Origin: Bryobacterales bacterium
GTDB taxonomy: Bacteria; Acidobacteriota; Terriglobia; Bryobacterales; UBA6623
Assembly (NCBI GenBank): GCA_028819255.1
Contig: JAPPMB010000135.1
Coordinates: forward strand, 1 to 64,000
Length of the DNA stretch: 64,000 nucleotides
Direction of reading: 5' to 3'
The translations under genes were made by a program, and so were the position numbers. Of the stretch, positions 1 through 64,000 are shown piece by piece; the stretch's first letter is position 1, and every line of letters starts with the position of its first letter. The notes below the pieces were generated by a model. The model saw only the letters and a program-made list of their open reading frames with translations. It had not been told where the DNA came from and searched no databases.

Positions 1-2
1 AG

Positions 3-3000
3 GTCCTCAAGACGGCGGGAACGGTCATCGTCGACGAGATCCACGCCGTAGCCGGGAACAAGCGGGGCTCCCACCTCTCCCTCTCCCTGGCGCGGCTCGA
101 GCGGCTGTCGGAAACCGAATGCGGGACGCGGATCCAGAAAATCGGTCTCTCGGCCACCGTGCGGCCGATGGAGGACGTGGCCGGCTTCCTGATCGGCAAA
201 TCGCGCGAACGGATCTGCCGGCTGCTCCGCTTCGGCCACCAGCGGGAGATGGACCTGTCGGTCGCCGTCCCGCAGGAGAGCCTCGGCCCCGTCGCCACCA
301 ACGAGCAATGGGAGGAGACCTACGACGCGATCGCGCGGCTCGCAAAGCAGCACAGGACGACCCTGATCTTTGTCAACACGCGGCGACTGTCCGAGCGCGT
401 CGCCCATCGGCTGGCGGAGCGGCTCGGCTCCGAAGCCGTGCTGCCGCACCACGGAAGCCTGTCCCGAGAGCTTCGCCTCGAAGCCGAGGACCGGCTCAAG
501 AGAGGCGACCTCAGAGCGGTGGTCGCCACGGCGTCGCTCGAACTGGGAATCGACATCGGCACGGTGGACCTGGTCCACCAGATCGGGTCCCCCCGCTCGA
601 TCTCGTTGGCGCTGCAGCGCATCGGGCGCTCGGGCCACTGGGTGGGCGCATTGCCCAGGGGACGCCTGTCCCCCATGTCCAGGGACGATCTCATCGAATG
701 CGCCGCCCTGGTGCATGCTATTCGGGACGGCGAGCTGGATCGCCTGCGCATCCCGAAGGCCCCGTTGGATGTCCTGGCCCAGCAGATCGTGGCCGCGGTG
801 GCCTGCGAGAAGTTCGAGGAGTCGGACCTCTTCAGGCTGGTGCGACGGGCCCACCCGTACCGCTCAGTCCCTCGCCAAGACTACGACGCCGTGCTGGAGA
901 TGCTCTCCGAAGGTGTCGCCACGGCCCGGGGACGCCGCGGAGCGTACCTGCACCGCGACCGCGTCCACGGCCTGCTCCGACCCAGGCGGGGAGCGCGCCT
1001 CGCGGCGATCACATCGGGCGGAGCGATCCCGGACACGGCGCAGTACCTCGTCCTGGCCGAACCGGCCGGCACCACCATCGGCATGGTGGACGAGGACTTC
1101 GACGTCGAAAGCAGCATCGGCGACGTCTTTCTACTGGGGACCACGTCGTGGAGGGTCCGGCGTGTGGAATCGGGCCAGATCCGCGTCGAAGACGCTCGCG
1201 GGGCGGCTCCTTCCATCCCGTTCTGGCTGGGGGAGGCCCCCGGCCGGACGGCGGAGCTCTCGAGCTACGTGTCCTCGCTGAGGATGCGCATCGACGAGAT
1301 GGCGGGGAACGGCCCCGGCCAAGCCGAGGAGTTCCTAGCCCGGAACTGCGGATTGGATCCGTCGGGCGCCGGGCAGGCCGTCCGGTACGTCGCCGCCGGT
1401 AAAGCCGCGCTGGGCGCGGTTCCGACGGCTCACAGGATAGTCGCAGAGCGCTTCTTCGACGAGGCCGGCGGGATGCAGCTTGTCATCCACGCGCCACTGG
1501 GATCGCAGATCAACCGCGCATGGGGCCTCGCCCTGCGCAAGAGGTTCTGCCGCAGTTTCAATCTTGAATTGCAGGCGGCTGCCACCGACGACGGCATTGT
1601 CATCTCGCTGACGGAGCAGCACTCCTTTCCGCTGGATCTGGTCTTCGGATTCGTTCAGCCTGCGAGCCTGCGGCGCGTGCTGACGCAGGCCCTGCTCGAC
1701 TCGCCCATGTTCTCAGCCCGATGGAGGTGGAACGCCTCCCGCGCGCTGGCCGTCCTGCGGTTTGCAGGAGGCAGGAAGGTTCCAGCCCCGCTTCAGCGCA
1801 TGCGAGCCGACGACCTGCTGGCCGCCGTGTTTCCCGACCAGGCCGCATGCGCCGAAAACCTGTCGGGCGAAATTCGCATTCCGGATCATCCCCTCGTGCG
1901 GGAGACGATCGGCAACTGCCTGCACGAGGCAATGGATCTCGACGGGCTGGCGACCCTGCTCGAATCGATTCGTTCGGGAGCGATCGAGACAGTGGCGGCG
2001 GATACGCCCGAGCCGTCTCCGTTCTCCCACGAAGTCCTCAATTCAAACCCCTATGCGTTCCTGGACAATGCGCCGCTCGAGGAGCGCAGGGCACGCGCGG
2101 TGCAGATGCGCAGGGTGCTGGATCCCGGCCGGCCGGCCTTGGACGGGGCTCTTGACGCACAGGCGATCGAGACCGTGGAGCGCGAAGCGTGGCCCCTCGT
2201 GCGCGATGCGGAGGAACTCCACGACGCCTTGCTCACGCTCGTGGCCCTGCCGCAGAGGGCAGAGTGGATCGAGCATTTCGGGGTGCTGGCCGGCCAGGAC
2301 CGGGCGACGAGCCTGGAAATCGAGGGCCGGTCCTTCTGGGTGTGCGCCGAGCGACTCGCTCTTGCGAGGCAGATCTATCCGGGGGCCGAGGCTCGGCCCG
2401 CAATCGGCGCCGTCGATCCGGTCCGCCCTCTTCCGGAAGGCATCGAGTCCAGCATTGCCGAAATGCTCGGCGGCTGGTTCGACAGCGTGGGTCCGCGAAC
2501 CGCGGGATCCCTGTGCGAGCTGCTGCGGCTCCCCGAAGCGGCCGCGGGGTCGGCGCTGGCCCAGCTGGAGGGCGAGGGCCGCATCCTCCGCGGCCGCTTC
2601 AGCAACGCCCGCGGAAACGGGGATCTGGAATGGTGCGATAGGCGGCTGCTGGCTCGGATCCACAGGCGCACGCTAGGCAGGCTGCGACGCGAAATCGAGC
2701 CCGCCTCGAGCGCGGACATCATGCGGTTCCTGCTGCGCTGGCAGCATGCGGTGCTGGGAAGGAGGCTCCACGGCACCGACGGCACTCTGCAAGTGATCAG
2801 GAAGCTCCAGGGCTACGAGATCTCCGCCGCGGCCTGGGAGGCGGGGGTTTTACCTCTTCGAGTGGCGGACTACAAGCCGGAACACCTGGACCGGCTGTGC
2901 CTTTCCGGCGAAGTGATCTGGTGCAGAATGTCGCCGCACCCGGCCTTTGCCCGGGACGGCGGCGACGCCTCTTTCAGTCCGGATCGACGCACGCGCCCAG

Positions 3001-3809
3001 TCCGGCCGACCCGGTCGGCCCCGATCACCTTCCTGCTACGGGAGGACGCGGAGTGGCTGCTCCCGTTGGCACGCGACGGGGCGTCGCTAAACGCACAGGC
3101 GCTTTCCCACCCGGCTCGCGAGACCCTCGAGTGCCTTCGAGAACGCGGTGCGTGCTTTTTTTCCGACCTGGCTCGTCACACGCGACGGCTTCCTTCCGAG
3201 ATCGAAGAGGCGCTCTGGGAACTGACGGCGGCGGGCGTCGTCACGGCGGACGGCTTCGACAACCTGCGATCCCTGATTGATCCGAAGCGCAGGTCCGGAG
3301 CGCGGAGTGCGCGGAATCGAAGACCCCGTCATTCGCCGGGGCGCTGGACCCTGCAGGAGGAGGCATTGGCGGGAGCGGTGCGGATCAGTGACGAGCGATT
3401 GGCCGAGGCGCTCGCGAGGCAGTTGCTGGCGAGGTGGGGGATCGTGTTCAGGGACTTGATCAAGCAGGAGCTGTTTCTGGCCCGGTGGCGAGGGATCCTA
3501 GGCGCCCTGCGGCGCATGGAGGCGCGTGGCGAGATTCGCGGCGGGCGCTTCGCAGACGCGTTCCGCGGGGAGCAGTTCGCTTTGCCCGAGGCTCTTGAAT
3601 TGCTCCGGGCGGTCCGCCGTAAGAAGACAGGCCGGCACGCAATCGAAGTGAGCGCCGCGGACCCCCTCAACCTGACGGGCATCGTGCTGCCGGGGCCTCG
3701 CAGGAGCGCGGCCTCGGGAGAGACGCTGAGGTTTCGGGGAGGCGGCCTGGCCGAGGAGCGCTCGGTGCTTCGGCTGATCCCCGGCGCCACCGGCATTCCG
3801 GCATCGTGA
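3..3809 (+). CDS. Lhr-like DEAD/DEAH-box ATP-dependent helicase, 5'-truncated by window edge
   Basis: Open from base 3 in frame with the 159..3809 ORF; starts ..TVIVDEIHAVAGNKRGSHL.. (DEIH box), then KIGLSATVRPMEDVAGFL, LIFVNTRRLSERVAHRL, VVATASLELGIDIGTVDLVHQIGSPRSISLALQRIGRSGH (helicase motifs IV-VI). Confidence 0.93.
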   Translation, partial: VLKTAGTVIVDEIHAVAGNKRGSHLSLSLARLERLSETECGTRIQKIGLSATVRPMEDVAGFLIGKSRERICRLLRFGHQREMDLSVAVPQESLGPVATNEQWEETYDAIARLAKQHRTTLIFVNTRRLSERVAHRLAERLGSEAVLPHHGSLSRELRLEAEDRLKRGDLRAVVATASLELGIDIGTVDLVHQIGSPRSISLALQRIGRSGHWVGALPRGRLSPMSRDDLIECAALVHAIRDGELDRLRIPKAPLDVLAQQIVAAVACEKFEESDLFRLVRRAHPYRSVPRQDYDAVLEMLSEGVATARGRRGAYLHRDRVHGLLRPRRGARLAAITSGGAIPDTAQYLVLAEPAGTTIGMVDEDFDVESSIGDVFLLGTTSWRVRRVESGQIRVEDARGAAPSIPFWLGEAPGRTAELSSYVSSLRMRIDEMAGNGPGQAEEFLARNCGLDPSGAGQAVRYVAAGKAALGAVPTAHRIVAERFFDEAGGMQLVIHAPLGSQINRAWGLALRKRFCRSFNLELQAAATDDGIVISLTEQHSFPLDLVFGFVQPASLRRVLTQALLDSPMFSARWRWNASRALAVLRFAGGRKVPAPLQRMRADDLLAAVFPDQAACAENLSGEIRIPDHPLVRETIGNCLHEAMDLDGLATLLESIRSGAIETVAADTPEPSPFSHEVLNSNPYAFLDNAPLEERRARAVQMRRVLDPGRPALDGALDAQAIETVEREAWPLVRDAEELHDALLTLVALPQRAEWIEHFGVLAGQDRATSLEIEGRSFWVCAERLALARQIYPGAEARPAIGAVDPVRPLPEGIESSIAEMLGGWFDSVGPRTAGSLCELLRLPEAAAGSALAQLEGEGRILRGRFSNARGNGDLEWCDRRLLARIHRRTLGRLRREIEPASSADIMRFLLRWQHAVLGRRLHGTDGTLQVIRKLQGYEISAAAWEAGVLPLRVADYKPEHLDRLCLSGEVIWCRMSPHPAFARDGGDASFSPDRRTRPVRPTRSAPITFLLREDAEWLLPLARDGASLNAQALSHPARETLECLRERGACFFSDLARHTRRLPSEIEEALWELTAAGVVTADGFDNLRSLIDPKRRSGARSARNRRPRHSPGRWTLQEEALAGAVRISDERLAEALARQLLARWGIVFRDLIKQELFLARWRGILGALRRMEARGEIRGGRFADAFRGEQFALPEALELLRAVRRKKTGRHAIEVSAADPLNLTGIVLPGPRRSAASGETLRFRGGGLAEERSVLRLIPGATGIPAS

Positions 3810-4387
3810 GCCTGGAAGCAGGGGTGCCCGACCCTGTTCGGCGCTTCTCTCTCGCCGTTGGCGCAATTGCAGGAGTGTCGATCGACCTGGTCCGGCGACC
3901 GACGGGCGGACATGAGTCTGTCGGGGCCCGCCGGGGGGATCGTGGTGTCGATCCCGTTTCGGGCAGCGTCGCGTACCCGCTTCTCAGAGTCGAAGGGGAC
4001 AGTGTTGTTCTCAACTCCGTCCGCGCCGATCACGACCGAACGCGCTCAATGCCCTAAGTCTTCCGGCAGGTCCAGAACGACGTCGTCGATGCCTAGCTCT
4101 TTCCAATTTGTCCGTGGCCTCGCGCACGCATGTGCAGGGCGCTCGCACCTCGTACGGACGCTGGAAGGTCACGCGCGCCGGCGCGGCCCGAAACGGTACC
4201 GGGACTCGGCTGGCAGACGCTCTCCTGCGAATGGCGAGACCGCTCACGGCGAGGTTCCGAGCGTATCTGTTGTAGGGGGATCGGCCGACTATGACGCCGA
4301 CTCATGACCGACGGGTCCAGAGGTGGTCAGCCGCAAGTGGCCGCGTCGAGAGCGCAACACACTCCCAACGCATGGGCGGCTGGCGGA

Positions 4388-5065
4388 TCACAATGACTGG
4401 TCCCCCCGCGCAGCGAGGACTTCCAGGTCCACTCTCAGCTGGTCCCATGGCGGCAGGCTCTCGAGAGTTCCCATCGTCTGCAGCCCAACGTCGACTTCCC
4501 TCCCCCCGTTGGGCGGCAGCGGATCGCTGAGCAAGACCTCGAAAGTGGCCAGAGGCGGCGCCTGCTGGCTGGCCTCCCGGACCCGCAGCAGAACAGCCAG
4601 CGCCACCGACTGCGCGGTTCGCGAGTGGTTCGCGACGAAGGCGCGCACATGGGCCTGATACTCCTCGTCATAGTAGGGGCGTATCCCCGACACCTCGATC
4701 GGACCTCGCACGCCGATCGCAAACGTCTCGACCGGGGACGACTCCGCTTCCCCGGGCTCCTCAAATCGGAGCCCTGGCAGTCCGTCAGACAGTACAACGG
4801 CGCCGATGACTGACGCCGCGAGCACCCCCGCGAAGGCCCAGTAGTGCCGGGCGCGAAGGCCCATCGATCCGCGTCGGCGAGGCCGCTCCGCGACACCGGC
4901 GCGTTGACGGGGCCGCTCCCCGACGCTGGCGGATTCGGGCGCCGCGGCAGCGGTTATCTCGGCGGTCTCGTCCGCGTCCGGTTGCCCTTGCGACCCGCAA
5001 TATGGACAGTCGCCGTCAGCCACGTCCACCGTGGCGCCGCAGTCTGGACAGATGTAAGTGAGCAT
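4388..5065 (-). CDS. Zinc-ribbon, single-pass membrane hypothetical protein
   Basis: MLTYICPDCGATVDVADGDCPYCGSQ (CxxC..CxxC) then a TM segment HYWAFAGVLAASVIGAVVL; start taken at the internal ATG of the longer ORF. Confidence 0.75.
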   Translation of the reverse strand: MLTYICPDCGATVDVADGDCPYCGSQGQPDADETAEITAAAAPESASVGERPRQRAGVAERPRRRGSMGLRARHYWAFAGVLAASVIGAVVLSDGLPGLRFEEPGEAESSPVETFAIGVRGPIEVSGIRPYYDEEYQAHVRAFVANHSRTAQSVALAVLLRVREASQQAPPLATFEVLLSDPLPPNGGREVDVGLQTMGTLESLPPWDQLRVDLEVLAARGDQSL

Positions 5066-5234
5066 ACTGAGACTATATTGCAGGACGGCGGCCGCCTGGG
5101 ATTGCCGATCGGGATGCCCTGCGACGCGCGGTCCGGGCTGGGAAGAGCCACTGATAAGATGAGGTCTCGGTTTGGCCGAGCCCCCGCCCATGCCCGCCTT
5201 GGAAGCCGGTCTCGCTGATCCCGCAACCATCGCG

Positions 5235-6671
5235 ATGTACGAGCCTGTGATTGGGCTGGAGGTCCACATCCAGCTCAAGACCCGGACCAAGATCTTCTCG
5301 CACTCCACCCACAGGTTCGGCCAGTCCCCGAACTCGCAGACCGATCCGGTGGTCCTCGGGCTGCCCGGGGCCCTGCCCGTGCTGAACCAGGAGGCCGTCT
5401 CCCTGGCGATTGGGGCTTCGCTCGCGATCAATTGCCGCGTCAACGGCTTTTCCCGCTTCGCCCGGAAGAACTACTTCTACCCCGACCTGCCGAAGGGCTA
5501 CCAGATCTCGCAGTACGACCAGCCCCTTGCGGAGCACGGCTGGCTAGACATCCGGTGGGAGGAAGGCTCCAAGCGCGTGGGCATCACGCGACTGCACATG
5601 GAGGAGGACGCGGGAAAGACCGTGCACGACGGGTACAGCGACTCCCCCCGCTACAGCTACGTCGACCTGAACCGCGCCGGCGCGCCTCTGTGCGAGATCG
5701 TCAGCGAGCCCGACATGCGGAGTGCCGACGAGGCGGTGGCCTATCTCAACGAGCTCAAGCAGGTCATCCAGTTCTCGGGCGCCTCCGACTGCGACATGGA
5801 GAAGGGGCAGTTGCGCTGCGACGCCAACATTTCCGTGCGCCGCCTGGGCGATCCGGAGTTCGGGACGCGCAGCGAGATCAAGAACCTCAACTCGTTCCGC
5901 TTCGTCAAGCAGGCCATCCAGTACGAGATCGCCAGACAGGTTGCGGTCCTGGAGAGCGGCGGAACCGTCTTTCAGGAGACTCGGCTGTTCAACACTGCGA
6001 GGGGCACGACAACCAGCATGCGCGGCAAGGAGGATTCACACGACTACCGGTACTTCCCCGAGCCCGATCTGCCGCCTCTGGTCGTCACCGCCGACCGGCT
6101 CGCATCGATTCGAGAGGAGCTCCCCGAGCTTCCTCCCGCGATGCGCGCCCGATTCCTGGAGCAGTACAGGATCTCCGAGTACGACGCGCGGGTCCTGACC
6201 TCGTCGGTGGAGACAGCCCGCTACTTTGAGCAGGCCGCCAAGTCGGCCGGGAACTCCAAGGCGGCGGCGAACTGGGTTCAGGGCGAGCTGATGGGCGCGC
6301 TGAACGCGGCAGGCAAGAATATCGAGGAATCCCCGGTGAGCGCGGACGCGCTCGGCGGGCTGGTCGCCCTCGTGGAGCAGGGCACGCTGTCGGGGAAGCT
6401 GGCCAAGCAGGTATTCGCGAAGATGTTCGCCACCGGCAAGTCGGCGAAGGAGATCGTGAAAGCCGAGGGACTGCGCCAGATCAGCGACGCCGGCGAGCTG
6501 GACGGAATCATCGGCAAAATCCTCGACTCCTCACCCAAACAGGTCGCCCAGTACAAGGGGGGCAAGAAGGGAGTCCTTGGCTACTTTGTCGGACAGGTGA
6601 TGCGGGCCACACGAGGACAGGCGAATCCCAGGGTGGCCAACCAGATGCTCCGCAAGGCCCTCGACGGATAG
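5235..6671 (+). CDS. gatB: Aspartyl/glutamyl-tRNA amidotransferase subunit B
   Basis: MYEPVIGLEVHIQLKTRTKIFSHSTHRFG..., YFYPDLPKGYQISQYDQPL, C-terminal GatB/YqeY-like domain; start chosen at the ATG before the conserved EPVIGLEVH. Confidence 0.96.
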   Translation: MYEPVIGLEVHIQLKTRTKIFSHSTHRFGQSPNSQTDPVVLGLPGALPVLNQEAVSLAIGASLAINCRVNGFSRFARKNYFYPDLPKGYQISQYDQPLAEHGWLDIRWEEGSKRVGITRLHMEEDAGKTVHDGYSDSPRYSYVDLNRAGAPLCEIVSEPDMRSADEAVAYLNELKQVIQFSGASDCDMEKGQLRCDANISVRRLGDPEFGTRSEIKNLNSFRFVKQAIQYEIARQVAVLESGGTVFQETRLFNTARGTTTSMRGKEDSHDYRYFPEPDLPPLVVTADRLASIREELPELPPAMRARFLEQYRISEYDARVLTSSVETARYFEQAAKSAGNSKAAANWVQGELMGALNAAGKNIEESPVSADALGGLVALVEQGTLSGKLAKQVFAKMFATGKSAKEIVKAEGLRQISDAGELDGIIGKILDSSPKQVAQYKGGKKGVLGYFVGQVMRATRGQANPRVANQMLRKALDG

Positions 6672-6681
6672 CCGGACGGCG

Positions 6682-7980
6682 CTACCGGGGCGGCACGAGC
6701 AGGACATCCCGGTCGCCCACTCCATAGTCCCGGGGCAGGTTCCTGTAGTCGGTCCCGGTCAGGGAGTTCCAGTCCCAAACCACTTCCCCGCCCTTGATCG
6801 TGAGCACCGCCGCAAGGCGCTGCGTGCCGTCCAGGGCACCGCCGTGCACGTCGCGGAACCGGAAGTCCCCGGTGTCAAGCCGGAACGCCGCGACGTCCGC
6901 AACCGAGCCGACCGATAGAGTTCCGAGGTCCGGACGGCCAATCTGCTTCGCCGGGGACGAGGTGCAGGCGCGGACCACGTCATCAAGGGCCATGCCGAGC
7001 GCCAGAAACTTCGACATGAGCGTGGGCATGTCCATCATGGCCGAATTCATGCTGCCCGCGTGCAGGTCGGTGGAAATCGAGTCCGGGAAGAACCCTTGCG
7101 CGACGGCTGGACCCGCGTTGCGGAAGGCGAAGCTTCCCCCTCCATGCCCCACGTCGAATTTGACGCCTCTGTCGCGCGCCCGCTGCAGATAGGGATGGAG
7201 TGCGCCGTCGGCATCCGTCCAGGGCACCTGCGCACGAAAGCAGTGCGTCGCCATGTCCCCGGGACGAAGGTGATCTTCGACGAGCTCCCAGAACGGCCGC
7301 CCGGGCAGGAATCGGCCAAAGTCGACCATGACGGGGATTCCGGCCTCCTTGCCGGCGGAGACCGCGTGATCCACAGAAGTCCACGCCGCCGACTGGAAGT
7401 GGGCGGACTTCACGCCGACGACCACGTCCCGATGCATGCGCGCAAGGCGGGCGACCTCTCGCGGGTCGAAGTCCCCCTGTTCGGCGTCCTGGGACACCAT
7501 GCCGTTGCCGGCAATGTTGATGAGCGCCAGCACGCGTGTGGACGCGCGATCGATGACCGCCGCCCGAAAGCTCTCAAAGTTGCGCCAGCCGGAGCTTCCG
7601 GCATCGACCATGGTCGTCACGCCGGACCGGAAGCTGAAGCTGTCCGGCCTCACGCTGGAGTCGCCGGCCCAGGCGCCCGCGATCCCGGTTGTGGTGAAGA
7701 GGTGGGTGTGGATGTCCACCAGGCCCGGAAAGACGAGCAGCCCGGAGACGTCGAGCAAGAGCCGGGCTTCACCGGGCTCGAGCCCGGCCTCCACCGCGAC
7801 GATGCGGCCACCCGACACTGCCACGTCGTAGTTTCCGCTCCGGCCGGACCCCGGGTCAATGACGTATCCGCCGCGCAGCACCAGATCGTGCGGCTGGCCG
7901 GAGGAGACAGCCGGGAAGACTGCCGCCAGTGCCAGCGCAGCCAGGAAACTCCCGCGCGAGTCCATGCGAAGATAAACCAT
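6682..7980 (-). CDS. Exported amidohydrolase/deacetylase-family metallohydrolase
   Basis: Signal-like N-terminus, DLVLRGGYVIDPGSG, LVFPGLVDIHTHLF metal motif. Confidence 0.88.
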   Translation of the reverse strand: MVYLRMDSRGSFLAALALAAVFPAVSSGQPHDLVLRGGYVIDPGSGRSGNYDVAVSGGRIVAVEAGLEPGEARLLLDVSGLLVFPGLVDIHTHLFTTTGIAGAWAGDSSVRPDSFSFRSGVTTMVDAGSSGWRNFESFRAAVIDRASTRVLALINIAGNGMVSQDAEQGDFDPREVARLARMHRDVVVGVKSAHFQSAAWTSVDHAVSAGKEAGIPVMVDFGRFLPGRPFWELVEDHLRPGDMATHCFRAQVPWTDADGALHPYLQRARDRGVKFDVGHGGGSFAFRNAGPAVAQGFFPDSISTDLHAGSMNSAMMDMPTLMSKFLALGMALDDVVRACTSSPAKQIGRPDLGTLSVGSVADVAAFRLDTGDFRFRDVHGGALDGTQRLAAVLTIKGGEVVWDWNSLTGTDYRNLPRDYGVGDRDVLLVPPR

Positions 7981-7988
7981 AGCAAGTC

Positions 7989-9173
7989 ATGAAACTGCGG
8001 CAACTTACCGCCGCGCTGGCCCTGACGCTGACCTTCCCGCTCGCGGCTGAGGTCGTGATCCTCGAAGAGATCATCGTCAAGGTCAACGACGGCATCATCC
8101 TCCGCTCCGAGTACGAGCGCACCTTGGACCAGAATCGCCGCGAGCTGCTGGCCGACGCGTCCCTGACCGACGCCGAGCGCGAAGAGCAGCTCGGCACGCG
8201 AGAGAAGACGGTGCTGCGCGACATGATCGACCAGCGCCTGCTGGTGCAGAAGGGAGAAGAACTCGGCATCAGCGTCGATGCCCAGGTTCTCCGCCAGCGC
8301 GACGAGATCATGCGTCGGAACGCCATCGACACGACCGACGACTTCGAAGCCTGGGTCCTGGAGCGCACGGGCGAGCCTGCCGAAGACCTGATGGACAGAA
8401 TGCGGGAGAACTTCCTTTCCCAGGCCGTGCTTGGCCAGGAGGTGTCCCGCCGCGTCATTGTGACCCGGGAGGAGATCGAGGCGTACTACGACGAACACAA
8501 GGACGAGTACGTCCGGTCGGAAGGCGTGCGCCTCAGCCAGATGCTGTTCACGCTGGACGGCACAGATGACGAGGCCAAGAGGAAGCAAGCGGAGGAAGTC
8601 CTGGGCCGGGTGCAGCGAGGCGAGCCGTTCGCGGAGATGGCTCGGCGATTCTCAGAGGACGAGGGCACGAAGGAGCTGGGCGGCGACATCGGAATCTATC
8701 GCCGGGGCATGCTGCGCGATGAAATCGAGGCGGTCGTGTTCGGGCAGCGGCAGGGACACATCACGGACTTGCTGGAGGTGCCGAGCGGGTTGCTGATCCT
8801 CAGGGTCGACCAGAACTTCCGAGAGGGCATGGCAGAGCTCGAGGAGGTGCAGGAAGAGATCCGCGCCCAGATCAGCGGCCCCCGGTACGAGCCCGAGATC
8901 CGCAGGTATCTGAGTGAGCTGCGAGTGGAGTCGTACATCGAGATTCGCCCGGGGTATGCCGACGCAGGAGCCCTCGAGGGCATGAACACGGCCTGGAGCG
9001 ATCCGTCGCGGCTCGCACCCCTGACCACGACGAGAGAAGAGGTCATCAAGGCCAGGCCCCGCAAGCGCGTGCTGTGGATGATCCCTCTGCCGCGAAAGAA
9101 AGTGGATCTGGATGACGAGCAGGATGCGGACACGCCCTCAGGCGAAGCCGAGGTGAGGGCCTCCGCATCATGA
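7989..9173 (+). CDS. SurA/PpiC-type periplasmic peptidyl-prolyl isomerase
   Basis: Signal peptide, VKVNDGIILRSEYERTL, rotamase-like segment GEPFAEMARRFSEDEGTKELGGDIGIYRRGML. Confidence 0.88.
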   Translation: MKLRQLTAALALTLTFPLAAEVVILEEIIVKVNDGIILRSEYERTLDQNRRELLADASLTDAEREEQLGTREKTVLRDMIDQRLLVQKGEELGISVDAQVLRQRDEIMRRNAIDTTDDFEAWVLERTGEPAEDLMDRMRENFLSQAVLGQEVSRRVIVTREEIEAYYDEHKDEYVRSEGVRLSQMLFTLDGTDDEAKRKQAEEVLGRVQRGEPFAEMARRFSEDEGTKELGGDIGIYRRGMLRDEIEAVVFGQRQGHITDLLEVPSGLLILRVDQNFREGMAELEEVQEEIRAQISGPRYEPEIRRYLSELRVESYIEIRPGYADAGALEGMNTAWSDPSRLAPLTTTREEVIKARPRKRVLWMIPLPRKKVDLDDEQDADTPSGEAEVRASAS

Positions 9174-10726
9174 CCAAGACGATATTCATCCGGGATCTGA
9201 CGATGCTGTCGTCCCGGGAGCGATTCGAGACCATCCTCCTGGTCCGGTCCAAGGAAACCCGCGAAAAAAAGAACGGGCTCCCGTACCTGCGGCTCCTTCT
9301 GGCCGACAAGACAGGCTCGATCGACACCAAGATCTGGGACAACGTTACGGAGATCTCGAACGTGTTCCAGGCAAACGACTTCGTCCGCGTGAAGGGCAGG
9401 GTCGAGATCTTCAACAAGCAGCACCAGGCGGTCGTCACCTGGCTGCGCAGGGTTCCCGAGGACACACTCAGCCTCGCCGACTTCCTGCCGCACACAGAGT
9501 CCGACATCGAGTCGATGTACGGCAACCTGCTGGCAACGATCGGCAGGTTCTCGAACCCGGACCTCAGGCGGCTGCTCGGCGCCATCTTCAGGGATCCGGA
9601 CTTTGCGCGGCTCTACAAGCGCGCTCCGGCCGCCATGTCCAACCACCACGCCAAGATCGGAGGCCTGCTCGAGCACGTGACCGGAATGCTCAGGGTTGCC
9701 GAGACGGTGGCCTCCCTGTACCCGGAGATCGACGGTGACCTTCTGGCGTGCGGCGTGCTGCTGCACGACGCAGGCAAGGTCTACGAGCTGACCTCGGAGC
9801 GATCCTTCGAATACACGGATGACGGACAGTTGCTGGGCCATATCGCGATGGGAACCGTCTGGCTCAACCATTGGTGCGACCGGACCGAAGGCTTCCCGCC
9901 CCGTCTCAAGACGCTTCTGCTTCACCTTGTGCTCAGCCACCACGGCAAGCAGGAATTCGGCTCCCCGGTCATTCCACGGTTTCCCGAGGCAATGGCGCTC
10001 AACTTCATCGACGACCTGAGCTCGAAGCTCGAGATGATGCGGGACGCGCTGGCCGGAATCGCGGGCGAGAGCGTCTGGAGTGCCCGGCACAGGACCTTGG
10101 GTCGGTCGATTCTCGACACGAAGGCATTCCTTCGCCAGGACGAGGACGGCCGTCCCGAGCGTAAGGCCAGCGAGGCATCCAAGTTGGAGAGGCCAGCCCC
10201 CGCGGAAGCCCAGCCGCAGATCGGGCCGGTCGCGGTCGCGGCTCCGCCCGTCCCAGTGCCTGCATCTGTTCCTGCGCCGGAGCCTTCTCCGGCTGTGGCG
10301 GCGGAGGTGAGGAGAGACCCTGTCCAACCCCAGCCGCGGACTCCTGTGGAGGCAGTCCCTCCGCCGGTTCCCGAGGCCGACGAGACCCCGGCGGCGGCAG
10401 CCGACGAGCCCGTCCCCGAGCCCCAGCCGGAAGCCCGTGCCGAGCCACGGCCGGCGAACCCTGAGGTCGTCGCGAAGCCATCGCCGTCTCCAGCTGTCGA
10501 GGAATCCGGACCGAAGTCCGACGGCCCCCCGGAATCGCCGGAACCCAAGAAGAGGGAACCTGCATCGGCGGCTCCCAGCAAGGGCAAGAAGGTGGCTCAC
10601 CGGCCAGTCAAGGCTTTGCGGCCCAAGCCGGCCCCCCTTCCCAGCAAGGTGCCGCCGTCAACCGCGAACCGGCCTGCCCCGCCCCCGCTTCCAATGCAGC
10701 CGACCCTGTTTACGGGACACGACTAG
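9170..10726 (+). CDS. OB-fold + HD-domain 3'-5' exoribonuclease (YhaM-like) with long Pro/Ala-rich C-terminal tail
   Basis: N-terminal OB-like LRLLLADKTGSIDTKIWD; HD motif NHHAKIGGLLEHVTGML ... LLHDAGKVYEL; about 190 aa low-complexity P/A/E tail ending PMQPTLFTGHD; ATGA overlap with the upstream gene. Confidence 0.87.
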   Translation: MTKTIFIRDLTMLSSRERFETILLVRSKETREKKNGLPYLRLLLADKTGSIDTKIWDNVTEISNVFQANDFVRVKGRVEIFNKQHQAVVTWLRRVPEDTLSLADFLPHTESDIESMYGNLLATIGRFSNPDLRRLLGAIFRDPDFARLYKRAPAAMSNHHAKIGGLLEHVTGMLRVAETVASLYPEIDGDLLACGVLLHDAGKVYELTSERSFEYTDDGQLLGHIAMGTVWLNHWCDRTEGFPPRLKTLLLHLVLSHHGKQEFGSPVIPRFPEAMALNFIDDLSSKLEMMRDALAGIAGESVWSARHRTLGRSILDTKAFLRQDEDGRPERKASEASKLERPAPAEAQPQIGPVAVAAPPVPVPASVPAPEPSPAVAAEVRRDPVQPQPRTPVEAVPPPVPEADETPAAAADEPVPEPQPEARAEPRPANPEVVAKPSPSPAVEESGPKSDGPPESPEPKKREPASAAPSKGKKVAHRPVKALRPKPAPLPSKVPPSTANRPAPPPLPMQPTLFTGHD

Positions 10727-10773
10727 CCTCCGGACAAAGCCTTCACCGAAAGACCTTTTCAGCCACACTCCCC

Positions 10774-11586
10774 ATGCCAGCACAGATGACTCCAGATACG
10801 GCCATGGACCGTTCGATGCAGGCAAAGATCATTGCCGTCACCGGCTCCACACAGGGACTGGGAGAGAGTGTCGCGCGTCTGGCCGCGGAGCGCGGCGCGG
10901 CGGGCATCGTCATCACCGGCCGCTCGAAGGAGAGAGGCAGGGACGTTGCGGCCGGGCTCGCAGGTCCGCACTGCCGGGCCGTGTTCGTACAGGGAGAGCT
11001 GGAGGACCCTGCGACCTGTCGAGAGATCGTCGCCAGAGCCGACGAGGAATTCGGAAGGCTGGATGGGCTCGTGAACGCGGCCGCATGCACGGAGCGCGGA
11101 ACGCTCGAAGACACTTCCGCAGAACACTGGGACAAGTTCATGGCCGTGAACCTTAGGGCTCCGTTCCTGCTCATGCAGGGTGCTGTCAGAATCATGCAGA
11201 GGGAGGGGCGAGGCGGCAGCATCGTGAACATCCTGAGCATGTCGATGCACGGCGGAACGCCCAATCTGACGCCGTACAGCGTGTCCAAGGGCGCACTGGG
11301 AACACTGACAAAGAATGCCGCCCATTCGCAGAAGCGGCATCGGATTCGGGTCAACGCCCTCAATATCGGCTGGATGGCCACGCCCGCGGAACACGCCGTG
11401 CAGCTGCTGGAGGGCCGGCCCGAGAACTGGCTCGAACTCGCGGACAAGGGCTCACCCTTCAAGAGAATCCTGCGGCCACGGGACGTGGCTGGCATGGTGA
11501 CGTACCTTCTGAGCGACGAGTCCTGCATGATGACCGGTGCGCTGATCGACTTTGACCAGCATGTGCTGGGCATCTACAGCCCATGA
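10774..11586 (+). CDS. SDR-family oxidoreductase
   Basis: IAVTGSTQGLGESVARLAAERGA (TGxxxGxG) and YSVSKGALGTLTKN (YxxxK). Confidence 0.9.
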   Translation: MPAQMTPDTAMDRSMQAKIIAVTGSTQGLGESVARLAAERGAAGIVITGRSKERGRDVAAGLAGPHCRAVFVQGELEDPATCREIVARADEEFGRLDGLVNAAACTERGTLEDTSAEHWDKFMAVNLRAPFLLMQGAVRIMQREGRGGSIVNILSMSMHGGTPNLTPYSVSKGALGTLTKNAAHSQKRHRIRVNALNIGWMATPAEHAVQLLEGRPENWLELADKGSPFKRILRPRDVAGMVTYLLSDESCMMTGALIDFDQHVLGIYSP

Positions 11587-11968
11587 CGGTGCGATCTTCG
11601 GCCCGCAGTCCTCTGCGAGCCCGTGCGAGGCGAAACTCGCGGAGCGCGTTCGGGCCTTCCGGGGCCCGCACCGGGCCGGGCGGGACAGCAGCCGTACGGT
11701 AGCGTTCCGACGCCGTAGGCTCCTGGCAACCGGGTCCGTGGATTCCAGCCTGGGTGGACGCGCCAGGCACCGCGAATCCGTTCCGCTTCCGTGAGCAGCT
11801 GCCGGCCAGCCGCCAGCCCGCACGGCCGACTCGCCTTTGACGAGTGGGCCGAACACGGGTGCCACGCGATTCGACGCGATCGGGCGGATCCTAGATGCTA
11901 TTCTGAACAGACGGGCGGGTTCGGCCTATCGTGGCTGACGACAACCTCCCTGCGGATCGCACCGCTGT

Positions 11969-12044
11969 GGGCGCGTAGCTCAATTGGTAGAGCAAGTGAC
12001 TCTTAATCACTAGGTTCGGGGTTCGAGTCCCTGCGCGCTCACCA
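11969..12044 (+). tRNA. tRNA-Lys(CTT), 3' CCA encoded
   Basis: Manual cloverleaf: acceptor GGGCGCG/CGCGCTC, D-stem GCTC/GAGC, anticodon stem AGTGA/TCACT with loop CTCTTAA (anticodon CTT), T-loop TTCGAGT, discriminator A then CCA. Confidence 0.95.
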
Positions 12045-12811
12045 CGCCCGCCTGTTCCGACGCAGATGGTCCCCCGCACCCCTGACCTGCTCAAGGAACT
12101 GCGGTCTCGTTCCGTCCCGGCCAAGTATGCACGCCGGATAAGTTGTAACTTTGTGTCAATAAAAGTCAAGAATCATGCGAGCGTATCCGATGCTGAACAA
12201 GGGCTTGATGAAGGGAAAAGTGATGCACCGGTCTGACAGGATTTTGTTTGCATCCAATCTCGCAGGTGGGATCCTTCTCGCCCTCATATGTGATCGGAGG
12301 CCGAGAGATCACGCTAGCTGTCAACGATTTTGTTGTCAACTGTGCTGTTGACGGACGGGTGCGCGACTTTGTCTCAAGATCCGTGGTTCTTTCGCTCGAC
12401 GAGTCGAGAGCCCTTGCTCAGCATGGGGTTTGCTCGCTTGGCACATTACTCCTATTGAAGAGAAGACATGGGGCGTGCCAAGCGCCCGCTTGTCGCGGGC
12501 GGCCTGGTGCTGGTTGGGGGGCTTGGAAGCAGGGCTCCCAGCGCACCGCGGAAATGGCAGCCATGTCAGGGACTCGTCGGGGGTCGGGGCGTCTGGCACG
12601 GATGCAGCGGCGGCCCATGTGCTGTGCTGAGTCCCGACCGTAGGGGCCAGGTCCGGAAACGAGGCCACTTGGCGGCGGCCGAGCGTGCCGAGCTCGGGCA
12701 TCTCGACGCACACAGGCTGGCAGCCGTGAGACGCTGGCCAGCGCAAGCCCTCAAGAGCCAGCCTGGGGGACCTGCCGTGCCTGAAGTACGGCGAGGACCC
12801 GCAGCCTCACC

Positions 12812-13205
12812 TTAATCGTCCAGCCGCAGTGCCTCGGCGAGTGCCGGGTCGCGCTTCACCCACCCCGCATCTTCATCCGAAATAATTGTCTTCAAGATGG
12901 TGACAAACTCGTGAGGCGAGAGGCTGGTCGTCCCTCAATCTCCATCCTCAAGCTTCAGTTGCTGCCGAAGGCGGCAGATGTCCCGGCTCCGGTGATACGC
13001 CGCTTCCAGTTCGTCGAGCCGCTCAGCGAGTTGCTGCTCGAACGCCTCGCTGGAACGGTTGCCAGCGGCAACGCGAACATAGGGGTCCCTGAAGCACTGC
13101 ACGGCCGCGCGGTGGGTGCCGCACGCTCGAAGCCCCCCTTTTCCCGCCAGTCAAGCTCCGCGCACACCCTCGCGGCGGTGAGAACCGACTCTTTTGCAGC
13201 ATGGA
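12812..13205 (-). pseudogene. Decayed small ORF (frameshift at a G6 run plus in-frame TGA); family unknown
   Basis: Minus-strand reading ..HAAKESVLTAARVCAELDWREKGG (frame A) then, after -1 at G6 (13133-13138), LRACGTHRAAVQCFRDPYVRVAAGNRSSEAFEQQLAERLDELEAAYHRSRDICRLRQQLKLEDGD* (TGA 12935-12937), continuing in frame GTTSLSPHEFVTILKTIISDEDAGWVKRDPALAEALRLDD*. Confidence 0.35.
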
Positions 13206-14513
13206 GGGGCAGCGAGTGCGGAACAATCGCGCACCCCAGCAGCCCCACCAGAACGAGGACGAGCGACCGGCCGACGGGGCTGTGGCGCGGCGGGTGCCGG
13301 CGTGCTCCGACTTGTGACCTCCGCCCTTGCCGGCCGCCAGCGTCAAGGGCCTTGTCCTTGGACCCGCCGCTGTGCCGCACGGCCGTGTCGACGATCGTCC
13401 GGAGGCTCGCGCCTCTCACGGCAGCGTCCTCACGAACAACACACAAGGCAGCCCTCCGACCCCGAGCGCGGCGACGCCGAGCCATTTCCGCAGTCCTGAA
13501 TGCCGGGTCAAGACGACCGCCCCTGGTGCCGCCGCGGAGACCGTGCTCGCCAAGGGGTCTTGCAGCACAGGCAGCACGTTCGATTCCTCTCGTGCGCTCC
13601 GCACTCTCGACCTCCCATCTCACCAGGCGCCCGAGGAAGACTGCCGACGGCACGGTACCACCGTCGGACTAGCGGAGTCCGTGGGACATAGTGACAAAGG
13701 TGACGAACCCGGTTCCGAGAGCTCACCGGATGCCGAACGCAAGACGTGAGTTCCGGATCAGATTGCGAGCCTGCGCTGGGACATGGGGTGCGGATCGACG
13801 CATGGACCGCTCCCAGTCTCACGGACCAAGGCCGCGGGGCCGTGGACGCAGGCGGGTCTTCCATGACCAGCGCGGCGGAGGCAGACCCTCCTCCAAGACG
13901 CAGTCCAAGGTCTTGAGGCGTTTGGAGGCCTGTCTGCGGGAATCCGTCCGCCAACGGATGAGGCCCGGCGGGTAAGACCACGGGATCACCCTTGACAGCA
14001 GATACATCCGTCTCCTCCGAATTCGGTCCACCATGGCTTGGCCGAACGCTTACGTTCGATGGCGCCCGGTCCGCAAGGGGAGGTCCACTCCGCGGAACGC
14101 CGAGGAGTCCATGTCGGATGCCGCGGGTCCATCCCGTCGAATGCCTTTTCCTCTTGCGCGCAGCCTGGTGCCGGCGACAGCGAAAAAACGCGAGCCTGGA
14201 GGAAAGCGCCACTGGGAATGATCTCCCTCGCACATCCAGCGAATACTCGTGCCCGAGCAGCGTAAGGGGACCGCGAAATCACCCGTTGCGGCCCAGAGCC
14301 GACGGGTTGGTCTGTTTCGGAAAGGACCTCCATGACGGTTCGTCGCGCTCGAGGCTTCCCGCCGCCTCGGACGCATCCGCTGGTCGGCAGCTCGGGACCG
14401 CTCACCCGCAGTTGCGGCCCGGCGGATGTATAGCTATGCTATGGGACGCTCAAACTGCTTGGGCGGCGGGGGGCGAACCAGCGTCGCCCCCAGAAAGGCA
14501 CAGGAGGAAGAAC

Positions 14514-15704
14514 ATGGCATCAAATCGAGGAGTTGCCTACATCCGACCCGGCGTGGTCGAGGTGCAGTCCATCGACTTTCCCGAACTGGCGCTCGGCAGC
14601 AGAAAATGCGAACACGGCGTCATCCTGAAGATCGTTTCCACCAACATCTGCGGAAGCGACCAGCACATGGTCCGCGGGCGGACCACCGCACCCGAGGGAC
14701 TCATCCTCGGACACGAGATCACCGGCGAGGTGATCGAGGCCGGGCGCGACGTGGAGTTCATCAATGTCGGGGACGTGGTGTCCGTGCCGTTTAACATCGC
14801 TTGCGGCCGCTGCAGGAACTGCAAGGAGCGCAAGACCGGCATCTGTCTTGAGGTCAATCCCGCCCGTCCGGGCGCGGCCTACGGCTACGTCGACATGGGC
14901 GGCTGGGTGGGTGGCCAGGCCGAATACGTGATGGTGCCCTACGCGGACTTCAACCTGCTCAAGTTCCCGGACAGGGAGCAGGCCATGGAGAAGATCGCCG
15001 ATCTGACCCTGCTGTCCGACATTTTTCCGACCGGATTCCATGGCGCGGTCACGGCGGGCGTAGGGCCGGGATCCATCGTGTACGTGGCCGGCGCGGGCCC
15101 CGTGGGACTCGCCTGCGCTCACGGCTGCCAACTGCTCGGTGCGGCCTGCGTCATCGTGGGGGACATGATCCCCGAACGGCTCGCGCAAGCAGCCAGCTTC
15201 GGGTGCGAGACGGTGGACCTGCGCGAAAGCGCCACACTGGAGGAACAGATCGACCAGATCGTCGGTGAGCCGGAGGTGGATTGCGGCGTCGACTGCGTCG
15301 GCTTCGAGGCCAGGGGGCACGGCAAGGATACTGTGGTCGAGCGGCCGGCTACGGTGCTCAACGCCCTGATGCAAGTCACGAGGGCAGGCGGCGGGATCGG
15401 CATTCCCGGACTGTACGTGACGGGCGATCCGGGCGGCGTCGACGACAACGCCAAGATCGGCAATCTAGGGATTCGCATCGGCCTCGGGTGGGCCAAGTCG
15501 CACCACTTCATGACGGGCCAGTGCCCAGTGATGACCTACCACCGCCAGCTCATGCAGGCGATTCTCTACGGCAAGGCCAGCCCGGCCAAGGCCTGCAACG
15601 TGACGTGCATCTCGCTCGACGACGCCCCTCAAGGCTACAGGGACTTCGACAAGGGCGCCGCACGGAAGTACGTCATCGACCCGCACGCGATGATCGCGGC
15701 CTGA
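14514..15704 (+). CDS. fdhA: Zinc-dependent alcohol/formaldehyde dehydrogenase (glutathione-independent FdhA-like)
   Basis: MASNRGVAYIRPGVVEVQSIDFPEL..., STNICGSDQHMVRGRTTAPEGLILGHEITGEV, CGRCRNCKERKTGIC; AGGAGG ribosome-binding site just upstream of ATG 14514. Confidence 0.9.
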   Translation: MASNRGVAYIRPGVVEVQSIDFPELALGSRKCEHGVILKIVSTNICGSDQHMVRGRTTAPEGLILGHEITGEVIEAGRDVEFINVGDVVSVPFNIACGRCRNCKERKTGICLEVNPARPGAAYGYVDMGGWVGGQAEYVMVPYADFNLLKFPDREQAMEKIADLTLLSDIFPTGFHGAVTAGVGPGSIVYVAGAGPVGLACAHGCQLLGAACVIVGDMIPERLAQAASFGCETVDLRESATLEEQIDQIVGEPEVDCGVDCVGFEARGHGKDTVVERPATVLNALMQVTRAGGGIGIPGLYVTGDPGGVDDNAKIGNLGIRIGLGWAKSHHFMTGQCPVMTYHRQLMQAILYGKASPAKACNVTCISLDDAPQGYRDFDKGAARKYVIDPHAMIAA

Positions 15705-15779
15705 CCGGTCGCCATCCGCCAGGGCCAGTCGGGAACCGGCGGGAGCCCGACCGAACCGGCACTGTGTAGGATGGGACCC

Positions 15780-16709
15780 ATGGATCGGCAACCAACCCGG
15801 CGCCGCCTGCTTCAGACAGGCGGCGCCGCAGCGCTGAGCGTTTCTTGTGCGGCCCCCGCCCCGGAGCCTCAACCTCCCCAGCCCCGCATCCCGCTCGGCG
15901 TCTCAACCTATTCCTACTGGCACTTCTCCGAGGAGAAGTACCCGATCGAGAAGGTCATCGACCATGCCGCGAAGCTCGGCTTCGACGGCGTGGAGATTCT
16001 CCACCGACAGATGGAGAACGAGTCGGCGGACTACATGAACGGCCTCAAGCGCCGTGCATGGGAGGCCGGACTCGACCTGATCATGCTCTCGATTCACCAG
16101 GACTTCGTGGACCCGAGCGAGACCGAGCGCCAAGAAGCGATCGACCACACCAGGCACTGCATCGACCTTGCCCACCAGATGGGAATCCCCGCGATTCGGC
16201 TCAATACCGGGCGATGGGGCACGATCCGGTCGTTCGACGACCTGATGGCGGCAAACGGCCAGGAGCCGGCCCTTGACGGGTACACCGATGAGGACGCCAT
16301 CGGCTGGTGCGTGGACTCGATCCGCAAGTGCCTGCCGCACGCCGCCCAGGCGGGCGTGGTCATGGCACTGGAAAACCACTGGGGCCTGTCGACGAGCGTG
16401 GATGTGCTGCTGCGGATCCACCAGGAGGTGGGCGACCCGTGGCTCGGCATCAACATGGACACCGGCAACTATGTCGGAGATCCATATCCGCAGATCGAGA
16501 AGCTTGCCCCGCACGCCTCGATCATCCAGGCGAAGACCTATCCCGGAGGCGGGGTCTGGTACACCCTGGATCTCGACTACCCTCGCATCGCGGGCATTGT
16601 CCGGGACGCCGGGTTCCAAGGCTACGTCTCTCTCGAGATGGAGGGCAACGCGCCCGCCGAGCAGGCAGTTGCGGAGAGCTATCAGGTTCTGCGCGACGCG
16701 TTCGGATAG
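15780..16709 (+). CDS. Tat-exported sugar phosphate isomerase/epimerase (xylose isomerase-like TIM barrel)
   Basis: [23 protein letters not shown] Tat/lipobox-like N-terminus; [19 protein letters not shown]-type AP-endonuclease-2-like TIM barrel motifs. Confidence 0.86.
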
Positions 16710-17032
16710 CCCGAGGCCCGCGGACAGAATTTCCGTCGGCGACGGGCCATTCGGGCGGTTCCTCCGACCCTGCGGCCCGGCGACCGCTCGGAGCCGCCGC
16801 CGGAGACCGGTGGGCGGCAGTGGAGTTGTCGATTCCAGTTTCCGCCTGCTCGGATCCGAGGGGTCGGCGGGCGTCCCTTGGGAAGGGCTTTCTCAGAACC
16901 GCGGACGGGCCTGACGATCGACTGGTCCGAGCGATCCCGCTAGGGGACCGGCTGCCCCTGCCGAGGGGCCATCGATTGCCGTCGGGGGGCGTCCAATGTC
17001 GAAGTGACTGGATCTGATAGGCTTGTTGGCTA

Positions 17033-17833
17033 TTGCTTATGTGGCATCCGCGGTTTCTGGCCCTGCTCCTCGGCTGTCCGCTGGTTCTGGCGGCGGCACG
17101 CACGCACGAGACCAACCCCATGAGGTCCGCCGAAGACTTCGAGGAAGGCAAGCGCCTCTATCGCATCAACTGCGGCGTCTGTCACGGCATGGAGGGCAGG
17201 ACTGGGCGAGGGGCGCGCCTGGCGCGCAGGTCGTACGTGCGCGGCAACACCGATGCGGAGCTCTTTGACCTGATCGAGAGCGGGATTCCGGGAACGGACA
17301 TGCCGGGTCTCTGGCTGGAGGAGGACGCGATCTGGAAGATCCTGCTCTTCGTCCGCACCTTCGCCGAGACGGCAAATGAGGCCTGCGAAGCGGGTCCGGG
17401 CGACGCCTCGGCAGGTCGGATGGTCTTTGAAACCAAGGGATCCTGCCTCGCCTGCCACACGGTGGGGCAGTCAGGCGGCAGGCTCGGGCCCGACATGACC
17501 TATGCCGGAGCAACCTACTCGGCCGACCAGCTTCGAAAGGCGTTGCTCGACCCGGCAAGCGACATCGCGAACCGTTACCGTACGGTCCGCCTGGTCACCG
17601 CGGGAGGCGAGCGAGTCGAGGGCGCCCGGTTGAACGAGAACGCGTACCACATCTTCGTCATGGATCGATCCGAGGAGATCCGCTCCTTTCGAAAGGCGGA
17701 ACTCAAGTCCTTGGAGCAACCATCGGAATCACTGATGCCCGCCTACGGCGAATTGCTGAGCGAGGCCGACCTGGACAACCTGGTCGCCTATCTCTGCACC
17801 CTGAGCGGCACTGCGAAGGAGGACACCCAGTGA
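17033..17833 (+). CDS. Exported di-heme c-type cytochrome
   Basis: Two CxxCH motifs: CGVCHGMEG and CLACHTVGQ; distal part resembles heme-binding cytochrome c domains with GARLNENAYHIFV. Confidence 0.88.
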   Translation: MLMWHPRFLALLLGCPLVLAAARTHETNPMRSAEDFEEGKRLYRINCGVCHGMEGRTGRGARLARRSYVRGNTDAELFDLIESGIPGTDMPGLWLEEDAIWKILLFVRTFAETANEACEAGPGDASAGRMVFETKGSCLACHTVGQSGGRLGPDMTYAGATYSADQLRKALLDPASDIANRYRTVRLVTAGGERVEGARLNENAYHIFVMDRSEEIRSFRKAELKSLEQPSESLMPAYGELLSEADLDNLVAYLCTLSGTAKEDTQ

Positions 17834-19428
17834 GAGGCTGCTTCGCCCAATGGACGATCTGCGCTGCGCTTGCCTGCGCCTGCCTCACGGCCGGCGAGGT
17901 GACGGTCCAGGACCTGCTCGAAGACGAAGACGTCGCCGCAGACTGGCTGAACTACCACGGCGGCTATTCCGGGCACCGGCACAGTCTCCTCGACCAGATC
18001 GACCGGTCCAATGTGGGATCCTTGCGACTCGCATGGGCCTTCCAGGAGAGGATCTCGGAAAAGTTCGAAGTCACTCCGCTCGTGCATGACGGGATCATGT
18101 ACATCACCGTCCCGCCTGGCGACGTATACGCTCTGGACGCCGAGACTGGTGCTCGCCTCTGGCGGTATTCCCGCAGAATGCCACCCAAGCTGATCGCCTG
18201 CTGCGGACTCGTCAACCGAGGCCTGGCCATTCTTGGCGGCCGGCTATTCATGGCCACCTTGGACGCCTATGCGATCGCGCTCGACCGCAAGACGGGCCGG
18301 CTGCTGTGGGAAACCAAGCTGATCGACTTCTCGCTGGGCTACTCCGGCACTCATGCGCCGCTGGTCGTCAAGGATCTGGTGATGGTGGGAACCGCAGGCG
18401 GCGAATACGGCATTCGAGGCTTCATCGACGCGTTCGACGTCGAGACAGGCGAGCGTCGCTGGCGCTTCTACACGATTCCCGGCCCGGGCGAGTTCGGTCA
18501 CGACACCTGGGCAGGGGATTCCTGGAAGACTGGCGGAGCGTCGGTCTGGATCACGCCAAGCTACGACCCCGCACTGAATCTCGTCTACTGGGGCGTAGGG
18601 AATCCCGGACCGGACTGGAACGGAGACGTGCGGCTCGGCGACAACCTTTTTTCCGACTCCGTGGTCGCCCTTGATGCCGACACCGGCAAGCGCAAGTGGC
18701 ATTTCCAGTTCACGCCACACGACGTTCACGACTGGGACGCCACACAGGTAATGGTCCTGCTCGACAAGGAATACCGGGGCAGGACGCGCAAGCTCTTGGT
18801 CACTGCAAACCGCAACGGCTTCATCTACCTCCTGGACCGCGAGACCGGGGAGTTTCTCAGGGCAACCCAATTCGTGAAACAGACCTGGGCAGTCGGCATT
18901 TCCGAGGAGGGCCGCCCGATCAGGCGGCCAGGCATGGAGCCTTCGGCGGAGGGCGTCGAAGTCTACCCCACGGTGGCCGGGGGAACGAACTGGATGTCCC
19001 CGGCCTACAGCCCAGACACCGGCTTGCTGTACGTCTCGTGCCGGGAGGGCAGCAGCACCTACTACAAGGGCGAGACGGAATACACGCCCGGCACGCGCTA
19101 TTGGGGGAGCATGTTCGTGAACGAGCCCACCATGCACAACTGGTACGGAGCGGTGCGGGCATTCGATCCCGTGACGGCCGAGCTCAAGTGGGAGCACAGG
19201 CTCTTCCGGCCGGCCTGGGCAGGTCTGGCCTCCACGGCGGGCAAGCTTGTTTTCGCGGGCACTTCGGACGGCTTCTTCAAGGCGCTGGATTCCGACTCCG
19301 GCGACGAGCTGTGGCGAATCAATCTGGGCGCAGGCGTGCAGGCCAGCCCCATCGCCTTCGAGGTCGGCGGGAGGCAGATGATTGCAGTTGCGGCGGGAGG
19401 CGGCCTCTTTGTGTTTAGCCTGCCCTAG
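17830..19428 (+). CDS. PQQ-dependent alcohol dehydrogenase-like quinoprotein
   Basis: Beta-propeller repeats DVYALDAETGARLWRY, AYAIALDRKTGRLLWETK; NWYGAVRAFDPVTAELKWEH; overlaps the upstream cytochrome gene by 4 nt. Confidence 0.92.
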   Translation: MRGCFAQWTICAALACACLTAGEVTVQDLLEDEDVAADWLNYHGGYSGHRHSLLDQIDRSNVGSLRLAWAFQERISEKFEVTPLVHDGIMYITVPPGDVYALDAETGARLWRYSRRMPPKLIACCGLVNRGLAILGGRLFMATLDAYAIALDRKTGRLLWETKLIDFSLGYSGTHAPLVVKDLVMVGTAGGEYGIRGFIDAFDVETGERRWRFYTIPGPGEFGHDTWAGDSWKTGGASVWITPSYDPALNLVYWGVGNPGPDWNGDVRLGDNLFSDSVVALDADTGKRKWHFQFTPHDVHDWDATQVMVLLDKEYRGRTRKLLVTANRNGFIYLLDRETGEFLRATQFVKQTWAVGISEEGRPIRRPGMEPSAEGVEVYPTVAGGTNWMSPAYSPDTGLLYVSCREGSSTYYKGETEYTPGTRYWGSMFVNEPTMHNWYGAVRAFDPVTAELKWEHRLFRPAWAGLASTAGKLVFAGTSDGFFKALDSDSGDELWRINLGAGVQASPIAFEVGGRQMIAVAAGGGLFVFSLP

Positions 19429-19830
19429 CGCCTGTCCTCCTCGGCGGCGGGCGTTCGCACCATTCACGAAGACTCCCTCCTGATGCGATCGCGGGGGCCG
19501 GGCGGCGAGAGCGATGCGAGGCGCATATTGCGCGAGAGGCGCGGCTGAACTTGTTCAGCCCAGTGTTGCCGTCGGCGCCAACCCGGGATCCCCTCTTCGG
19601 GCGCCGGTGTGTGGGCAAAGTCGAATCCATGGGGCCGGACGCCTGAATCCGTAAGGTTGCAGGTCGGCGGGCGACGCGTCGGGAGCGGCCTGTGCGGGGG
19701 TGCCGGGCCGCCGTTCGGGGAGGGACCGGAGGGCTTCGCCCTGTTGTATAATCGCAAGCCCGGGCCGGCACGGTCCGACGATCACCGAAGCAAGCGCTTG
19801 GGCCTGTTCCCGGTCTTGAAGGAGAACGAC

Positions 19831-20490
19831 ATGTCACTCAGAATCAACGATGTCGCGCCGGACTTTACAGCCGAGACGACCGAGGGAAGAATCAACTTCC
19901 ACGATTGGATCGGCGATGGCTGGGCCATCCTGTTCTCGCACCCGAAGGACTTCACGCCAGTGTGCACGACGGAACTGGGCACGGTGGCGGCACTGCAGTC
20001 GGACTTTGCGGAAAGGAACTGCAAGGTGCTCGGCATTAGCGTTGACGGAGTCAGCGACCACGCGCGGTGGTCGAAGGACATCGAGTCTTCGCAGGGACAT
20101 GCGCTCAACTATCCGCTCGTTGGAGACCCGGAACTCAAGGTCGTCAAGGCGTACGACATGCTGCCCGCCGACGCGGGGAGCACGTCGGTAGGGCGCACTC
20201 CGGCCGACAACGCCACCGCGCGCTCCGTGTTCGTCATCGGCCCTGACAAGCGGATCAAGGCGACGCTCACCTATCCGATGAGCACCGGTCGCAACTTCGA
20301 CGAGATTCTCCGGCTGCTGGACTCGTGCCAGCTTACGGCGAGCAAGAAGGTGGCGACCCCTGCCAACTGGAACCAGGGCGAGAACGTGATCATCCTGCCG
20401 ACGGTCTCCAACGCCGAGGCGAGCGAGACGTATCCTGACGGCTGGCAGTCGCCTCTTCCCTATATCCGGATCGTTCCACAGCCCGAGTAG
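19831..20490 (+). CDS. Peroxiredoxin, 1-Cys/Prx6 type
   Basis: MSLRINDVAPDFTAETTEGRINFHDWIGDGWAILFSHPKDFTPVCTTELG. Confidence 0.94.
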   Translation: MSLRINDVAPDFTAETTEGRINFHDWIGDGWAILFSHPKDFTPVCTTELGTVAALQSDFAERNCKVLGISVDGVSDHARWSKDIESSQGHALNYPLVGDPELKVVKAYDMLPADAGSTSVGRTPADNATARSVFVIGPDKRIKATLTYPMSTGRNFDEILRLLDSCQLTASKKVATPANWNQGENVIILPTVSNAEASETYPDGWQSPLPYIRIVPQPE

Positions 20491-20544
20491 GCGGCGCCCG
20501 GCCGGGACCGGCGACACCAGGCCTGACCACGAGTCGCGAAGACC

Positions 20545-20568
20545 CGCCATCCCGATGACGGGATGGCG
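20545..20568. repeat. Perfect 10-bp inverted repeat (CGCCATCCCG-ATGA-CGGGATGGCG), flanked by 9-bp direct repeats
   Basis: Direct inspection; ACGAGTCGC occurs at 20529-20537 and 20571-20579 on either side of the hairpin. No T-tract. Confidence 0.7.
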
Positions 20569-20988
20569 TTACGAGTCGCTTTCGGTGGGCGGGCTGTGCC
20601 GTACGCCCGACGCGTTTCAGAAGCGATGGCGTGCTTTCGTGCGTCGCTGAGGACGTCGTACAGGGTGCCGTCGCGCCCGACCGACCCAGCGCCTGCCGCT
20701 TGGCGAGTCCGGACCGAAGGCCGCAAATCGCCCGCTCTGCAAGGCCGTTCTGAGACCTTGCAAACGTTCTGCCGGAAGCCGGTTGAGAACGAGGAGCGCA
20801 CACGGCCGAGCCGATATGACTTCGACATGCAAGACTGCCTTAATCAACCATATGGATAATATATCTAAACTGTATCATGAGCGGCAGGTGCGAGGTCGAT
20901 GGATACTGCAAACGGCTCCGGCGCTGCCGAGGTCCTGACCGCTGCCACGGTCGAGGAAGTGCGGGCCGGACAATGTCCAGCGGACCGC

Positions 20989-22305
20989 TCAGCCCTGAAT
21001 CACATCGATGACCAGATTCCGCTGCTGGGGTTCCATTGAGGAAATGCGGAAAGCGTCTTCAACGAGCTGCTGGGCTTCCTCGAGGTTCGTATCGTCGTTG
21101 TAGTACAGGGAGCACAGCCCCGTGTTGTTGAAGACCTGCTGGCCGACCTTCGCCTCGATCACGATGCCAACGGCCGGATCGTGCTGCCCTTCCTCGCCCG
21201 GCCCGGGCCATCCGCCGCCCAGCAGCACTGCGGCGCGGCCGATGTCCTCCGCGTTGATCTTGCTTACGTATCCGTCTCGCGGCGAAGTGATGGGAAGCGC
21301 TCCCTGCGGGTTCGGGAGCTTCACGAAATCAGTGAGAACCTCCGGATCCCCGCCCTGGGCGCCAATGACGCTCGCCAGCACCTGGAGAGCGGATCCGTCC
21401 TCGATCACCGAGGCCGCCTTCTCCCGAGCGTCGTCCATCGAGATCGTGGTGTCGGAAATATAGATCATCCGGGCGGCCAATTCGACGGCCAGGCCGGACA
21501 GATCGGTGGGTCCCTGCCCCTGGAGAGTCTGCGAGACCTCCATGATCTCCAAGGCATTGCCGACGGTGTGTCCGAGGGGCTGCTCCATGTCGGTCAGCAG
21601 CACCTGAACCTTGACGCCCAGCTTACGGCCGATTGAAATCAGCTGCTGGGCCAGCCTGCGAGCTTCGGTCCGGCCGGAAAGCAGCGAATCCTGGCTCACC
21701 TTGACATCGACGATGAGGCCGTTGAGGTCCTCGGCAAGCTTCTTGGACATGGCCGAAGCGGCGATGAGCTCGATGGACTCCAGGGTCGCCGTTTCGTCCC
21801 GCAGCTCATAGAGGCGCTTGTCGGCAGGCGCCAGAGACTCGCTCTGCTCGGCAAATGCCAAACCGAATTCCTTGACGAGGTCAGCGAAGTCGGTGACTTC
21901 AAGGTTCGTCCGGAATCCAGGAATCGCCATTAGCTTCTCCAAGGAGCCGATCATGTGGCGAGTGCCGCGCTCCACGATCATCGGGACCGCCACACCTGCG
22001 GCCGCTGCTATCGGGGCTGCAATCAGCGGCGTCTTGTCGCCCACTCCTCCCGTGGAGTAGCAGTCGACCCTAACCTTGTCAATTTCAGATAGATCCAGCT
22101 TCTCCCCGCACCGGAGCATTGCGGATGTTAGTGCATTTGTCTCGTTCGCGCTGAATCCATTGCAGACTCCGGCCATCAGCAAGGCACCCATCTGCGCGTC
22201 CGGAATTTCGTCCAAGGTGAATCCGGTGATCAGCCGCTCGTAGTCCTCCGGCGAGATTTCTTCGCTGTAACGCTTGCTCCGAATCAGGTCTACGATGCGA
22301 TCCAT
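20989..22305 (-). CDS. Thymidine/pyrimidine-nucleoside phosphorylase
   Basis: MDRIVDLIRSKRYSEEISPEDYERLITGFT; YSTGGVGDKTPLIAAPIAAAAG; VPMIVERGTRHMIGSLEKLMAIPGF. Confidence 0.93.
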   Translation of the reverse strand: MDRIVDLIRSKRYSEEISPEDYERLITGFTLDEIPDAQMGALLMAGVCNGFSANETNALTSAMLRCGEKLDLSEIDKVRVDCYSTGGVGDKTPLIAAPIAAAAGVAVPMIVERGTRHMIGSLEKLMAIPGFRTNLEVTDFADLVKEFGLAFAEQSESLAPADKRLYELRDETATLESIELIAASAMSKKLAEDLNGLIVDVKVSQDSLLSGRTEARRLAQQLISIGRKLGVKVQVLLTDMEQPLGHTVGNALEIMEVSQTLQGQGPTDLSGLAVELAARMIYISDTTISMDDAREKAASVIEDGSALQVLASVIGAQGGDPEVLTDFVKLPNPQGALPITSPRDGYVSKINAEDIGRAAVLLGGGWPGPGEEGQHDPAVGIVIEAKVGQQVFNNTGLCSLYYNDDTNLEEAQQLVEDAFRISSMEPQQRNLVIDVIQG

Positions 22306-22458
22306 AGTGAATTACGGTGCCTCTCCGCGCAGACCCGACCCGGGGCACTCGAAAGGCCCGGGTCCAAGCTACGATGCACAGATCCTGCACGAATTCGTTA
22401 CGATACCACAGTCTCGCCCGCGGCGCGTTGCGGAAGCGGGGACGCCGGCGATTCGCGG

Positions 22459-23301
22459 TCAGATCGGTCGAATCTGCGGAAGCGGAGCCCTGCACCGCCC
22501 CTGCGTAACTTCTCCGAAAAGCTCCAGGAGCGCCCTGGTCACCCTTCCGTTGGTAGCCACCAGCCGACCGTGGCCGGGACGGTAGCGACGCCCTTCGAAG
22601 TCGCAGTACTCACCGCCCGCCTCCGTCAGGATCACCAACCCGGCACCGACGTCCCACGACTTGAGGCCGATCTCCCAGAACCCGTCGAAATGGCCCTGCG
22701 CAACTGAGCACAGGTCGAGAGCGGCCGATCCGGTGCGACGCACGCCGTGCGTGAGCGTTGCGACCTGGTGGAAGTAGTGGATGTTGGGATTCCTTCCCCG
22801 CATCGAGCTGGGAAATCCCGTGGCGAACAGGCCCTTGGCCAGGTCGTCGACCTCGGACACGCGGATCCGTCGCCGGTTGAGGTATGCCCCCGAACCTCGT
22901 TCGGCCGCGAACACGTCGTCGCGAATCGGATCGTAGATCACGCCGATCAGGCCCTCTTCCCGACCCCATAGAGCGATGCTGACGCAGAACCGCTCCAGAC
23001 CGTGCGAGAAGTTGGTCGTCCCGTCCAGCGGGTCGACGTGCCAGACGAACTCCGGATCCCCTTCGAAGCCTCCACCTTCCTCTGCAACGATCGAGTGCGT
23101 CGGGAAGCGCGAGCGGATGCGCTCGACCACCCAGCGCTCCGACGCCCTGTCAGCGGCGGTCACCGTATCGAATCGCCCCTTGTACTCGACCTGCACCTTG
23201 GCGTAGTGCTGCATGAGAATCGCGCCTGCTCCCCGGGCGAGATCAGTGGCAAACGGGATGTAGTCTGCGGCGTGGACTGTCACACCACAGGCTATCAGCA
23301 C
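22459..23301 (-). CDS. Inositol monophosphatase family protein
   Basis: VAEEGGGFEGDPEFVWHVDPLDGTTNFSHG (DPxDGT motif) and SWDVGAGLVILTEAGG. Start uncertain. Confidence 0.92.
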   Translation of the reverse strand: MLIACGVTVHAADYIPFATDLARGAGAILMQHYAKVQVEYKGRFDTVTAADRASERWVVERIRSRFPTHSIVAEEGGGFEGDPEFVWHVDPLDGTTNFSHGLERFCVSIALWGREEGLIGVIYDPIRDDVFAAERGSGAYLNRRRIRVSEVDDLAKGLFATGFPSSMRGRNPNIHYFHQVATLTHGVRRTGSAALDLCSVAQGHFDGFWEIGLKSWDVGAGLVILTEAGGEYCDFEGRRYRPGHGRLVATNGRVTRALLELFGEVTQGRCRAPLPQIRPI

Positions 23302-23375
23302 TCCGAAACGAAGCCGTCCGGACAGGCCGCTGAAGCCCCTGCTCCTTCGCGGCTCTCCGAGACCTTGCCGCCGAA

Positions 23376-24458
23376 CTATCGACCCGGCCTGACGATCGAA
23401 GGCCTTCGCATGCCGTCCGGCTGACTCCGTTTCGCCTTGGCGGGCGGAGGCGTCGCTTCGGAGCCGCTCTGACCGGAACCACGCGCCTGCGGGATCGTGC
23501 GCACACTGGTGGGCGCGTCCCGAGCCGCCCGGGGTCGCAACGCCATCTCATCCGGGTCCGCGTAGTAGCCCGACCTGGCGAGCACCACGGCACCGGCCGG
23601 CGCCGCACGGATCTCGAGGGTGCGGAAGACCTCCTTGGTCTGAGCACCTTCGGTTCCCGGATAGAAACCCAGGAGGTACTGTGTGCGCAGATTGCGCAAA
23701 ACCTCCCCGAACGCCACATCGAGATTCTCAGCTCCCTGCTGGACGAAGGTCTCGCCGCCGCTGTTCCTGGCGAGCGTGATCAGGGCGTGTTCCCCGCCCC
23801 GGTTCCTGCCCGCATCGCTCTGGATCGGCAGCACGATCAGCGGATAGATGGCGACCTCGTGGTCGTGCGCGGCCCGCAGCGCGTCCGCGAACCTCCAGTG
23901 GCTGGTGGTGTCCCCGCCGTCCGTGATCATGACGATGACCCTGCGCCCCTCCCTGCGCGCCAGCTCCCCTGATGCCAGCCGGACGGCATCGTACACGGAG
24001 GTTCCCGACTCCGGACGCATGCTTCCGAGCGCCCTCTCGAGGGCTCTTCGGTTTCGGGTGAAGCGCTGGTGGACCTGGACGTCCGCCGAGAAGGAAAACA
24101 CCGCAGCCCGATCTCCGGGGTGCGATCCGCGACCGAGCAGGTTCTTCAGAAAGCGGCTCGCGGACTCGCGCTCGTATCGCAGCTCTATCGCGGTGCTCAG
24201 GCTCGTGTCCAACATGAGTGCGACCGAGAGGGGGCGGTTGGTGCGGCGCTCGAAGACGGCCACCCTGCGGGCCACGCCGGCTTCCAGAATCTCGAAGTCG
24301 CCGCGCTCGAGATCACCGACGGGAGCTCCATCGGCGTCCTTCACCGTCACAGGCAATGTGACCAGCCGAACGTCGGTGGCGAACACGGGTGTCTCCGGCT
24401 GCTGCGCCGGGAGGGAGAGGGCAGCCGGCAGCAGAAGGAAGGCGAACAGGCGACTCAC
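23376..24458 (-). CDS. VWFA-domain protein (Acidobacteria-associated VWFA type)
   Basis: VTVKDADGAPVGDLERGDFEILEAGVARRVAVF ... SVALMLDTSLSTA ... QYLLGFYPG; GTG start at 24458 overlaps the moaDE stop (GTGA). Confidence 0.85.
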   Translation of the reverse strand: MSRLFAFLLLPAALSLPAQQPETPVFATDVRLVTLPVTVKDADGAPVGDLERGDFEILEAGVARRVAVFERRTNRPLSVALMLDTSLSTAIELRYERESASRFLKNLLGRGSHPGDRAAVFSFSADVQVHQRFTRNRRALERALGSMRPESGTSVYDAVRLASGELARREGRRVIVMITDGGDTTSHWRFADALRAAHDHEVAIYPLIVLPIQSDAGRNRGGEHALITLARNSGGETFVQQGAENLDVAFGEVLRNLRTQYLLGFYPGTEGAQTKEVFRTLEIRAAPAGAVVLARSGYYADPDEMALRPRAARDAPTSVRTIPQARGSGQSGSEATPPPAKAKRSQPDGMRRPSIVRPGR

Positions 24459-25183
24459 GCCGCCGTGCGCGGCACGGACTCGTCCCACTTTCCCTCCACC
24501 CAGACCTCGCCGTCCGCGAAGTGCTCCTTCTTCCAGACCGGCACCTTCCGCTTCACGTCATTGATCGCTTCGAGGCTGGCCTTGTAGGCGGGCGCCCTGT
24601 GCGCCGACGCTACGACGATCGAGACGCTCGCCTCGCGAACTGCGAGCCGACCGATGCGGTGCACCAGCGACACACCGTGAATCGAATGGCGCTCCAGCAG
24701 ACCCCGCCCGATCTGCTCGAGTTGCCGCACTGCCAGCGGAACAAAGCACTCGTAGTCGAGGAAGAGTGTCCGGCGCCCTCCGGTGTTGTTCCGGACCACG
24801 CCTTCAAACACGATGACGGCGCCGTCACCATCCCCCTGCGTCCGGGCGGCCAGGGCCGCACTGTCGATGGGCTCCCTAGTGATGGCGGCAAACACTCCGT
24901 CACGGCTCACGCTCTCGACCCAGCCGCTTCCTCCGCTCACCGGAGGCATGATCGCCACCTCGTCGCCGTCCTCGACGGCCTCGGCCGGCTGGGCGAAACG
25001 CTCGTTCCTGGCAATGGCCACGCTCCCTGCCATGTCGGCAAGCCTCGGCATTTGAGACGAGTAATGCTGGAAAACCGTTGCGACCGAGGCTCCGGGAGGG
25101 AGCTCGATCTCGTCGCTTGACCGGCCAACCAAGTCCTTGAGCTGCCCGAAGAAGAGAACTCGAACGCGCATTTCCGCCTCCAT
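24455..25183 (-). CDS. MoaD-MoaE fusion (molybdopterin synthase small + large subunit)
   Basis: MoaD-like MRVRVLFFGQLKDLVGRSSDEIELPPGASV...EVAIMPPVSGG followed directly by MoaE-like GDGAVIVFEGVVRNNTGGRRTLFLDYECFVPLAVRQ...HRIGRLAVREASVSIVVASAHRAPAYKA...VPVWKKEHFADGEVWVEG. Confidence 0.93.
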   Translation of the reverse strand: MEAEMRVRVLFFGQLKDLVGRSSDEIELPPGASVATVFQHYSSQMPRLADMAGSVAIARNERFAQPAEAVEDGDEVAIMPPVSGGSGWVESVSRDGVFAAITREPIDSAALAARTQGDGDGAVIVFEGVVRNNTGGRRTLFLDYECFVPLAVRQLEQIGRGLLERHSIHGVSLVHRIGRLAVREASVSIVVASAHRAPAYKASLEAINDVKRKVPVWKKEHFADGEVWVEGKWDESVPRTAA

Positions 25184-25206
25184 TCTCGCAAGGCAGGACG
25201 GGATTG

Positions 25207-26439
25207 TCAGCGAGGAACGATCAGGCCGCCGAGCCGCTCCCTCGCTGTGGTGCGGGGAGTGCAGCGCGTCTCCCAAGCCTCGAGGTACTTCAGGCCCGTC
25301 CCGGTGTTGTAGATGAGGAGCTCGTCGTCACGGGACAGGAATCCGTCCCGGAGCAGCCGGCGGGCGGCAGCGACGCACGTCGCGCCTTCAGGCGCCACGA
25401 ACAGCCCTTCGGACTCCGCCAGCAGCAGACCGGCATCCAGCGTCTCCTGGTCGTCGATGGAAAGGGCCGTGCCCCTGCTCTGCCGCAGGGCTTCGAGGAC
25501 AAGGAAGTCGCCAAGCGCCTTGGGCACTCTCAGTCCGCTCGCAACTGTGGAGGCGTTCTCCCAGTGTCGGGACTCGATCTCGCCCGCCTCCCAGGCGCGG
25601 ACGATCGGGGCGCAGCCGGACGCCTGCACGGCGATCATTCTGGGCCGCTTGGAGCCGATCCAGCCCATCTCCTCCAGTTCGGCGAACGCCTTCCACATGC
25701 CGATGAGGCCCACCCCGCCGCCCGTGGGATAGAAGATCGCATCCGGAACCCGCCAGCCGAGCTGCTCCGCAAGCTCGAAGCCCATGGTCTTCTTTCCTTC
25801 GATGCGGTAGGGCTCCTTGAGGGTCGACACTTCGAACCAGCCCTCGGACTCCCGCCTCTCGGCAACGATTCGGCCACAGTCGCTGATCAGGCCGTCCACG
25901 AGCGTGACGTGGGCACCCATGGCTTCGCATTCGATGGCGTTGGCGCGCGGAACATCGACGGGAAGGAAGAGATGAGCCTCCAGACCGGCCCTAGCGGCAT
26001 AAGCCGCCAGCGCGCCGGCGGCGTTGCCCGCGGACGGAGCGGCCAGCTTTCGCGCCCCAAGTTCCTTCGCCATCGAAACGGCCACCGCCATGCCCCGCGC
26101 CTTGAACGTGCCTGTCGGATTGGCGCTTTCGTCCTTGATCAGAAGGTTCCGGCTGCCGATCCGCTCTCCGAGCCTCGGGGTTTCCAGAAGTGGGGTCAGG
26201 CCCTCGCCGAGCGTGACAAGGTTGCGGGGGTCGCGCAGCGGCAGCAAAGGAGCGTACCGCCAAAGACTGCGCGCTCCACGCTCCACAGCATCGCGGTCGG
26301 CCTGGCTGCGGGCGGCCGGGAGATCGTAGCGGACCAGCAGCGGTGCGCCGGCGGGTGAGAGATTTGCGAGCGCGCCCGCGGGCACTTTTTCGCCGGTTCG
26401 GCTGCACTCCAAGTGGGAAACGAACGTCTTATGATGCAA
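25207..26439 (-). CDS. thrC: Threonine synthase-like PLP enzyme
   Basis: HLECSRTGEKVPA (Cys motif), LLIKDESANPTGTFKARGMAVAV (PLP Lys), SAGNAAGALAAYAARAG, FYPTGGGVGLIGMWKAF. Start uncertain (TTG 26439 possible). Confidence 0.9.
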   Translation of the reverse strand: MHHKTFVSHLECSRTGEKVPAGALANLSPAGAPLLVRYDLPAARSQADRDAVERGARSLWRYAPLLPLRDPRNLVTLGEGLTPLLETPRLGERIGSRNLLIKDESANPTGTFKARGMAVAVSMAKELGARKLAAPSAGNAAGALAAYAARAGLEAHLFLPVDVPRANAIECEAMGAHVTLVDGLISDCGRIVAERRESEGWFEVSTLKEPYRIEGKKTMGFELAEQLGWRVPDAIFYPTGGGVGLIGMWKAFAELEEMGWIGSKRPRMIAVQASGCAPIVRAWEAGEIESRHWENASTVASGLRVPKALGDFLVLEALRQSRGTALSIDDQETLDAGLLLAESEGLFVAPEGATCVAAARRLLRDGFLSRDDELLIYNTGTGLKYLEAWETRCTPRTTARERLGGLIVPR

Positions 26440-26449
26440 GAACGCAAGT

Positions 26450-27172
26450 ATGCAACACGTCGGGTGCCAGCGTCTACTTGCGAGCCTGCTGCTAGTCGCC
26501 GGGGCTCTGTCCGCCGAGACCGTGGTCCTGCGCAACGGGTTCCGGCTGCAAGCCGACCGGCACGTGTCTGGCGCCGGGACGATGCGCCTGTTGCTCGCGA
26601 ACGGAGGCTGGGTGGAGGTTTCGGCCTCGGAGGTGGAGCGCGTGGAGCCGGATGCTGCGATCGGTCCTCAGAAATCGCCAGACAATCCGGGAGCATCCGC
26701 CGCTGCACCGCGCGGATCCGAGGGATTGCCCGACCACATCGACCGGTTTGCCAGTCTCCACGGTCTGCCGCGGGAACTGGTGCGGGCCGTGATCCGGGCG
26801 GAGTCGGGGGAGCGGCAGGACGCGGTCTCCCCCAAAGGCGCCATCGGGCTGATGCAGCTGATGCCCGGGACCGCCGCCGAGCTGGGTGTTGATCCGACTA
26901 GCGTCGCGGGGAACATCGAGGGAGGCACCCGCTACCTGAAGCAGATGCTGGACCGCTACGAAGGGCACGGCGACCAGCTGGTGAGAGCGCTGGCAGCGTA
27001 CAACGCCGGGCCCGGAAGCGTTGCCGAGCACGACGGTCTCCCGCCTTACGCGGAGACGGTCGATTACGTCGCGAGAGTGGTTCGCAGCTTCCTGGATGCC
27101 TCGCCGACCCGTTCGGACGGCTCCCGGGAACGCGAGTGTTCGGCGCCAGCTCCGCATGGCAGTGCCCCGTAG
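26450..27172 (+). CDS. Exported lytic transglycosylase (SLT domain)
   Basis: VIRAESGERQDAVSPKGAIGLMQLMPGTAAELGV ... ALAAYNAGPGSV. Confidence 0.93.
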   Translation: MQHVGCQRLLASLLLVAGALSAETVVLRNGFRLQADRHVSGAGTMRLLLANGGWVEVSASEVERVEPDAAIGPQKSPDNPGASAAAPRGSEGLPDHIDRFASLHGLPRELVRAVIRAESGERQDAVSPKGAIGLMQLMPGTAAELGVDPTSVAGNIEGGTRYLKQMLDRYEGHGDQLVRALAAYNAGPGSVAEHDGLPPYAETVDYVARVVRSFLDASPTRSDGSRERECSAPAPHGSAP

Positions 27173-27322
27173 GCCTGAAGCGCCCACGCCGACACTCAGA
27201 ACGGGCCGAAACCCGAATCGCGCGTCATCGTGTCCGAAATCCTTGCGCCTTGGTGGAGCGACGGGCGCTTCCCCGCGATGAACTGCAACGACTCCGGACG
27301 GATGCCGAGACCGGTCCCGGCA

Positions 27323-28333
27323 TCAGGGCAAGGCGGCCACCCACACTCTCCCTTGCACGCTGCGGCCGTCCTTGGAGCCGCCGGCCACATAGAGCCTTCC
27401 GCCTAGAATGGCCGCGGCCGGAGACGACAGCGGCATCGGCAGCTCACCCAGAAGGTCCCACTGACCGCCCGGCTCCAGGACCAGAATGTCCGGATCGACG
27501 GACTTGGTCCCCCCATCCGGGGTCGTGTGGCCGCCCACCATGTGGATCCGGCCATCATGGACGAACGTGCCCGCCTCGGCATGGGAATGGCCCTTGGGCA
27601 GGTCCGGTCCGCGACTCCATGTGTCGGTTGCGGCGTCGTAAATGTCAACTCGGGCCTGATCAATCTGTTCGCTGTCGTGATGGAGCTGTCCGCCAATGGC
27701 ATAGATCCTGTTCTCGACGGAGACGGTCGAGAACTGGTTGCGCGGCACGGGCAGGGGTGCGGCCTCCCCCCAGGCTGCCGATCCGGCAGCCCACTGGTCG
27801 AGATCCAGGACCCAATGGTCGCCGGAATCGGTGTCTCGATCCGCCTTCAAGCCCCCAAGATAGTGCAGTTTGCGGCCCACCCGGGCCAGCCCTCCCCCAG
27901 CTCGGGGCTCGGGCAGCAGCGGAGCGGCGGTGTACCGGTCGAGGTCGAGGTCATAGCTCCAGACCTCGGCGATGGCATGCCCCTTGTAGCCGTCCTTGAA
28001 ACCGCCGGCGAACCACACCGTCCGTCCGTCGAGCACGGCGTTGGCATGGGTGATCCCGCTTGGCGTGTCCCGGATTCGCGTCCAGCTTCCGTCCTCGGGA
28101 TCGAACACGTCCGTGCGCCTGGTCGACTTGACACCCGCGGTGTAGCCGGCAAAAAGGTAGAGCTTGCCGTCAAGCGAGGTGGTGACGGCCTCCCATTTCC
28201 CGACCGGCATCTCGGGCAATTCCTCCCACACAAGGTCCCCGGCGATTGCGATTGTGGTCCAGACGGCGGCAGTCAGGACCAGCAGCCGTGCACGGGGGAA
28301 TCGGAAGCCTTGGAAGGGGCCTTTGGCGGTCAT
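27323..28333 (-). CDS. Exported Kelch-repeat beta-propeller protein
   Basis: Kelch-like repeats LYLFAGYTAGVKSTRRTDVFDPEDGSWT, IYAIGGQLHHDSEQIDQARVDIYDAATDTWS, RLYVAGGSKDG. Confidence 0.85.
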   Translation of the reverse strand: MTAKGPFQGFRFPRARLLVLTAAVWTTIAIAGDLVWEELPEMPVGKWEAVTTSLDGKLYLFAGYTAGVKSTRRTDVFDPEDGSWTRIRDTPSGITHANAVLDGRTVWFAGGFKDGYKGHAIAEVWSYDLDLDRYTAAPLLPEPRAGGGLARVGRKLHYLGGLKADRDTDSGDHWVLDLDQWAAGSAAWGEAAPLPVPRNQFSTVSVENRIYAIGGQLHHDSEQIDQARVDIYDAATDTWSRGPDLPKGHSHAEAGTFVHDGRIHMVGGHTTPDGGTKSVDPDILVLEPGGQWDLLGELPMPLSSPAAAILGGRLYVAGGSKDGRSVQGRVWVAALP

Positions 28334-28424
28334 CGGTGATTCTCGGGCGGGCACGACGAGCCGGAGCACTTGCGCCAGCCAACACCGGACCATGATAGGG
28401 CACGGCGCGGGCCGGCGGTGGCGG

Positions 28425-29903
28425 TCACGCCGCGCCGGCCGGGATCCTGAATTCGTCGCGCGTGCGGTCGGTCCACTCACGCAAGAGCCCCCTGTGGCGT
28501 TCGAGCCTCGCTCTAGCCCCCGGATCGCCGGCCAGATTGCTCACTTCGCCGGGATCGAGGTCCAGATCGAAGAACTGCTCGGGCCTCTCTCCGCCGTTGA
28601 AGGCCACGTACTTGTAGCGTTCAGTGCGGACCATGCGCCCCTCGCGACCCGGGAAACCCAGGTCAGACAGTTCCGAGACGACGAACCGGCGATCGAATGC
28701 CTCGCCCCGGATCGCGGGACGCAGGGTGCGGCCGGTCACCCGGCTCGGCGCCGGAACCCCCGCGTAGTCGCAGAGCGTGGGAAGGATGTCGACGCCTGAC
28801 GCCAGAGCGTCACTGTCGACCACCGCGCGACGTTCCACTCCCCGGCCGGCGATGATCAGCGGAACCTTGGCGGTCTCTTCCCAGAATGCCGCCTTCTGGG
28901 TCCATCGGTGAGCGCCGAGACCCTCGCCATGGTCCGAAGTCAACGCGATGACCGTGTTCTCGGCGAGTCCGCGGAAGCGCAGGGCTGAGAGCACCCGGCC
29001 GATCTGGCGGTCCACGTCCTCGCACATCCGGTAGTAGTCGTGAACGTAGTGGCGAAAGTCGTCGGCCCTCCATTCCTTCGAGATGTGGAGGGAGTTGGAC
29101 ATCCGGTTGAAGTTGCCGTAGCGATGGTGCTGCATGTATTCGGGCTCGTCCGGATCTCTCCACATGTTCCCCGGAGCGGCGGGGAAACGGGCGACCGAGT
29201 CGTAGTCCCGGCTGCCCTCGTGGCCGCGAATCCAGTGGCAGACATCATGCGGATTCATGAACGACGCCACGAGTAGGAACGGCTCAGCGGGACCTCCGTG
29301 CATGAACTCGACGCACTTCGTGGCGAGGGGCTCGTCCATGTGGGCGCCAAGTGTGTGGCCCCCGATCAGCCTTTCGAATCCGGCCGGCTCACCGAACCCG
29401 CCGGGAAGATGCCATTTGCCGGCATAGAAGGTCTCGTATCCGTGCGCCCGAAAATGCTCGCCCAGGTTGGGAATCCCGTCGGCAATGGCCTCGCCGTTTC
29501 TCATCACCCCGGTCTCGTGGGGCATCAGACCCGTCATCACGCTGCTCCGCGCCGGCGAGCAAACCGGATAGGTGCAGTAGGACTCGGTGAAGCTGACGCC
29601 ATCGGCAGCGATGCTGTCCATGGCCGGTGTTTCCAGATGCGGGTTGCCGTTGGCGCCAAGGGCATGCATCGACTGCTGGTCCGTCGTGATCAGCAGCACG
29701 TTGGGCCTCGCTGCCTGGGCGCCCGCGGCCTGAGCCATGGGCAGGGCCGAGGTACCGGCCAGGAACGAACGGCGGCTGAGATGGTCCGGAATGGTGTCTG
29801 TCCGATCTACCTTAGTGCATTGGCGAATTCGCGGGCACGGGAAGCGCGGACTTCCCCGAAATCCTGCCGCAACTATACTCAAGGTTCGGCCCCGATTCCG
29901 CAT
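28425..29903 (-). CDS. Tat-exported Cys-type sulfatase (arylsulfatase/choline-sulfatase-like)
   Basis: SRRSFLAGTSALP Tat motif; RPNVLLITTDQQSMHALG; CSPARSSVMTGL formylglycine motif (CxPxR); TSDHGEGLGAHRW. The 5' end of this ORF is probably over-extended. Confidence 0.9.
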   Translation of the reverse strand: MRNRGRTLSIVAAGFRGSPRFPCPRIRQCTKVDRTDTIPDHLSRRSFLAGTSALPMAQAAGAQAARPNVLLITTDQQSMHALGANGNPHLETPAMDSIAADGVSFTESYCTYPVCSPARSSVMTGLMPHETGVMRNGEAIADGIPNLGEHFRAHGYETFYAGKWHLPGGFGEPAGFERLIGGHTLGAHMDEPLATKCVEFMHGGPAEPFLLVASFMNPHDVCHWIRGHEGSRDYDSVARFPAAPGNMWRDPDEPEYMQHHRYGNFNRMSNSLHISKEWRADDFRHYVHDYYRMCEDVDRQIGRVLSALRFRGLAENTVIALTSDHGEGLGAHRWTQKAAFWEETAKVPLIIAGRGVERRAVVDSDALASGVDILPTLCDYAGVPAPSRVTGRTLRPAIRGEAFDRRFVVSELSDLGFPGREGRMVRTERYKYVAFNGGERPEQFFDLDLDPGEVSNLAGDPGARARLERHRGLLREWTDRTRDEFRIPAGAA

Positions 29904-31080
29904 GAAAACCCAAACGACCCTCGTGCATGCCGGCGACCGCCAAAAGCTCGGCGACTTCGTTCCCGTCTCGACGCCCGTATACGCCTCCTCAAGCTTCTTC
30001 TACGACACGATGGAGGAGCTCGCGGACGTGTTCGCGGACAGGCAGCCGGGTCAGACCTATGCCCGTCTGGGCAACCCCAGCGCAAACGCGCTGGAACAGC
30101 AGGTGGCCGCACTCGAGGGGACTGACGGGGCGTTCGCCACGGCCTCCGGAATGGCAGCGGTGCATCTCGCTCTGATGGCAGCCCTTGTGGATCGCCGACA
30201 GTCCATCGTCGCTGCCAACGTGCTCTACGGCGGGAGCCTTGAGCTACTGAGAGCGGTCCTGCCCGAGGCGGGAATCGACGTGCGATTCTGCGACTTCTGC
30301 GACCTTGACGCGCTGGAGGCGGCCGTCGAAGAGACCCGTCCGGCGCTGCTCATCACCGAGACGGTCACCAATCCGTGCCTCCGTGTCGCCGACCTCGACC
30401 GGGTCAGCGAGATCGCCAAGTCCGCCGACGCACTGCTGCTGGTTGACAACACCTTCACGCCGCTGCTGATCAAGCCGTTCGACCATGGCGCGGACATGGT
30501 GATCCACAGCGCCACAAAGTACCTAGGAGGACACGGGGACGTTCTGGCCGGGCTCGTGGCCGCGCCTGAAGAGCACCACGAGGCTCTCAGATTCACGCAC
30601 CGCTGCCTCGGAGGCAATCTTGGCCCATTCGAGGCATTTCTGGTGATGCGGGGAATCAAGACGCTGCCGCTCCGCATGCGTCGTCACTGCGACAACGCGC
30701 GGATGGTGTTCGAGGCTCTGAACGGCCATCCGGGTCTCGAGCGGGTCCTTTTTCCGGGTGATCCGAATCATCCCGACCGGGACACCGTCGCCGCGCTCCT
30801 GCCTTCCGGAAAGGTCGGCGGCGCCCTCTGTGTCGACGTGAAGGGCGGCGAGGAGGGCGCGCTGGACTTCTCGGACCGATTGCACCTGGTCGCGACCTCG
30901 GCCAGCATCGGCGACCTGACGACGCTGGCGCTCCACCCGGTCAGCACGACCCACCGAATGCTGACGCCCGAGGAGAGGGAGGATCTGGACATCACTGACG
31001 GACTTGTCCGGCTCTCGATTGGAGCCGAGCACATCGACGACATCGTCGCTGACCTCACGCAGGCGCTGGAGCCCGCATGA
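29902..31080 (+). CDS. Cys/Met metabolism PLP-dependent enzyme (methionine gamma-lyase / cystathionine gamma-synthase / O-acylhomoserine sulfhydrylase family)
   Basis: TYARLGNPSANALEQQVAALEGTDGAFATASGMAAVHLAL; PLP-Lys motif VIHSATKYLGGHGDVLAG. Confidence 0.91.
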   Translation: MKTQTTLVHAGDRQKLGDFVPVSTPVYASSSFFYDTMEELADVFADRQPGQTYARLGNPSANALEQQVAALEGTDGAFATASGMAAVHLALMAALVDRRQSIVAANVLYGGSLELLRAVLPEAGIDVRFCDFCDLDALEAAVEETRPALLITETVTNPCLRVADLDRVSEIAKSADALLLVDNTFTPLLIKPFDHGADMVIHSATKYLGGHGDVLAGLVAAPEEHHEALRFTHRCLGGNLGPFEAFLVMRGIKTLPLRMRRHCDNARMVFEALNGHPGLERVLFPGDPNHPDRDTVAALLPSGKVGGALCVDVKGGEEGALDFSDRLHLVATSASIGDLTTLALHPVSTTHRMLTPEEREDLDITDGLVRLSIGAEHIDDIVADLTQALEPA

Positions 31081-32276
31081 AGCCCCAGACAATCGCGATC
31101 CACGCTTGCATGGACGACCCAGATGGCAAGATGTTCATCCCGTCGGCGCCGTCCCTTGAGACCGCGGCAAGCTTCCATTTCCGAGCGGCGCGCGACATGG
31201 GGGCAGTCGCCAACGGCGAACTCGCGGGCTTCGTGTACCAGCGCTACGGGAATCCGACCGCAGCGGCCCTGCAGAGGCAGATCGCGGCGCTGGAGGGGGG
31301 CGGAAGCGCACTCGCCTGCAGTTCCGGAATGGCCGCCATCCACATCGCCCTGCTGACCGCACTGCGAGAGAGACCCAAGAGCGTGCTGACGGGGGACGTC
31401 ATGTTCGGGCAGACGTTCCAGCTGCTGCAGCTGATGGAGCAGCAAGGCCTGACAACGAGATTCGCCGACCCTTGCGACCTCGAGGCGTTCGAGAGGGCTT
31501 TGAACGCGAACGAGACAGGGTGCGTACTGATCGAGACGATCTCAAACCCCCTGCTGAGAGTGCCTGCGCTGGACGCCATCTGCGAACTGGCACACCGGAG
31601 GGGCATACCCGTGCTGGTCGACGCGACGTTCACGACACCGGCGCTTAGCCGGCCGCTGCTTCAGGGCGCCGATTTCGTAGTCCACAGCGCGACGAAGTAC
31701 CTAGCCGGTCACGCGGACGTGCTCGGTGGGGTGGTGGCCTGCGGCGAGGCCAACGCGGAATACATGCAGGAGCTCGGCCGTCATCTGGGAGCCAGTCTCG
31801 GGCCGTTCCAGTGCTTTCTCGCCACCCGAGGAGTCAAGACGCTGCCTTTGCGGATGGAGGAGCACTGCCGCAACGCCCTGCATGTGGCTCAGGTTCTCGA
31901 ACGCCACCCGCGGGTGGGGCCGGTGTTCTACCCGGGCCTGGCCAGCCACCACGATCAAGCGATAGCGGAACGCCACTTCGACCGCAACCCGGAGGGCGTG
32001 CCGATGTGCGGGGGGATCGTGAGCTTCGAGGTTCGCGATGCGGATCAGGACGGCACGTTCCGGTTCATGAACGCCCTGAACCTAGTCGTCCGCACGCTCA
32101 GCCTGGGCGACGTGCATTCACTCATCACGCATCCGGCCACGACAACTCACAAGAATCTCGGCCCGAAGCGGAGGCAGCGGCTCAATATCCATGACAATCT
32201 GGTCCGGTTCTCTGTGGGAATCGAGGATCCCGACGACATCACGGCCGATGTGGTTCAGGCGCTGGAGAGCACCTAG
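31077..32276 (+). CDS. Second Cys/Met metabolism PLP-dependent enzyme (tandem paralogue)
   Basis: VYQRYGNPTAAALQRQIAALEGGGSALACSSGMAAIHIAL; PLP-Lys motif VVHSATKYLAGHADVLGG; ATGA overlap with the upstream paralogue. Confidence 0.91.
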   Translation: MKPQTIAIHACMDDPDGKMFIPSAPSLETAASFHFRAARDMGAVANGELAGFVYQRYGNPTAAALQRQIAALEGGGSALACSSGMAAIHIALLTALRERPKSVLTGDVMFGQTFQLLQLMEQQGLTTRFADPCDLEAFERALNANETGCVLIETISNPLLRVPALDAICELAHRRGIPVLVDATFTTPALSRPLLQGADFVVHSATKYLAGHADVLGGVVACGEANAEYMQELGRHLGASLGPFQCFLATRGVKTLPLRMEEHCRNALHVAQVLERHPRVGPVFYPGLASHHDQAIAERHFDRNPEGVPMCGGIVSFEVRDADQDGTFRFMNALNLVVRTLSLGDVHSLITHPATTTHKNLGPKRRQRLNIHDNLVRFSVGIEDPDDITADVVQALEST

Positions 32277-32702
32277 TGGCCTGTCACTTCATGATTCCCA
32301 GGTAGACGGATTTGAGCTCGCAACGAGCGTCGTCGATCCTCATGGGCCAATCAGCGCTCTGCTCGCCCGATCAGTTCGGACCGCCGGTCCCGAGACTGCC
32401 CCGGTTCCTCGTGCGGCGCGCCGCCTGGCTGCCTATGGGTTGATGGCACATCCTGCGCTCTTGGACCGCGAACTGCACGACGCACTTCTTGTTCAAACCT
32501 TCTCGTCAGCTTGGATTGGCCTGTGTGGATCCAAGTGTCAATCCCATCTCTCGCATGGTCTGGTTCCACGCCAGGCCCTTGGGCCGGACAGACTGCTCGT
32601 GCATTGAGGGTGTCGGGAAGTTCGCCTGCTTGCGTGGAAGGCCCCCCGCGAACGGGCGCGTCGAGTGCGAAACGCCGGGCCAATCGGAATTGACGGAAGA
32701 GA

Positions 32703-33539
32703 TCATCCGTCTATTGGCAGCTGCTTCCCTGATCGCGCCAAGAACGCCTTCAGCGCGGCGAGTTCTGCTTCCGCCGCCTCGGACCTCGCCTCCGCCGTAT
32801 CGGCTCTCACCCTGTTCGCCTCGGCCCTCGCCTCCGCCGTGTCGGCTCTCGCCTTCTCCGCCTTGGCTCTCGCCCTTGCGTCCTCGGCCCTCGCCGTCGC
32901 CTCCTTGGCCACCGTGTCCAAGTCCTCGTGCGACAGGTAGTCCTTCCCGGTGTCCAGGTTGCGCACCCGGATCAATGGACCCGCGATCCGCAGCGAAACC
33001 CCCAGCGTCTCGCTCCGCAACTCCCGCTCGGGCCCCGAACGCGGATCCGGCCGCAGCTCCACGTACTCCCCGCCCCACAGCCGGTAGCCCACCAGCCGCT
33101 CGCCCGGCCGCGCCTCGTTCGGCTGGAACACGAAGTACTCCTGCACCCCGAGCTCGCTGTACAGGGCCTTCTTGTCGACCCGGTTGCGGATCTCGCTTTT
33201 TGGCGAGATCACCTCCAGCACGAAGTCCGGAACCTTGCCCTCGACCCAGATCCTGTACGGCGACCGGCACTTCCAGACGTGGTTCAGCAGCACGTAGACG
33301 TCCGGCGCCACGCACCCGCTCTTGTCGCCCGGCCGGTAGTAGATGAAGTGGTTGCCTTCCACCACCGCGTTCGCCACCTGCTTCAGATGCAGGCCGAGGT
33401 CGTTGCGCACGCTGATGATCGCATGGGCCTGCAGAGGGTTCTCGGGCAAGAATCTACCGTCCGATTCCGGGTAATGCACGGGGTCGGATTGGATCTCGGC
33501 GACAGGGATCCGTTGCTCGAAGATGCCCTCGTCCCCCAT
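32703..33539 (-). CDS. Uma2-family (DUF820) PD-(D/E)XK-like protein with C-terminal Ala/Arg/Glu coiled coil
   Basis: CVAPDVYVLLNHV, VPDFVLEVISPKSEIRNRVDKKALYSELGVQEYFVFQP; repetitive ARAEDARARAKAEKARADTAEARAEANRVRADTAEARSEAAEAELAALKAFL tail. Confidence 0.86.
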   Translation of the reverse strand: MGDEGIFEQRIPVAEIQSDPVHYPESDGRFLPENPLQAHAIISVRNDLGLHLKQVANAVVEGNHFIYYRPGDKSGCVAPDVYVLLNHVWKCRSPYRIWVEGKVPDFVLEVISPKSEIRNRVDKKALYSELGVQEYFVFQPNEARPGERLVGYRLWGGEYVELRPDPRSGPERELRSETLGVSLRIAGPLIRVRNLDTGKDYLSHEDLDTVAKEATARAEDARARAKAEKARADTAEARAEANRVRADTAEARSEAAEAELAALKAFLARSGKQLPIDG

Positions 33540-33932
33540 GCTGGCCTTGCGGGAGCGCCAGCTCCGCAGGGGGCCACGATAGCACGGGCTGCGCCGGGCC
33601 CGTTCCCCTCGCGCCGGACTCGCCTGCGAGACACTCCGACGCGGCGCTCACCGCGACGGCTTGGGCGCACCCGCCGGCCGCGCGACCCGGCCATGGCGCG
33701 GGCGGCGAGGGGGCTCTCGCACCCGGCGGCGCGGCACGTTCCCGAGCGGTCGCCACGCTGGCGGCCCAAGCAACCTGCGAGAGACAATGGCGTCGTGGCC
33801 GAGCGCAGTGAGCACTCGCCGGAGCGGCGCAGACTGGCGCACGGGAATCGACGAGACCCGTCACGGGGACAAGTCGGCCTACCAGAAATCCGAGGGTCTA
33901 CAAGGCACTAGTCCGGGTCGAGGTCAGCGGTC

Positions 33933-35516
33933 CTAAGGCGCCCGGCAGGCGTAGCTCGCCGCAACGTCGGGATCACCCCCCAGGTACTCCGCGCGCTCCG
34001 GGTACACGCAGAGCGGCCGAGCCTTGGCCACCTGGCCGCCCTGGACTTTCCGGGCCATGAGCTCGGCAGGCGCCTGACCATCCTCGACCCATCGCTCCAA
34101 GGCGCCGAGCCAGTCCACGCGATCCGGTCCGGGGCCGCCGGCGCAATGAAACACGCCGGGCATGAGATAGAACCGGAAGTAGTCGCGCACCGACGGCTCG
34201 AGCCTCTCAGCGGCCTCGAAGTAGTTGATCGACCCGTACGCCGTAAGCGCCGCGTCCGACCAGCCGTGCCAGAGGAGGAGCTTGCCGCCGGACTCCTTCA
34301 GGCCCGACAGGTCGGCGCTCGTCGCGTCAAGGAAGGCGCCCAGGTGCTCCGCGTCCCGGTCGAAGTGATCGAAGTCATAGGTCGAGTAGTCGAAGTCGGG
34401 ATCCTGGAAGACCAGGTACTTGAATCCCTGTGTGGCGAACCCGAACTGGGAACTCGGCTCGCCGTAAGCCTCGATGAGACGCGAACTGGGCCCGGTAATC
34501 CAACCCTGCCATGCAGCAGCGGCGGACTCGCCACCGAAGGGAAAGCCGGGATAGATGCTGCCCCTGGAGTTCCGAGGCCCACCATAGACGGCCGCTATTG
34601 CTTCCCGCTGGCGGAGCGTGAGACAGTGGTCCTCGGGCTCGCTCCCCTGACAGAGAGGGAGGTCAGTGAGCTTGAATCCACAGTCCCTGGGGTCGTTGAG
34701 GAACCCGTCCTCGACGCCGTCGAACGAGTCGCACTTGCGGAGGATCTCGGACTCGAGCAGCTGGCGGTTCTGCGCCGTGATGACCGGCTCGGAGAGGTCT
34801 TCGGGATCGGGGAAGACGCGCTGCATGTTGTACGCGAAAGCCGCCAGGACGCCGCTGAAGTCGTGCGCCGGGGCTCCCGCAACGATCCCGTCGAAATCGT
34901 CGGGAAACCTCTGGGCGGACATCATCGCCTGCCGACCGCCGTTCGAGCATCCGTAGAAGTACGAGCGCTCCGCTTTGCGGCCATAGTATTCGCGCACGAT
35001 GGCCTTGGCCACCTCCGTGGTCCAATGCACGCCGAGGTAGCCGTAGTTGATGCGACGCTCGGGATGGCCGAGGGCCCAGTCCGCGCGGATGCCGGAGCCC
35101 TGGTGACCCGTGTCGGTGGCTGCGGTCGCATATCCCCGGTTGACCGAGAACCGGCCCTGGAATCCGAGGCTGCCGACGAACCCGCCTCCACCGCCCATCA
35201 GGAACTTGCCGTTCCAGTCATCGGGCAGCAAGACCTCGAACCGGATCTCGGTCCCGATGACGCCTTCGACCCTGCAGTGCGGGACCGTGGCTCTGGGGGA
35301 GAGGGACGGAACCCCCTCGGGCAGAACCTCGTCGGGAGCCTCCTCGCCGGGCGAGGCTGAAACCGCCTCGATGCGGACGTCGGGGAGACTCAGCGCCTTC
35401 AGTCCGTCGCAATCGAGCGCTGCGGCGAGAACTGGAGACGCCAGGGCAGCCACGACACCTGCGAGAGGTGCGATCCGTGGATTATCGAGAGGGCTCCTTG
35501 TTCCTGACTGCGCCAC
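33933..35516 (-). CDS. Tannase/feruloyl esterase family protein
   Basis: Signal-like N-terminus; YFYGCSNGGRQAMMSAQRFPDDFDGIVAGAPA (GCSxGG nucleophile), LLLWHGWSDAALT, GVFHCAGGPGPD. Confidence 0.92.
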   Translation of the reverse strand: MAQSGTRSPLDNPRIAPLAGVVAALASPVLAAALDCDGLKALSLPDVRIEAVSASPGEEAPDEVLPEGVPSLSPRATVPHCRVEGVIGTEIRFEVLLPDDWNGKFLMGGGGGFVGSLGFQGRFSVNRGYATAATDTGHQGSGIRADWALGHPERRINYGYLGVHWTTEVAKAIVREYYGRKAERSYFYGCSNGGRQAMMSAQRFPDDFDGIVAGAPAHDFSGVLAAFAYNMQRVFPDPEDLSEPVITAQNRQLLESEILRKCDSFDGVEDGFLNDPRDCGFKLTDLPLCQGSEPEDHCLTLRQREAIAAVYGGPRNSRGSIYPGFPFGGESAAAAWQGWITGPSSRLIEAYGEPSSQFGFATQGFKYLVFQDPDFDYSTYDFDHFDRDAEHLGAFLDATSADLSGLKESGGKLLLWHGWSDAALTAYGSINYFEAAERLEPSVRDYFRFYLMPGVFHCAGGPGPDRVDWLGALERWVEDGQAPAELMARKVQGGQVAKARPLCVYPERAEYLGGDPDVAASYACRAP

Positions 35517-36115
35517 GCTCAGAGGGTATCAGAGGAATGGCCACTATCCGGATGGCAGCCTCGGGAGACCTAGGGATCGGGATTCGATGCAGTGCCGGCC
35601 CAATTGCCCATCAATCCCGGATTGGTTCTCGGATGGGGACTACGAGGAATGGTGTCCAAGAGCATCCCGTCCAACTCCCGCGAAGGGGCTTGTCGACGCA
35701 GTGAATCTCGACCGGTTTCATCGGGCTGTGGGCAGCCTCCTCCAGCGACATCTGCGGCAGCGGGATCAACCTCTCAAGCTCGGCTTTGAATCGCTGGTGG
35801 GCCCGGCGCACCAGTTCGGTGCGACGCGGCCCGAGTCCGGTCACTGGCCTCGGTTTCCTGGAGTCCTTCGTCGATGATCCTCCGACGCTCCTTGTGCCGA
35901 GGGCTGACCCGCCGGGCGGATTGCCGGCACTCAATTGGGAACTCATCTTAGGTCCGGCTGCTCCGCCGTGGAAGAAGAGGCCTGCAACTGGCAGGGCGGT
36001 TTCCGTCGGACCGGACAATGAGCATCCGTTTTGGCTCGGAGGATGCGGATTCGAGCGCACCGAGGGCACCACATGGCTGAGAAGTCGGGCCTGATAGAGT
36101 GAACCGATACCCGAG

Positions 36116-36559
36116 CTGACGATTCGTCCACTGGCCGCCGCGGACGAGCCGGAGTGGCGACGCCTGTGGTCGCTTTATCTCGACTTCTACGAGACATCCG
36201 TGCCAGAGAAGGTCTACCGAGCCACTTTCTCTCGCTTGCTCTCTGGGAAGCCGAACGAATTCCAAGGCCTGATCGCGATCCGCGACGATCGGTCAGTGGG
36301 CATCACTCACTATCTATTCCACCGGCACTGCTGGCGGGTAGAGAACGTCTGCTACCTCCAGGACCTGTATGTGGATGCTTCCGATCGAGGAACCGGAGTG
36401 GGGCGAGCATTGATTGAGGGTGTGTACGCAGCGGCCGATACGGAGGGCACCCCTGCGGTCTACTGGACGACGCAGGACTTCAACGTGGTCGGACGTCGCC
36501 TGTACGACCGAATCGGAGAGTTGACACCCTTCATCAAGTACATCCGGCCGCTTGGCTGA
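36116..36559 (+). CDS. GNAT-family N-acetyltransferase (apparent CTG start)
   Basis: (L)TIRPLAAADEPEWRRLWSLYLDFYETSVPEKVYRATFSRLL...YLQDLYVDASDRGTGVGRALIEGV (acetyl-CoA motif). In-frame TAG at 36095; no ATG/GTG/TTG before the conserved N-terminus. Confidence 0.82.
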   Translation: MTIRPLAAADEPEWRRLWSLYLDFYETSVPEKVYRATFSRLLSGKPNEFQGLIAIRDDRSVGITHYLFHRHCWRVENVCYLQDLYVDASDRGTGVGRALIEGVYAAADTEGTPAVYWTTQDFNVVGRRLYDRIGELTPFIKYIRPLG

Positions 36560-37025
36560 TCCTCGATCTGAAATGCCGGGTGACCGGTTGACTGACGGCC
36601 TTCCGAGGACGGGCAGGATTGTGCCCACCTGCTGCCGGTTTGCACGAGAGGCGATCGGATCGGGTTTTCTCATATAGCTGCAAGAGCCTCAGGTCCGCTC
36701 GACGGGATGCATTTGGGGCACTGTTCCTTGTAGTCCCCTTTCGGATCGGGTGTCTGGTCTCGAATCCGCTGCCGGTTCCCAGCGAGGGTAGCCACATTTC
36801 CCTCGACCGGGACCGAGATGTGGGGCCAAAATCGCCGGCTCAGCGGAGTTGGCTGAGCAGGTAGCCGAAGCGGCGGGCTCTCGATACTGGAAAAGTCGAG
36901 GTGCCGGCTGGGCGGATGCAGACGCGCCGGAAGAACAGGCCCGCTGCCGTCGGCGAGCTATTGGGAGCCATCAGAGACGACCCGCCAGTCGGCTCCAGAT
37001 GTCGGTACGGCCTCGATCCCGGAGG

Positions 37026-37943
37026 CTATCGGAAAGTCGGGACGAATTTCTGGACACGCCAGTTCTTGATCTCGGCAACGTACACGTTGCCCTTGGAATC
37101 GACTGCTAGGTGGTGGGCGAAATCGACCTTCCCCGCGGTCTTGCCCCCACTGGAGATCTGACCCCTTACGCTTCCGTCGAGCCCGACCTGGAGGATGCGG
37201 TTGTTGTGCCCGTCCGCGATGAAGATCGAATTGTCCCCCGCCAGCGCTAGGCCCCACGGCGATCCCAAGTGGGTCCACTGCTCGAGGAACTTGCCGTCGG
37301 CATCGAAGATCTGAACACGATAGTTCTCTCGGTCTCCGACATAGACTTTGCCGTCGGGCCCGACGAGGACCGTGTGCGGAAGGTCGAACTCGCCGGGAGC
37401 GTCTCCCTTCCTGCCCCACGCGGTCATGAATGTGCCGTCGGCAGCAAACTTGGCAACACGGGAATTCCCGTACCCGTCGCTCACATAGAACGAGCCGTCC
37501 CCGGCAAACGCCACGTCGGTCGGTCGGTTGAACAGATCGGGGCCTCCCCCGCTCCTGGCAAACCGCCCCATCACCATCCGGATCCTGCCTGCCGAGTCCA
37601 TCTTCAGCACCTGGTGCAGATCGTTGTCGACGACCCAGATGTTCCCGTGGGGATCCACTCGAATCGCGTGCGCTCGGATGAACATGCTGTCGCCCCAGGA
37701 GCGAACCATCCGGCCGTCAGGTGTGAACTCGAGGATCGGGTGTTGTCCGCGGTGAAAGACGTAGACGTGGTCCCTGGCGTCCACCGCAACACCGGGCGTC
37801 TCCTGGAAGTTCCATCCCGGCGGAAGCAACGGCCAGTTAGGGTCGACCTTGTACGGCAGCTTCTCGAAACCGTCTCCCCTAGCCGCTCCGAGAGCGACTG
37901 TGCTGGCGATGAAAGCTCGACGTGTCTGCACTGTGCCCTGCAT
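37026..37943 (-). CDS. Tat-exported NHL-repeat (six-bladed beta-propeller) protein
   Basis: QTRRAFIASTVALGAA Tat motif; NHL-type repeats HGNIWVVDNDLHQVLKMDSAGRI, DGSFYVSDGYGNSRVAKFAADGTF, DGKVYVGDRENYRVQIFDADGKF. Confidence 0.88.
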   Translation of the reverse strand: MQGTVQTRRAFIASTVALGAARGDGFEKLPYKVDPNWPLLPPGWNFQETPGVAVDARDHVYVFHRGQHPILEFTPDGRMVRSWGDSMFIRAHAIRVDPHGNIWVVDNDLHQVLKMDSAGRIRMVMGRFARSGGGPDLFNRPTDVAFAGDGSFYVSDGYGNSRVAKFAADGTFMTAWGRKGDAPGEFDLPHTVLVGPDGKVYVGDRENYRVQIFDADGKFLEQWTHLGSPWGLALAGDNSIFIADGHNNRILQVGLDGSVRGQISSGGKTAGKVDFAHHLAVDSKGNVYVAEIKNWRVQKFVPTFR

Positions 37944-38206
37944 TATGCAACATGCCCTCTCGTTGCGGGCACCCCGATACCCACTGAGGGACGCGTCTGG
38001 CCGCAAGCCGTACGTTAGATTCCTAAGTGTCCAACCTGAACAGAGCACGTTACGCTGACCGAATACGAGCCGGTGGCAACCTTGGCACCATGAAATCGGT
38101 CCGCACATACAACGTCTTCAGCCGCCTAGTCTCCTGATGACGTGGGATCTCCCCAACAACACGACCCCAATGTCCCTCGTAGCAAGACAGTGCCTCAGAG
38201 CCGCTC

Positions 38207-38590
38207 TCACACGCCGAGCACCTGCCGAAACCAGACAACGCCTGCTTCACTCTCCTTACGGGTCACATCATCGATCGTTTGGTCGTGTCGAATACTACTC
38301 CGGAGTTCCACGACGTGGTCGAAGCGCTTCACACGAGTCTCCTTGTTGAGGAACCGCGAGTGGAACCGTGGAGCGAGTGACTTCTCGGTGACTACATCCT
38401 AGAGTTCGAACAAGTCTACGTATTCCGGCTTCCCATCTAGAGCCGAGTAGCGGTCCGCATCGAGGGCCGAGTTCTTCCTGCGCACACTCCCGATCCGTCT
38501 ATCGAGCCTCTGGAGTATGTGATTCGGGAGCGTCGCGACGTTACTTGCGAGTACGTCATTGACCAAACCACGAAGGGTGAGTTCGATTTA
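38207..38590 (-). pseudogene. HEPN-like (Swt1-type) C-terminal tail severed from the DUF262 gene by in-frame TAA and carrying an internal TAG
   Basis: Same frame as DUF262 ORF: ..LDAQVE*IELTLRGLVNDVLASNVATLPNHILQRLDRRIGSVRRKNSALDADRYSALDGKPEYVDLFEL*DVVTEKSLAPRFHSRFLNKETRVKRFDHVVELRSSIRHDQTIDDVTRKESEAGVVWFRQVLGV*. TAA 38588-38590, TAG 38399-38401, end TGA 38207-38209; RSSIRH matches the RX4-6H HEPN motif. Confidence 0.75.
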
Positions 38591-40420
38591 CTCGACCTGA
38601 GCGTCCAGCTCACGAAGTTGCGGAGGCAGATCCAGCCGCTCCGAGATCGCATTCTGCAGTGTGCGCTGACGTTCCTCCAAGAATGATTCGTAGTCTGCAG
38701 AAGTGAAGGGATCCCGCAGAAGAATATCGAAACCAGTGCGGGAAATGTAATGAGATTCCAACGTCTTGCGAACCGTGACTTCACCATGTTCTTTGACTAA
38801 TTCTGGAATGTACTCGTTTGGAAGTCGATCTCTAATGGCTTTCCGATTGGTGTCGGCCGTGAGTGGTGTGCGGTTCAAGATAGTGTCGATCGATGTATCA
38901 TGAGTGTGTTCTTTCCTCCATTTCTTGGGAACGATGTGGTGGTCATCAAGATCGTCATGCTGAGGGACATTTCCCGTCATCCAATCGCGAGCTCCGTGTA
39001 GGACTAGCAGGTTAAATATGCCATTGTATATGGATGTTCCACGCCTAGTTTCACGCCGAAAATCGATACTTAGAAACCGTGAGTTGAAGTCTGAAATGAG
39101 AACTGGTTTGGCGGTTTCATCTTCAAACCAGTTCTTCAATTCCAGAAAATCCCGTGCGCTGGTTGACTCGACCGAACCCGAATAGCGGTTAGTGAACACG
39201 CTCACCCAATACCAATACCGAAGCTTCCGAAGGGCGTCGAATTGACGATTCATTGGTTGCTGCCGTGCGGCTGACTGAATCGCAGCGAACGCCGGAAGAA
39301 TGGAGGCATAAGGAAGGTAACGAGACGAGATGGCACCAAACTCTTGAGGATGTCGTAACAAATCTATTGCACGCTTGAGCGCATCGACCGCGATATCCCA
39401 CCATTCTTGGAATTCTTCGGGGCTGCAAACCAGAATTTCCTTTCGCAACGAGCCATCGGCACTACGGACGTTCTTCTCGACTCCCGGCACAAGATAATAG
39501 AGATATTTCGGCGAGCAGTAGGTCTGTCGCAGAATCGACATCACTTGGAGAATGTAGCGGTTCATCCGATTGGTTTCCACAAAGTCGAGTTTCGGCTTTG
39601 CGGCACGCCAAAGATGCTTCAACTGAATTTCCTTCGGCTTGAGGAGTGCGTTGATCAAGTCAAATACATCAAGTGGCCTGCCACGGCGGTTGATTTGCGT
39701 GAAGATACCACAGACCTTGTCGATCTGGATGTCCTGATCGAGTTCTATGAACGCGATCTGGTACTTCACAGTGATGCCTTCCAAGTGCTCTCCGAAGGCC
39801 TGAGCATTCTCCACATGTTGATTAGCGAGCAGTGACTCGGCCTCGTCGCCTTTGTTCTCAGCTTGAGCTTCCTTGTCCAGCCAGTGTTTCTTGTAGTCAT
39901 CAACCCAACGGACCAGTGCCCAACTGCCATCTCCGACCACCGCCAAAGGGAACATGTGATTTTCGAATTGATCGGTTCGGTTTTGGAGAAGGTTTCCGGC
40001 ACTCCGCTTCCAATCGTACTCGAAGGATTGGTCGTAATTCTCCTTCAGAAACTGGTCCACTCGGATAAAGTATAGGAATCGATTCTTTCGGCTTGGAGCG
40101 GGCACATCCGGCGCAAGGAATGCATAATACATAGCAGTGAGCCGCTGTTGACCATCGAGAACGATGTGGGTCGGGTCACCGCTGCCTTGGAATCCGTAGA
40201 GCGGCTCGCATGCAAGATCATTGAAGCTCCTATCTGTACCCTTCCAAAGCAGCACGTTTCCGATGTAATAGTCAAGGAATATCGAACGAATGAGTTCACG
40301 TATGTCCCATGGAGTCCACTCAAATTCCCGCTGGAAGTCCGGAATAACATAGCAGCCCTCACGAAGTCGGTCGATTAAGACTGTCAGACTAACGTGACCT
40401 GGCTTCTGAGCGTCTTTCAT
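38588..40420 (-). CDS. DUF262 (GmrSD-like) protein with HNH-like C-terminal motif
   Basis: IPDFQREFEWTPWDIRELIRSIFLDYYIGNVLLW, HIVLDGQQRLTAMYYAFL (DGQQR), GIFTQINRRGRPLDVFDLINALL, DDLDDHHIVPKKW. Composition visibly more AT-rich than the rest of the window. Confidence 0.9.
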   Translation of the reverse strand: MKDAQKPGHVSLTVLIDRLREGCYVIPDFQREFEWTPWDIRELIRSIFLDYYIGNVLLWKGTDRSFNDLACEPLYGFQGSGDPTHIVLDGQQRLTAMYYAFLAPDVPAPSRKNRFLYFIRVDQFLKENYDQSFEYDWKRSAGNLLQNRTDQFENHMFPLAVVGDGSWALVRWVDDYKKHWLDKEAQAENKGDEAESLLANQHVENAQAFGEHLEGITVKYQIAFIELDQDIQIDKVCGIFTQINRRGRPLDVFDLINALLKPKEIQLKHLWRAAKPKLDFVETNRMNRYILQVMSILRQTYCSPKYLYYLVPGVEKNVRSADGSLRKEILVCSPEEFQEWWDIAVDALKRAIDLLRHPQEFGAISSRYLPYASILPAFAAIQSAARQQPMNRQFDALRKLRYWYWVSVFTNRYSGSVESTSARDFLELKNWFEDETAKPVLISDFNSRFLSIDFRRETRRGTSIYNGIFNLLVLHGARDWMTGNVPQHDDLDDHHIVPKKWRKEHTHDTSIDTILNRTPLTADTNRKAIRDRLPNEYIPELVKEHGEVTVRKTLESHYISRTGFDILLRDPFTSADYESFLEERQRTLQNAISERLDLPPQLRELDAQVE

Positions 40421-40431
40421 ATTGTCATCTC

Positions 40432-40746
40432 TTAACCGAGGATCTCTTCCAATAACGGAATCTTCACTTCCTCTACGTCCAGAATGTCCGCCGGAATGTT
40501 TTCTAGAGTCCGCATTGGATTGGGTTTCTTGAAGTGTCAGGTGAGGCTGATCTCATAGCCGATCTCTTCACTCTTCGGGAGATACCAAGCGTCCTCAGCG
40601 TACGGGAGAACTTTGCGTCCTCGGAATCCCTCAGTCCCGCCAACGTCCTGCAATGCAACCTGCCCAGTATCGCACAGTTCGGAATCCGGCTCGTACTCCA
40701 CGACCAAATGCTGGGTGCGATCGCCAAGTCCGTCGAGACCTGTCAC
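40432..40746 (-). pseudogene. C-terminal relic of a type I restriction-modification methyltransferase subunit (HsdM-like) with in-frame TGA
   Basis: HLVVEYEPDSELCDTGQVALQDVGGTEGFRGRKVLPYAEDAWYLPKSEEIGYEISLT*HFKKPNPMRTLENIPADILDVEEVKIPLLEEILG*; TGA at 40537-40539, same frame on both sides. Resembles HsdM C-termini (VEYVPDSELRDTE.., KIGYEISFTRYFYKPxPLRTLEEIRADIL..). Confidence 0.78.
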
Positions 40747-40934
40747 CAGGTTGGCAGTAGTGTCACGCGATGCAGCTTATCGATCCTAGTGCCGACCGTC
40801 TCGTTCGGCTCGGCCAGCGTATCATGTATCGGCCTCTTCCGCTTCCCCGTCATCGTGACTCTGTGACACGGCTCTCCTCGCTGACCACCTGTAGGAAACG
40901 ATTGAAGTCAACGTGAGGGTTAGGGCCAACCCTG

Positions 40935-41219
40935 TCACTCGCAGCGCTTGCATATCGAAACCGCATCTCTGAAGACCCCGAGCGGCACCGCCTGCACACG
41001 CATCTCCAGCACGGGCTCCAAGGAGCGCAGGGCGTCATTGTGAGAGAGCCGACCGGGGCGGCTGGCGCGGGTCGCCTGATGGTAGAACTCCTGGAGAACC
41101 TGTACCGAGACCGCCAGATCCGGCTCTGCCAAGAGTTCCCTTGCGCGAATGCGCTTGTCCTCCTCTTCGGGGAGGGTACTCGCTGCGTGGAGCAGTACGT
41201 TTGTGTCGACTAGGCGCAC
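40935..41219 (-). pseudogene. VapC-like PIN toxin, C-terminally truncated
   Basis: MRLVDTNVLLHAASTLPEEEDKRIRARELLAEPDLAVSVQVLQEFYHQATR...LGVFRDAVSICKRCE*; ends where PIN homologues continue with the conserved C-terminal Asp region. Confidence 0.72.
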
Positions 41220-41228
41220 ACAGGTCGA

Positions 41229-41558
41229 TCAGCTGTCCGTGTTCGGGAGGCTGGCCGGACCCGCGTCGGAATGGGTCACCGCACTGCCGTAGAGCGCCTC
41301 GCGGGGCAGGTTGTCGGCCATTCGCAGCCCCACGCCGCGCGCGTCAAAGTCGACGAAGACCGCTTTGAACAGCCTGCACCTACGGTCAAGCGCGGACTCG
41401 CGGGCTTGGTACTCCGGCCCCTCGCTCCGTCCGGCCCGAGGTACAAGACGCTTCAAGAACTCGTGCATGAGCACCGGCACCGACATGTCCAATTCCGCCG
41501 CTCGGGCGCGGGCACGGCGATGGGTCTCCTCGTCGACGGATACAGTGATCTTCCGCAT
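41229..41558 (-). CDS. VapB-like RHH antitoxin (partner of 40935..41219)
   Basis: MRKITVSVDEETHRRARARAAELDMSVPVLMHEFLKRL ... RMADNLPREALYG; ends 9 nt before the PIN ORF start. Confidence 0.75.
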   Translation of the reverse strand: MRKITVSVDEETHRRARARAAELDMSVPVLMHEFLKRLVPRAGRSEGPEYQARESALDRRCRLFKAVFVDFDARGVGLRMADNLPREALYGSAVTHSDAGPASLPNTDS

Positions 41559-42231
41559 TGCCAGCCTCGTAGGTTCTATGTTTCACAGGATAACCTCCCT
41601 TCAGCGGTCAGTGCAATTCCTAGGCCGTGGCAGGTCTGCCGAGGAACCGCGCATGGGCGTGTCCGAATCCATAGGCTGGTCGGCGACCGCAGGGGCGGCT
41701 CCGCCATCGAGGTGTGCGCGAGCTTGCCCGTTGTCTTCCGATTCCGGGACATCAACACGTGCGATCGCGAGGCGGTCGGCTACCACCGGAGCGAGACCTC
41801 CCAAGTAGCCGTGAGTCAGTTAGACAGCGAGGTTTCGGTCAGCTTTGAGTTCGGCTACCCATGTATCTCTTGGGTGGAGCCTGAGGGGGTGTATCGGAAG
41901 GGTGACCGTTGGGGCGGGAATCGCCCATGGGATTGCCGCGATTCTGTCAACGGCCTCAGGCGCGCCCGAGGTCCTCCGGATCTGAGACTGCGCTCTCACC
42001 CTGCACTGTCCAGCACAGCCAGCATGCCGCTGCTCAGTCGCTCTTCTCACTCCCTCGAACTCGCCGGTCCCGAGGGTGGTAAGCCGCTCCGACTCCTCAG
42101 GCCGCTGTCCAACGGATTGGCTACCCGGGTGGGCAAGCCTGTTGCATCCAAGGCTAACGGGGCCAGAAGAAGAATCAGCCGTCCTCGTCACGACCACGAC
42201 GAATGATAACGATCAGGCATACTAAGTCTTC

Positions 42232-42456
42232 ATGATCCGGACGCAAGTCAGTCTTTCCGAACACGAGTACGAGGCAGCCAAGCAGGAAGCCGCCAGACTC
42301 GGCATTTCACTTGCTGAGCTGTTGCAACGTTCGCTGCGCACGCTGATCCCGCTGGACACCTCGAAGCCGTGGATGCGTTACGCCGGGATGGTCGGGACGG
42401 CGGATCCCCAGTCGAGCGGGCGTATTGACGAAATCGTCTATGGCACCAAGTCCTGA
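42232..42456 (+). CDS. RHH/VapB-like antitoxin
   Basis: MIRTQVSLSEHEYEAAKQEAARLGISLAELLQRSLRTLIPLDTSKPWMRYAGMVGTADPQSSGRIDEIVYGTKS; overlaps the following PIN relic by 17 nt. Confidence 0.82.
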   Translation: MIRTQVSLSEHEYEAAKQEAARLGISLAELLQRSLRTLIPLDTSKPWMRYAGMVGTADPQSSGRIDEIVYGTKS

Positions 42457-42712
42457 AGCGCTACGGCCGCACGAAGGCGCGCTCCACTTCCTTGCTATGG
42501 TCGAATCCATCAGCATTATGGATGTGGTCCCGACAGGCGCCCGCGACATCGAAGCAGCTTCCGATCTGATGCGGCGTTTCTCGGATCAGGACCTAACCCT
42601 TGTCGACTCGGTCGGTCTGCACTTGATGGAGACTCGAGGAATCAGCATGTGCTGGTCAACCGATCATCATCTGGGACTAACCGGAGTACAGCTAGCGATT
42701 CACCTCCAGTAA
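42440..42712 (+). pseudogene. VapC-like PIN toxin with N-terminal/internal deletion
   Basis: MAPSPEALRPHEGALHFLAMVESISIMDVVPTGARDIEAASDLMRRFSDQDLTLVDSVGLHLMETRGISMCWSTDHHLGLTG; C-terminal half of PIN (DQDLTLVDSV..) present, but the N-terminal LVDTS-type motif is absent. Confidence 0.72.
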
Positions 42713-42851
42713 CCTCCGTTTCCTTGGGTCATCTGAGCTTGCAGCTCGGGAACTTGCCAGTGCCAGCGGGTGGTTCTTGAGACGCTGGCTTCCGCCGGCA
42801 TTCGTGCGGCATGGGCAATTCGCGGACCCACAGGGCCTACCGCGCCTGCGG

Positions 42852-43250
42852 TCAGGGCAACGTGCGAACCAGCGCTGCGTCAATGATTCGGCGATCCCTC
42901 GTCAACAGCGTCGCACCGAACACTCGGGCGGTCGCGACAAGGATTCGGTCCGCGGGATCGCGGAGAAAGGAGTCAGGTAGTGCGGCCAGCTCCGCCGCAA
43001 TGGCCGGGGAGATGCCCTGTCGCCGAACCAGAGGCGGAGCCACCGCCTTGTCCAGCCAAGTCCGCAGGGGAATTGCCAACTCGATGCGACCCAGGCTATA
43101 CAATGTCGCCACTTCTCAAATCGAAGTATCAGACACCAGCAGCGGTGACTCCGCGGTGGCTGATGCGACGACCTCCCGCTGAGCCGGTGAGAGTCGATCG
43201 CTGTCGTTGAGCCACCAGATCAGGATATGCGCGTCCAGAAGCACTGTCAT
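42852..43250 (-). pseudogene. VapC-like PIN toxin interrupted by in-frame TGA (probable Trp codon)
   Basis: MTVLLDAHILIWWLNDSDRLSPAQREVVASATAESPLLVSDTSI*EVATLYSLGRIELAIPLRTWLDKAVAPPLVRRQGISPAIAAELAALPDSFLRDPADRILVATARVFGATLLTRDRRIIDAALVRTLP*; TGA at 43116-43118 replaces the usual Trp of SxxWEVATL. Confidence 0.85.
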
Positions 43251-43516
43251 GAATCCAAGCTCTCCCAGTGTTCTTCCGGAACCGCCGGCTTGACAATGTC
43301 GCCGGCCTCGATGACGGTCCCCTTGAGTTCCAACTGTGCGTACTCGGCATCGGTTCGGCTTGCGGGCAGCAGTTCCGCAACCGGCCGTCCGCGCTTCAGG
43401 ATGACCAACCGCTCTCCAGTGGTCTGCACGCGATCAAGGATCGCCAGACACCGGGCTTTGAAGTCGGATGCGTTGATAGTCCGCACATGACCAGTGTTGG
43501 AGACCAGGCGGACCAT
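43247..43516 (-). CDS. Phd/YefM-like antitoxin
   Basis: VRTINASDFKARCLAILDRVQTTGERLVILKRGRPVAELLPA; ATGA overlap with the PIN start at 43250. Start ATG 43516 or GTG 43486. Confidence 0.87.
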   Translation of the reverse strand: MVRLVSNTGHVRTINASDFKARCLAILDRVQTTGERLVILKRGRPVAELLPASRTDAEYAQLELKGTVIEAGDIVKPAVPEEHWESLDS

Positions 43517-43778
43517 GTCAAACCAGACGACGCCGGTGCAGTTCAGGAACGCCCATCGGGATGGCCGTCCCTGAAGCCGGCCGTTCACACATGTCTCTCC
43601 GATTTCGCGGTCCTTGCCACTCGCTTTCCCGTGCGACCTGAGGGGCAGCGTGGGTGACGATCCGCGTCGCAAGGGGAGGGACATGCGGAATGGCGCCATA
43701 CGGTCCCATCGCTGTCACGCGATTTCAAGGAAGTGCTCGATGAACCGTAGAAAGCAAGCGTATCGACGGAACACTGCA

Positions 43779-45086
43779 CTAGATGAACGCAACAGACCCG
43801 TCCGCACGGAAGTCAGTGGTCCTCTTCCAAGGGCGGGGCGGGTAGTGCCTGAATGCCTCCTCGTTGAGTTCCACACCCCAGCCGGGCTTGTTCGGGATGT
43901 CCGCGTAGCCGTCCCTGACCATCGGCGGCTCGTCCAGCACATCGCGCCGGGCATCGTCGACGGGAGCCCTGTACTCCAAGATCAGGAAGTTTGGCGTCGA
44001 GGCTGCGAAATGGATGTTGACCATGGTCGCCAGCGGACTCATCGGATTGTGCGGCGCGACCATGATGTACTGGGCCTCGGCCATGGCTGCGATCTTTTTC
44101 ATCTCCATGATTCCGCCGCAGACGCACACGTCGGGCTGCACAACGTCCAGCGCCTGGATGTTGATTAAGTCGCGGAACTCGAACTTGGTGTAGTTGCATT
44201 CCCCCGACGCGAGCGGGATGTTGACATGGCGGGCCAGCTTCTTCATGGCGTCCGGATTCTCAGGCCGGATGGGCTCCTCCAGCCAGAATGGGGCGTAGGG
44301 CTCGATTTCCCTGGCGACCCGGATCGCGCGCTGGACCTCGAAGTAGCGCGCATGGATGTCCACGGCTATGTCGTGGTCCGGGCCCACAGCATCCCTGACG
44401 GCGCGGACACGCTCTCCGGCCGTGCGCGTGACCTCGTTGTAGGGCATCTGGTTGTCGCCCCGGTTGTGCGGGGACATCTTGCAGGCGTTGTAGCCGAATC
44501 GCTCGCGAAGCTCGACGGCGTTCTCGGCCGCTTCCTGAGGCGTGGATCCACCGATGGACTGATACAGCCGGACCTTGTCCCGCACGCGTCCTCCAAGCAA
44601 CGCCCAGACCGGCAGGCCCGCGGCCTTCCCCGCGATGTCCCACAGGGCGTGCTCGATGCCGCTGATGGCCGAATTAACGACGGAACCTCCGGGGAACCGA
44701 GTCGTGTTGTACATGTAGTCCCACAGAAACTGAATGTTCCGCGGATCCTGTCCAACCAGCCAGCGGCTGTAGTCCTCGACGACCTTGGCGGTCGCCTCAT
44801 CGGGCCCGCATGAGTAGGCCTCGCCGATACCGTGGATCCCCTGGTCCGTGCTCACCTTTACATAGACCCAGTTGCGGCCGCTGATCGTGGCGGAACCTCC
44901 CTGTCCTCCTCGCGTGCTGCCGACAAGGAATGTCTGGATGCCCGTGATCTTCATCGGCGGCTGGCCTCCGATCTGGGCGGGAGCCTGGAAGGGCGCGGCC
45001 GCGGCGGCGGCCGCAAGGCCACCCCTGCTGAGGAAGGATCGGCGTTGCACAGGCAGCAGTGTGTCGAACGCGTGGCGCGGTGTCAA
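43779..45086 (-). CDS. Tat-exported mandelate racemase/muconate lactonizing enzyme (enolase superfamily)
   Basis: VQRRSFLSRGGLAAAAAAAPFQ Tat motif; DIAVDIHARY..., FWLEEPIRPEN, IPLASGE, VVQPDVCVCGGIMEMKKIA. Confidence 0.92.
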   Translation of the reverse strand: MTPRHAFDTLLPVQRRSFLSRGGLAAAAAAAPFQAPAQIGGQPPMKITGIQTFLVGSTRGGQGGSATISGRNWVYVKVSTDQGIHGIGEAYSCGPDEATAKVVEDYSRWLVGQDPRNIQFLWDYMYNTTRFPGGSVVNSAISGIEHALWDIAGKAAGLPVWALLGGRVRDKVRLYQSIGGSTPQEAAENAVELRERFGYNACKMSPHNRGDNQMPYNEVTRTAGERVRAVRDAVGPDHDIAVDIHARYFEVQRAIRVAREIEPYAPFWLEEPIRPENPDAMKKLARHVNIPLASGECNYTKFEFRDLINIQALDVVQPDVCVCGGIMEMKKIAAMAEAQYIMVAPHNPMSPLATMVNIHFAASTPNFLILEYRAPVDDARRDVLDEPPMVRDGYADIPNKPGWGVELNEEAFRHYPPRPWKRTTDFRADGSVAFI

Positions 45087-45276
45087 CCTCCTGCGTCTCG
45101 CGTTCGCGCTATTGCGAGCGGGTTCCTCCCTTGCGGATCGTCCCAGAGGCTTCCGGGGTCGGGTCCTCGGGAGCCGTGCCTGCGTGCCTGTTCACTCCGG
45201 TGAAAGGACTGATGGGAAACTCCCGGACACTCCGCCGGAATGCACGTCCCGTCCTTGCCGGTCTCCGATGTGGCGG

Positions 45277-45807
45277 CTATGCGTGCTCGGTGTGGGTGCA
45301 TCCGGGGAACTCGTCAATGGCGGTGTTCCCCGCGTAGCCGAGATCCTCGTGAATGCCGATCCGGGATGTGTAGTAGCCTTCGATCGCAGACCGCTTGACG
45401 AGGGCGAAGAAGCGCTCGAGGTCGGACTCTGCGCTGCCTTCATTGCGTGCCATTTCCGCAACCAGTTCGTCCTGTTGAGCAAGGTCGCACTCGACAAAGC
45501 CGCGCCCGAACAGGTCCTCGGCGCGCTCGGAGACCGCCCGCAGACCTTCGAGCCACCTTTCCTGCATTCCCGGCGCACTGTCCGCGACGGTGACGTCGAT
45601 GTATCGCGCGACCTTTGCAGCTCGCGCGCCAGGCGAGTGGTCGTCCGCCGGAAGAATCACCTCCGTCAATGCGTCGAGCAGATCGAGGTCCGCGACCGAG
45701 AAGAATTCCGGCCTGTAGTCGCGCTGTGTGCATGCAATCTGAACCAGACCGCTCGATCCGGGGAGCACACCGGCCGCGACGAGCTTGAGGACAGTCCTGC
45801 GTTCCAT
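45277..45807 (-). CDS. Gluconate 2-dehydrogenase subunit 3 family protein (Tat signal)
   Basis: MERRTVLKLVAAGVLPGS; LLDALTEVILPADDHSPGARAAKVARYIDVTVAD; GYYTSRIGIHEDLGYAGN. Confidence 0.87.
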   Translation of the reverse strand: MERRTVLKLVAAGVLPGSSGLVQIACTQRDYRPEFFSVADLDLLDALTEVILPADDHSPGARAAKVARYIDVTVADSAPGMQERWLEGLRAVSERAEDLFGRGFVECDLAQQDELVAEMARNEGSAESDLERFFALVKRSAIEGYYTSRIGIHEDLGYAGNTAIDEFPGCTHTEHA

Positions 45808-45814
45808 TGCGCGG

Positions 45815-47464
45815 TCACCCCAGTTCATTGCGCCGGAACCGCTCCGCGATTCCGTCAGCCGTGCGCCACGAGAGCGCGATGTTTGTCAGCGTCGGGTTCT
45901 TCTCCGGATAGGCCGGGAAGACCGAGGCGTCCGCGACGAAGAGGTTCGGCAGGTCGTGGACCCGGCCGCGGGTGTCCACGACGGACGACCGCGAATCCGT
46001 TCCCATCCGCGTTGTGCCCACCCAGTGGTTGAGGTCGATCACGAGATCCTCGACCTCGACGGTCCCGGGCGTGTCGATCACCTCGCCGTCCCCGGCCCGG
46101 ATGATCTCCTCGCACTTCTCGACCATGTCGCGGGCCATGGCAACGTCGGAATCGTCGTAGTGCAGATGCACACGGGGCAGCGGCACGCCGTACCCGTCCC
46201 GGCGGCCGGGATCGAGATCCACGAACTTGTTCGCCGAGATCAGCGTTGTGCCCTGCATGTTCATGCCGGCGTGGCCGATGTTCAAGTCCCGCAGCCTCTT
46301 CTTCAGGGCCGAGCCGTATCCCGGCGCATGCTGGATCGCCATGCGGTGCGATGTGACGCCGGCTCCGCACTGCACCTGGTAGGTGCCTTCGAAGTTCGGA
46401 CTCGGCTCGTCCCAGTAGAGTCCCGTGAGCAGGGAGTGGTAGTAGCTTGTGCCGTCGTCGTTGGAGGCGTCCCGGCCCAGGATCTGCGGAAAGAAGCCGC
46501 GCACGGTCACGCCGAAGTGGCTCGTGAGATTTCTGCCGACGTGTCCGCTCGAATTGCCGACATCCGAAATGAGCATCAGGCGGGCGGTCTCCACGGCGCT
46601 GCACGAGAGCACGACTGCCTTGGCGTCAAGCTCCTGAGCGCTGCCGTCCTTCGACCTGTACTCGATCCCGACCGCCCGGCCGCCTTCGGGAGAGACGCGG
46701 ACACGCGTGGCCATGGACTCCGTGAAGATCGTGAGGTTGCCGGTCTCCTCGGCCAGCGGGATCGGCGTGTTCACGGAGGTGTACTTCGCATCCACGGCGC
46801 AGCCGGAACAGTGTCCGCAGTAGTGGCACTTCTGCCGGAACTTCCATTCGGGCTTCGTCGGAGGTTCTGTCAGCATCGCCTTGCGCTGGGCCACGAACGC
46901 CATCCTGGCGCCGCGCTCGCGCAGACGCTCGACGCCGAGGCGAAGCCTCTCCTCGGCGCACCGCATGGGCACCGGCTTGAGAAACTCGCCGTCGGGCATG
47001 TTGGACAGGCCGTCCCTGTACCCGTACACGCCCATCAGCTGCTCGGCACGGCTGTAGTAGGGGGCAACCTCGTCGTAGGAGATCGGCCAGGCTTCAAAGT
47101 CCCTTGGGCCGAAGCGCAGGGAGTGTCCGGCCCAGCACACTGATCGCCCGCCCAGCGCGCGAATCTGTCCGTGACCGGGACGGTCGCCGACGGGAGTGAA
47201 ATGATCGCGGAGGAAATTGTCCCGCCAGAAGTTCGGGGCGCGCCGGTCGCGGTACTCGTAGGGCCAGTGGTGGCCGTTGTAGTCGACCCCTGCCACAAGT
47301 CTGGGACCGGCTTCGACGAGAGCGACTTTCAATCCCGCCTTGGCGAGGGCGAAGGTCGCGATCCCCCCTCCCGGACCGCTGCCGACGACGATCACATCGT
47401 ATTGCCCCTCTGCCAAGCTCCGGTTCCTCCCTCGCTCCCGCCGTGTGCCAGATTGTTGTACCAC
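45815..47464 (-). CDS. GMC-family oxidoreductase (gluconate 2-dehydrogenase / sugar dehydrogenase flavoprotein subunit)
   Basis: YDVIVVGSGPGGGIATFALAKAGLKVALVEAG FAD motif; NLFVADASVFPAYPEKNPTLTNIALSWRTADGI. Confidence 0.94.
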   Translation of the reverse strand: MVQQSGTRRERGRNRSLAEGQYDVIVVGSGPGGGIATFALAKAGLKVALVEAGPRLVAGVDYNGHHWPYEYRDRRAPNFWRDNFLRDHFTPVGDRPGHGQIRALGGRSVCWAGHSLRFGPRDFEAWPISYDEVAPYYSRAEQLMGVYGYRDGLSNMPDGEFLKPVPMRCAEERLRLGVERLRERGARMAFVAQRKAMLTEPPTKPEWKFRQKCHYCGHCSGCAVDAKYTSVNTPIPLAEETGNLTIFTESMATRVRVSPEGGRAVGIEYRSKDGSAQELDAKAVVLSCSAVETARLMLISDVGNSSGHVGRNLTSHFGVTVRGFFPQILGRDASNDDGTSYYHSLLTGLYWDEPSPNFEGTYQVQCGAGVTSHRMAIQHAPGYGSALKKRLRDLNIGHAGMNMQGTTLISANKFVDLDPGRRDGYGVPLPRVHLHYDDSDVAMARDMVEKCEEIIRAGDGEVIDTPGTVEVEDLVIDLNHWVGTTRMGTDSRSSVVDTRGRVHDLPNLFVADASVFPAYPEKNPTLTNIALSWRTADGIAERFRRNELG

Positions 47465-47557
47465 GGGTGCCGGACCGCGCGGGACAGCCGATCGCGGGCC
47501 GGGCCTGTCCGGGAAGCGGCCTTGACATCGTGTGCGACTTGCCGCAATCTACAGCCT

Positions 47558-48403
47558 ATGGACCGCCGTGAATGGATGATGACAGCCGCTGCCGCCCTTG
47601 CGGCGGCCCCCCTCGCAGGGCAAGGGGGCAAGATGGAGCGCGCCCTCATCGACAGCATGCTGCCCAAGGAGCTGGACCTCGTCGACCGCTTCAAGCTGGC
47701 GATCGAGACCGGATTCACCGCGATGGAGGTTCGGGCCGTGGCAGATGACTCCGAGGCGGAGCGGATTCACGACGCTGCGCAGGCCGCCGGTCTCCGCATC
47801 CACTCGGTGATGAACCAGACCCACTGGAGGCACCCCCTGTCGAGCCCCGATCCGGCGGAGGTCGAGGCCTGCGTCGAGGGAATGCGCGCTTCGCTCCGGC
47901 AGGCCGAGCTGTACGGCGCCGACGCCGTCCTGCTGGTGCCGGCTGTCGTGAGATCGGACACGACCTACGAACAGGCGTGGAAGCGCTCGCAGCGCGAGAT
48001 CCGCAAGCTGATCCCGCTGGCCGAGAAGCACGACGTCATGATTGCCGTCGAGGATGTCTGGAACAAGTTCCTGCTGACCGCCCGGGACTTCCGCCAGTTC
48101 ATCGACGAGCTGAACCACCCCCTCGTCCAGGCCTACTTCGATGTCGGGAACATCGTCCACTTCGCCGTCCCGGAACACTGGATCCACCAACTCGGCGGCC
48201 GGATTGTCAAGGTCCATCTGAAGGACTACTCCCGCCGCGACGGATTCGTCAATCTGGGGGAGGGCGATGTCGACTGGCCCGCCGTGCGGGAAGCGTTTGC
48301 GGCGGTGGGCTACAATGCCGAGGCAACAGTGGAACTGAGAGGCGGCGACCGAGCCTACCTGATGGACCTCGGCGAGCGAGTGGATCGCCTCTTGGGCCTC
48401 TAG
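47558..48403 (+). CDS. Exported sugar phosphate isomerase/epimerase (xylose-isomerase-like TIM barrel)
   Basis: MDRREWMMTAAAALAAAPLAG; GFTAMEVRAV, VMIAVEDVWNKFLLT, VQAYFDVGNIVHF, IVKVHLKDYSRRDGFVNLGEGDVDW. Confidence 0.9.
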   Translation: MDRREWMMTAAAALAAAPLAGQGGKMERALIDSMLPKELDLVDRFKLAIETGFTAMEVRAVADDSEAERIHDAAQAAGLRIHSVMNQTHWRHPLSSPDPAEVEACVEGMRASLRQAELYGADAVLLVPAVVRSDTTYEQAWKRSQREIRKLIPLAEKHDVMIAVEDVWNKFLLTARDFRQFIDELNHPLVQAYFDVGNIVHFAVPEHWIHQLGGRIVKVHLKDYSRRDGFVNLGEGDVDWPAVREAFAAVGYNAEATVELRGGDRAYLMDLGERVDRLLGL

Positions 48404-48443
48404 CCCCGCTCCCCTTTCTGCCACCAAAGGAGACCCAGACCCC

Positions 48444-48827
48444 ATGATCTGCGACTGTCCCAAGGCGACCCACGCGCTGCTGCGCATCGTGACCGCCTTC
48501 CTGTTCATTCCTCACGGCTACCAGAAGCTGTTCGGCCTGGGCGGCGTTGGGCCCAGGGACGGCGTCCTGCCCATGATCGCCGGATCGATCGAGCTCGTCG
48601 GAGGCATCCTGATCCTGATCGGATTCAAGACGAGATGGGTTGCATTCCTCTGCTCGGGCCTGATGGCGGCGGCGTACTTCATGGCGCACGCCAAGGACGG
48701 TTTCCTGCCCCTGCTCAACCGGGGCGAGCTTGCGGTGCTCTACTGCTTCGTGTTCCTGTTCCTGTGGGCCAACGGATCCGGACCCTGGTCGGTCGACGAC
48801 CTCCTCGCGAAACGCAAGGATTCATGA
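48444..48827 (+). CDS. DoxX family membrane protein
   Basis: LLRIVTAFLFIPHGYQKLFG...GSIELVGGILILIGFKTRWVAFLCSGLMAAAYFMAHAKDGFLPLLNRGELAVLYCFVFLFLWANGSG. Confidence 0.92.
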   Translation: MICDCPKATHALLRIVTAFLFIPHGYQKLFGLGGVGPRDGVLPMIAGSIELVGGILILIGFKTRWVAFLCSGLMAAAYFMAHAKDGFLPLLNRGELAVLYCFVFLFLWANGSGPWSVDDLLAKRKDS

Positions 48828-50120
48828 GCCGGAGACGGGAAAGCGCATCCTGACGTAGGCGAGAGCCGCGTCCCGACCGGTGATTTCCCCCTCGATCTGA
48901 CGTTCCTCGACTTCGGTCAGGATCTCCCGGAATACGGGACCGGGCACATACCCCTCCTCGATGAGGTCGCGGCCCGTCAGCAGCCTGGGCAGCGGCTTCT
49001 CGGCCTCGATCTGCCTCAGCCCCTCGGCGGCGAACTCGTAGTTGGCGAGCTTGCCGTGGCTGGAGAGGCAGTCGACGCGGTGCAGCTCGAGGTGCTCGCC
49101 GAAGCCGGGCTGTTCCAGGAACCGGCGCAGCTTTCCGGGCCTCATCTGCCTGACCGCCATGAACCTCATGTGATCCTGAACGAGGGCTACGACCTGCCTG
49201 GTGTCCGCGTTCGAGAAGCGCAGCCTGGAACAGATCCGTCGCGTCAGCTCGACTCCGCGCTCTACGTGGCCGTGGAAGCGGATCCGGTCGGACATCGTGA
49301 ACGTGTCCGGCTTTCCGACGTCATGCAGCAGGACGCCCCAGGCGAGTGTCGCAGGGGGCGATTCCAGCAGGTCCAACATGAGCATCGTGTGGACCCAGAC
49401 GTCGCCCTCGGGATGGAATTCCGGCGGCTGCTCGACACCTTGCAGCGCCTTGACCTCAGGCAGCAGGCGCTCGAGCAGCCCGCTCCTGTCGAGTAGTTCG
49501 AAGCCGCGCCTGGCGCCGCCTTCGGTGAGAATGCGGGTCAGCTCAATCTGTATGCGCTCTGCCGCAACGGACGCGATCGCCGGGGCGCATACGCGGATGG
49601 CCGAGAGAGTGGCGGCCTCGATCTCGAAGTCGAGGCTCGCCGCGAAGCGGACGGCCCGGAGCATCCGGAGCCGGTCCTCGCGGAATCGGACAAGCGGATC
49701 GCCGACGGCCCGGATGAGCCTGCGCCGCAGGTCGCGCTCTCCCCCGACAAAGTCAAGCATGGAGTCCGACACCGGATCGTGCAGGATCGCATTGACCGTG
49801 AAGTCCCGCCGGAGGACATCGACCCTAGGATCCGAGGTGTAGATCACCCTGTCCGGCCTGCGGCCGTCGCTGTAGCCGCAGTCCCGCCGGAAAGTCGCGA
49901 TTTCGACCAGATCCTCTCCGTCCCGCACCGCCGCGATGCCGAACCTCGGGCCGACGACGCGGGCGTCCGGGAAGATCGCGAGCACCTCGTCGGGAAGGGC
50001 GCTGGTGGCCACGTCCCGGTCTTTGACGCTCCGGCCCAGCAGGCCGTCGCGCACGCAGCCCCCGACCCAGAACGCCTGGTGCCCGGCTTCCTGGAGCTTG
50101 CGGATGACGCCCTGCGACAT
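48822..50120 (-). CDS. CCA tRNA nucleotidyltransferase / poly(A) polymerase family, with HD domain
   Basis: AFWVGGCVRDGLLGRSVKDRDVATSALPDEV; RRDFTVNAILHDP; HTMLMLDLLESPPATLAWGVLLHDVGKPDTF. Confidence 0.94.
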   Translation of the reverse strand: MSQGVIRKLQEAGHQAFWVGGCVRDGLLGRSVKDRDVATSALPDEVLAIFPDARVVGPRFGIAAVRDGEDLVEIATFRRDCGYSDGRRPDRVIYTSDPRVDVLRRDFTVNAILHDPVSDSMLDFVGGERDLRRRLIRAVGDPLVRFREDRLRMLRAVRFAASLDFEIEAATLSAIRVCAPAIASVAAERIQIELTRILTEGGARRGFELLDRSGLLERLLPEVKALQGVEQPPEFHPEGDVWVHTMLMLDLLESPPATLAWGVLLHDVGKPDTFTMSDRIRFHGHVERGVELTRRICSRLRFSNADTRQVVALVQDHMRFMAVRQMRPGKLRRFLEQPGFGEHLELHRVDCLSSHGKLANYEFAAEGLRQIEAEKPLPRLLTGRDLIEEGYVPGPVFREILTEVEERQIEGEITGRDAALAYVRMRFPVSGS

Positions 50121-50157
50121 GAAGACCGTCCTCTCGCGCCGAAGGGAGGGGGCCTGG

Positions 50158-51222
50158 CTAGAGCTTCGGGCGGTACCCGGCCCGGGTTCGAATGCGAAGC
50201 CTTCGCTGGTCGGGCGAGGTCAGCTCGACCTGGATGCTCCGCCACCCGCGATTCGGGTTCGGCTGCGGGTAGTACGTCAGGGTGTAGGAGCTTGCCAGCT
50301 CCTCCCGGATCTCGACGAATGCCTCGGACTGCCGCTGCCAGGTCTTGGCGAAGTACGCCTTGCCGCCCGTGCGTTGCGTGATGCGCCGGAAGGCGTTGCT
50401 CGAGATCGGGTCGCGGTTCAGCTCCCTCGTGCTGATGACGTAGATCGGCACGCCCTCGTCCTCGGCGATGGCCCCGACGTCGTCCGGCGAGACCGCGCTG
50501 GCGTTGTCCGGCCCGTTGGAGAACACGATGATCACCTTGCGTCCGGAGACTCTCGCGGCATCGCGCAGAGTCAGCAGCAGGCAGTTGTACAGGGCCGTCT
50601 CGTCGCCGGCCACCGACCGCCGCAGGCCGCGCAGGGCGTCGTCGTGCTCGTCCGACAGCGCGGCGTGCCGCGTCAGGTTGCGACTGAACGAATAGACCGC
50701 GACGGAGTCCGCCTGATCGAGCCCGCGAATGAAGTCGGCGATCGCGTCCTCCGCATACACCAGGCTCCGGTACATGAAGTTGCTGGTGTCGAACAGCACG
50801 AACACGTTCGTCCCGACGATCTGCCCCGCGATGGCGTCCGGCAGGGCAAGCCGGGTGTCCGCTTCCGGGGTGCCCTGGGCCGGACGGAATCCGGTCCTCG
50901 TGATCCTCCGCGGAGCCTCGTTGCCTTCGCCGAACGATGCGATGGACTGCTGGATGCCGTCCTCGGTGATCCGGAAGTGCTCGGGCGTGAGGTCCCGGAT
51001 GTACCGCCCGCGCTGGTCGGTTACCGCGATGTTGAGCATCACGAGATCGACCTCGACCTCGAAGAGGGCGGCCGGCTCGTCCAGTGGGACGGGCACCTGC
51101 TGCCCCGCGGCGGGATTCGCCAGAAGGCACAGCCCCGCGACGGCGGCCGCCACGCGGCCGCTCGCTCCAATGCTCGATGTTCTTCCCCGCTCCACTGCCT
51201 GAGCCTCCATGATCCCCCCCAT
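50158..51222 (-). CDS. VWFA-domain protein (second Acidobacteria-type VWFA paralogue)
   Basis: VDLVMLNIAVTDQRGRYIRDLTPEHFRITEDGIQQSIASF ... VFVLFDTSNFMYRSLVYAEDAIADFIRGL ... SYTLTYYPQPNPNRGWRSIQVEL. Start ATG 51222 or 51210. Confidence 0.86.
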   Translation of the reverse strand: MGGIMEAQAVERGRTSSIGASGRVAAAVAGLCLLANPAAGQQVPVPLDEPAALFEVEVDLVMLNIAVTDQRGRYIRDLTPEHFRITEDGIQQSIASFGEGNEAPRRITRTGFRPAQGTPEADTRLALPDAIAGQIVGTNVFVLFDTSNFMYRSLVYAEDAIADFIRGLDQADSVAVYSFSRNLTRHAALSDEHDDALRGLRRSVAGDETALYNCLLLTLRDAARVSGRKVIIVFSNGPDNASAVSPDDVGAIAEDEGVPIYVISTRELNRDPISSNAFRRITQRTGGKAYFAKTWQRQSEAFVEIREELASSYTLTYYPQPNPNRGWRSIQVELTSPDQRRLRIRTRAGYRPKL

Positions 51223-51251
51223 TATCGCCCTTCGGCCTCGGAATCCGGACC

Positions 51252-54200
51252 TCAGCCGCCGGCTGCGGCTTCGGTCACCTCTCCGGCCACCTCCGTGGCC
51301 TCCCCTGCCCCGAACTGGCTGCGAACCTGGTCGGCGATCATGCGCAGCGAGCGCCACAGCGCAGGCCAGTCGTCGAGGTGTGTGGCAAAGATCCGCTCAA
51401 GAGTCCGCTGCGTCCACTGCGGGACGAGGAGGTTCATCTCGACCGGATCGATGTGCAGTTCGTCCGAGAGCGCAGCCCAGAACAGGTTGTTCGACTCCCA
51501 GCTCTCGGCGAGGATGCGGCTCGAGTAGCCCATGAGTGTCGGGAACAAGGGAACATGGAGCAGCTCGAGCCGATATGAGTGGGCCAGTCGGGGATGCGGC
51601 ATGCCGAAACGGCTCGCGATGCGATCCTCGGAGAACCGCGCGGCGTCCCGCCCCTCAAGCTCCGCGATCGCCGCCAGGTAGGGCTCGCCGATCTCGCCGA
51701 GGCCGCCCTCGCGGAGCCGGTGCGCCAGATCGAACAGCTCGGCCGGCGTGGGGATGTCGAGGCCCTCGGCGACCCGGCCCCGCCGGAACGCCTCCTCCAT
51801 CTTCCACACGCGGGACGGCTCCAGCCGCCGCAGCAGCAGCGTCCTGATCGTTTCGCGCAGCTCCGAGCCGAGCGCGGACTGGGCGATGACCGACTTCGCC
51901 ATGCGCAGGTGCAGGCCCACGTAGTGCAGGTCCGCCGGCTGGACGCCCCACCAGCGCGGCAGCGTGGCGCCCAGCAGCATCTGGGGTGCCAGGTCCTGCC
52001 AGATCAGGGCCTGACGCTCCGTCGGAATCATGAAGTTCTGCTCTGCGGAGGCCAGCTCGTAGGGCAGCGACATGAGCGAGCCGACGAGCCTTCCGCCCCC
52101 GCTGCTGGGCCAGCCCGTGGACTGCATGCGGGTCCGCGCCCAGCTGAACTTGCCCTCGGGCCCAAGGAAGTCGTGGCTCCGGACGAACAGGGGGTTGGCG
52201 CGGATCAGTTCGGCGCCCGGCGGCGAATAGAGCGCGTAGACGATACCCACCAGCGAATCGCGCAGGATGGGGGCGAGCTCGCCGCGGATCGCGAGCAGCC
52301 GGCCCGGATTGCCCTGGGCCCGGTCAACCGCCCGCCGGAGGTTGAGGGTCCGCTGGCGCTGGATGTGGCGTTCCACCCAGTGACCTCGGGCCATCGCGTT
52401 GGATTCCTCGACCGAGAGAAGCGAACGCGGCAGGCGGATGTCCGAAATGCTCTCCGAGAGCCGGTTCGCCATCGCCACGTTGAACGCCTCGCCGCGCGAG
52501 ACCCGCTCAAGATGGTCGGCCAGGTCGAACAGGGTCTTCAGCGGTACGAGCCGCTGGAGAGTCAGCAGCTGGTTGATGCCGCTCAGGATCTCCTGCCGGG
52601 TCTGGCCCTCGCCGGGTCCGGGCTCGCCAACCAGCAGGTCGAGGAGCGCCACCTGCGGTTCCTCGGCGCCTTCGCGGCCGGTCGCTTCCAGCAGGGCAAG
52701 CACGCCGCTGCGGCCTGCCTCGAAGACCGCCTGCTGGTCGGTGACCGCGTTCGAGGCGGACAGCAGGGCCTGCAGGGAGGAGTCCGCCTTGTCATCGGGG
52801 ATTGCGCCGTTGCGGCGCAGGACCTGCCAGATCGCGAGCTGAGCCTGGAGAACGCCGGTCGCGTCCGCCCGCCGCAGTGCGTTGCCGATCCGGTCGAGGC
52901 GCGCCATCGTGTCGAGGTGGGCGGCAACCGTGGTCTCGGAAATGTCCGGCGAGTCGTTGTAGAGGGCGAACTGCTCGCCGTGCACGGGATAGGCGTGGAT
53001 CAGCCGTTCCACCGCCTGCGCGGAAAGCGGCCGGGATCGATGTCGCTCCATGTCGGAGACGGCGAGGAAGATCCGCAGGGGCTCGTTCTCGATGGCCTTG
53101 CGGCAGAGAGCGAACATGGCCTCGATGACGTCGTCGGCCTCCGTCCAGCCCGCTGCGGACTCGGTGAGCCTTCCGTCGTACTTGCCGTGCGGGTGCTTGA
53201 CAAAAAGATCCCTCCAGGGCGCGACGCCGCCGGGGATGCGCGGCCTCCCGTCGGACCCAAAGTCGAGACGGGAGGAGAGCAGCAGCAGATCCGCGCTGGC
53301 GCGGAAGATCGGCCGGGCCGGACCTGGACTGGTCACCTTGCCGCGCACGGCCGCGTAGAAGCGCTCGATGCGCTGCGGGTCGAGGAAGTACGCGCGGGCA
53401 GCCTCGCCCTGAACCCTCGCCAGGGCATCGTAGAACGCCGCCATCCAGCCGTCGTCCAGCTCGATCAGCTGCTGGAAAAACCGCCCTCCCTGATCGGCCG
53501 GCGTGTCTGTGAGCCGTGCCCACGCCCGCTCGGCCCGGGCCCCGCCGGCGACCACGGCGCGACCGTCGCGGACCTCGAACATCGCCCCGAAGAAATCGAG
53601 GACGGGGGCGTAGTCCTTGAGTCTCTCGACAGGAACTGCCTCGCGCAGCGCCTCGGCCGTTGGGCGGTGCAGATTGTGCATCGCGATGTACAGCCTCGCC
53701 AGTCCGGGATCTTCGATGAAGGTGTCGAGAAAGTTGTCCTTGGCCCCTTTCGCCGCCCCGAACCAGTAGTCGCGCCCGAACAGGACCGGCAGGAGCGTCG
53801 GGCCGAACCGATAGTGGAATTCCTCGCCGCGCCGGAAGGCGAGCTCGAGATCGGCCAGCGGAAACGCCGAGTCGATCGCGAGGAACGCCCGGGAGGGATT
53901 GACGGTCTCCAGGACCGCATCCGGCCCGCACTCCCCTCGCAGGCGGTAGCCGATAATCTTGAGGAGCTGGGCCGTCTCGGCCGACTCGCACACCGGAACA
54001 TCGATCGTGTTGTCGTCTCCGGCGAAGACCTCGAGCTCCCTCGCCTGGGTGAGGTACTGCTTGAGCAGCTTGAGGAACTCGGTCGGCTCCAGGGCGCCGC
54101 TCCCCCGCGACGCGTGATAGCCGCCCGTGAAGATCGTGCGCCCGAGCGACGGCAGAGTCTCCTCCACCTCCATGTCGGTCGACAGCGCAGCCATCCGGCG

Positions 54201-54686
54201 GAATGAGTTCAACGTGCCCGGGACGGCCGCGATGTCCGCCTGCGCAGTGGCACGCGGCGGACTGAGAATCGCGTCGGCCAGGTCCCATCCGCCCTCGCCG
54301 GACTCCCGCACGGACTCCAGTGCGGCGCGGGCCACCTCGCTCTCGCCGTGCATCAGAGCGGTCACAGCGAGCCGCCGCAGAAGGCGCGTCCTGTCCGCCT
54401 GACCGGCTCCGGCCGCCTCGGCCGCGGCGGCGTATGCATCGATCGCCTCCGGAGCTCCGTAGCGATCAAGGAACGACGCCCTCGCCACGAGGGCGTCGAT
54501 GTCGTCGGGGGCCGTCTCAACCAGACGGTCCAGCGCCTCGCGGGCAGCTCCGGGATCTCCGGACCGCTCCAGTTCGAGGGAGTGCTCGACCGTTGCGAAG
54601 GCGGCCGGCAGGACCACGGCCGCGGCAACGACCCCCGTGAACACTGCGACAAGGTTTTCTCTCAGTTTCATAGTGCCTTCCCGCAT
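51252..54686 (-). CDS. Large exported protein of unknown function (1144 aa; TPR-like N-terminus)
   Basis: Signal/TM-like MKLRENLVAVFTGVVAAAVVLPAAFA then HSLELERSGDPGAAREALDRLVETAPDDIDALVARASFLDRYG (TPR-like). No recognised domain afterwards. Confidence 0.75.
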   Translation of the reverse strand: MREGTMKLRENLVAVFTGVVAAAVVLPAAFATVEHSLELERSGDPGAAREALDRLVETAPDDIDALVARASFLDRYGAPEAIDAYAAAAEAAGAGQADRTRLLRRLAVTALMHGESEVARAALESVRESGEGGWDLADAILSPPRATAQADIAAVPGTLNSFRRMAALSTDMEVEETLPSLGRTIFTGGYHASRGSGALEPTEFLKLLKQYLTQARELEVFAGDDNTIDVPVCESAETAQLLKIIGYRLRGECGPDAVLETVNPSRAFLAIDSAFPLADLELAFRRGEEFHYRFGPTLLPVLFGRDYWFGAAKGAKDNFLDTFIEDPGLARLYIAMHNLHRPTAEALREAVPVERLKDYAPVLDFFGAMFEVRDGRAVVAGGARAERAWARLTDTPADQGGRFFQQLIELDDGWMAAFYDALARVQGEAARAYFLDPQRIERFYAAVRGKVTSPGPARPIFRASADLLLLSSRLDFGSDGRPRIPGGVAPWRDLFVKHPHGKYDGRLTESAAGWTEADDVIEAMFALCRKAIENEPLRIFLAVSDMERHRSRPLSAQAVERLIHAYPVHGEQFALYNDSPDISETTVAAHLDTMARLDRIGNALRRADATGVLQAQLAIWQVLRRNGAIPDDKADSSLQALLSASNAVTDQQAVFEAGRSGVLALLEATGREGAEEPQVALLDLLVGEPGPGEGQTRQEILSGINQLLTLQRLVPLKTLFDLADHLERVSRGEAFNVAMANRLSESISDIRLPRSLLSVEESNAMARGHWVERHIQRQRTLNLRRAVDRAQGNPGRLLAIRGELAPILRDSLVGIVYALYSPPGAELIRANPLFVRSHDFLGPEGKFSWARTRMQSTGWPSSGGGRLVGSLMSLPYELASAEQNFMIPTERQALIWQDLAPQMLLGATLPRWWGVQPADLHYVGLHLRMAKSVIAQSALGSELRETIRTLLLRRLEPSRVWKMEEAFRRGRVAEGLDIPTPAELFDLAHRLREGGLGEIGEPYLAAIAELEGRDAARFSEDRIASRFGMPHPRLAHSYRLELLHVPLFPTLMGYSSRILAESWESNNLFWAALSDELHIDPVEMNLLVPQWTQRTLERIFATHLDDWPALWRSLRMIADQVRSQFGAGEATEVAGEVTEAAAGG

Positions 54687-54731
54687 GGATTGTACATCTA
54701 CGGTCAGGGAAGACGAGCCTCGGGCGGGGCT

Positions 54732-56231
54732 TCAGGGCAACTTCCGCGCCAAGACCTGAAGGAGATGCCAAAGCCGCCGGACATCTTGCTCCGTGGTGCC
54801 GATGTTGCCGATGGCGACCCGAATCGCGAACCGCCCCCCCAGCACGGCGTGTGACAGGAAGAACTCGCCTGTCGCGTTGACATCGTCGAGCAGCCGCTCG
54901 CTGGCCGTGTCGGCCTCGGCTTCGCTCAACCTCGCGGGCCGGAATCTCAGGCAGACCAGCGAGAACGGCGCCGGCGCGAGGAGCTCGAAGTCCGGCTCAG
55001 CGTCGATCCAGCCCGCAAGCAGACCCGCGATCCGGATGTGCTCGCGGATCGTCGCGGCGATCCGGTCCGCGCCCAACGCTCGCAGGACGTACCAGAGCTT
55101 GAGCGCGCGGAAGCGTCTGCCCAGCGGGATCGCATACTCCATGTAGTTGACGACCCTGGGGTGCGCGCGGCTCCGAAGGTACTCCGGAGTGAGCGAGAAG
55201 GCGGCGCGAAAGCACCCGGGGTGGGCCGAATAGAGCACGCTGAGGTCCATGGAGACGAACAGCCACTTGTGCGGGTTGACCACGTAGGAGTCGGCGCGGT
55301 CGCAGCCCGCGAAGAGGTCCCGCTGCTCGGGAAGGATCGACGCAGCACCCCCGTAGGCAGCGTCGACATGCAGCCAGAGCGCGTGCTCGGCCGCAATGTC
55401 CGCGATCTCGTCCACCGGGTCCACGGCGGTGGACGGCGTCGTGCCGACCGTCGCAACCACGGCAATGGGCGCGAGCCCGTTGCTCAGGTCCTCCGCGATG
55501 GCCGCCCGCAGGGCGTCGGGCCGCATTGAAAAGCGGTCGTCGCTGGCAATCTTCCGGCACGCGTCGAGACCGCGGCCCAGGGCGGCGGTCACCTTCTCGA
55601 TGGACGAATGGGCCTGGTCCGAGGCGTAGATCACGATGCGGTTCAGGTCCAGGCTCCCGCCGGCCCCGCGAGCCGCTACCGCGGCCCGCTCGCGTGCCGC
55701 GATGACCGCGTGGAGGCTGGCGGTCGAGGCCGTGTCGTGGATGATCCCGAACCACGATTCCGGCAGGCACAGCAGGCGTGCCAGCCACTGCAGGGTCACC
55801 TGCTCGAGCTCGGCGAGGGCGGGCGACGAGCGCCAGAGCAGGCCCACGTTGTTGAGCGCCGCCGAGAGCGCCTCCGCAAGCACCGCCGGAGTGGACCCCC
55901 CGGCGGCGAAATAGGCCATGAAGCGGGGATGGCTCCAGTGGACGGTGTGCGGGAGGATGTCGCGCTCGAACTCGGCCAGCAAGTCCGGCAGGTCTGTCCC
56001 GACCGCCGGCGGACTGGCCGGCAGCTTGTCGATCAGCTCTCCGGGCTCGACGTCGGGCAGCACGCTGATCCGCTCGCGACGCCCCAGGTAGCCGGCAATC
56101 CAGTCGATCAGCTCGTGCCCGGCGCGGCGGAACTGCTCCCGGTCCAGGTCTCCGGCCTGCGCCGGAAGGGGACGGAGTCGGTCGTCGAATGCCATCGCCT
56201 CTGTCGAATTCGAAAGGGAGATGCGGTCCAA
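54732..56231 (-). CDS. Group II PLP-dependent decarboxylase (aromatic-L-amino-acid decarboxylase-like)
   Basis: HPRFMAYFAAGGSTPAVLAEALSAALNNVGLLWRSSPALAELE; LHVDAAYGGAASILPEQRDLFAGCDRADSYVVNPHKWLFVSMDLSVLY (PLP Lys). Confidence 0.95.
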   Translation of the reverse strand: MDRISLSNSTEAMAFDDRLRPLPAQAGDLDREQFRRAGHELIDWIAGYLGRRERISVLPDVEPGELIDKLPASPPAVGTDLPDLLAEFERDILPHTVHWSHPRFMAYFAAGGSTPAVLAEALSAALNNVGLLWRSSPALAELEQVTLQWLARLLCLPESWFGIIHDTASTASLHAVIAARERAAVAARGAGGSLDLNRIVIYASDQAHSSIEKVTAALGRGLDACRKIASDDRFSMRPDALRAAIAEDLSNGLAPIAVVATVGTTPSTAVDPVDEIADIAAEHALWLHVDAAYGGAASILPEQRDLFAGCDRADSYVVNPHKWLFVSMDLSVLYSAHPGCFRAAFSLTPEYLRSRAHPRVVNYMEYAIPLGRRFRALKLWYVLRALGADRIAATIREHIRIAGLLAGWIDAEPDFELLAPAPFSLVCLRFRPARLSEAEADTASERLLDDVNATGEFFLSHAVLGGRFAIRVAIGNIGTTEQDVRRLWHLLQVLARKLP

Positions 56232-56356
56232 TGCATCTGAAATGTGCCCGGACTCACCAGGCGGGGGCCGATGCGGCCTTGCCGATCGGCCCGTCTGTGC
56301 GGTAATGTATGCTTACCTTAACGGTACGCGACCTCTCACGAAAGGATTCCGCTGTC

Positions 56357-57490
56357 ATGCCAATCAAGATGATTCGCCACTGCGTCCTAGCGACGTTCGC
56401 ATTCGCCCTGCTCGCCACGAGCGCCCTGGCCCAGGTCGGGTCGGTGCGCGGCAAGGTCATCAACGCCGAAGGTCAAGGCGTGCGCGACGCCATGGTCTAC
56501 ATCGAGCGCGTCGGCGTCCGGGGCAACTACAAGGTCAAGACCAACAAGCGCGGGAACTATTTTCACGCCGGCCTCCCGCTCGGACGGTACAACGTCCGGC
56601 TGGAGATCGACGGCAAGCAGGTCTACAACGTCAACGGTTACCAGGTGAAGCTCGGCGAGGAGAAGCCTCTGGACTTCGACCTCGGCGAAATTCTGCGCGA
56701 AGCCCAAGCTGCACAGTCCGGGGCCGGGCCCACCAAGGACCAGCTGGCCGCAATGAGCGAGGCGCAGCGCAAGGAGTACGAGAAGGCGCTCAAGGCCCGG
56801 CAGCAGCAGATCAGCAAGAACAAGAAGCTGAACGAGACCTTCAACCTCGGGATGGAGGCCAAGCGCCTCAAGGACTTCGATGTGGCGGTACGGCACTTCA
56901 AGGAAGCGGCCGAGATCGATGCCGAGCAGGACGTGATCTGGGGCAACATGGCTGAGTCGCTCGCCGGGCTGGTCACGAGCAAGACCGGAGCCGAGAGGGA
57001 CCAGGTCGGAGAAGACGCGATCAATGCGTACCACCAGGCGATCGCGCTCAAGCCCGACCCGGCCTACCACAACAATCTAGGCCTCCTGCTCGTCCGGCTG
57101 CAGAGGATCGAGGAAGGAAAGGCGGAACTGGAGAAGGCCGCCCAGCTGTCTCCCCAGAATGCAGGCACCTACTACTTCAATCTCGGAGCGGTGATGGTCA
57201 ACACCGGGAACACCGACGGGGCGATCAGCGCGTTCACGAAGGCCACCGAGGCCCAGCCCGACTTCGCCAACGCGTACTACCAGCTGGCAACCGTTCTCGT
57301 CGGAACCGCCAAGATGAACGAAGACGGCTCCGTGGTCCCGGCAGCAGGCACCGTCGAGGCATACCAGAAGTACCTGGACCTGGAACCCGGAGGCCCCTAC
57401 GCCGCGAGCGCGCAGGCGATGGTCCAGAGCCTGAGCGGCAAGCTCGAGACCACCTTCGAGCAGCCGAAGAAGAGAAGGAAGAGGAACTAG
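56357..57490 (+). CDS. Exported TPR protein with N-terminal carboxypeptidase-regulatory-like domain
   Basis: Signal peptide; GSVRGKVINAEGQGVRDAMVYIERVG...GNYFHAGLPLGRYNVRLEIDGK; TPR units DVAVRHFKEAAEIDAEQDVIWGNMAESL and later repeats. ORF also open from 56309. Confidence 0.86.
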   Translation: MPIKMIRHCVLATFAFALLATSALAQVGSVRGKVINAEGQGVRDAMVYIERVGVRGNYKVKTNKRGNYFHAGLPLGRYNVRLEIDGKQVYNVNGYQVKLGEEKPLDFDLGEILREAQAAQSGAGPTKDQLAAMSEAQRKEYEKALKARQQQISKNKKLNETFNLGMEAKRLKDFDVAVRHFKEAAEIDAEQDVIWGNMAESLAGLVTSKTGAERDQVGEDAINAYHQAIALKPDPAYHNNLGLLLVRLQRIEEGKAELEKAAQLSPQNAGTYYFNLGAVMVNTGNTDGAISAFTKATEAQPDFANAYYQLATVLVGTAKMNEDGSVVPAAGTVEAYQKYLDLEPGGPYAASAQAMVQSLSGKLETTFEQPKKRRKRN

Positions 57491-57524
57491 CGACGGGCTT
57501 CGCCCCGACACCGAGACTGCATCC

Positions 57525-57557
57525 GCAAGGCGTCCGGCCCCAAGCCGGACGCCTTGC
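57525..57557 (+). terminator. Strong stem-loop, 14-bp perfect stem GCAAGGCGTCCGGC / GCCGGACGCCTTGC, 5-nt loop
   Basis: 35 nt after the TPR gene stop (57490). No downstream T-tract, so factor-independent termination is not certain. Confidence 0.65.
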
Positions 57558-57582
57558 CACATCCGAGGAAACCTGAGACGCC

Positions 57583-57873
57583 GTGCTTCGAAACATCCTC
57601 CTGCTCCTGATTGGCGTCATCGGTCTGGCGATCGTCCGCAACATCGTCAGGGAAGTCGGACGGGTCGTGACCCGCTCGATGGGTTTCAAGGAGGGCGCCA
57701 AACAGCGGCAGGCCAAGGCAGGTGCCACGGCCAGCAGGAGGCTCGTCCAGGATCCGCACACCGGGACGTACGTGGACCCGGACCATGCGGTAAGAGCGAA
57801 GGTTGGGGGCCAGGTCCATCATTTCGAGTCGGAGGCAACCCGCGACGCCTACGTGAAGGCGGCGCGCGCCTGA
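57583..57873 (+). CDS. Small membrane-anchored protein with YHS-like C-terminus
   Basis: GTG start; MLRNILLLLIGVIGLAIVRNIV... RRLVQDPHTGTYVDPDHAVRAKVGGQVHHFESEATRDAYVKA. Confidence 0.75.
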   Translation: MLRNILLLLIGVIGLAIVRNIVREVGRVVTRSMGFKEGAKQRQAKAGATASRRLVQDPHTGTYVDPDHAVRAKVGGQVHHFESEATRDAYVKAARA

Positions 57874-58119
57874 TACCGTCCGGACAGCGGACAAGCCGCG
57901 GGGCGCGACGCTTTTCTTCCTGACACGTCTCCCCCATCGAACCGATGCGTCCCCGGTGCAGGCTCCTCCGGCCGGAGACGCCGCATCTCTCGAGGTCCCG
58001 CCCGGAACGCGGCGGAAGTTGCCGTCGCGCATGCGATGCAGGAGGTCTTCAGCGCCTCCGGGCCACAGTGGACCTCATGCGGGGACCGGTATACTTCGTT
58101 CACTTCGTCCGGTTTCCCC

Positions 58120-60411
58120 ATGCAGTGGTTTCGTGCCTCGCTCGCCTTCCTGGCGGCCTGTGTCAGCGCACAGGCCAACCCGGAGTTCCTCGTCTCCGCT
58201 CTCACGTTCGGGGCCAGGGACTGCCTGCACTGCCATCTGGAACCGGGAGGGGGCCGCACCTGGAATGACCGTGGCCACTGGCTGATCGCGCAGAAGCAGC
58301 AGCGGGGCGCCGAGGAGATCGATCTCGCCTGGCTCAGCGAGTACCGCGGCCCGAGCACGGATTCCGCAACTGGGGAAGCCACCGGAGCGACGGGGCTGCG
58401 GGGGGCCGGCAACATCCCAGAGACACTGCACCGCGGTCCGTTCTTCGAGCCGGTCCGCAGCGCGGAGGCGCTCGAACGCTGGGTCGAGTCGCGGGGGACC
58501 TACACAACCGCCGAGGGCGAGTGGCCGCAGTACTCGGGCGATCTGGCTTCGTCGAAGTACTCCCCCCTCGACCAGATTGATGCCTCCAACGTCTCGAGGC
58601 TGGAGGTCGCCTGGGTCTGGGACGCGTTCGACAATCCCAAGTACATCGGACCCGACGGAAAGCCGATCGGGGCCTCGGCGCCGAATGCGCGGGCCCGAAC
58701 GCCCGACGGCTTCAAGGCCACGCCGCTGATGGTCGGGGGCAGGCTGTACATCCGCACCAACTTCAGCGGCGTCGCCGCCATTGATCCGGCCACGGGCAAG
58801 ACCATCTGGACCCACGACCCGGGCACCTCGGAGTGGGGCCGGCCGGCCATCTTCGGATTCGCGACGCGGGGGCTGGCGTACTGGTCCGACGGCGAGGACG
58901 AGCGCATCCTCGCCTGCACCGGCGACAGCTATCTCATTGCCCTCGACCCCGAATCCGGCGAGCCGATCCGGTCCTTCGGAGACAACGGTCGCACCGACCT
59001 GACGCAGGGATCGCGGCGCCCCCTGATTCGCAAGCTGATCAATTGCAGCGCCCCTCCGACGATCATCCGCAACGTGGCGGTCGTGGGGAACCAGATCACG
59101 GACGGCCCGCCCGGCCGGTCCGAACGATCCGGCGGACCCGACTGGAAGGAGAACTGGCCGATCGGGGATGTCCGGGGCTACGACGTCCGCACCGGCAAGC
59201 GCGTCTGGACGTTTCACACGGTTCCGCAGGAGGGGGAGTTCGGCAACGAGACATGGGAAGGCGATTCGTGGAAATGGATGGGCAACACGAACGTCTGGTC
59301 GATGATGAGCTCCGATCCGGAACTCGGATACGTGTACCTGCCCTTAACCAGTCCGACCTTCAACTTCGTGGGAGGATTCCGGCCGGGAGACAACCTGTTC
59401 TCGAACAGCATCGTTTGCCTCAACGCCGAGACAGGCGAGCGGGTGTGGCACTACCAGACGATTCGCCACGACGTGTGGGACTGGGACCTGCCAGCCGCTC
59501 CGACGCTGATCGACATCGAGATCGACGGGCGCATGATTCCCGCGCTTGCGCAAGTGACGAAGACCGGCTTCGTGTTCGTGCTCGACAGGCGCACCGGGGA
59601 GCCGGTCTGGCCGATCGAGCAGCGGTCCGTGCCCGAGAGCGACTTCGAGGAGGTTGCCGAGACGCAGCCGTTCCCGACCAAGCCTCCACCGTTCGAGATG
59701 CAGGGGATCGACGAGGAGAGCCTGGTCGACTTCACGCCCGAAGTCAAGGCCCTGGCCCTCAAGGCTGTCGAGCCCCACCGCCTCGGGCCGCTGTACACGC
59801 CGCCTTCCGGGGAGGGCACGATCCAGGTGCCGGGATGGGGCGGCGGCGCGAACTGGGGCGGTGCGGGCTTCGATCCGGAGACCGGCTTTCTGTACGTGTC
59901 CTCCCGCAGGGAGTACATCGTCGTGGGAATGCAGCGGGTCGATGATCCCGAAGCTCGCGGATATGACTATGAGCACAAGTTCTACCGGGTCGGGATCGGG
60001 AACCTGCCTGTGGTCAAGCCCCCGTACGGCACGCTGACCGCCTACGACATGAGGCGCGGCGAGATCGTCTGGCAGACGCCGCACGGGAACGGCCCGCGCG
60101 AGCGCGGCAAGTTCAAGGGGCTGGGTCTGCCTCCCCTCGGCAACCCCAACGCGGCGGGAACACTGGTCACCCGCACCCTCCTCTTTGTCGGCGACCGGGG
60201 AGATGTCAGCGAGTCGGCGTTCATCCGCGCCTACGACAAGGCTTCCGGGGTAACGATCTGGGAGCACGAACTGCCGGGCCGGCACCACAATGCGGCGCCG
60301 ATGACCTACATGGCGGAAGGCCGGCAGCATGTCGTGATCGGGGTGGGCGGAGCGGCCGAGCCGGCCCGGCTCGTCGCATTCCGGCTGGGCGACGATGCGG
60401 GAGTCCCGTGA
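58120..60411 (+). CDS. PQQ-dependent dehydrogenase (quinoprotein) with N-terminal CxxCH heme motif
   Basis: MQWFRASLAFLAACVSAQANPEFLVSALTFGARDCLHCHLEPGGG; EWPQYSGDLASSKYSPLDQIDASNVSRLEVAW; AIDPATGKTIWTHDPG; GVTIWEHELPGRHHNAAPMTYMAEGRQHVVIGVGG. Confidence 0.93.
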   Translation: MQWFRASLAFLAACVSAQANPEFLVSALTFGARDCLHCHLEPGGGRTWNDRGHWLIAQKQQRGAEEIDLAWLSEYRGPSTDSATGEATGATGLRGAGNIPETLHRGPFFEPVRSAEALERWVESRGTYTTAEGEWPQYSGDLASSKYSPLDQIDASNVSRLEVAWVWDAFDNPKYIGPDGKPIGASAPNARARTPDGFKATPLMVGGRLYIRTNFSGVAAIDPATGKTIWTHDPGTSEWGRPAIFGFATRGLAYWSDGEDERILACTGDSYLIALDPESGEPIRSFGDNGRTDLTQGSRRPLIRKLINCSAPPTIIRNVAVVGNQITDGPPGRSERSGGPDWKENWPIGDVRGYDVRTGKRVWTFHTVPQEGEFGNETWEGDSWKWMGNTNVWSMMSSDPELGYVYLPLTSPTFNFVGGFRPGDNLFSNSIVCLNAETGERVWHYQTIRHDVWDWDLPAAPTLIDIEIDGRMIPALAQVTKTGFVFVLDRRTGEPVWPIEQRSVPESDFEEVAETQPFPTKPPPFEMQGIDEESLVDFTPEVKALALKAVEPHRLGPLYTPPSGEGTIQVPGWGGGANWGGAGFDPETGFLYVSSRREYIVVGMQRVDDPEARGYDYEHKFYRVGIGNLPVVKPPYGTLTAYDMRRGEIVWQTPHGNGPRERGKFKGLGLPPLGNPNAAGTLVTRTLLFVGDRGDVSESAFIRAYDKASGVTIWEHELPGRHHNAAPMTYMAEGRQHVVIGVGGAAEPARLVAFRLGDDAGVP

Positions 60412-60565
60412 TCGGCCGGAAGCCGTCGACCCCGTGCCGGTTCCGCGGATGTCCGGGGCAGTGCGGGGCCGGCATCCGAGTCCCGGCAATCTCATCGAGC
60501 CAACCGGAGGGCTCCAGACTTCCGCCGGCCGGGAAGCCTCCCCGATCAAGGTGGCATAGGGCAGT

Positions 60566-61498
60566 TTGGACATGGAGGGAGGAATGATGGGACGGGACCG
60601 TGCCGTCACCGTGATGGACGGCGGAATGGGGCGCGAACTGATCCGGCGGGGAGCGGCCGAGCGCACCGGCCTTTGGTCGGCGGGAGCCCTCCTCAAGGCG
60701 CCGCGGACCGTGGTTGACGTCCATCGGGACTTCATCGCCGCCGGAGCCATGATGATCACCACCAACAGCTACTCGTGCGTGCCCAGCTACCTCCGCAAGG
60801 TCGGCATGGCGGACCGCTGTGCCGAACTGGCCGGCCTGGCGGGCGAACTGGCGCGCGAAGCCGCAGACGGCGCCGACGAGGGCGTGCGCGTCGCGGGGGG
60901 GCTCCCGCCGCTGGAGGAGAGCTACCGTGCGGATCTGGTCGTCTCCGATGCGGAGGCGCGCCCGATGTACGCGGTGCTCGCCCGGGCACTGGCGCCGTCG
61001 GTCGACGCCTTCCTGTGCGAGACCATGTCGAGCATTCGGGAGTCGCGAAACGCCGCACTGGCAGCGGTCGGGATCCGAGCTTCGAGAGGCACTCCGGTCT
61101 ACGTGTCCTGGACGCTCAACGAAGAGCCCGGGACCGGGCTGCGCAGCGGAGAGCCTGTCGAGGACGCGTTTCACGCGCTCGAAGACCTGGAACTGGACGG
61201 ATTCCTGTTCAACTGCACGCATCCCGACGCCATCGAGGACGGAGTCCAGCGTATGGCCACGCTGACCGACAAGCCCACCGGCGGCTATCCCAATCGATTC
61301 GACGTTCCGGCCAACTGGACTCTCGACAACCAGCTGGTTGTCCGGGAGCGCGAGGGTTTCGAGACCGAGCAGTTCGTGCTTGCCGCTGAGCGCTGCGTGC
61401 GACGCGGCGCCACGCTGGTCGGCGGATGCTGCGGGATCAGTCCGGAAATGATCGCCGCCCTGACCGCCAGCCTTGCGGTGGGCGACGGACAGGGATGA
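60566..61498 (+). CDS. Homocysteine S-methyltransferase family protein
   Basis: VMDGGMGRELIRRG; MMITTNSYSCVPSYL; AFLCETMSS; FNCTHPDAI; LVGGCCGISPEMI (Zn ligands Cys and GGCCG). Confidence 0.92.
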   Translation: MDMEGGMMGRDRAVTVMDGGMGRELIRRGAAERTGLWSAGALLKAPRTVVDVHRDFIAAGAMMITTNSYSCVPSYLRKVGMADRCAELAGLAGELAREAADGADEGVRVAGGLPPLEESYRADLVVSDAEARPMYAVLARALAPSVDAFLCETMSSIRESRNAALAAVGIRASRGTPVYVSWTLNEEPGTGLRSGEPVEDAFHALEDLELDGFLFNCTHPDAIEDGVQRMATLTDKPTGGYPNRFDVPANWTLDNQLVVREREGFETEQFVLAAERCVRRGATLVGGCCGISPEMIAALTASLAVGDGQG

Positions 61499-61541
61499 CC
61501 GTCCGGCGAGACCAGCCTCGCGACAGCGGGCCGTCCGCGCC

Positions 61542-62303
61542 CTAATCCATCAGCATCCCGCCATTGACCTCGACCGATTCGCCCACCACGTGGGACGCGG
61601 CTTCGCTGGCAAGAAAGGCGATGACGCCTGCCACCTCGACGGCCTGGCCCGCCCTGCCCTGCGGAATCTGCGAGACCATCTCCCTCATCCGGTCCGCACT
61701 GGAAAAGCGCTCGTGGAACGGCGTCAGGATGACGCCGGGATTGACAGCATTGACGCGAATTCCGTCCTTGACGAGTTCCTTCGCCAGCGCCTTCGTCAAG
61801 CCCGTCACGGCGGCCTTCGAGGTCGCGTACAGGATCGCTCCGGGCCCGCCGCCGTTGTGCCCGGCGATCGAGCCGAGGTTGACGACGGTTCCCGAACCGC
61901 GTTCGCGCATGTGAGGAGCCGCGGCCTGCGTCACCCACAGCATGCTCCCCAGGTTCAGGTTCATCGAAGCGTTCCAGTACTCGAGGTCGATTTCGGCCAG
62001 ACTCCTGCGGTCGATCAGCGAGCCGGCATTGTTGACCAGCGTGTCGATGCGCCCGAATCGGTCCAGCGTGTCCTTGACAAGCTGCCTGCACGCGGCCGGC
62101 TCCGAGAGATCCGCGCGCAACGCCGCGGCGACTCCCCCGCGGGCCTCGACGGCCGAGACCACGCCAAGCGCTTCGTGTTCGCTCGCATTGAAGTGCACCG
62201 CGACGGCGTAACCCCGTCGCCCGAACTCGAGCGCCGTGGCCGCACCGATCCCAAGCGACGCTCCCGTGACCAAGGCTACCCTCTCCATCGCATTGCGGGG
62301 CAT
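61542..62303 (-). CDS. SDR-family oxidoreductase (3-oxoacyl-ACP reductase-like)
   Basis: VALVTGASLGIGAATALEFGRRGYAVAVHF; LVNNAGSLIDRR; LYATSKAAVTGLTKALAKEL; VNAVNPGVILTPF. Confidence 0.95.
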   Translation of the reverse strand: MPRNAMERVALVTGASLGIGAATALEFGRRGYAVAVHFNASEHEALGVVSAVEARGGVAAALRADLSEPAACRQLVKDTLDRFGRIDTLVNNAGSLIDRRSLAEIDLEYWNASMNLNLGSMLWVTQAAAPHMRERGSGTVVNLGSIAGHNGGGPGAILYATSKAAVTGLTKALAKELVKDGIRVNAVNPGVILTPFHERFSSADRMREMVSQIPQGRAGQAVEVAGVIAFLASEAASHVVGESVEVNGGMLMD

Positions 62304-62471
62304 GGAACACGAGTGTACCGTCGTATCGGCACCGGTTCGTCAGCCGCCGTCCGGGCGGGCGGGGCCGGCGGCCCGGACATGCACAGCCGCATCGAGGCGC
62401 GTGCGATGATGGGATTTTCCGGCGCCGGTCCGCGACGCCCAAGGGCACAGCGGCGCACCGAGGAATCCATC

Positions 62472-63923
62472 GTGAGCGAAACGAGAATCTTTCCGAACTA
62501 CATCAACGGCGAGTGGGTCGAGTCCGACCGCAGATTCGAGAACCGGAATCCCGCCAACACCGATGACTGCGTCGGTGTCTTCTGCAAGGCAAGCCGGGCC
62601 GACGTGAATGTGGCTGCCGAGGCGGCGCAGGACGCGTTCGAGGACTGGTCGTCCCTTCCGGGACCCGCGCGGGGCGCGTACCTGTACAAGGTCGCGGACA
62701 TCTTGGAAGGCAATCTCGACTCCCTGGCCACCGAAATGACCCGCGAGGAGGGCAAGACCGTCCCCGAGGCCAAGGGCGAGACGATGCGCTCCATCAACAT
62801 CTTTCGCTACTTCGCCGGAGAGGGCTCCCGCATTCCCGGAATCCAGGTTCCTTCCGAGCGCGACCGGGTCTTCATGTATGCGGTCCGCAGGCCTCTGGGA
62901 GTCGTTTCCCAGATCAACCCCTGGAACTTTCCGAGCGCGATTCCGGCATGGAAGCTGGCGCCGGCGCTGATCGCGGGCAACAGCGTGCTGGTGAAGCCGG
63001 CAACGGCTGCGCCCCTGTCTGCCTGGAGGATCGCCGAAGCCTGTCACAAGGCCGGCATCCCGAAGGGCGTGGTGAACCTGCTCTGCGGATCGGGCGGCGA
63101 GGTCGGCGACGCGATGGTGCATGCGGAGCCCGTCAAGGCGGTCTCGTTCACCGGATCGGTGCCAGTTGGGAAGCTGCTGCACGCGGCAGCCTCCACCCGC
63201 CGCATCCGGATCCAGCTCGAAATGGGCGGCAAGAATCCTACGATCGTTCTGGCGGACGCCGATCTCGACAAGGCGGTGGCCAACACGGTCAACGCGGCGA
63301 TGTTCTCGACGGGCCAGAAGTGCACCGCGACAAGCCGGGTCATCGTCGAGGACGCGATTCACGACGAGTTTCTCGACCGTGTCGTCAGGGCAACGCGGTC
63401 CCTGCGGGTCGGAGACGGGCTGGAGGCAGGGATCGATGTTGGACCGGCGATTGACCAGGATCAGCTCGACACGAACGAGCGGTATTGTGAGGTCGCCGAG
63501 AGCGAGGGGGCGACGCTCGAGTGCGGAGGCCGGGTCCTCACCGAAGGAAGCCATGCCAAGGGCTTCTTCTTCGAGCCGACCGTGTTCAGCGGCGTGACCG
63601 AAGGCATGCGGATCGCGCAGGAGGAAGTGTTCGGGCCAGTGCTGGGGGTGATGCGGGGAGCGGACTTCGAAGAGTGCATGCGGATCGCGAACTGCACCGA
63701 ATTCGGCCTCTCAGCATCGATCCAGACGCGTGACGTGTCGCGCATCTTCGAGTACGTCAATCGCATCGAGGCGGGCCTGATCACAGTCAACCTTCCGAGC
63801 GCGGGCGTTGAGTACCAGTTGCCGTTCGGCGGGTCGAAGGAATCCAGTTTCGGGCCCAAGGAACAGGGACCGGTCGCCCTCGACTTCTACACCGACTACA
63901 AGACGGTGTATCTCGGATACTGA
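62472..63923 (+). CDS. NAD(P)-dependent aldehyde dehydrogenase
   Basis: GTG start; SETRIFPNYINGEWVES; VVSQINPWNFPSAIPAWKLAPALIAGNSVLVKPA; LEMGGKNPTIVLADADLDKAV; FSTGQKCTATSRVIV (catalytic Cys). Confidence 0.95.
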   Translation: MSETRIFPNYINGEWVESDRRFENRNPANTDDCVGVFCKASRADVNVAAEAAQDAFEDWSSLPGPARGAYLYKVADILEGNLDSLATEMTREEGKTVPEAKGETMRSINIFRYFAGEGSRIPGIQVPSERDRVFMYAVRRPLGVVSQINPWNFPSAIPAWKLAPALIAGNSVLVKPATAAPLSAWRIAEACHKAGIPKGVVNLLCGSGGEVGDAMVHAEPVKAVSFTGSVPVGKLLHAAASTRRIRIQLEMGGKNPTIVLADADLDKAVANTVNAAMFSTGQKCTATSRVIVEDAIHDEFLDRVVRATRSLRVGDGLEAGIDVGPAIDQDQLDTNERYCEVAESEGATLECGGRVLTEGSHAKGFFFEPTVFSGVTEGMRIAQEEVFGPVLGVMRGADFEECMRIANCTEFGLSASIQTRDVSRIFEYVNRIEAGLITVNLPSAGVEYQLPFGGSKESSFGPKEQGPVALDFYTDYKTVYLGY

Positions 63924-64000
63924 CCAGCCTAACGGCTCGCTTCGGGGCCGCTGCTCCCCACCCAAGGACTCGTCCCACGGGTGCCGCGAGGGCCGGTCAG

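Follow-up and report, generated by a model that had tools for sequence, protein, structure and literature searches.

Three adjacent toxin-antitoxin pairs with open antitoxin frames and broken PIN toxins in a Bryobacterales genome: a probable case of toxin-first decay

Orphan antitoxins occur commonly, and there is debate over what they mean (PMC7354431, PMC7192599). According to the accounts given in PMC7167474 and PMC2654758, the chromosomal ccdO157 pair of E. coli decayed by deletion and nonsense mutation (Mine et al. 2009), which is read there as the drift of a selfish module. The locus presented here resembles ccdO157, as summarised in those accounts, in that chromosomal type II toxin-antitoxin (TA) pairs degenerated by deletion and nonsense mutation, and differs from it in that it comprises RHH-PIN and Phd-PIN pairs, three of them adjacent, from an uncultured Bryobacterales bacterium, and in that the rate of antitoxin evolution after toxin loss was estimated. 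The orphan antitoxins of Klebsiella pneumoniae likewise have no functional toxin and many of them lie in the genomic context of an intact pair (PMC7192599); that study left the choice between decay and anti-addiction open, whereas our dN/dS analyses favour decay, in one family. We found no precedent, in the open-access literature searched, for a rate test of orphan antitoxins with same-locus controls. Compared with VapBC (RHH-PIN) and Phd-PIN modules, the pairs described here share the antitoxin-toxin order, the PIN toxin, the predicted RHH antitoxin or the Phd antitoxin, and the existence of intact relatives; unlike functional modules of both types, all three toxins appear to be dead.

In the 64,000-nucleotide stretch that we analysed (the window), positions 40935-43516 carry an RHH-PIN pair on the minus strand, an RHH-PIN pair on the plus strand and a Phd-PIN pair on the minus strand, adjacent to one another. 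The host genome has 6.7 Mb in 174 contigs (G000:C174) and 41 PIN-domain matches. Reading of the open frames together with the sequences of relatives revealed that the antitoxin frames were open in the three pairs and that the PIN toxins were lesioned in all of them. The original prediction held on both counts: its six units were recovered where it had placed them, and the distinct lesion that it had proposed for each toxin (C-terminal truncation, N-terminal loss and a nonsense codon) was identified against relatives. Profile searches recovered the six units only in part, since PHD3 exceeded the cut-offs and PIN1 and PIN3 matched PIN, but RHH1, RHH2 and PIN2 scored below them. The relatives compared were metagenome-assembled genomes (MAGs) of Bryobacterales and Terriglobia (Acidobacteriota), many of them from marine sponges according to our own reading of the isolate names, and they supplied intact-toxin counterparts for every module. 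TA and restriction systems are over-represented in sponge symbionts (PMC5649159). As in decaying TA pairs, intact homologous pairs existed elsewhere, the toxin was disrupted and the antitoxin frame was open; the locus is a clear instance of the chromosomal TA decay already described.

The three pairs were flanked by an intact GmrSD_N-type gene and by a mandelate-racemase-like gene (43779-45086). The former (38588-40420, minus strand), the next gene of the island, encodes a 610-aa defence-like protein of the GmrSD_N/DUF262 type (PF03235, 111 bits; PDC-M55C/HEC-05-like in PADLOC). Between it and the first pair, tblastn with the HsdM protein of L036, a homolog classified by PADLOC as a type I methyltransferase (MTase_I), detected a C-terminal remnant of hsdM, a type I restriction methylase gene (40438-40933, minus strand; residues ~392-557 of 561), which bears two frameshifts and an in-frame stop and adjoins the PIN1 truncation. 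This remnant beside the intact GmrSD-type gene is the trace of a former defence island. An interspersed repeat (41798-42117) lies between modules 1 and 2; about seven more partial copies, with 73-83% identity, were found in the same genome (contigs C63, C86, C114, C42, C149, C163 and C132), and it was nearly missing from relatives. A plasmid origin was discarded, as plasmid records gave no DNA match to the locus, and so was conserved synteny, as only the mandelate-racemase-like gene (43.8-45.1 kb) was common to relatives and its neighbours differed. An Rfam search of the window returned a single tRNA.

In module 1, the antitoxin RHH1 (41229-41558, minus strand) is an open ribbon-helix-helix frame of 109 aa, VapB/FitA-like, whose match to the Pfam FitA-like_RHH profile was weak (15.5 bits, under the cut-off), and its assignment rests on gene order and on the relatives L102 and L103, which have an intact PIN partner. 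A spurious 311-aa ORF overlaps RHH1; short open frames are common in such GC-rich DNA. PIN1 (40935-41219, minus strand) is the remnant of a VapC-type toxin that retains the first ~91-92 of ~135 residues (positions 2-85 of 120 in the Pfam PIN profile) and is devoid of the C-terminal part carrying the conserved SYWD and ED motifs. Its alignment to the intact relatives of ~135 residues (L102 and L103, in G009 and G005) ended at residue ~91-92, at the junction with the hsdM remnant, and the simplest account of this lesion would be a deletion that fused PIN1 to hsdM. The nearest copy of the module (L035 in G007) also had an open antitoxin, and its toxin carried a substitution of the catalytic Asp by His and a frameshift.

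Module 2 was intact in four congeners (G001, G003, G005 and G009). Its antitoxin, RHH2 (42232-42456, plus strand), is an open ribbon-helix-helix frame of 74 aa with 76-79% identity to the antitoxins of the intact modules (L031-L034); it scored under the Pfam cut-off, and its ortholog in L031 passed RHH_1 (22.4 vs 20.5 bits). PIN2 (42440-42712, plus strand; 90 aa) derives from a VapC-type toxin by a net in-frame internal deletion and corresponds to the C-terminal fragment only (Pfam PIN, 13.9 bits, under the cut-off), sharing 66-74% identity with the C-terminal half of the intact toxins of the four congeners. Comparison with L031-L034 showed that 143 bp have been deleted between two direct repeats of 9 bp, CCTGAAGCG, both of which are present in the relatives (with one mismatch in the first copy of L032), while the window keeps one. 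The deletion probably arose by slippage between the repeats, the single remaining copy being its signature. A two-base insertion restored the frame, leaving the 90-residue open frame from which the N-terminal catalytic Asp and Glu are gone. Both modules 1 and 2 preserve the gene order of VapBC pairs, and neither toxin has the complete set of acidic catalytic residues.

Module 3 combines a Phd/YefM antitoxin with a PIN toxin whose full-length frame is no longer open. PHD3 (43247-43516, minus strand) is an open frame that scored over both cut-offs (PF02604, 42.1 bits; TIGR01552, 29.8 bits), and it was aligned with 11 relatives; its start may be the inner GTG. PIN3 (42852-43250, minus strand) is a full-length VapC-type frame that scores as PIN, in which one in-frame TGA (43113-43115) stands where six relatives invariably have Trp, and in which LLDAH has replaced the near-catalytic LLDTH (DTH to DAH). 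Stop-codon reassignment or selenocysteine was rejected as an explanation for this TGA, as the relatives have Trp at this site and a single case does not indicate a different genetic code. The module was intact in five relatives (L021, L022, L023, L025 and L026). Homology between the window and the relatives was limited to ~42845-43541 (~690 bp), that is, to the module itself, so its copies occupy different genomic places, as if the pair moved as a minimal cassette. The Phd-PIN module (L160-L239) was present in MAGs labelled Acidobacteriota, Gammaproteobacteria, Gemmatimonadota and Alphaproteobacteria. In copies mostly from Gemmatimonadota (L182, L183, L185, L189, L195, L196, L199, L205-L207 and L234), ~77 bp separated the last matched antitoxin codon from the toxin start; elsewhere the genes nearly overlapped. 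A second copy in the host genome (L030, G000:C40) lies on a 5.4-kb contig and is cut by the contig end. In the tree, its antitoxin was almost identical to that of L194, from a Paracoccaceae MAG, which would reflect either a recent transfer between phyla or an error in the binning of the contig.

We consider it very probable that the cluster represents ordinary asymmetric decay, starting with breakage of the toxin and followed by drift of the antitoxin left behind, and that it does not preserve a new system. The locus would be a remnant defence and addiction island in a Bryobacterales (Acidobacteriota) genome, whose three TA pairs would have been acquired independently and whose toxins would have been lost by ordinary mutation: the deletion joining PIN1 to hsdM, the direct-repeat slippage in PIN2 and the nonsense substitution in PIN3. 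An antitoxin lesion beside a still active toxin would arrest growth, so that the survivors would be the lineages in which the toxin broke first; once the toxin is dead, the antitoxin would be released from selection, drift and eventually be lost. The sequence comparisons directly displayed the lesions, the relatives with intact toxins, a toxin-first bias and a raised dN/dS of toxinless antitoxins. Before toxin loss the antitoxins were presumably essential, and those of the window probably have no present role.

Alternatively, the antitoxins might have been selectively kept after toxin loss, either as anti-addiction proteins against incoming modules of the same type or as regulators of paralogous modules, a role that has been proposed in reviews (PMC7354431, PMC7192599, PMC2654758) and that was part of the original prediction. 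It would fit with the wide distribution of intact Phd-PIN modules in MAGs of several phyla, whose antitoxins are up to 85% identical to PHD3, with the paralog in the host genome (L030 at G000:C40) and with the PHD3 branch not being relaxed. Antitoxins kept for a purpose would hold a low dN/dS after toxin loss. Using a purpose-written codon model, we obtained dN/dS (w) values of 0.114 on paired and 0.257 on orphan branches of the 11 module 3 antitoxins (p = 0.008; some nodes of this tree had low support). For 73 antitoxins, with background branch lengths held proportional to the IQ-TREE fit, w was 0.098 for the paired background and 0.198 for antitoxins with a broken toxin (p = 1e-4), and 30 sets of ten paired tips drawn at random all fell short of this value (at most 0.132). 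L168, L227, L229 and L230 were individually raised.

The most direct comparison came from the same locus with and without a toxin: L022 in G015 is intact and L027 in G017 has suffered a toxin-only deletion of ~254 bp (flanks 90-93% identical), while the pair is intact in G009 and G010 and broken in G005 (L029; flanks 87-93% identical). As L027 and L029 have intact orthologs within the same flanks, their terminal branches mostly follow toxin loss. Their w values, 2.5 and 1.8, could not be distinguished from 1 and lay far above the background rate (p = 2e-5 and 0.008, respectively; p values were left uncorrected across the several per-branch tests). This comparison and the 73-antitoxin test share data, since L168 and L227 correspond to the loci L027 and L029. 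In module 1, w was 0.097 versus 0.448 (p = 9e-5), RHH1 being raised together with its dead-toxin relative L035. In contrast to the class as a whole and to module 1, the branches of RHH2 (0.34 vs 0.26) and PHD3 (0.12-0.15) showed no significant relaxation, and neither did a second Phd-PIN family (G001:C183 and G003:C193 plus four intact orthologs). The pooled orphan w was significantly below 1, which we attribute to branches that span time before toxin loss. The low rate of PHD3 says nothing about retention, because the dead PIN3 toxin was equally slow on the window branch (0.157), marking a recent toxin death. Since the rate of the orphan class doubled, and the antitoxins with same-locus intact orthologs evolved neutrally, the evidence favours asymmetric neutral decay rather than retention, which we regard as improbable for the group. 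It is slightly less probable still that PHD3, freed of its toxin, would now protect against the incoming Phd-PIN copies found across several phyla; PIN3 died too recently for the rate test to bear on such anti-addiction, which found no support.

A further explanation to be weighed against asymmetric decay is that the lesions fell at random, the toxins being hit through their greater length and the short GC-rich antitoxin frames being open by chance. Relatives with an intact toxin exist for each module, so the lesions in the window are derived. However, three toxin lesions out of three prove little (P ~0.21 for lesions distributed by length), as toxins make up ~60% of each pair, and half of the neutral antitoxin frames are expected to be still open at dS ~0.09-0.12. 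As the window alone did not go beyond chance, the question was put to related loci, about a hundred gene pairs. In 22 loci the toxin was broken beside an open antitoxin, the opposite was seen once, and both genes were broken in two. The ratio of 22 to 1 departs from lesions proportional to length (P = 1.3e-4), with the proviso that an antitoxin query, which is biased towards loci whose antitoxin is recognisable, supplied nine of the 22. The toxin-anchored part of the tally alone gave ten toxin lesions out of ten (P = 0.006).

The individual searches showed the same trend. Among 21 genomes searched with both toxin and antitoxin profiles, a broken toxin beside an open antitoxin was found in L124-L130 and L132, and both genes were broken in L131. 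The toxin was open in 27 of 30 toxin-anchored loci, and in all 27 the upstream frame at the antitoxin position was also open. Through the Phd antitoxin, 80 named loci were collected (L232 was omitted as unclear and L236 is truncated by a contig end), of which ~69 were open pairs; in nine the antitoxin was open and its toxin either broken or absent, in one both genes were broken, and in none did an open toxin accompany a broken antitoxin. A pair in the host genome (G000:C77) also had an open antitoxin and a TAG within the toxin. A disrupted antitoxin beside an open toxin frame, the arrangement that would speak against the original prediction, occurred once, in L136 (G005:C62), where the antitoxin (~1223-1396, minus strand) has a true internal stop. 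The toxin of this pair has an altered catalytic motif, DASAL, in place of the usual DTSAL, and it was perhaps already weak. Apparent antitoxin stops in L133, L134, L135, L137, L138, L164, L186, L187 and L209, and likewise in L210, L213, L214 and L223, lay upstream of the start codon and were discarded. Random lesions are therefore a distinctly unlikely explanation. Although the genome is a 174-contig assembly, it is very improbable that the lesions are assembly or consensus errors, as each of the three is of a different kind, the repeats at the PIN2 deletion measure just 9 bp and are too short to mislead an assembler, the PIN1 junction adjoins a remnant gene bearing further lesions, and the orphan status recurs in independent genomes.

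Altogether, the toxin-first course that the original prediction had put forward is borne out by the related loci and by the relaxed selection on leftover antitoxins, whereas its proposal of anti-addiction or regulatory proteins found no support for the group, both same-locus cases being neutral. The TA literature has not settled whether orphan antitoxins are purposefully retained or are leftovers, a question that related loci, above all those that share their flanks but differ in the presence of a toxin, make testable from sequence. In the family studied here, the answer leans towards leftovers, and the window would be one ordinary example.
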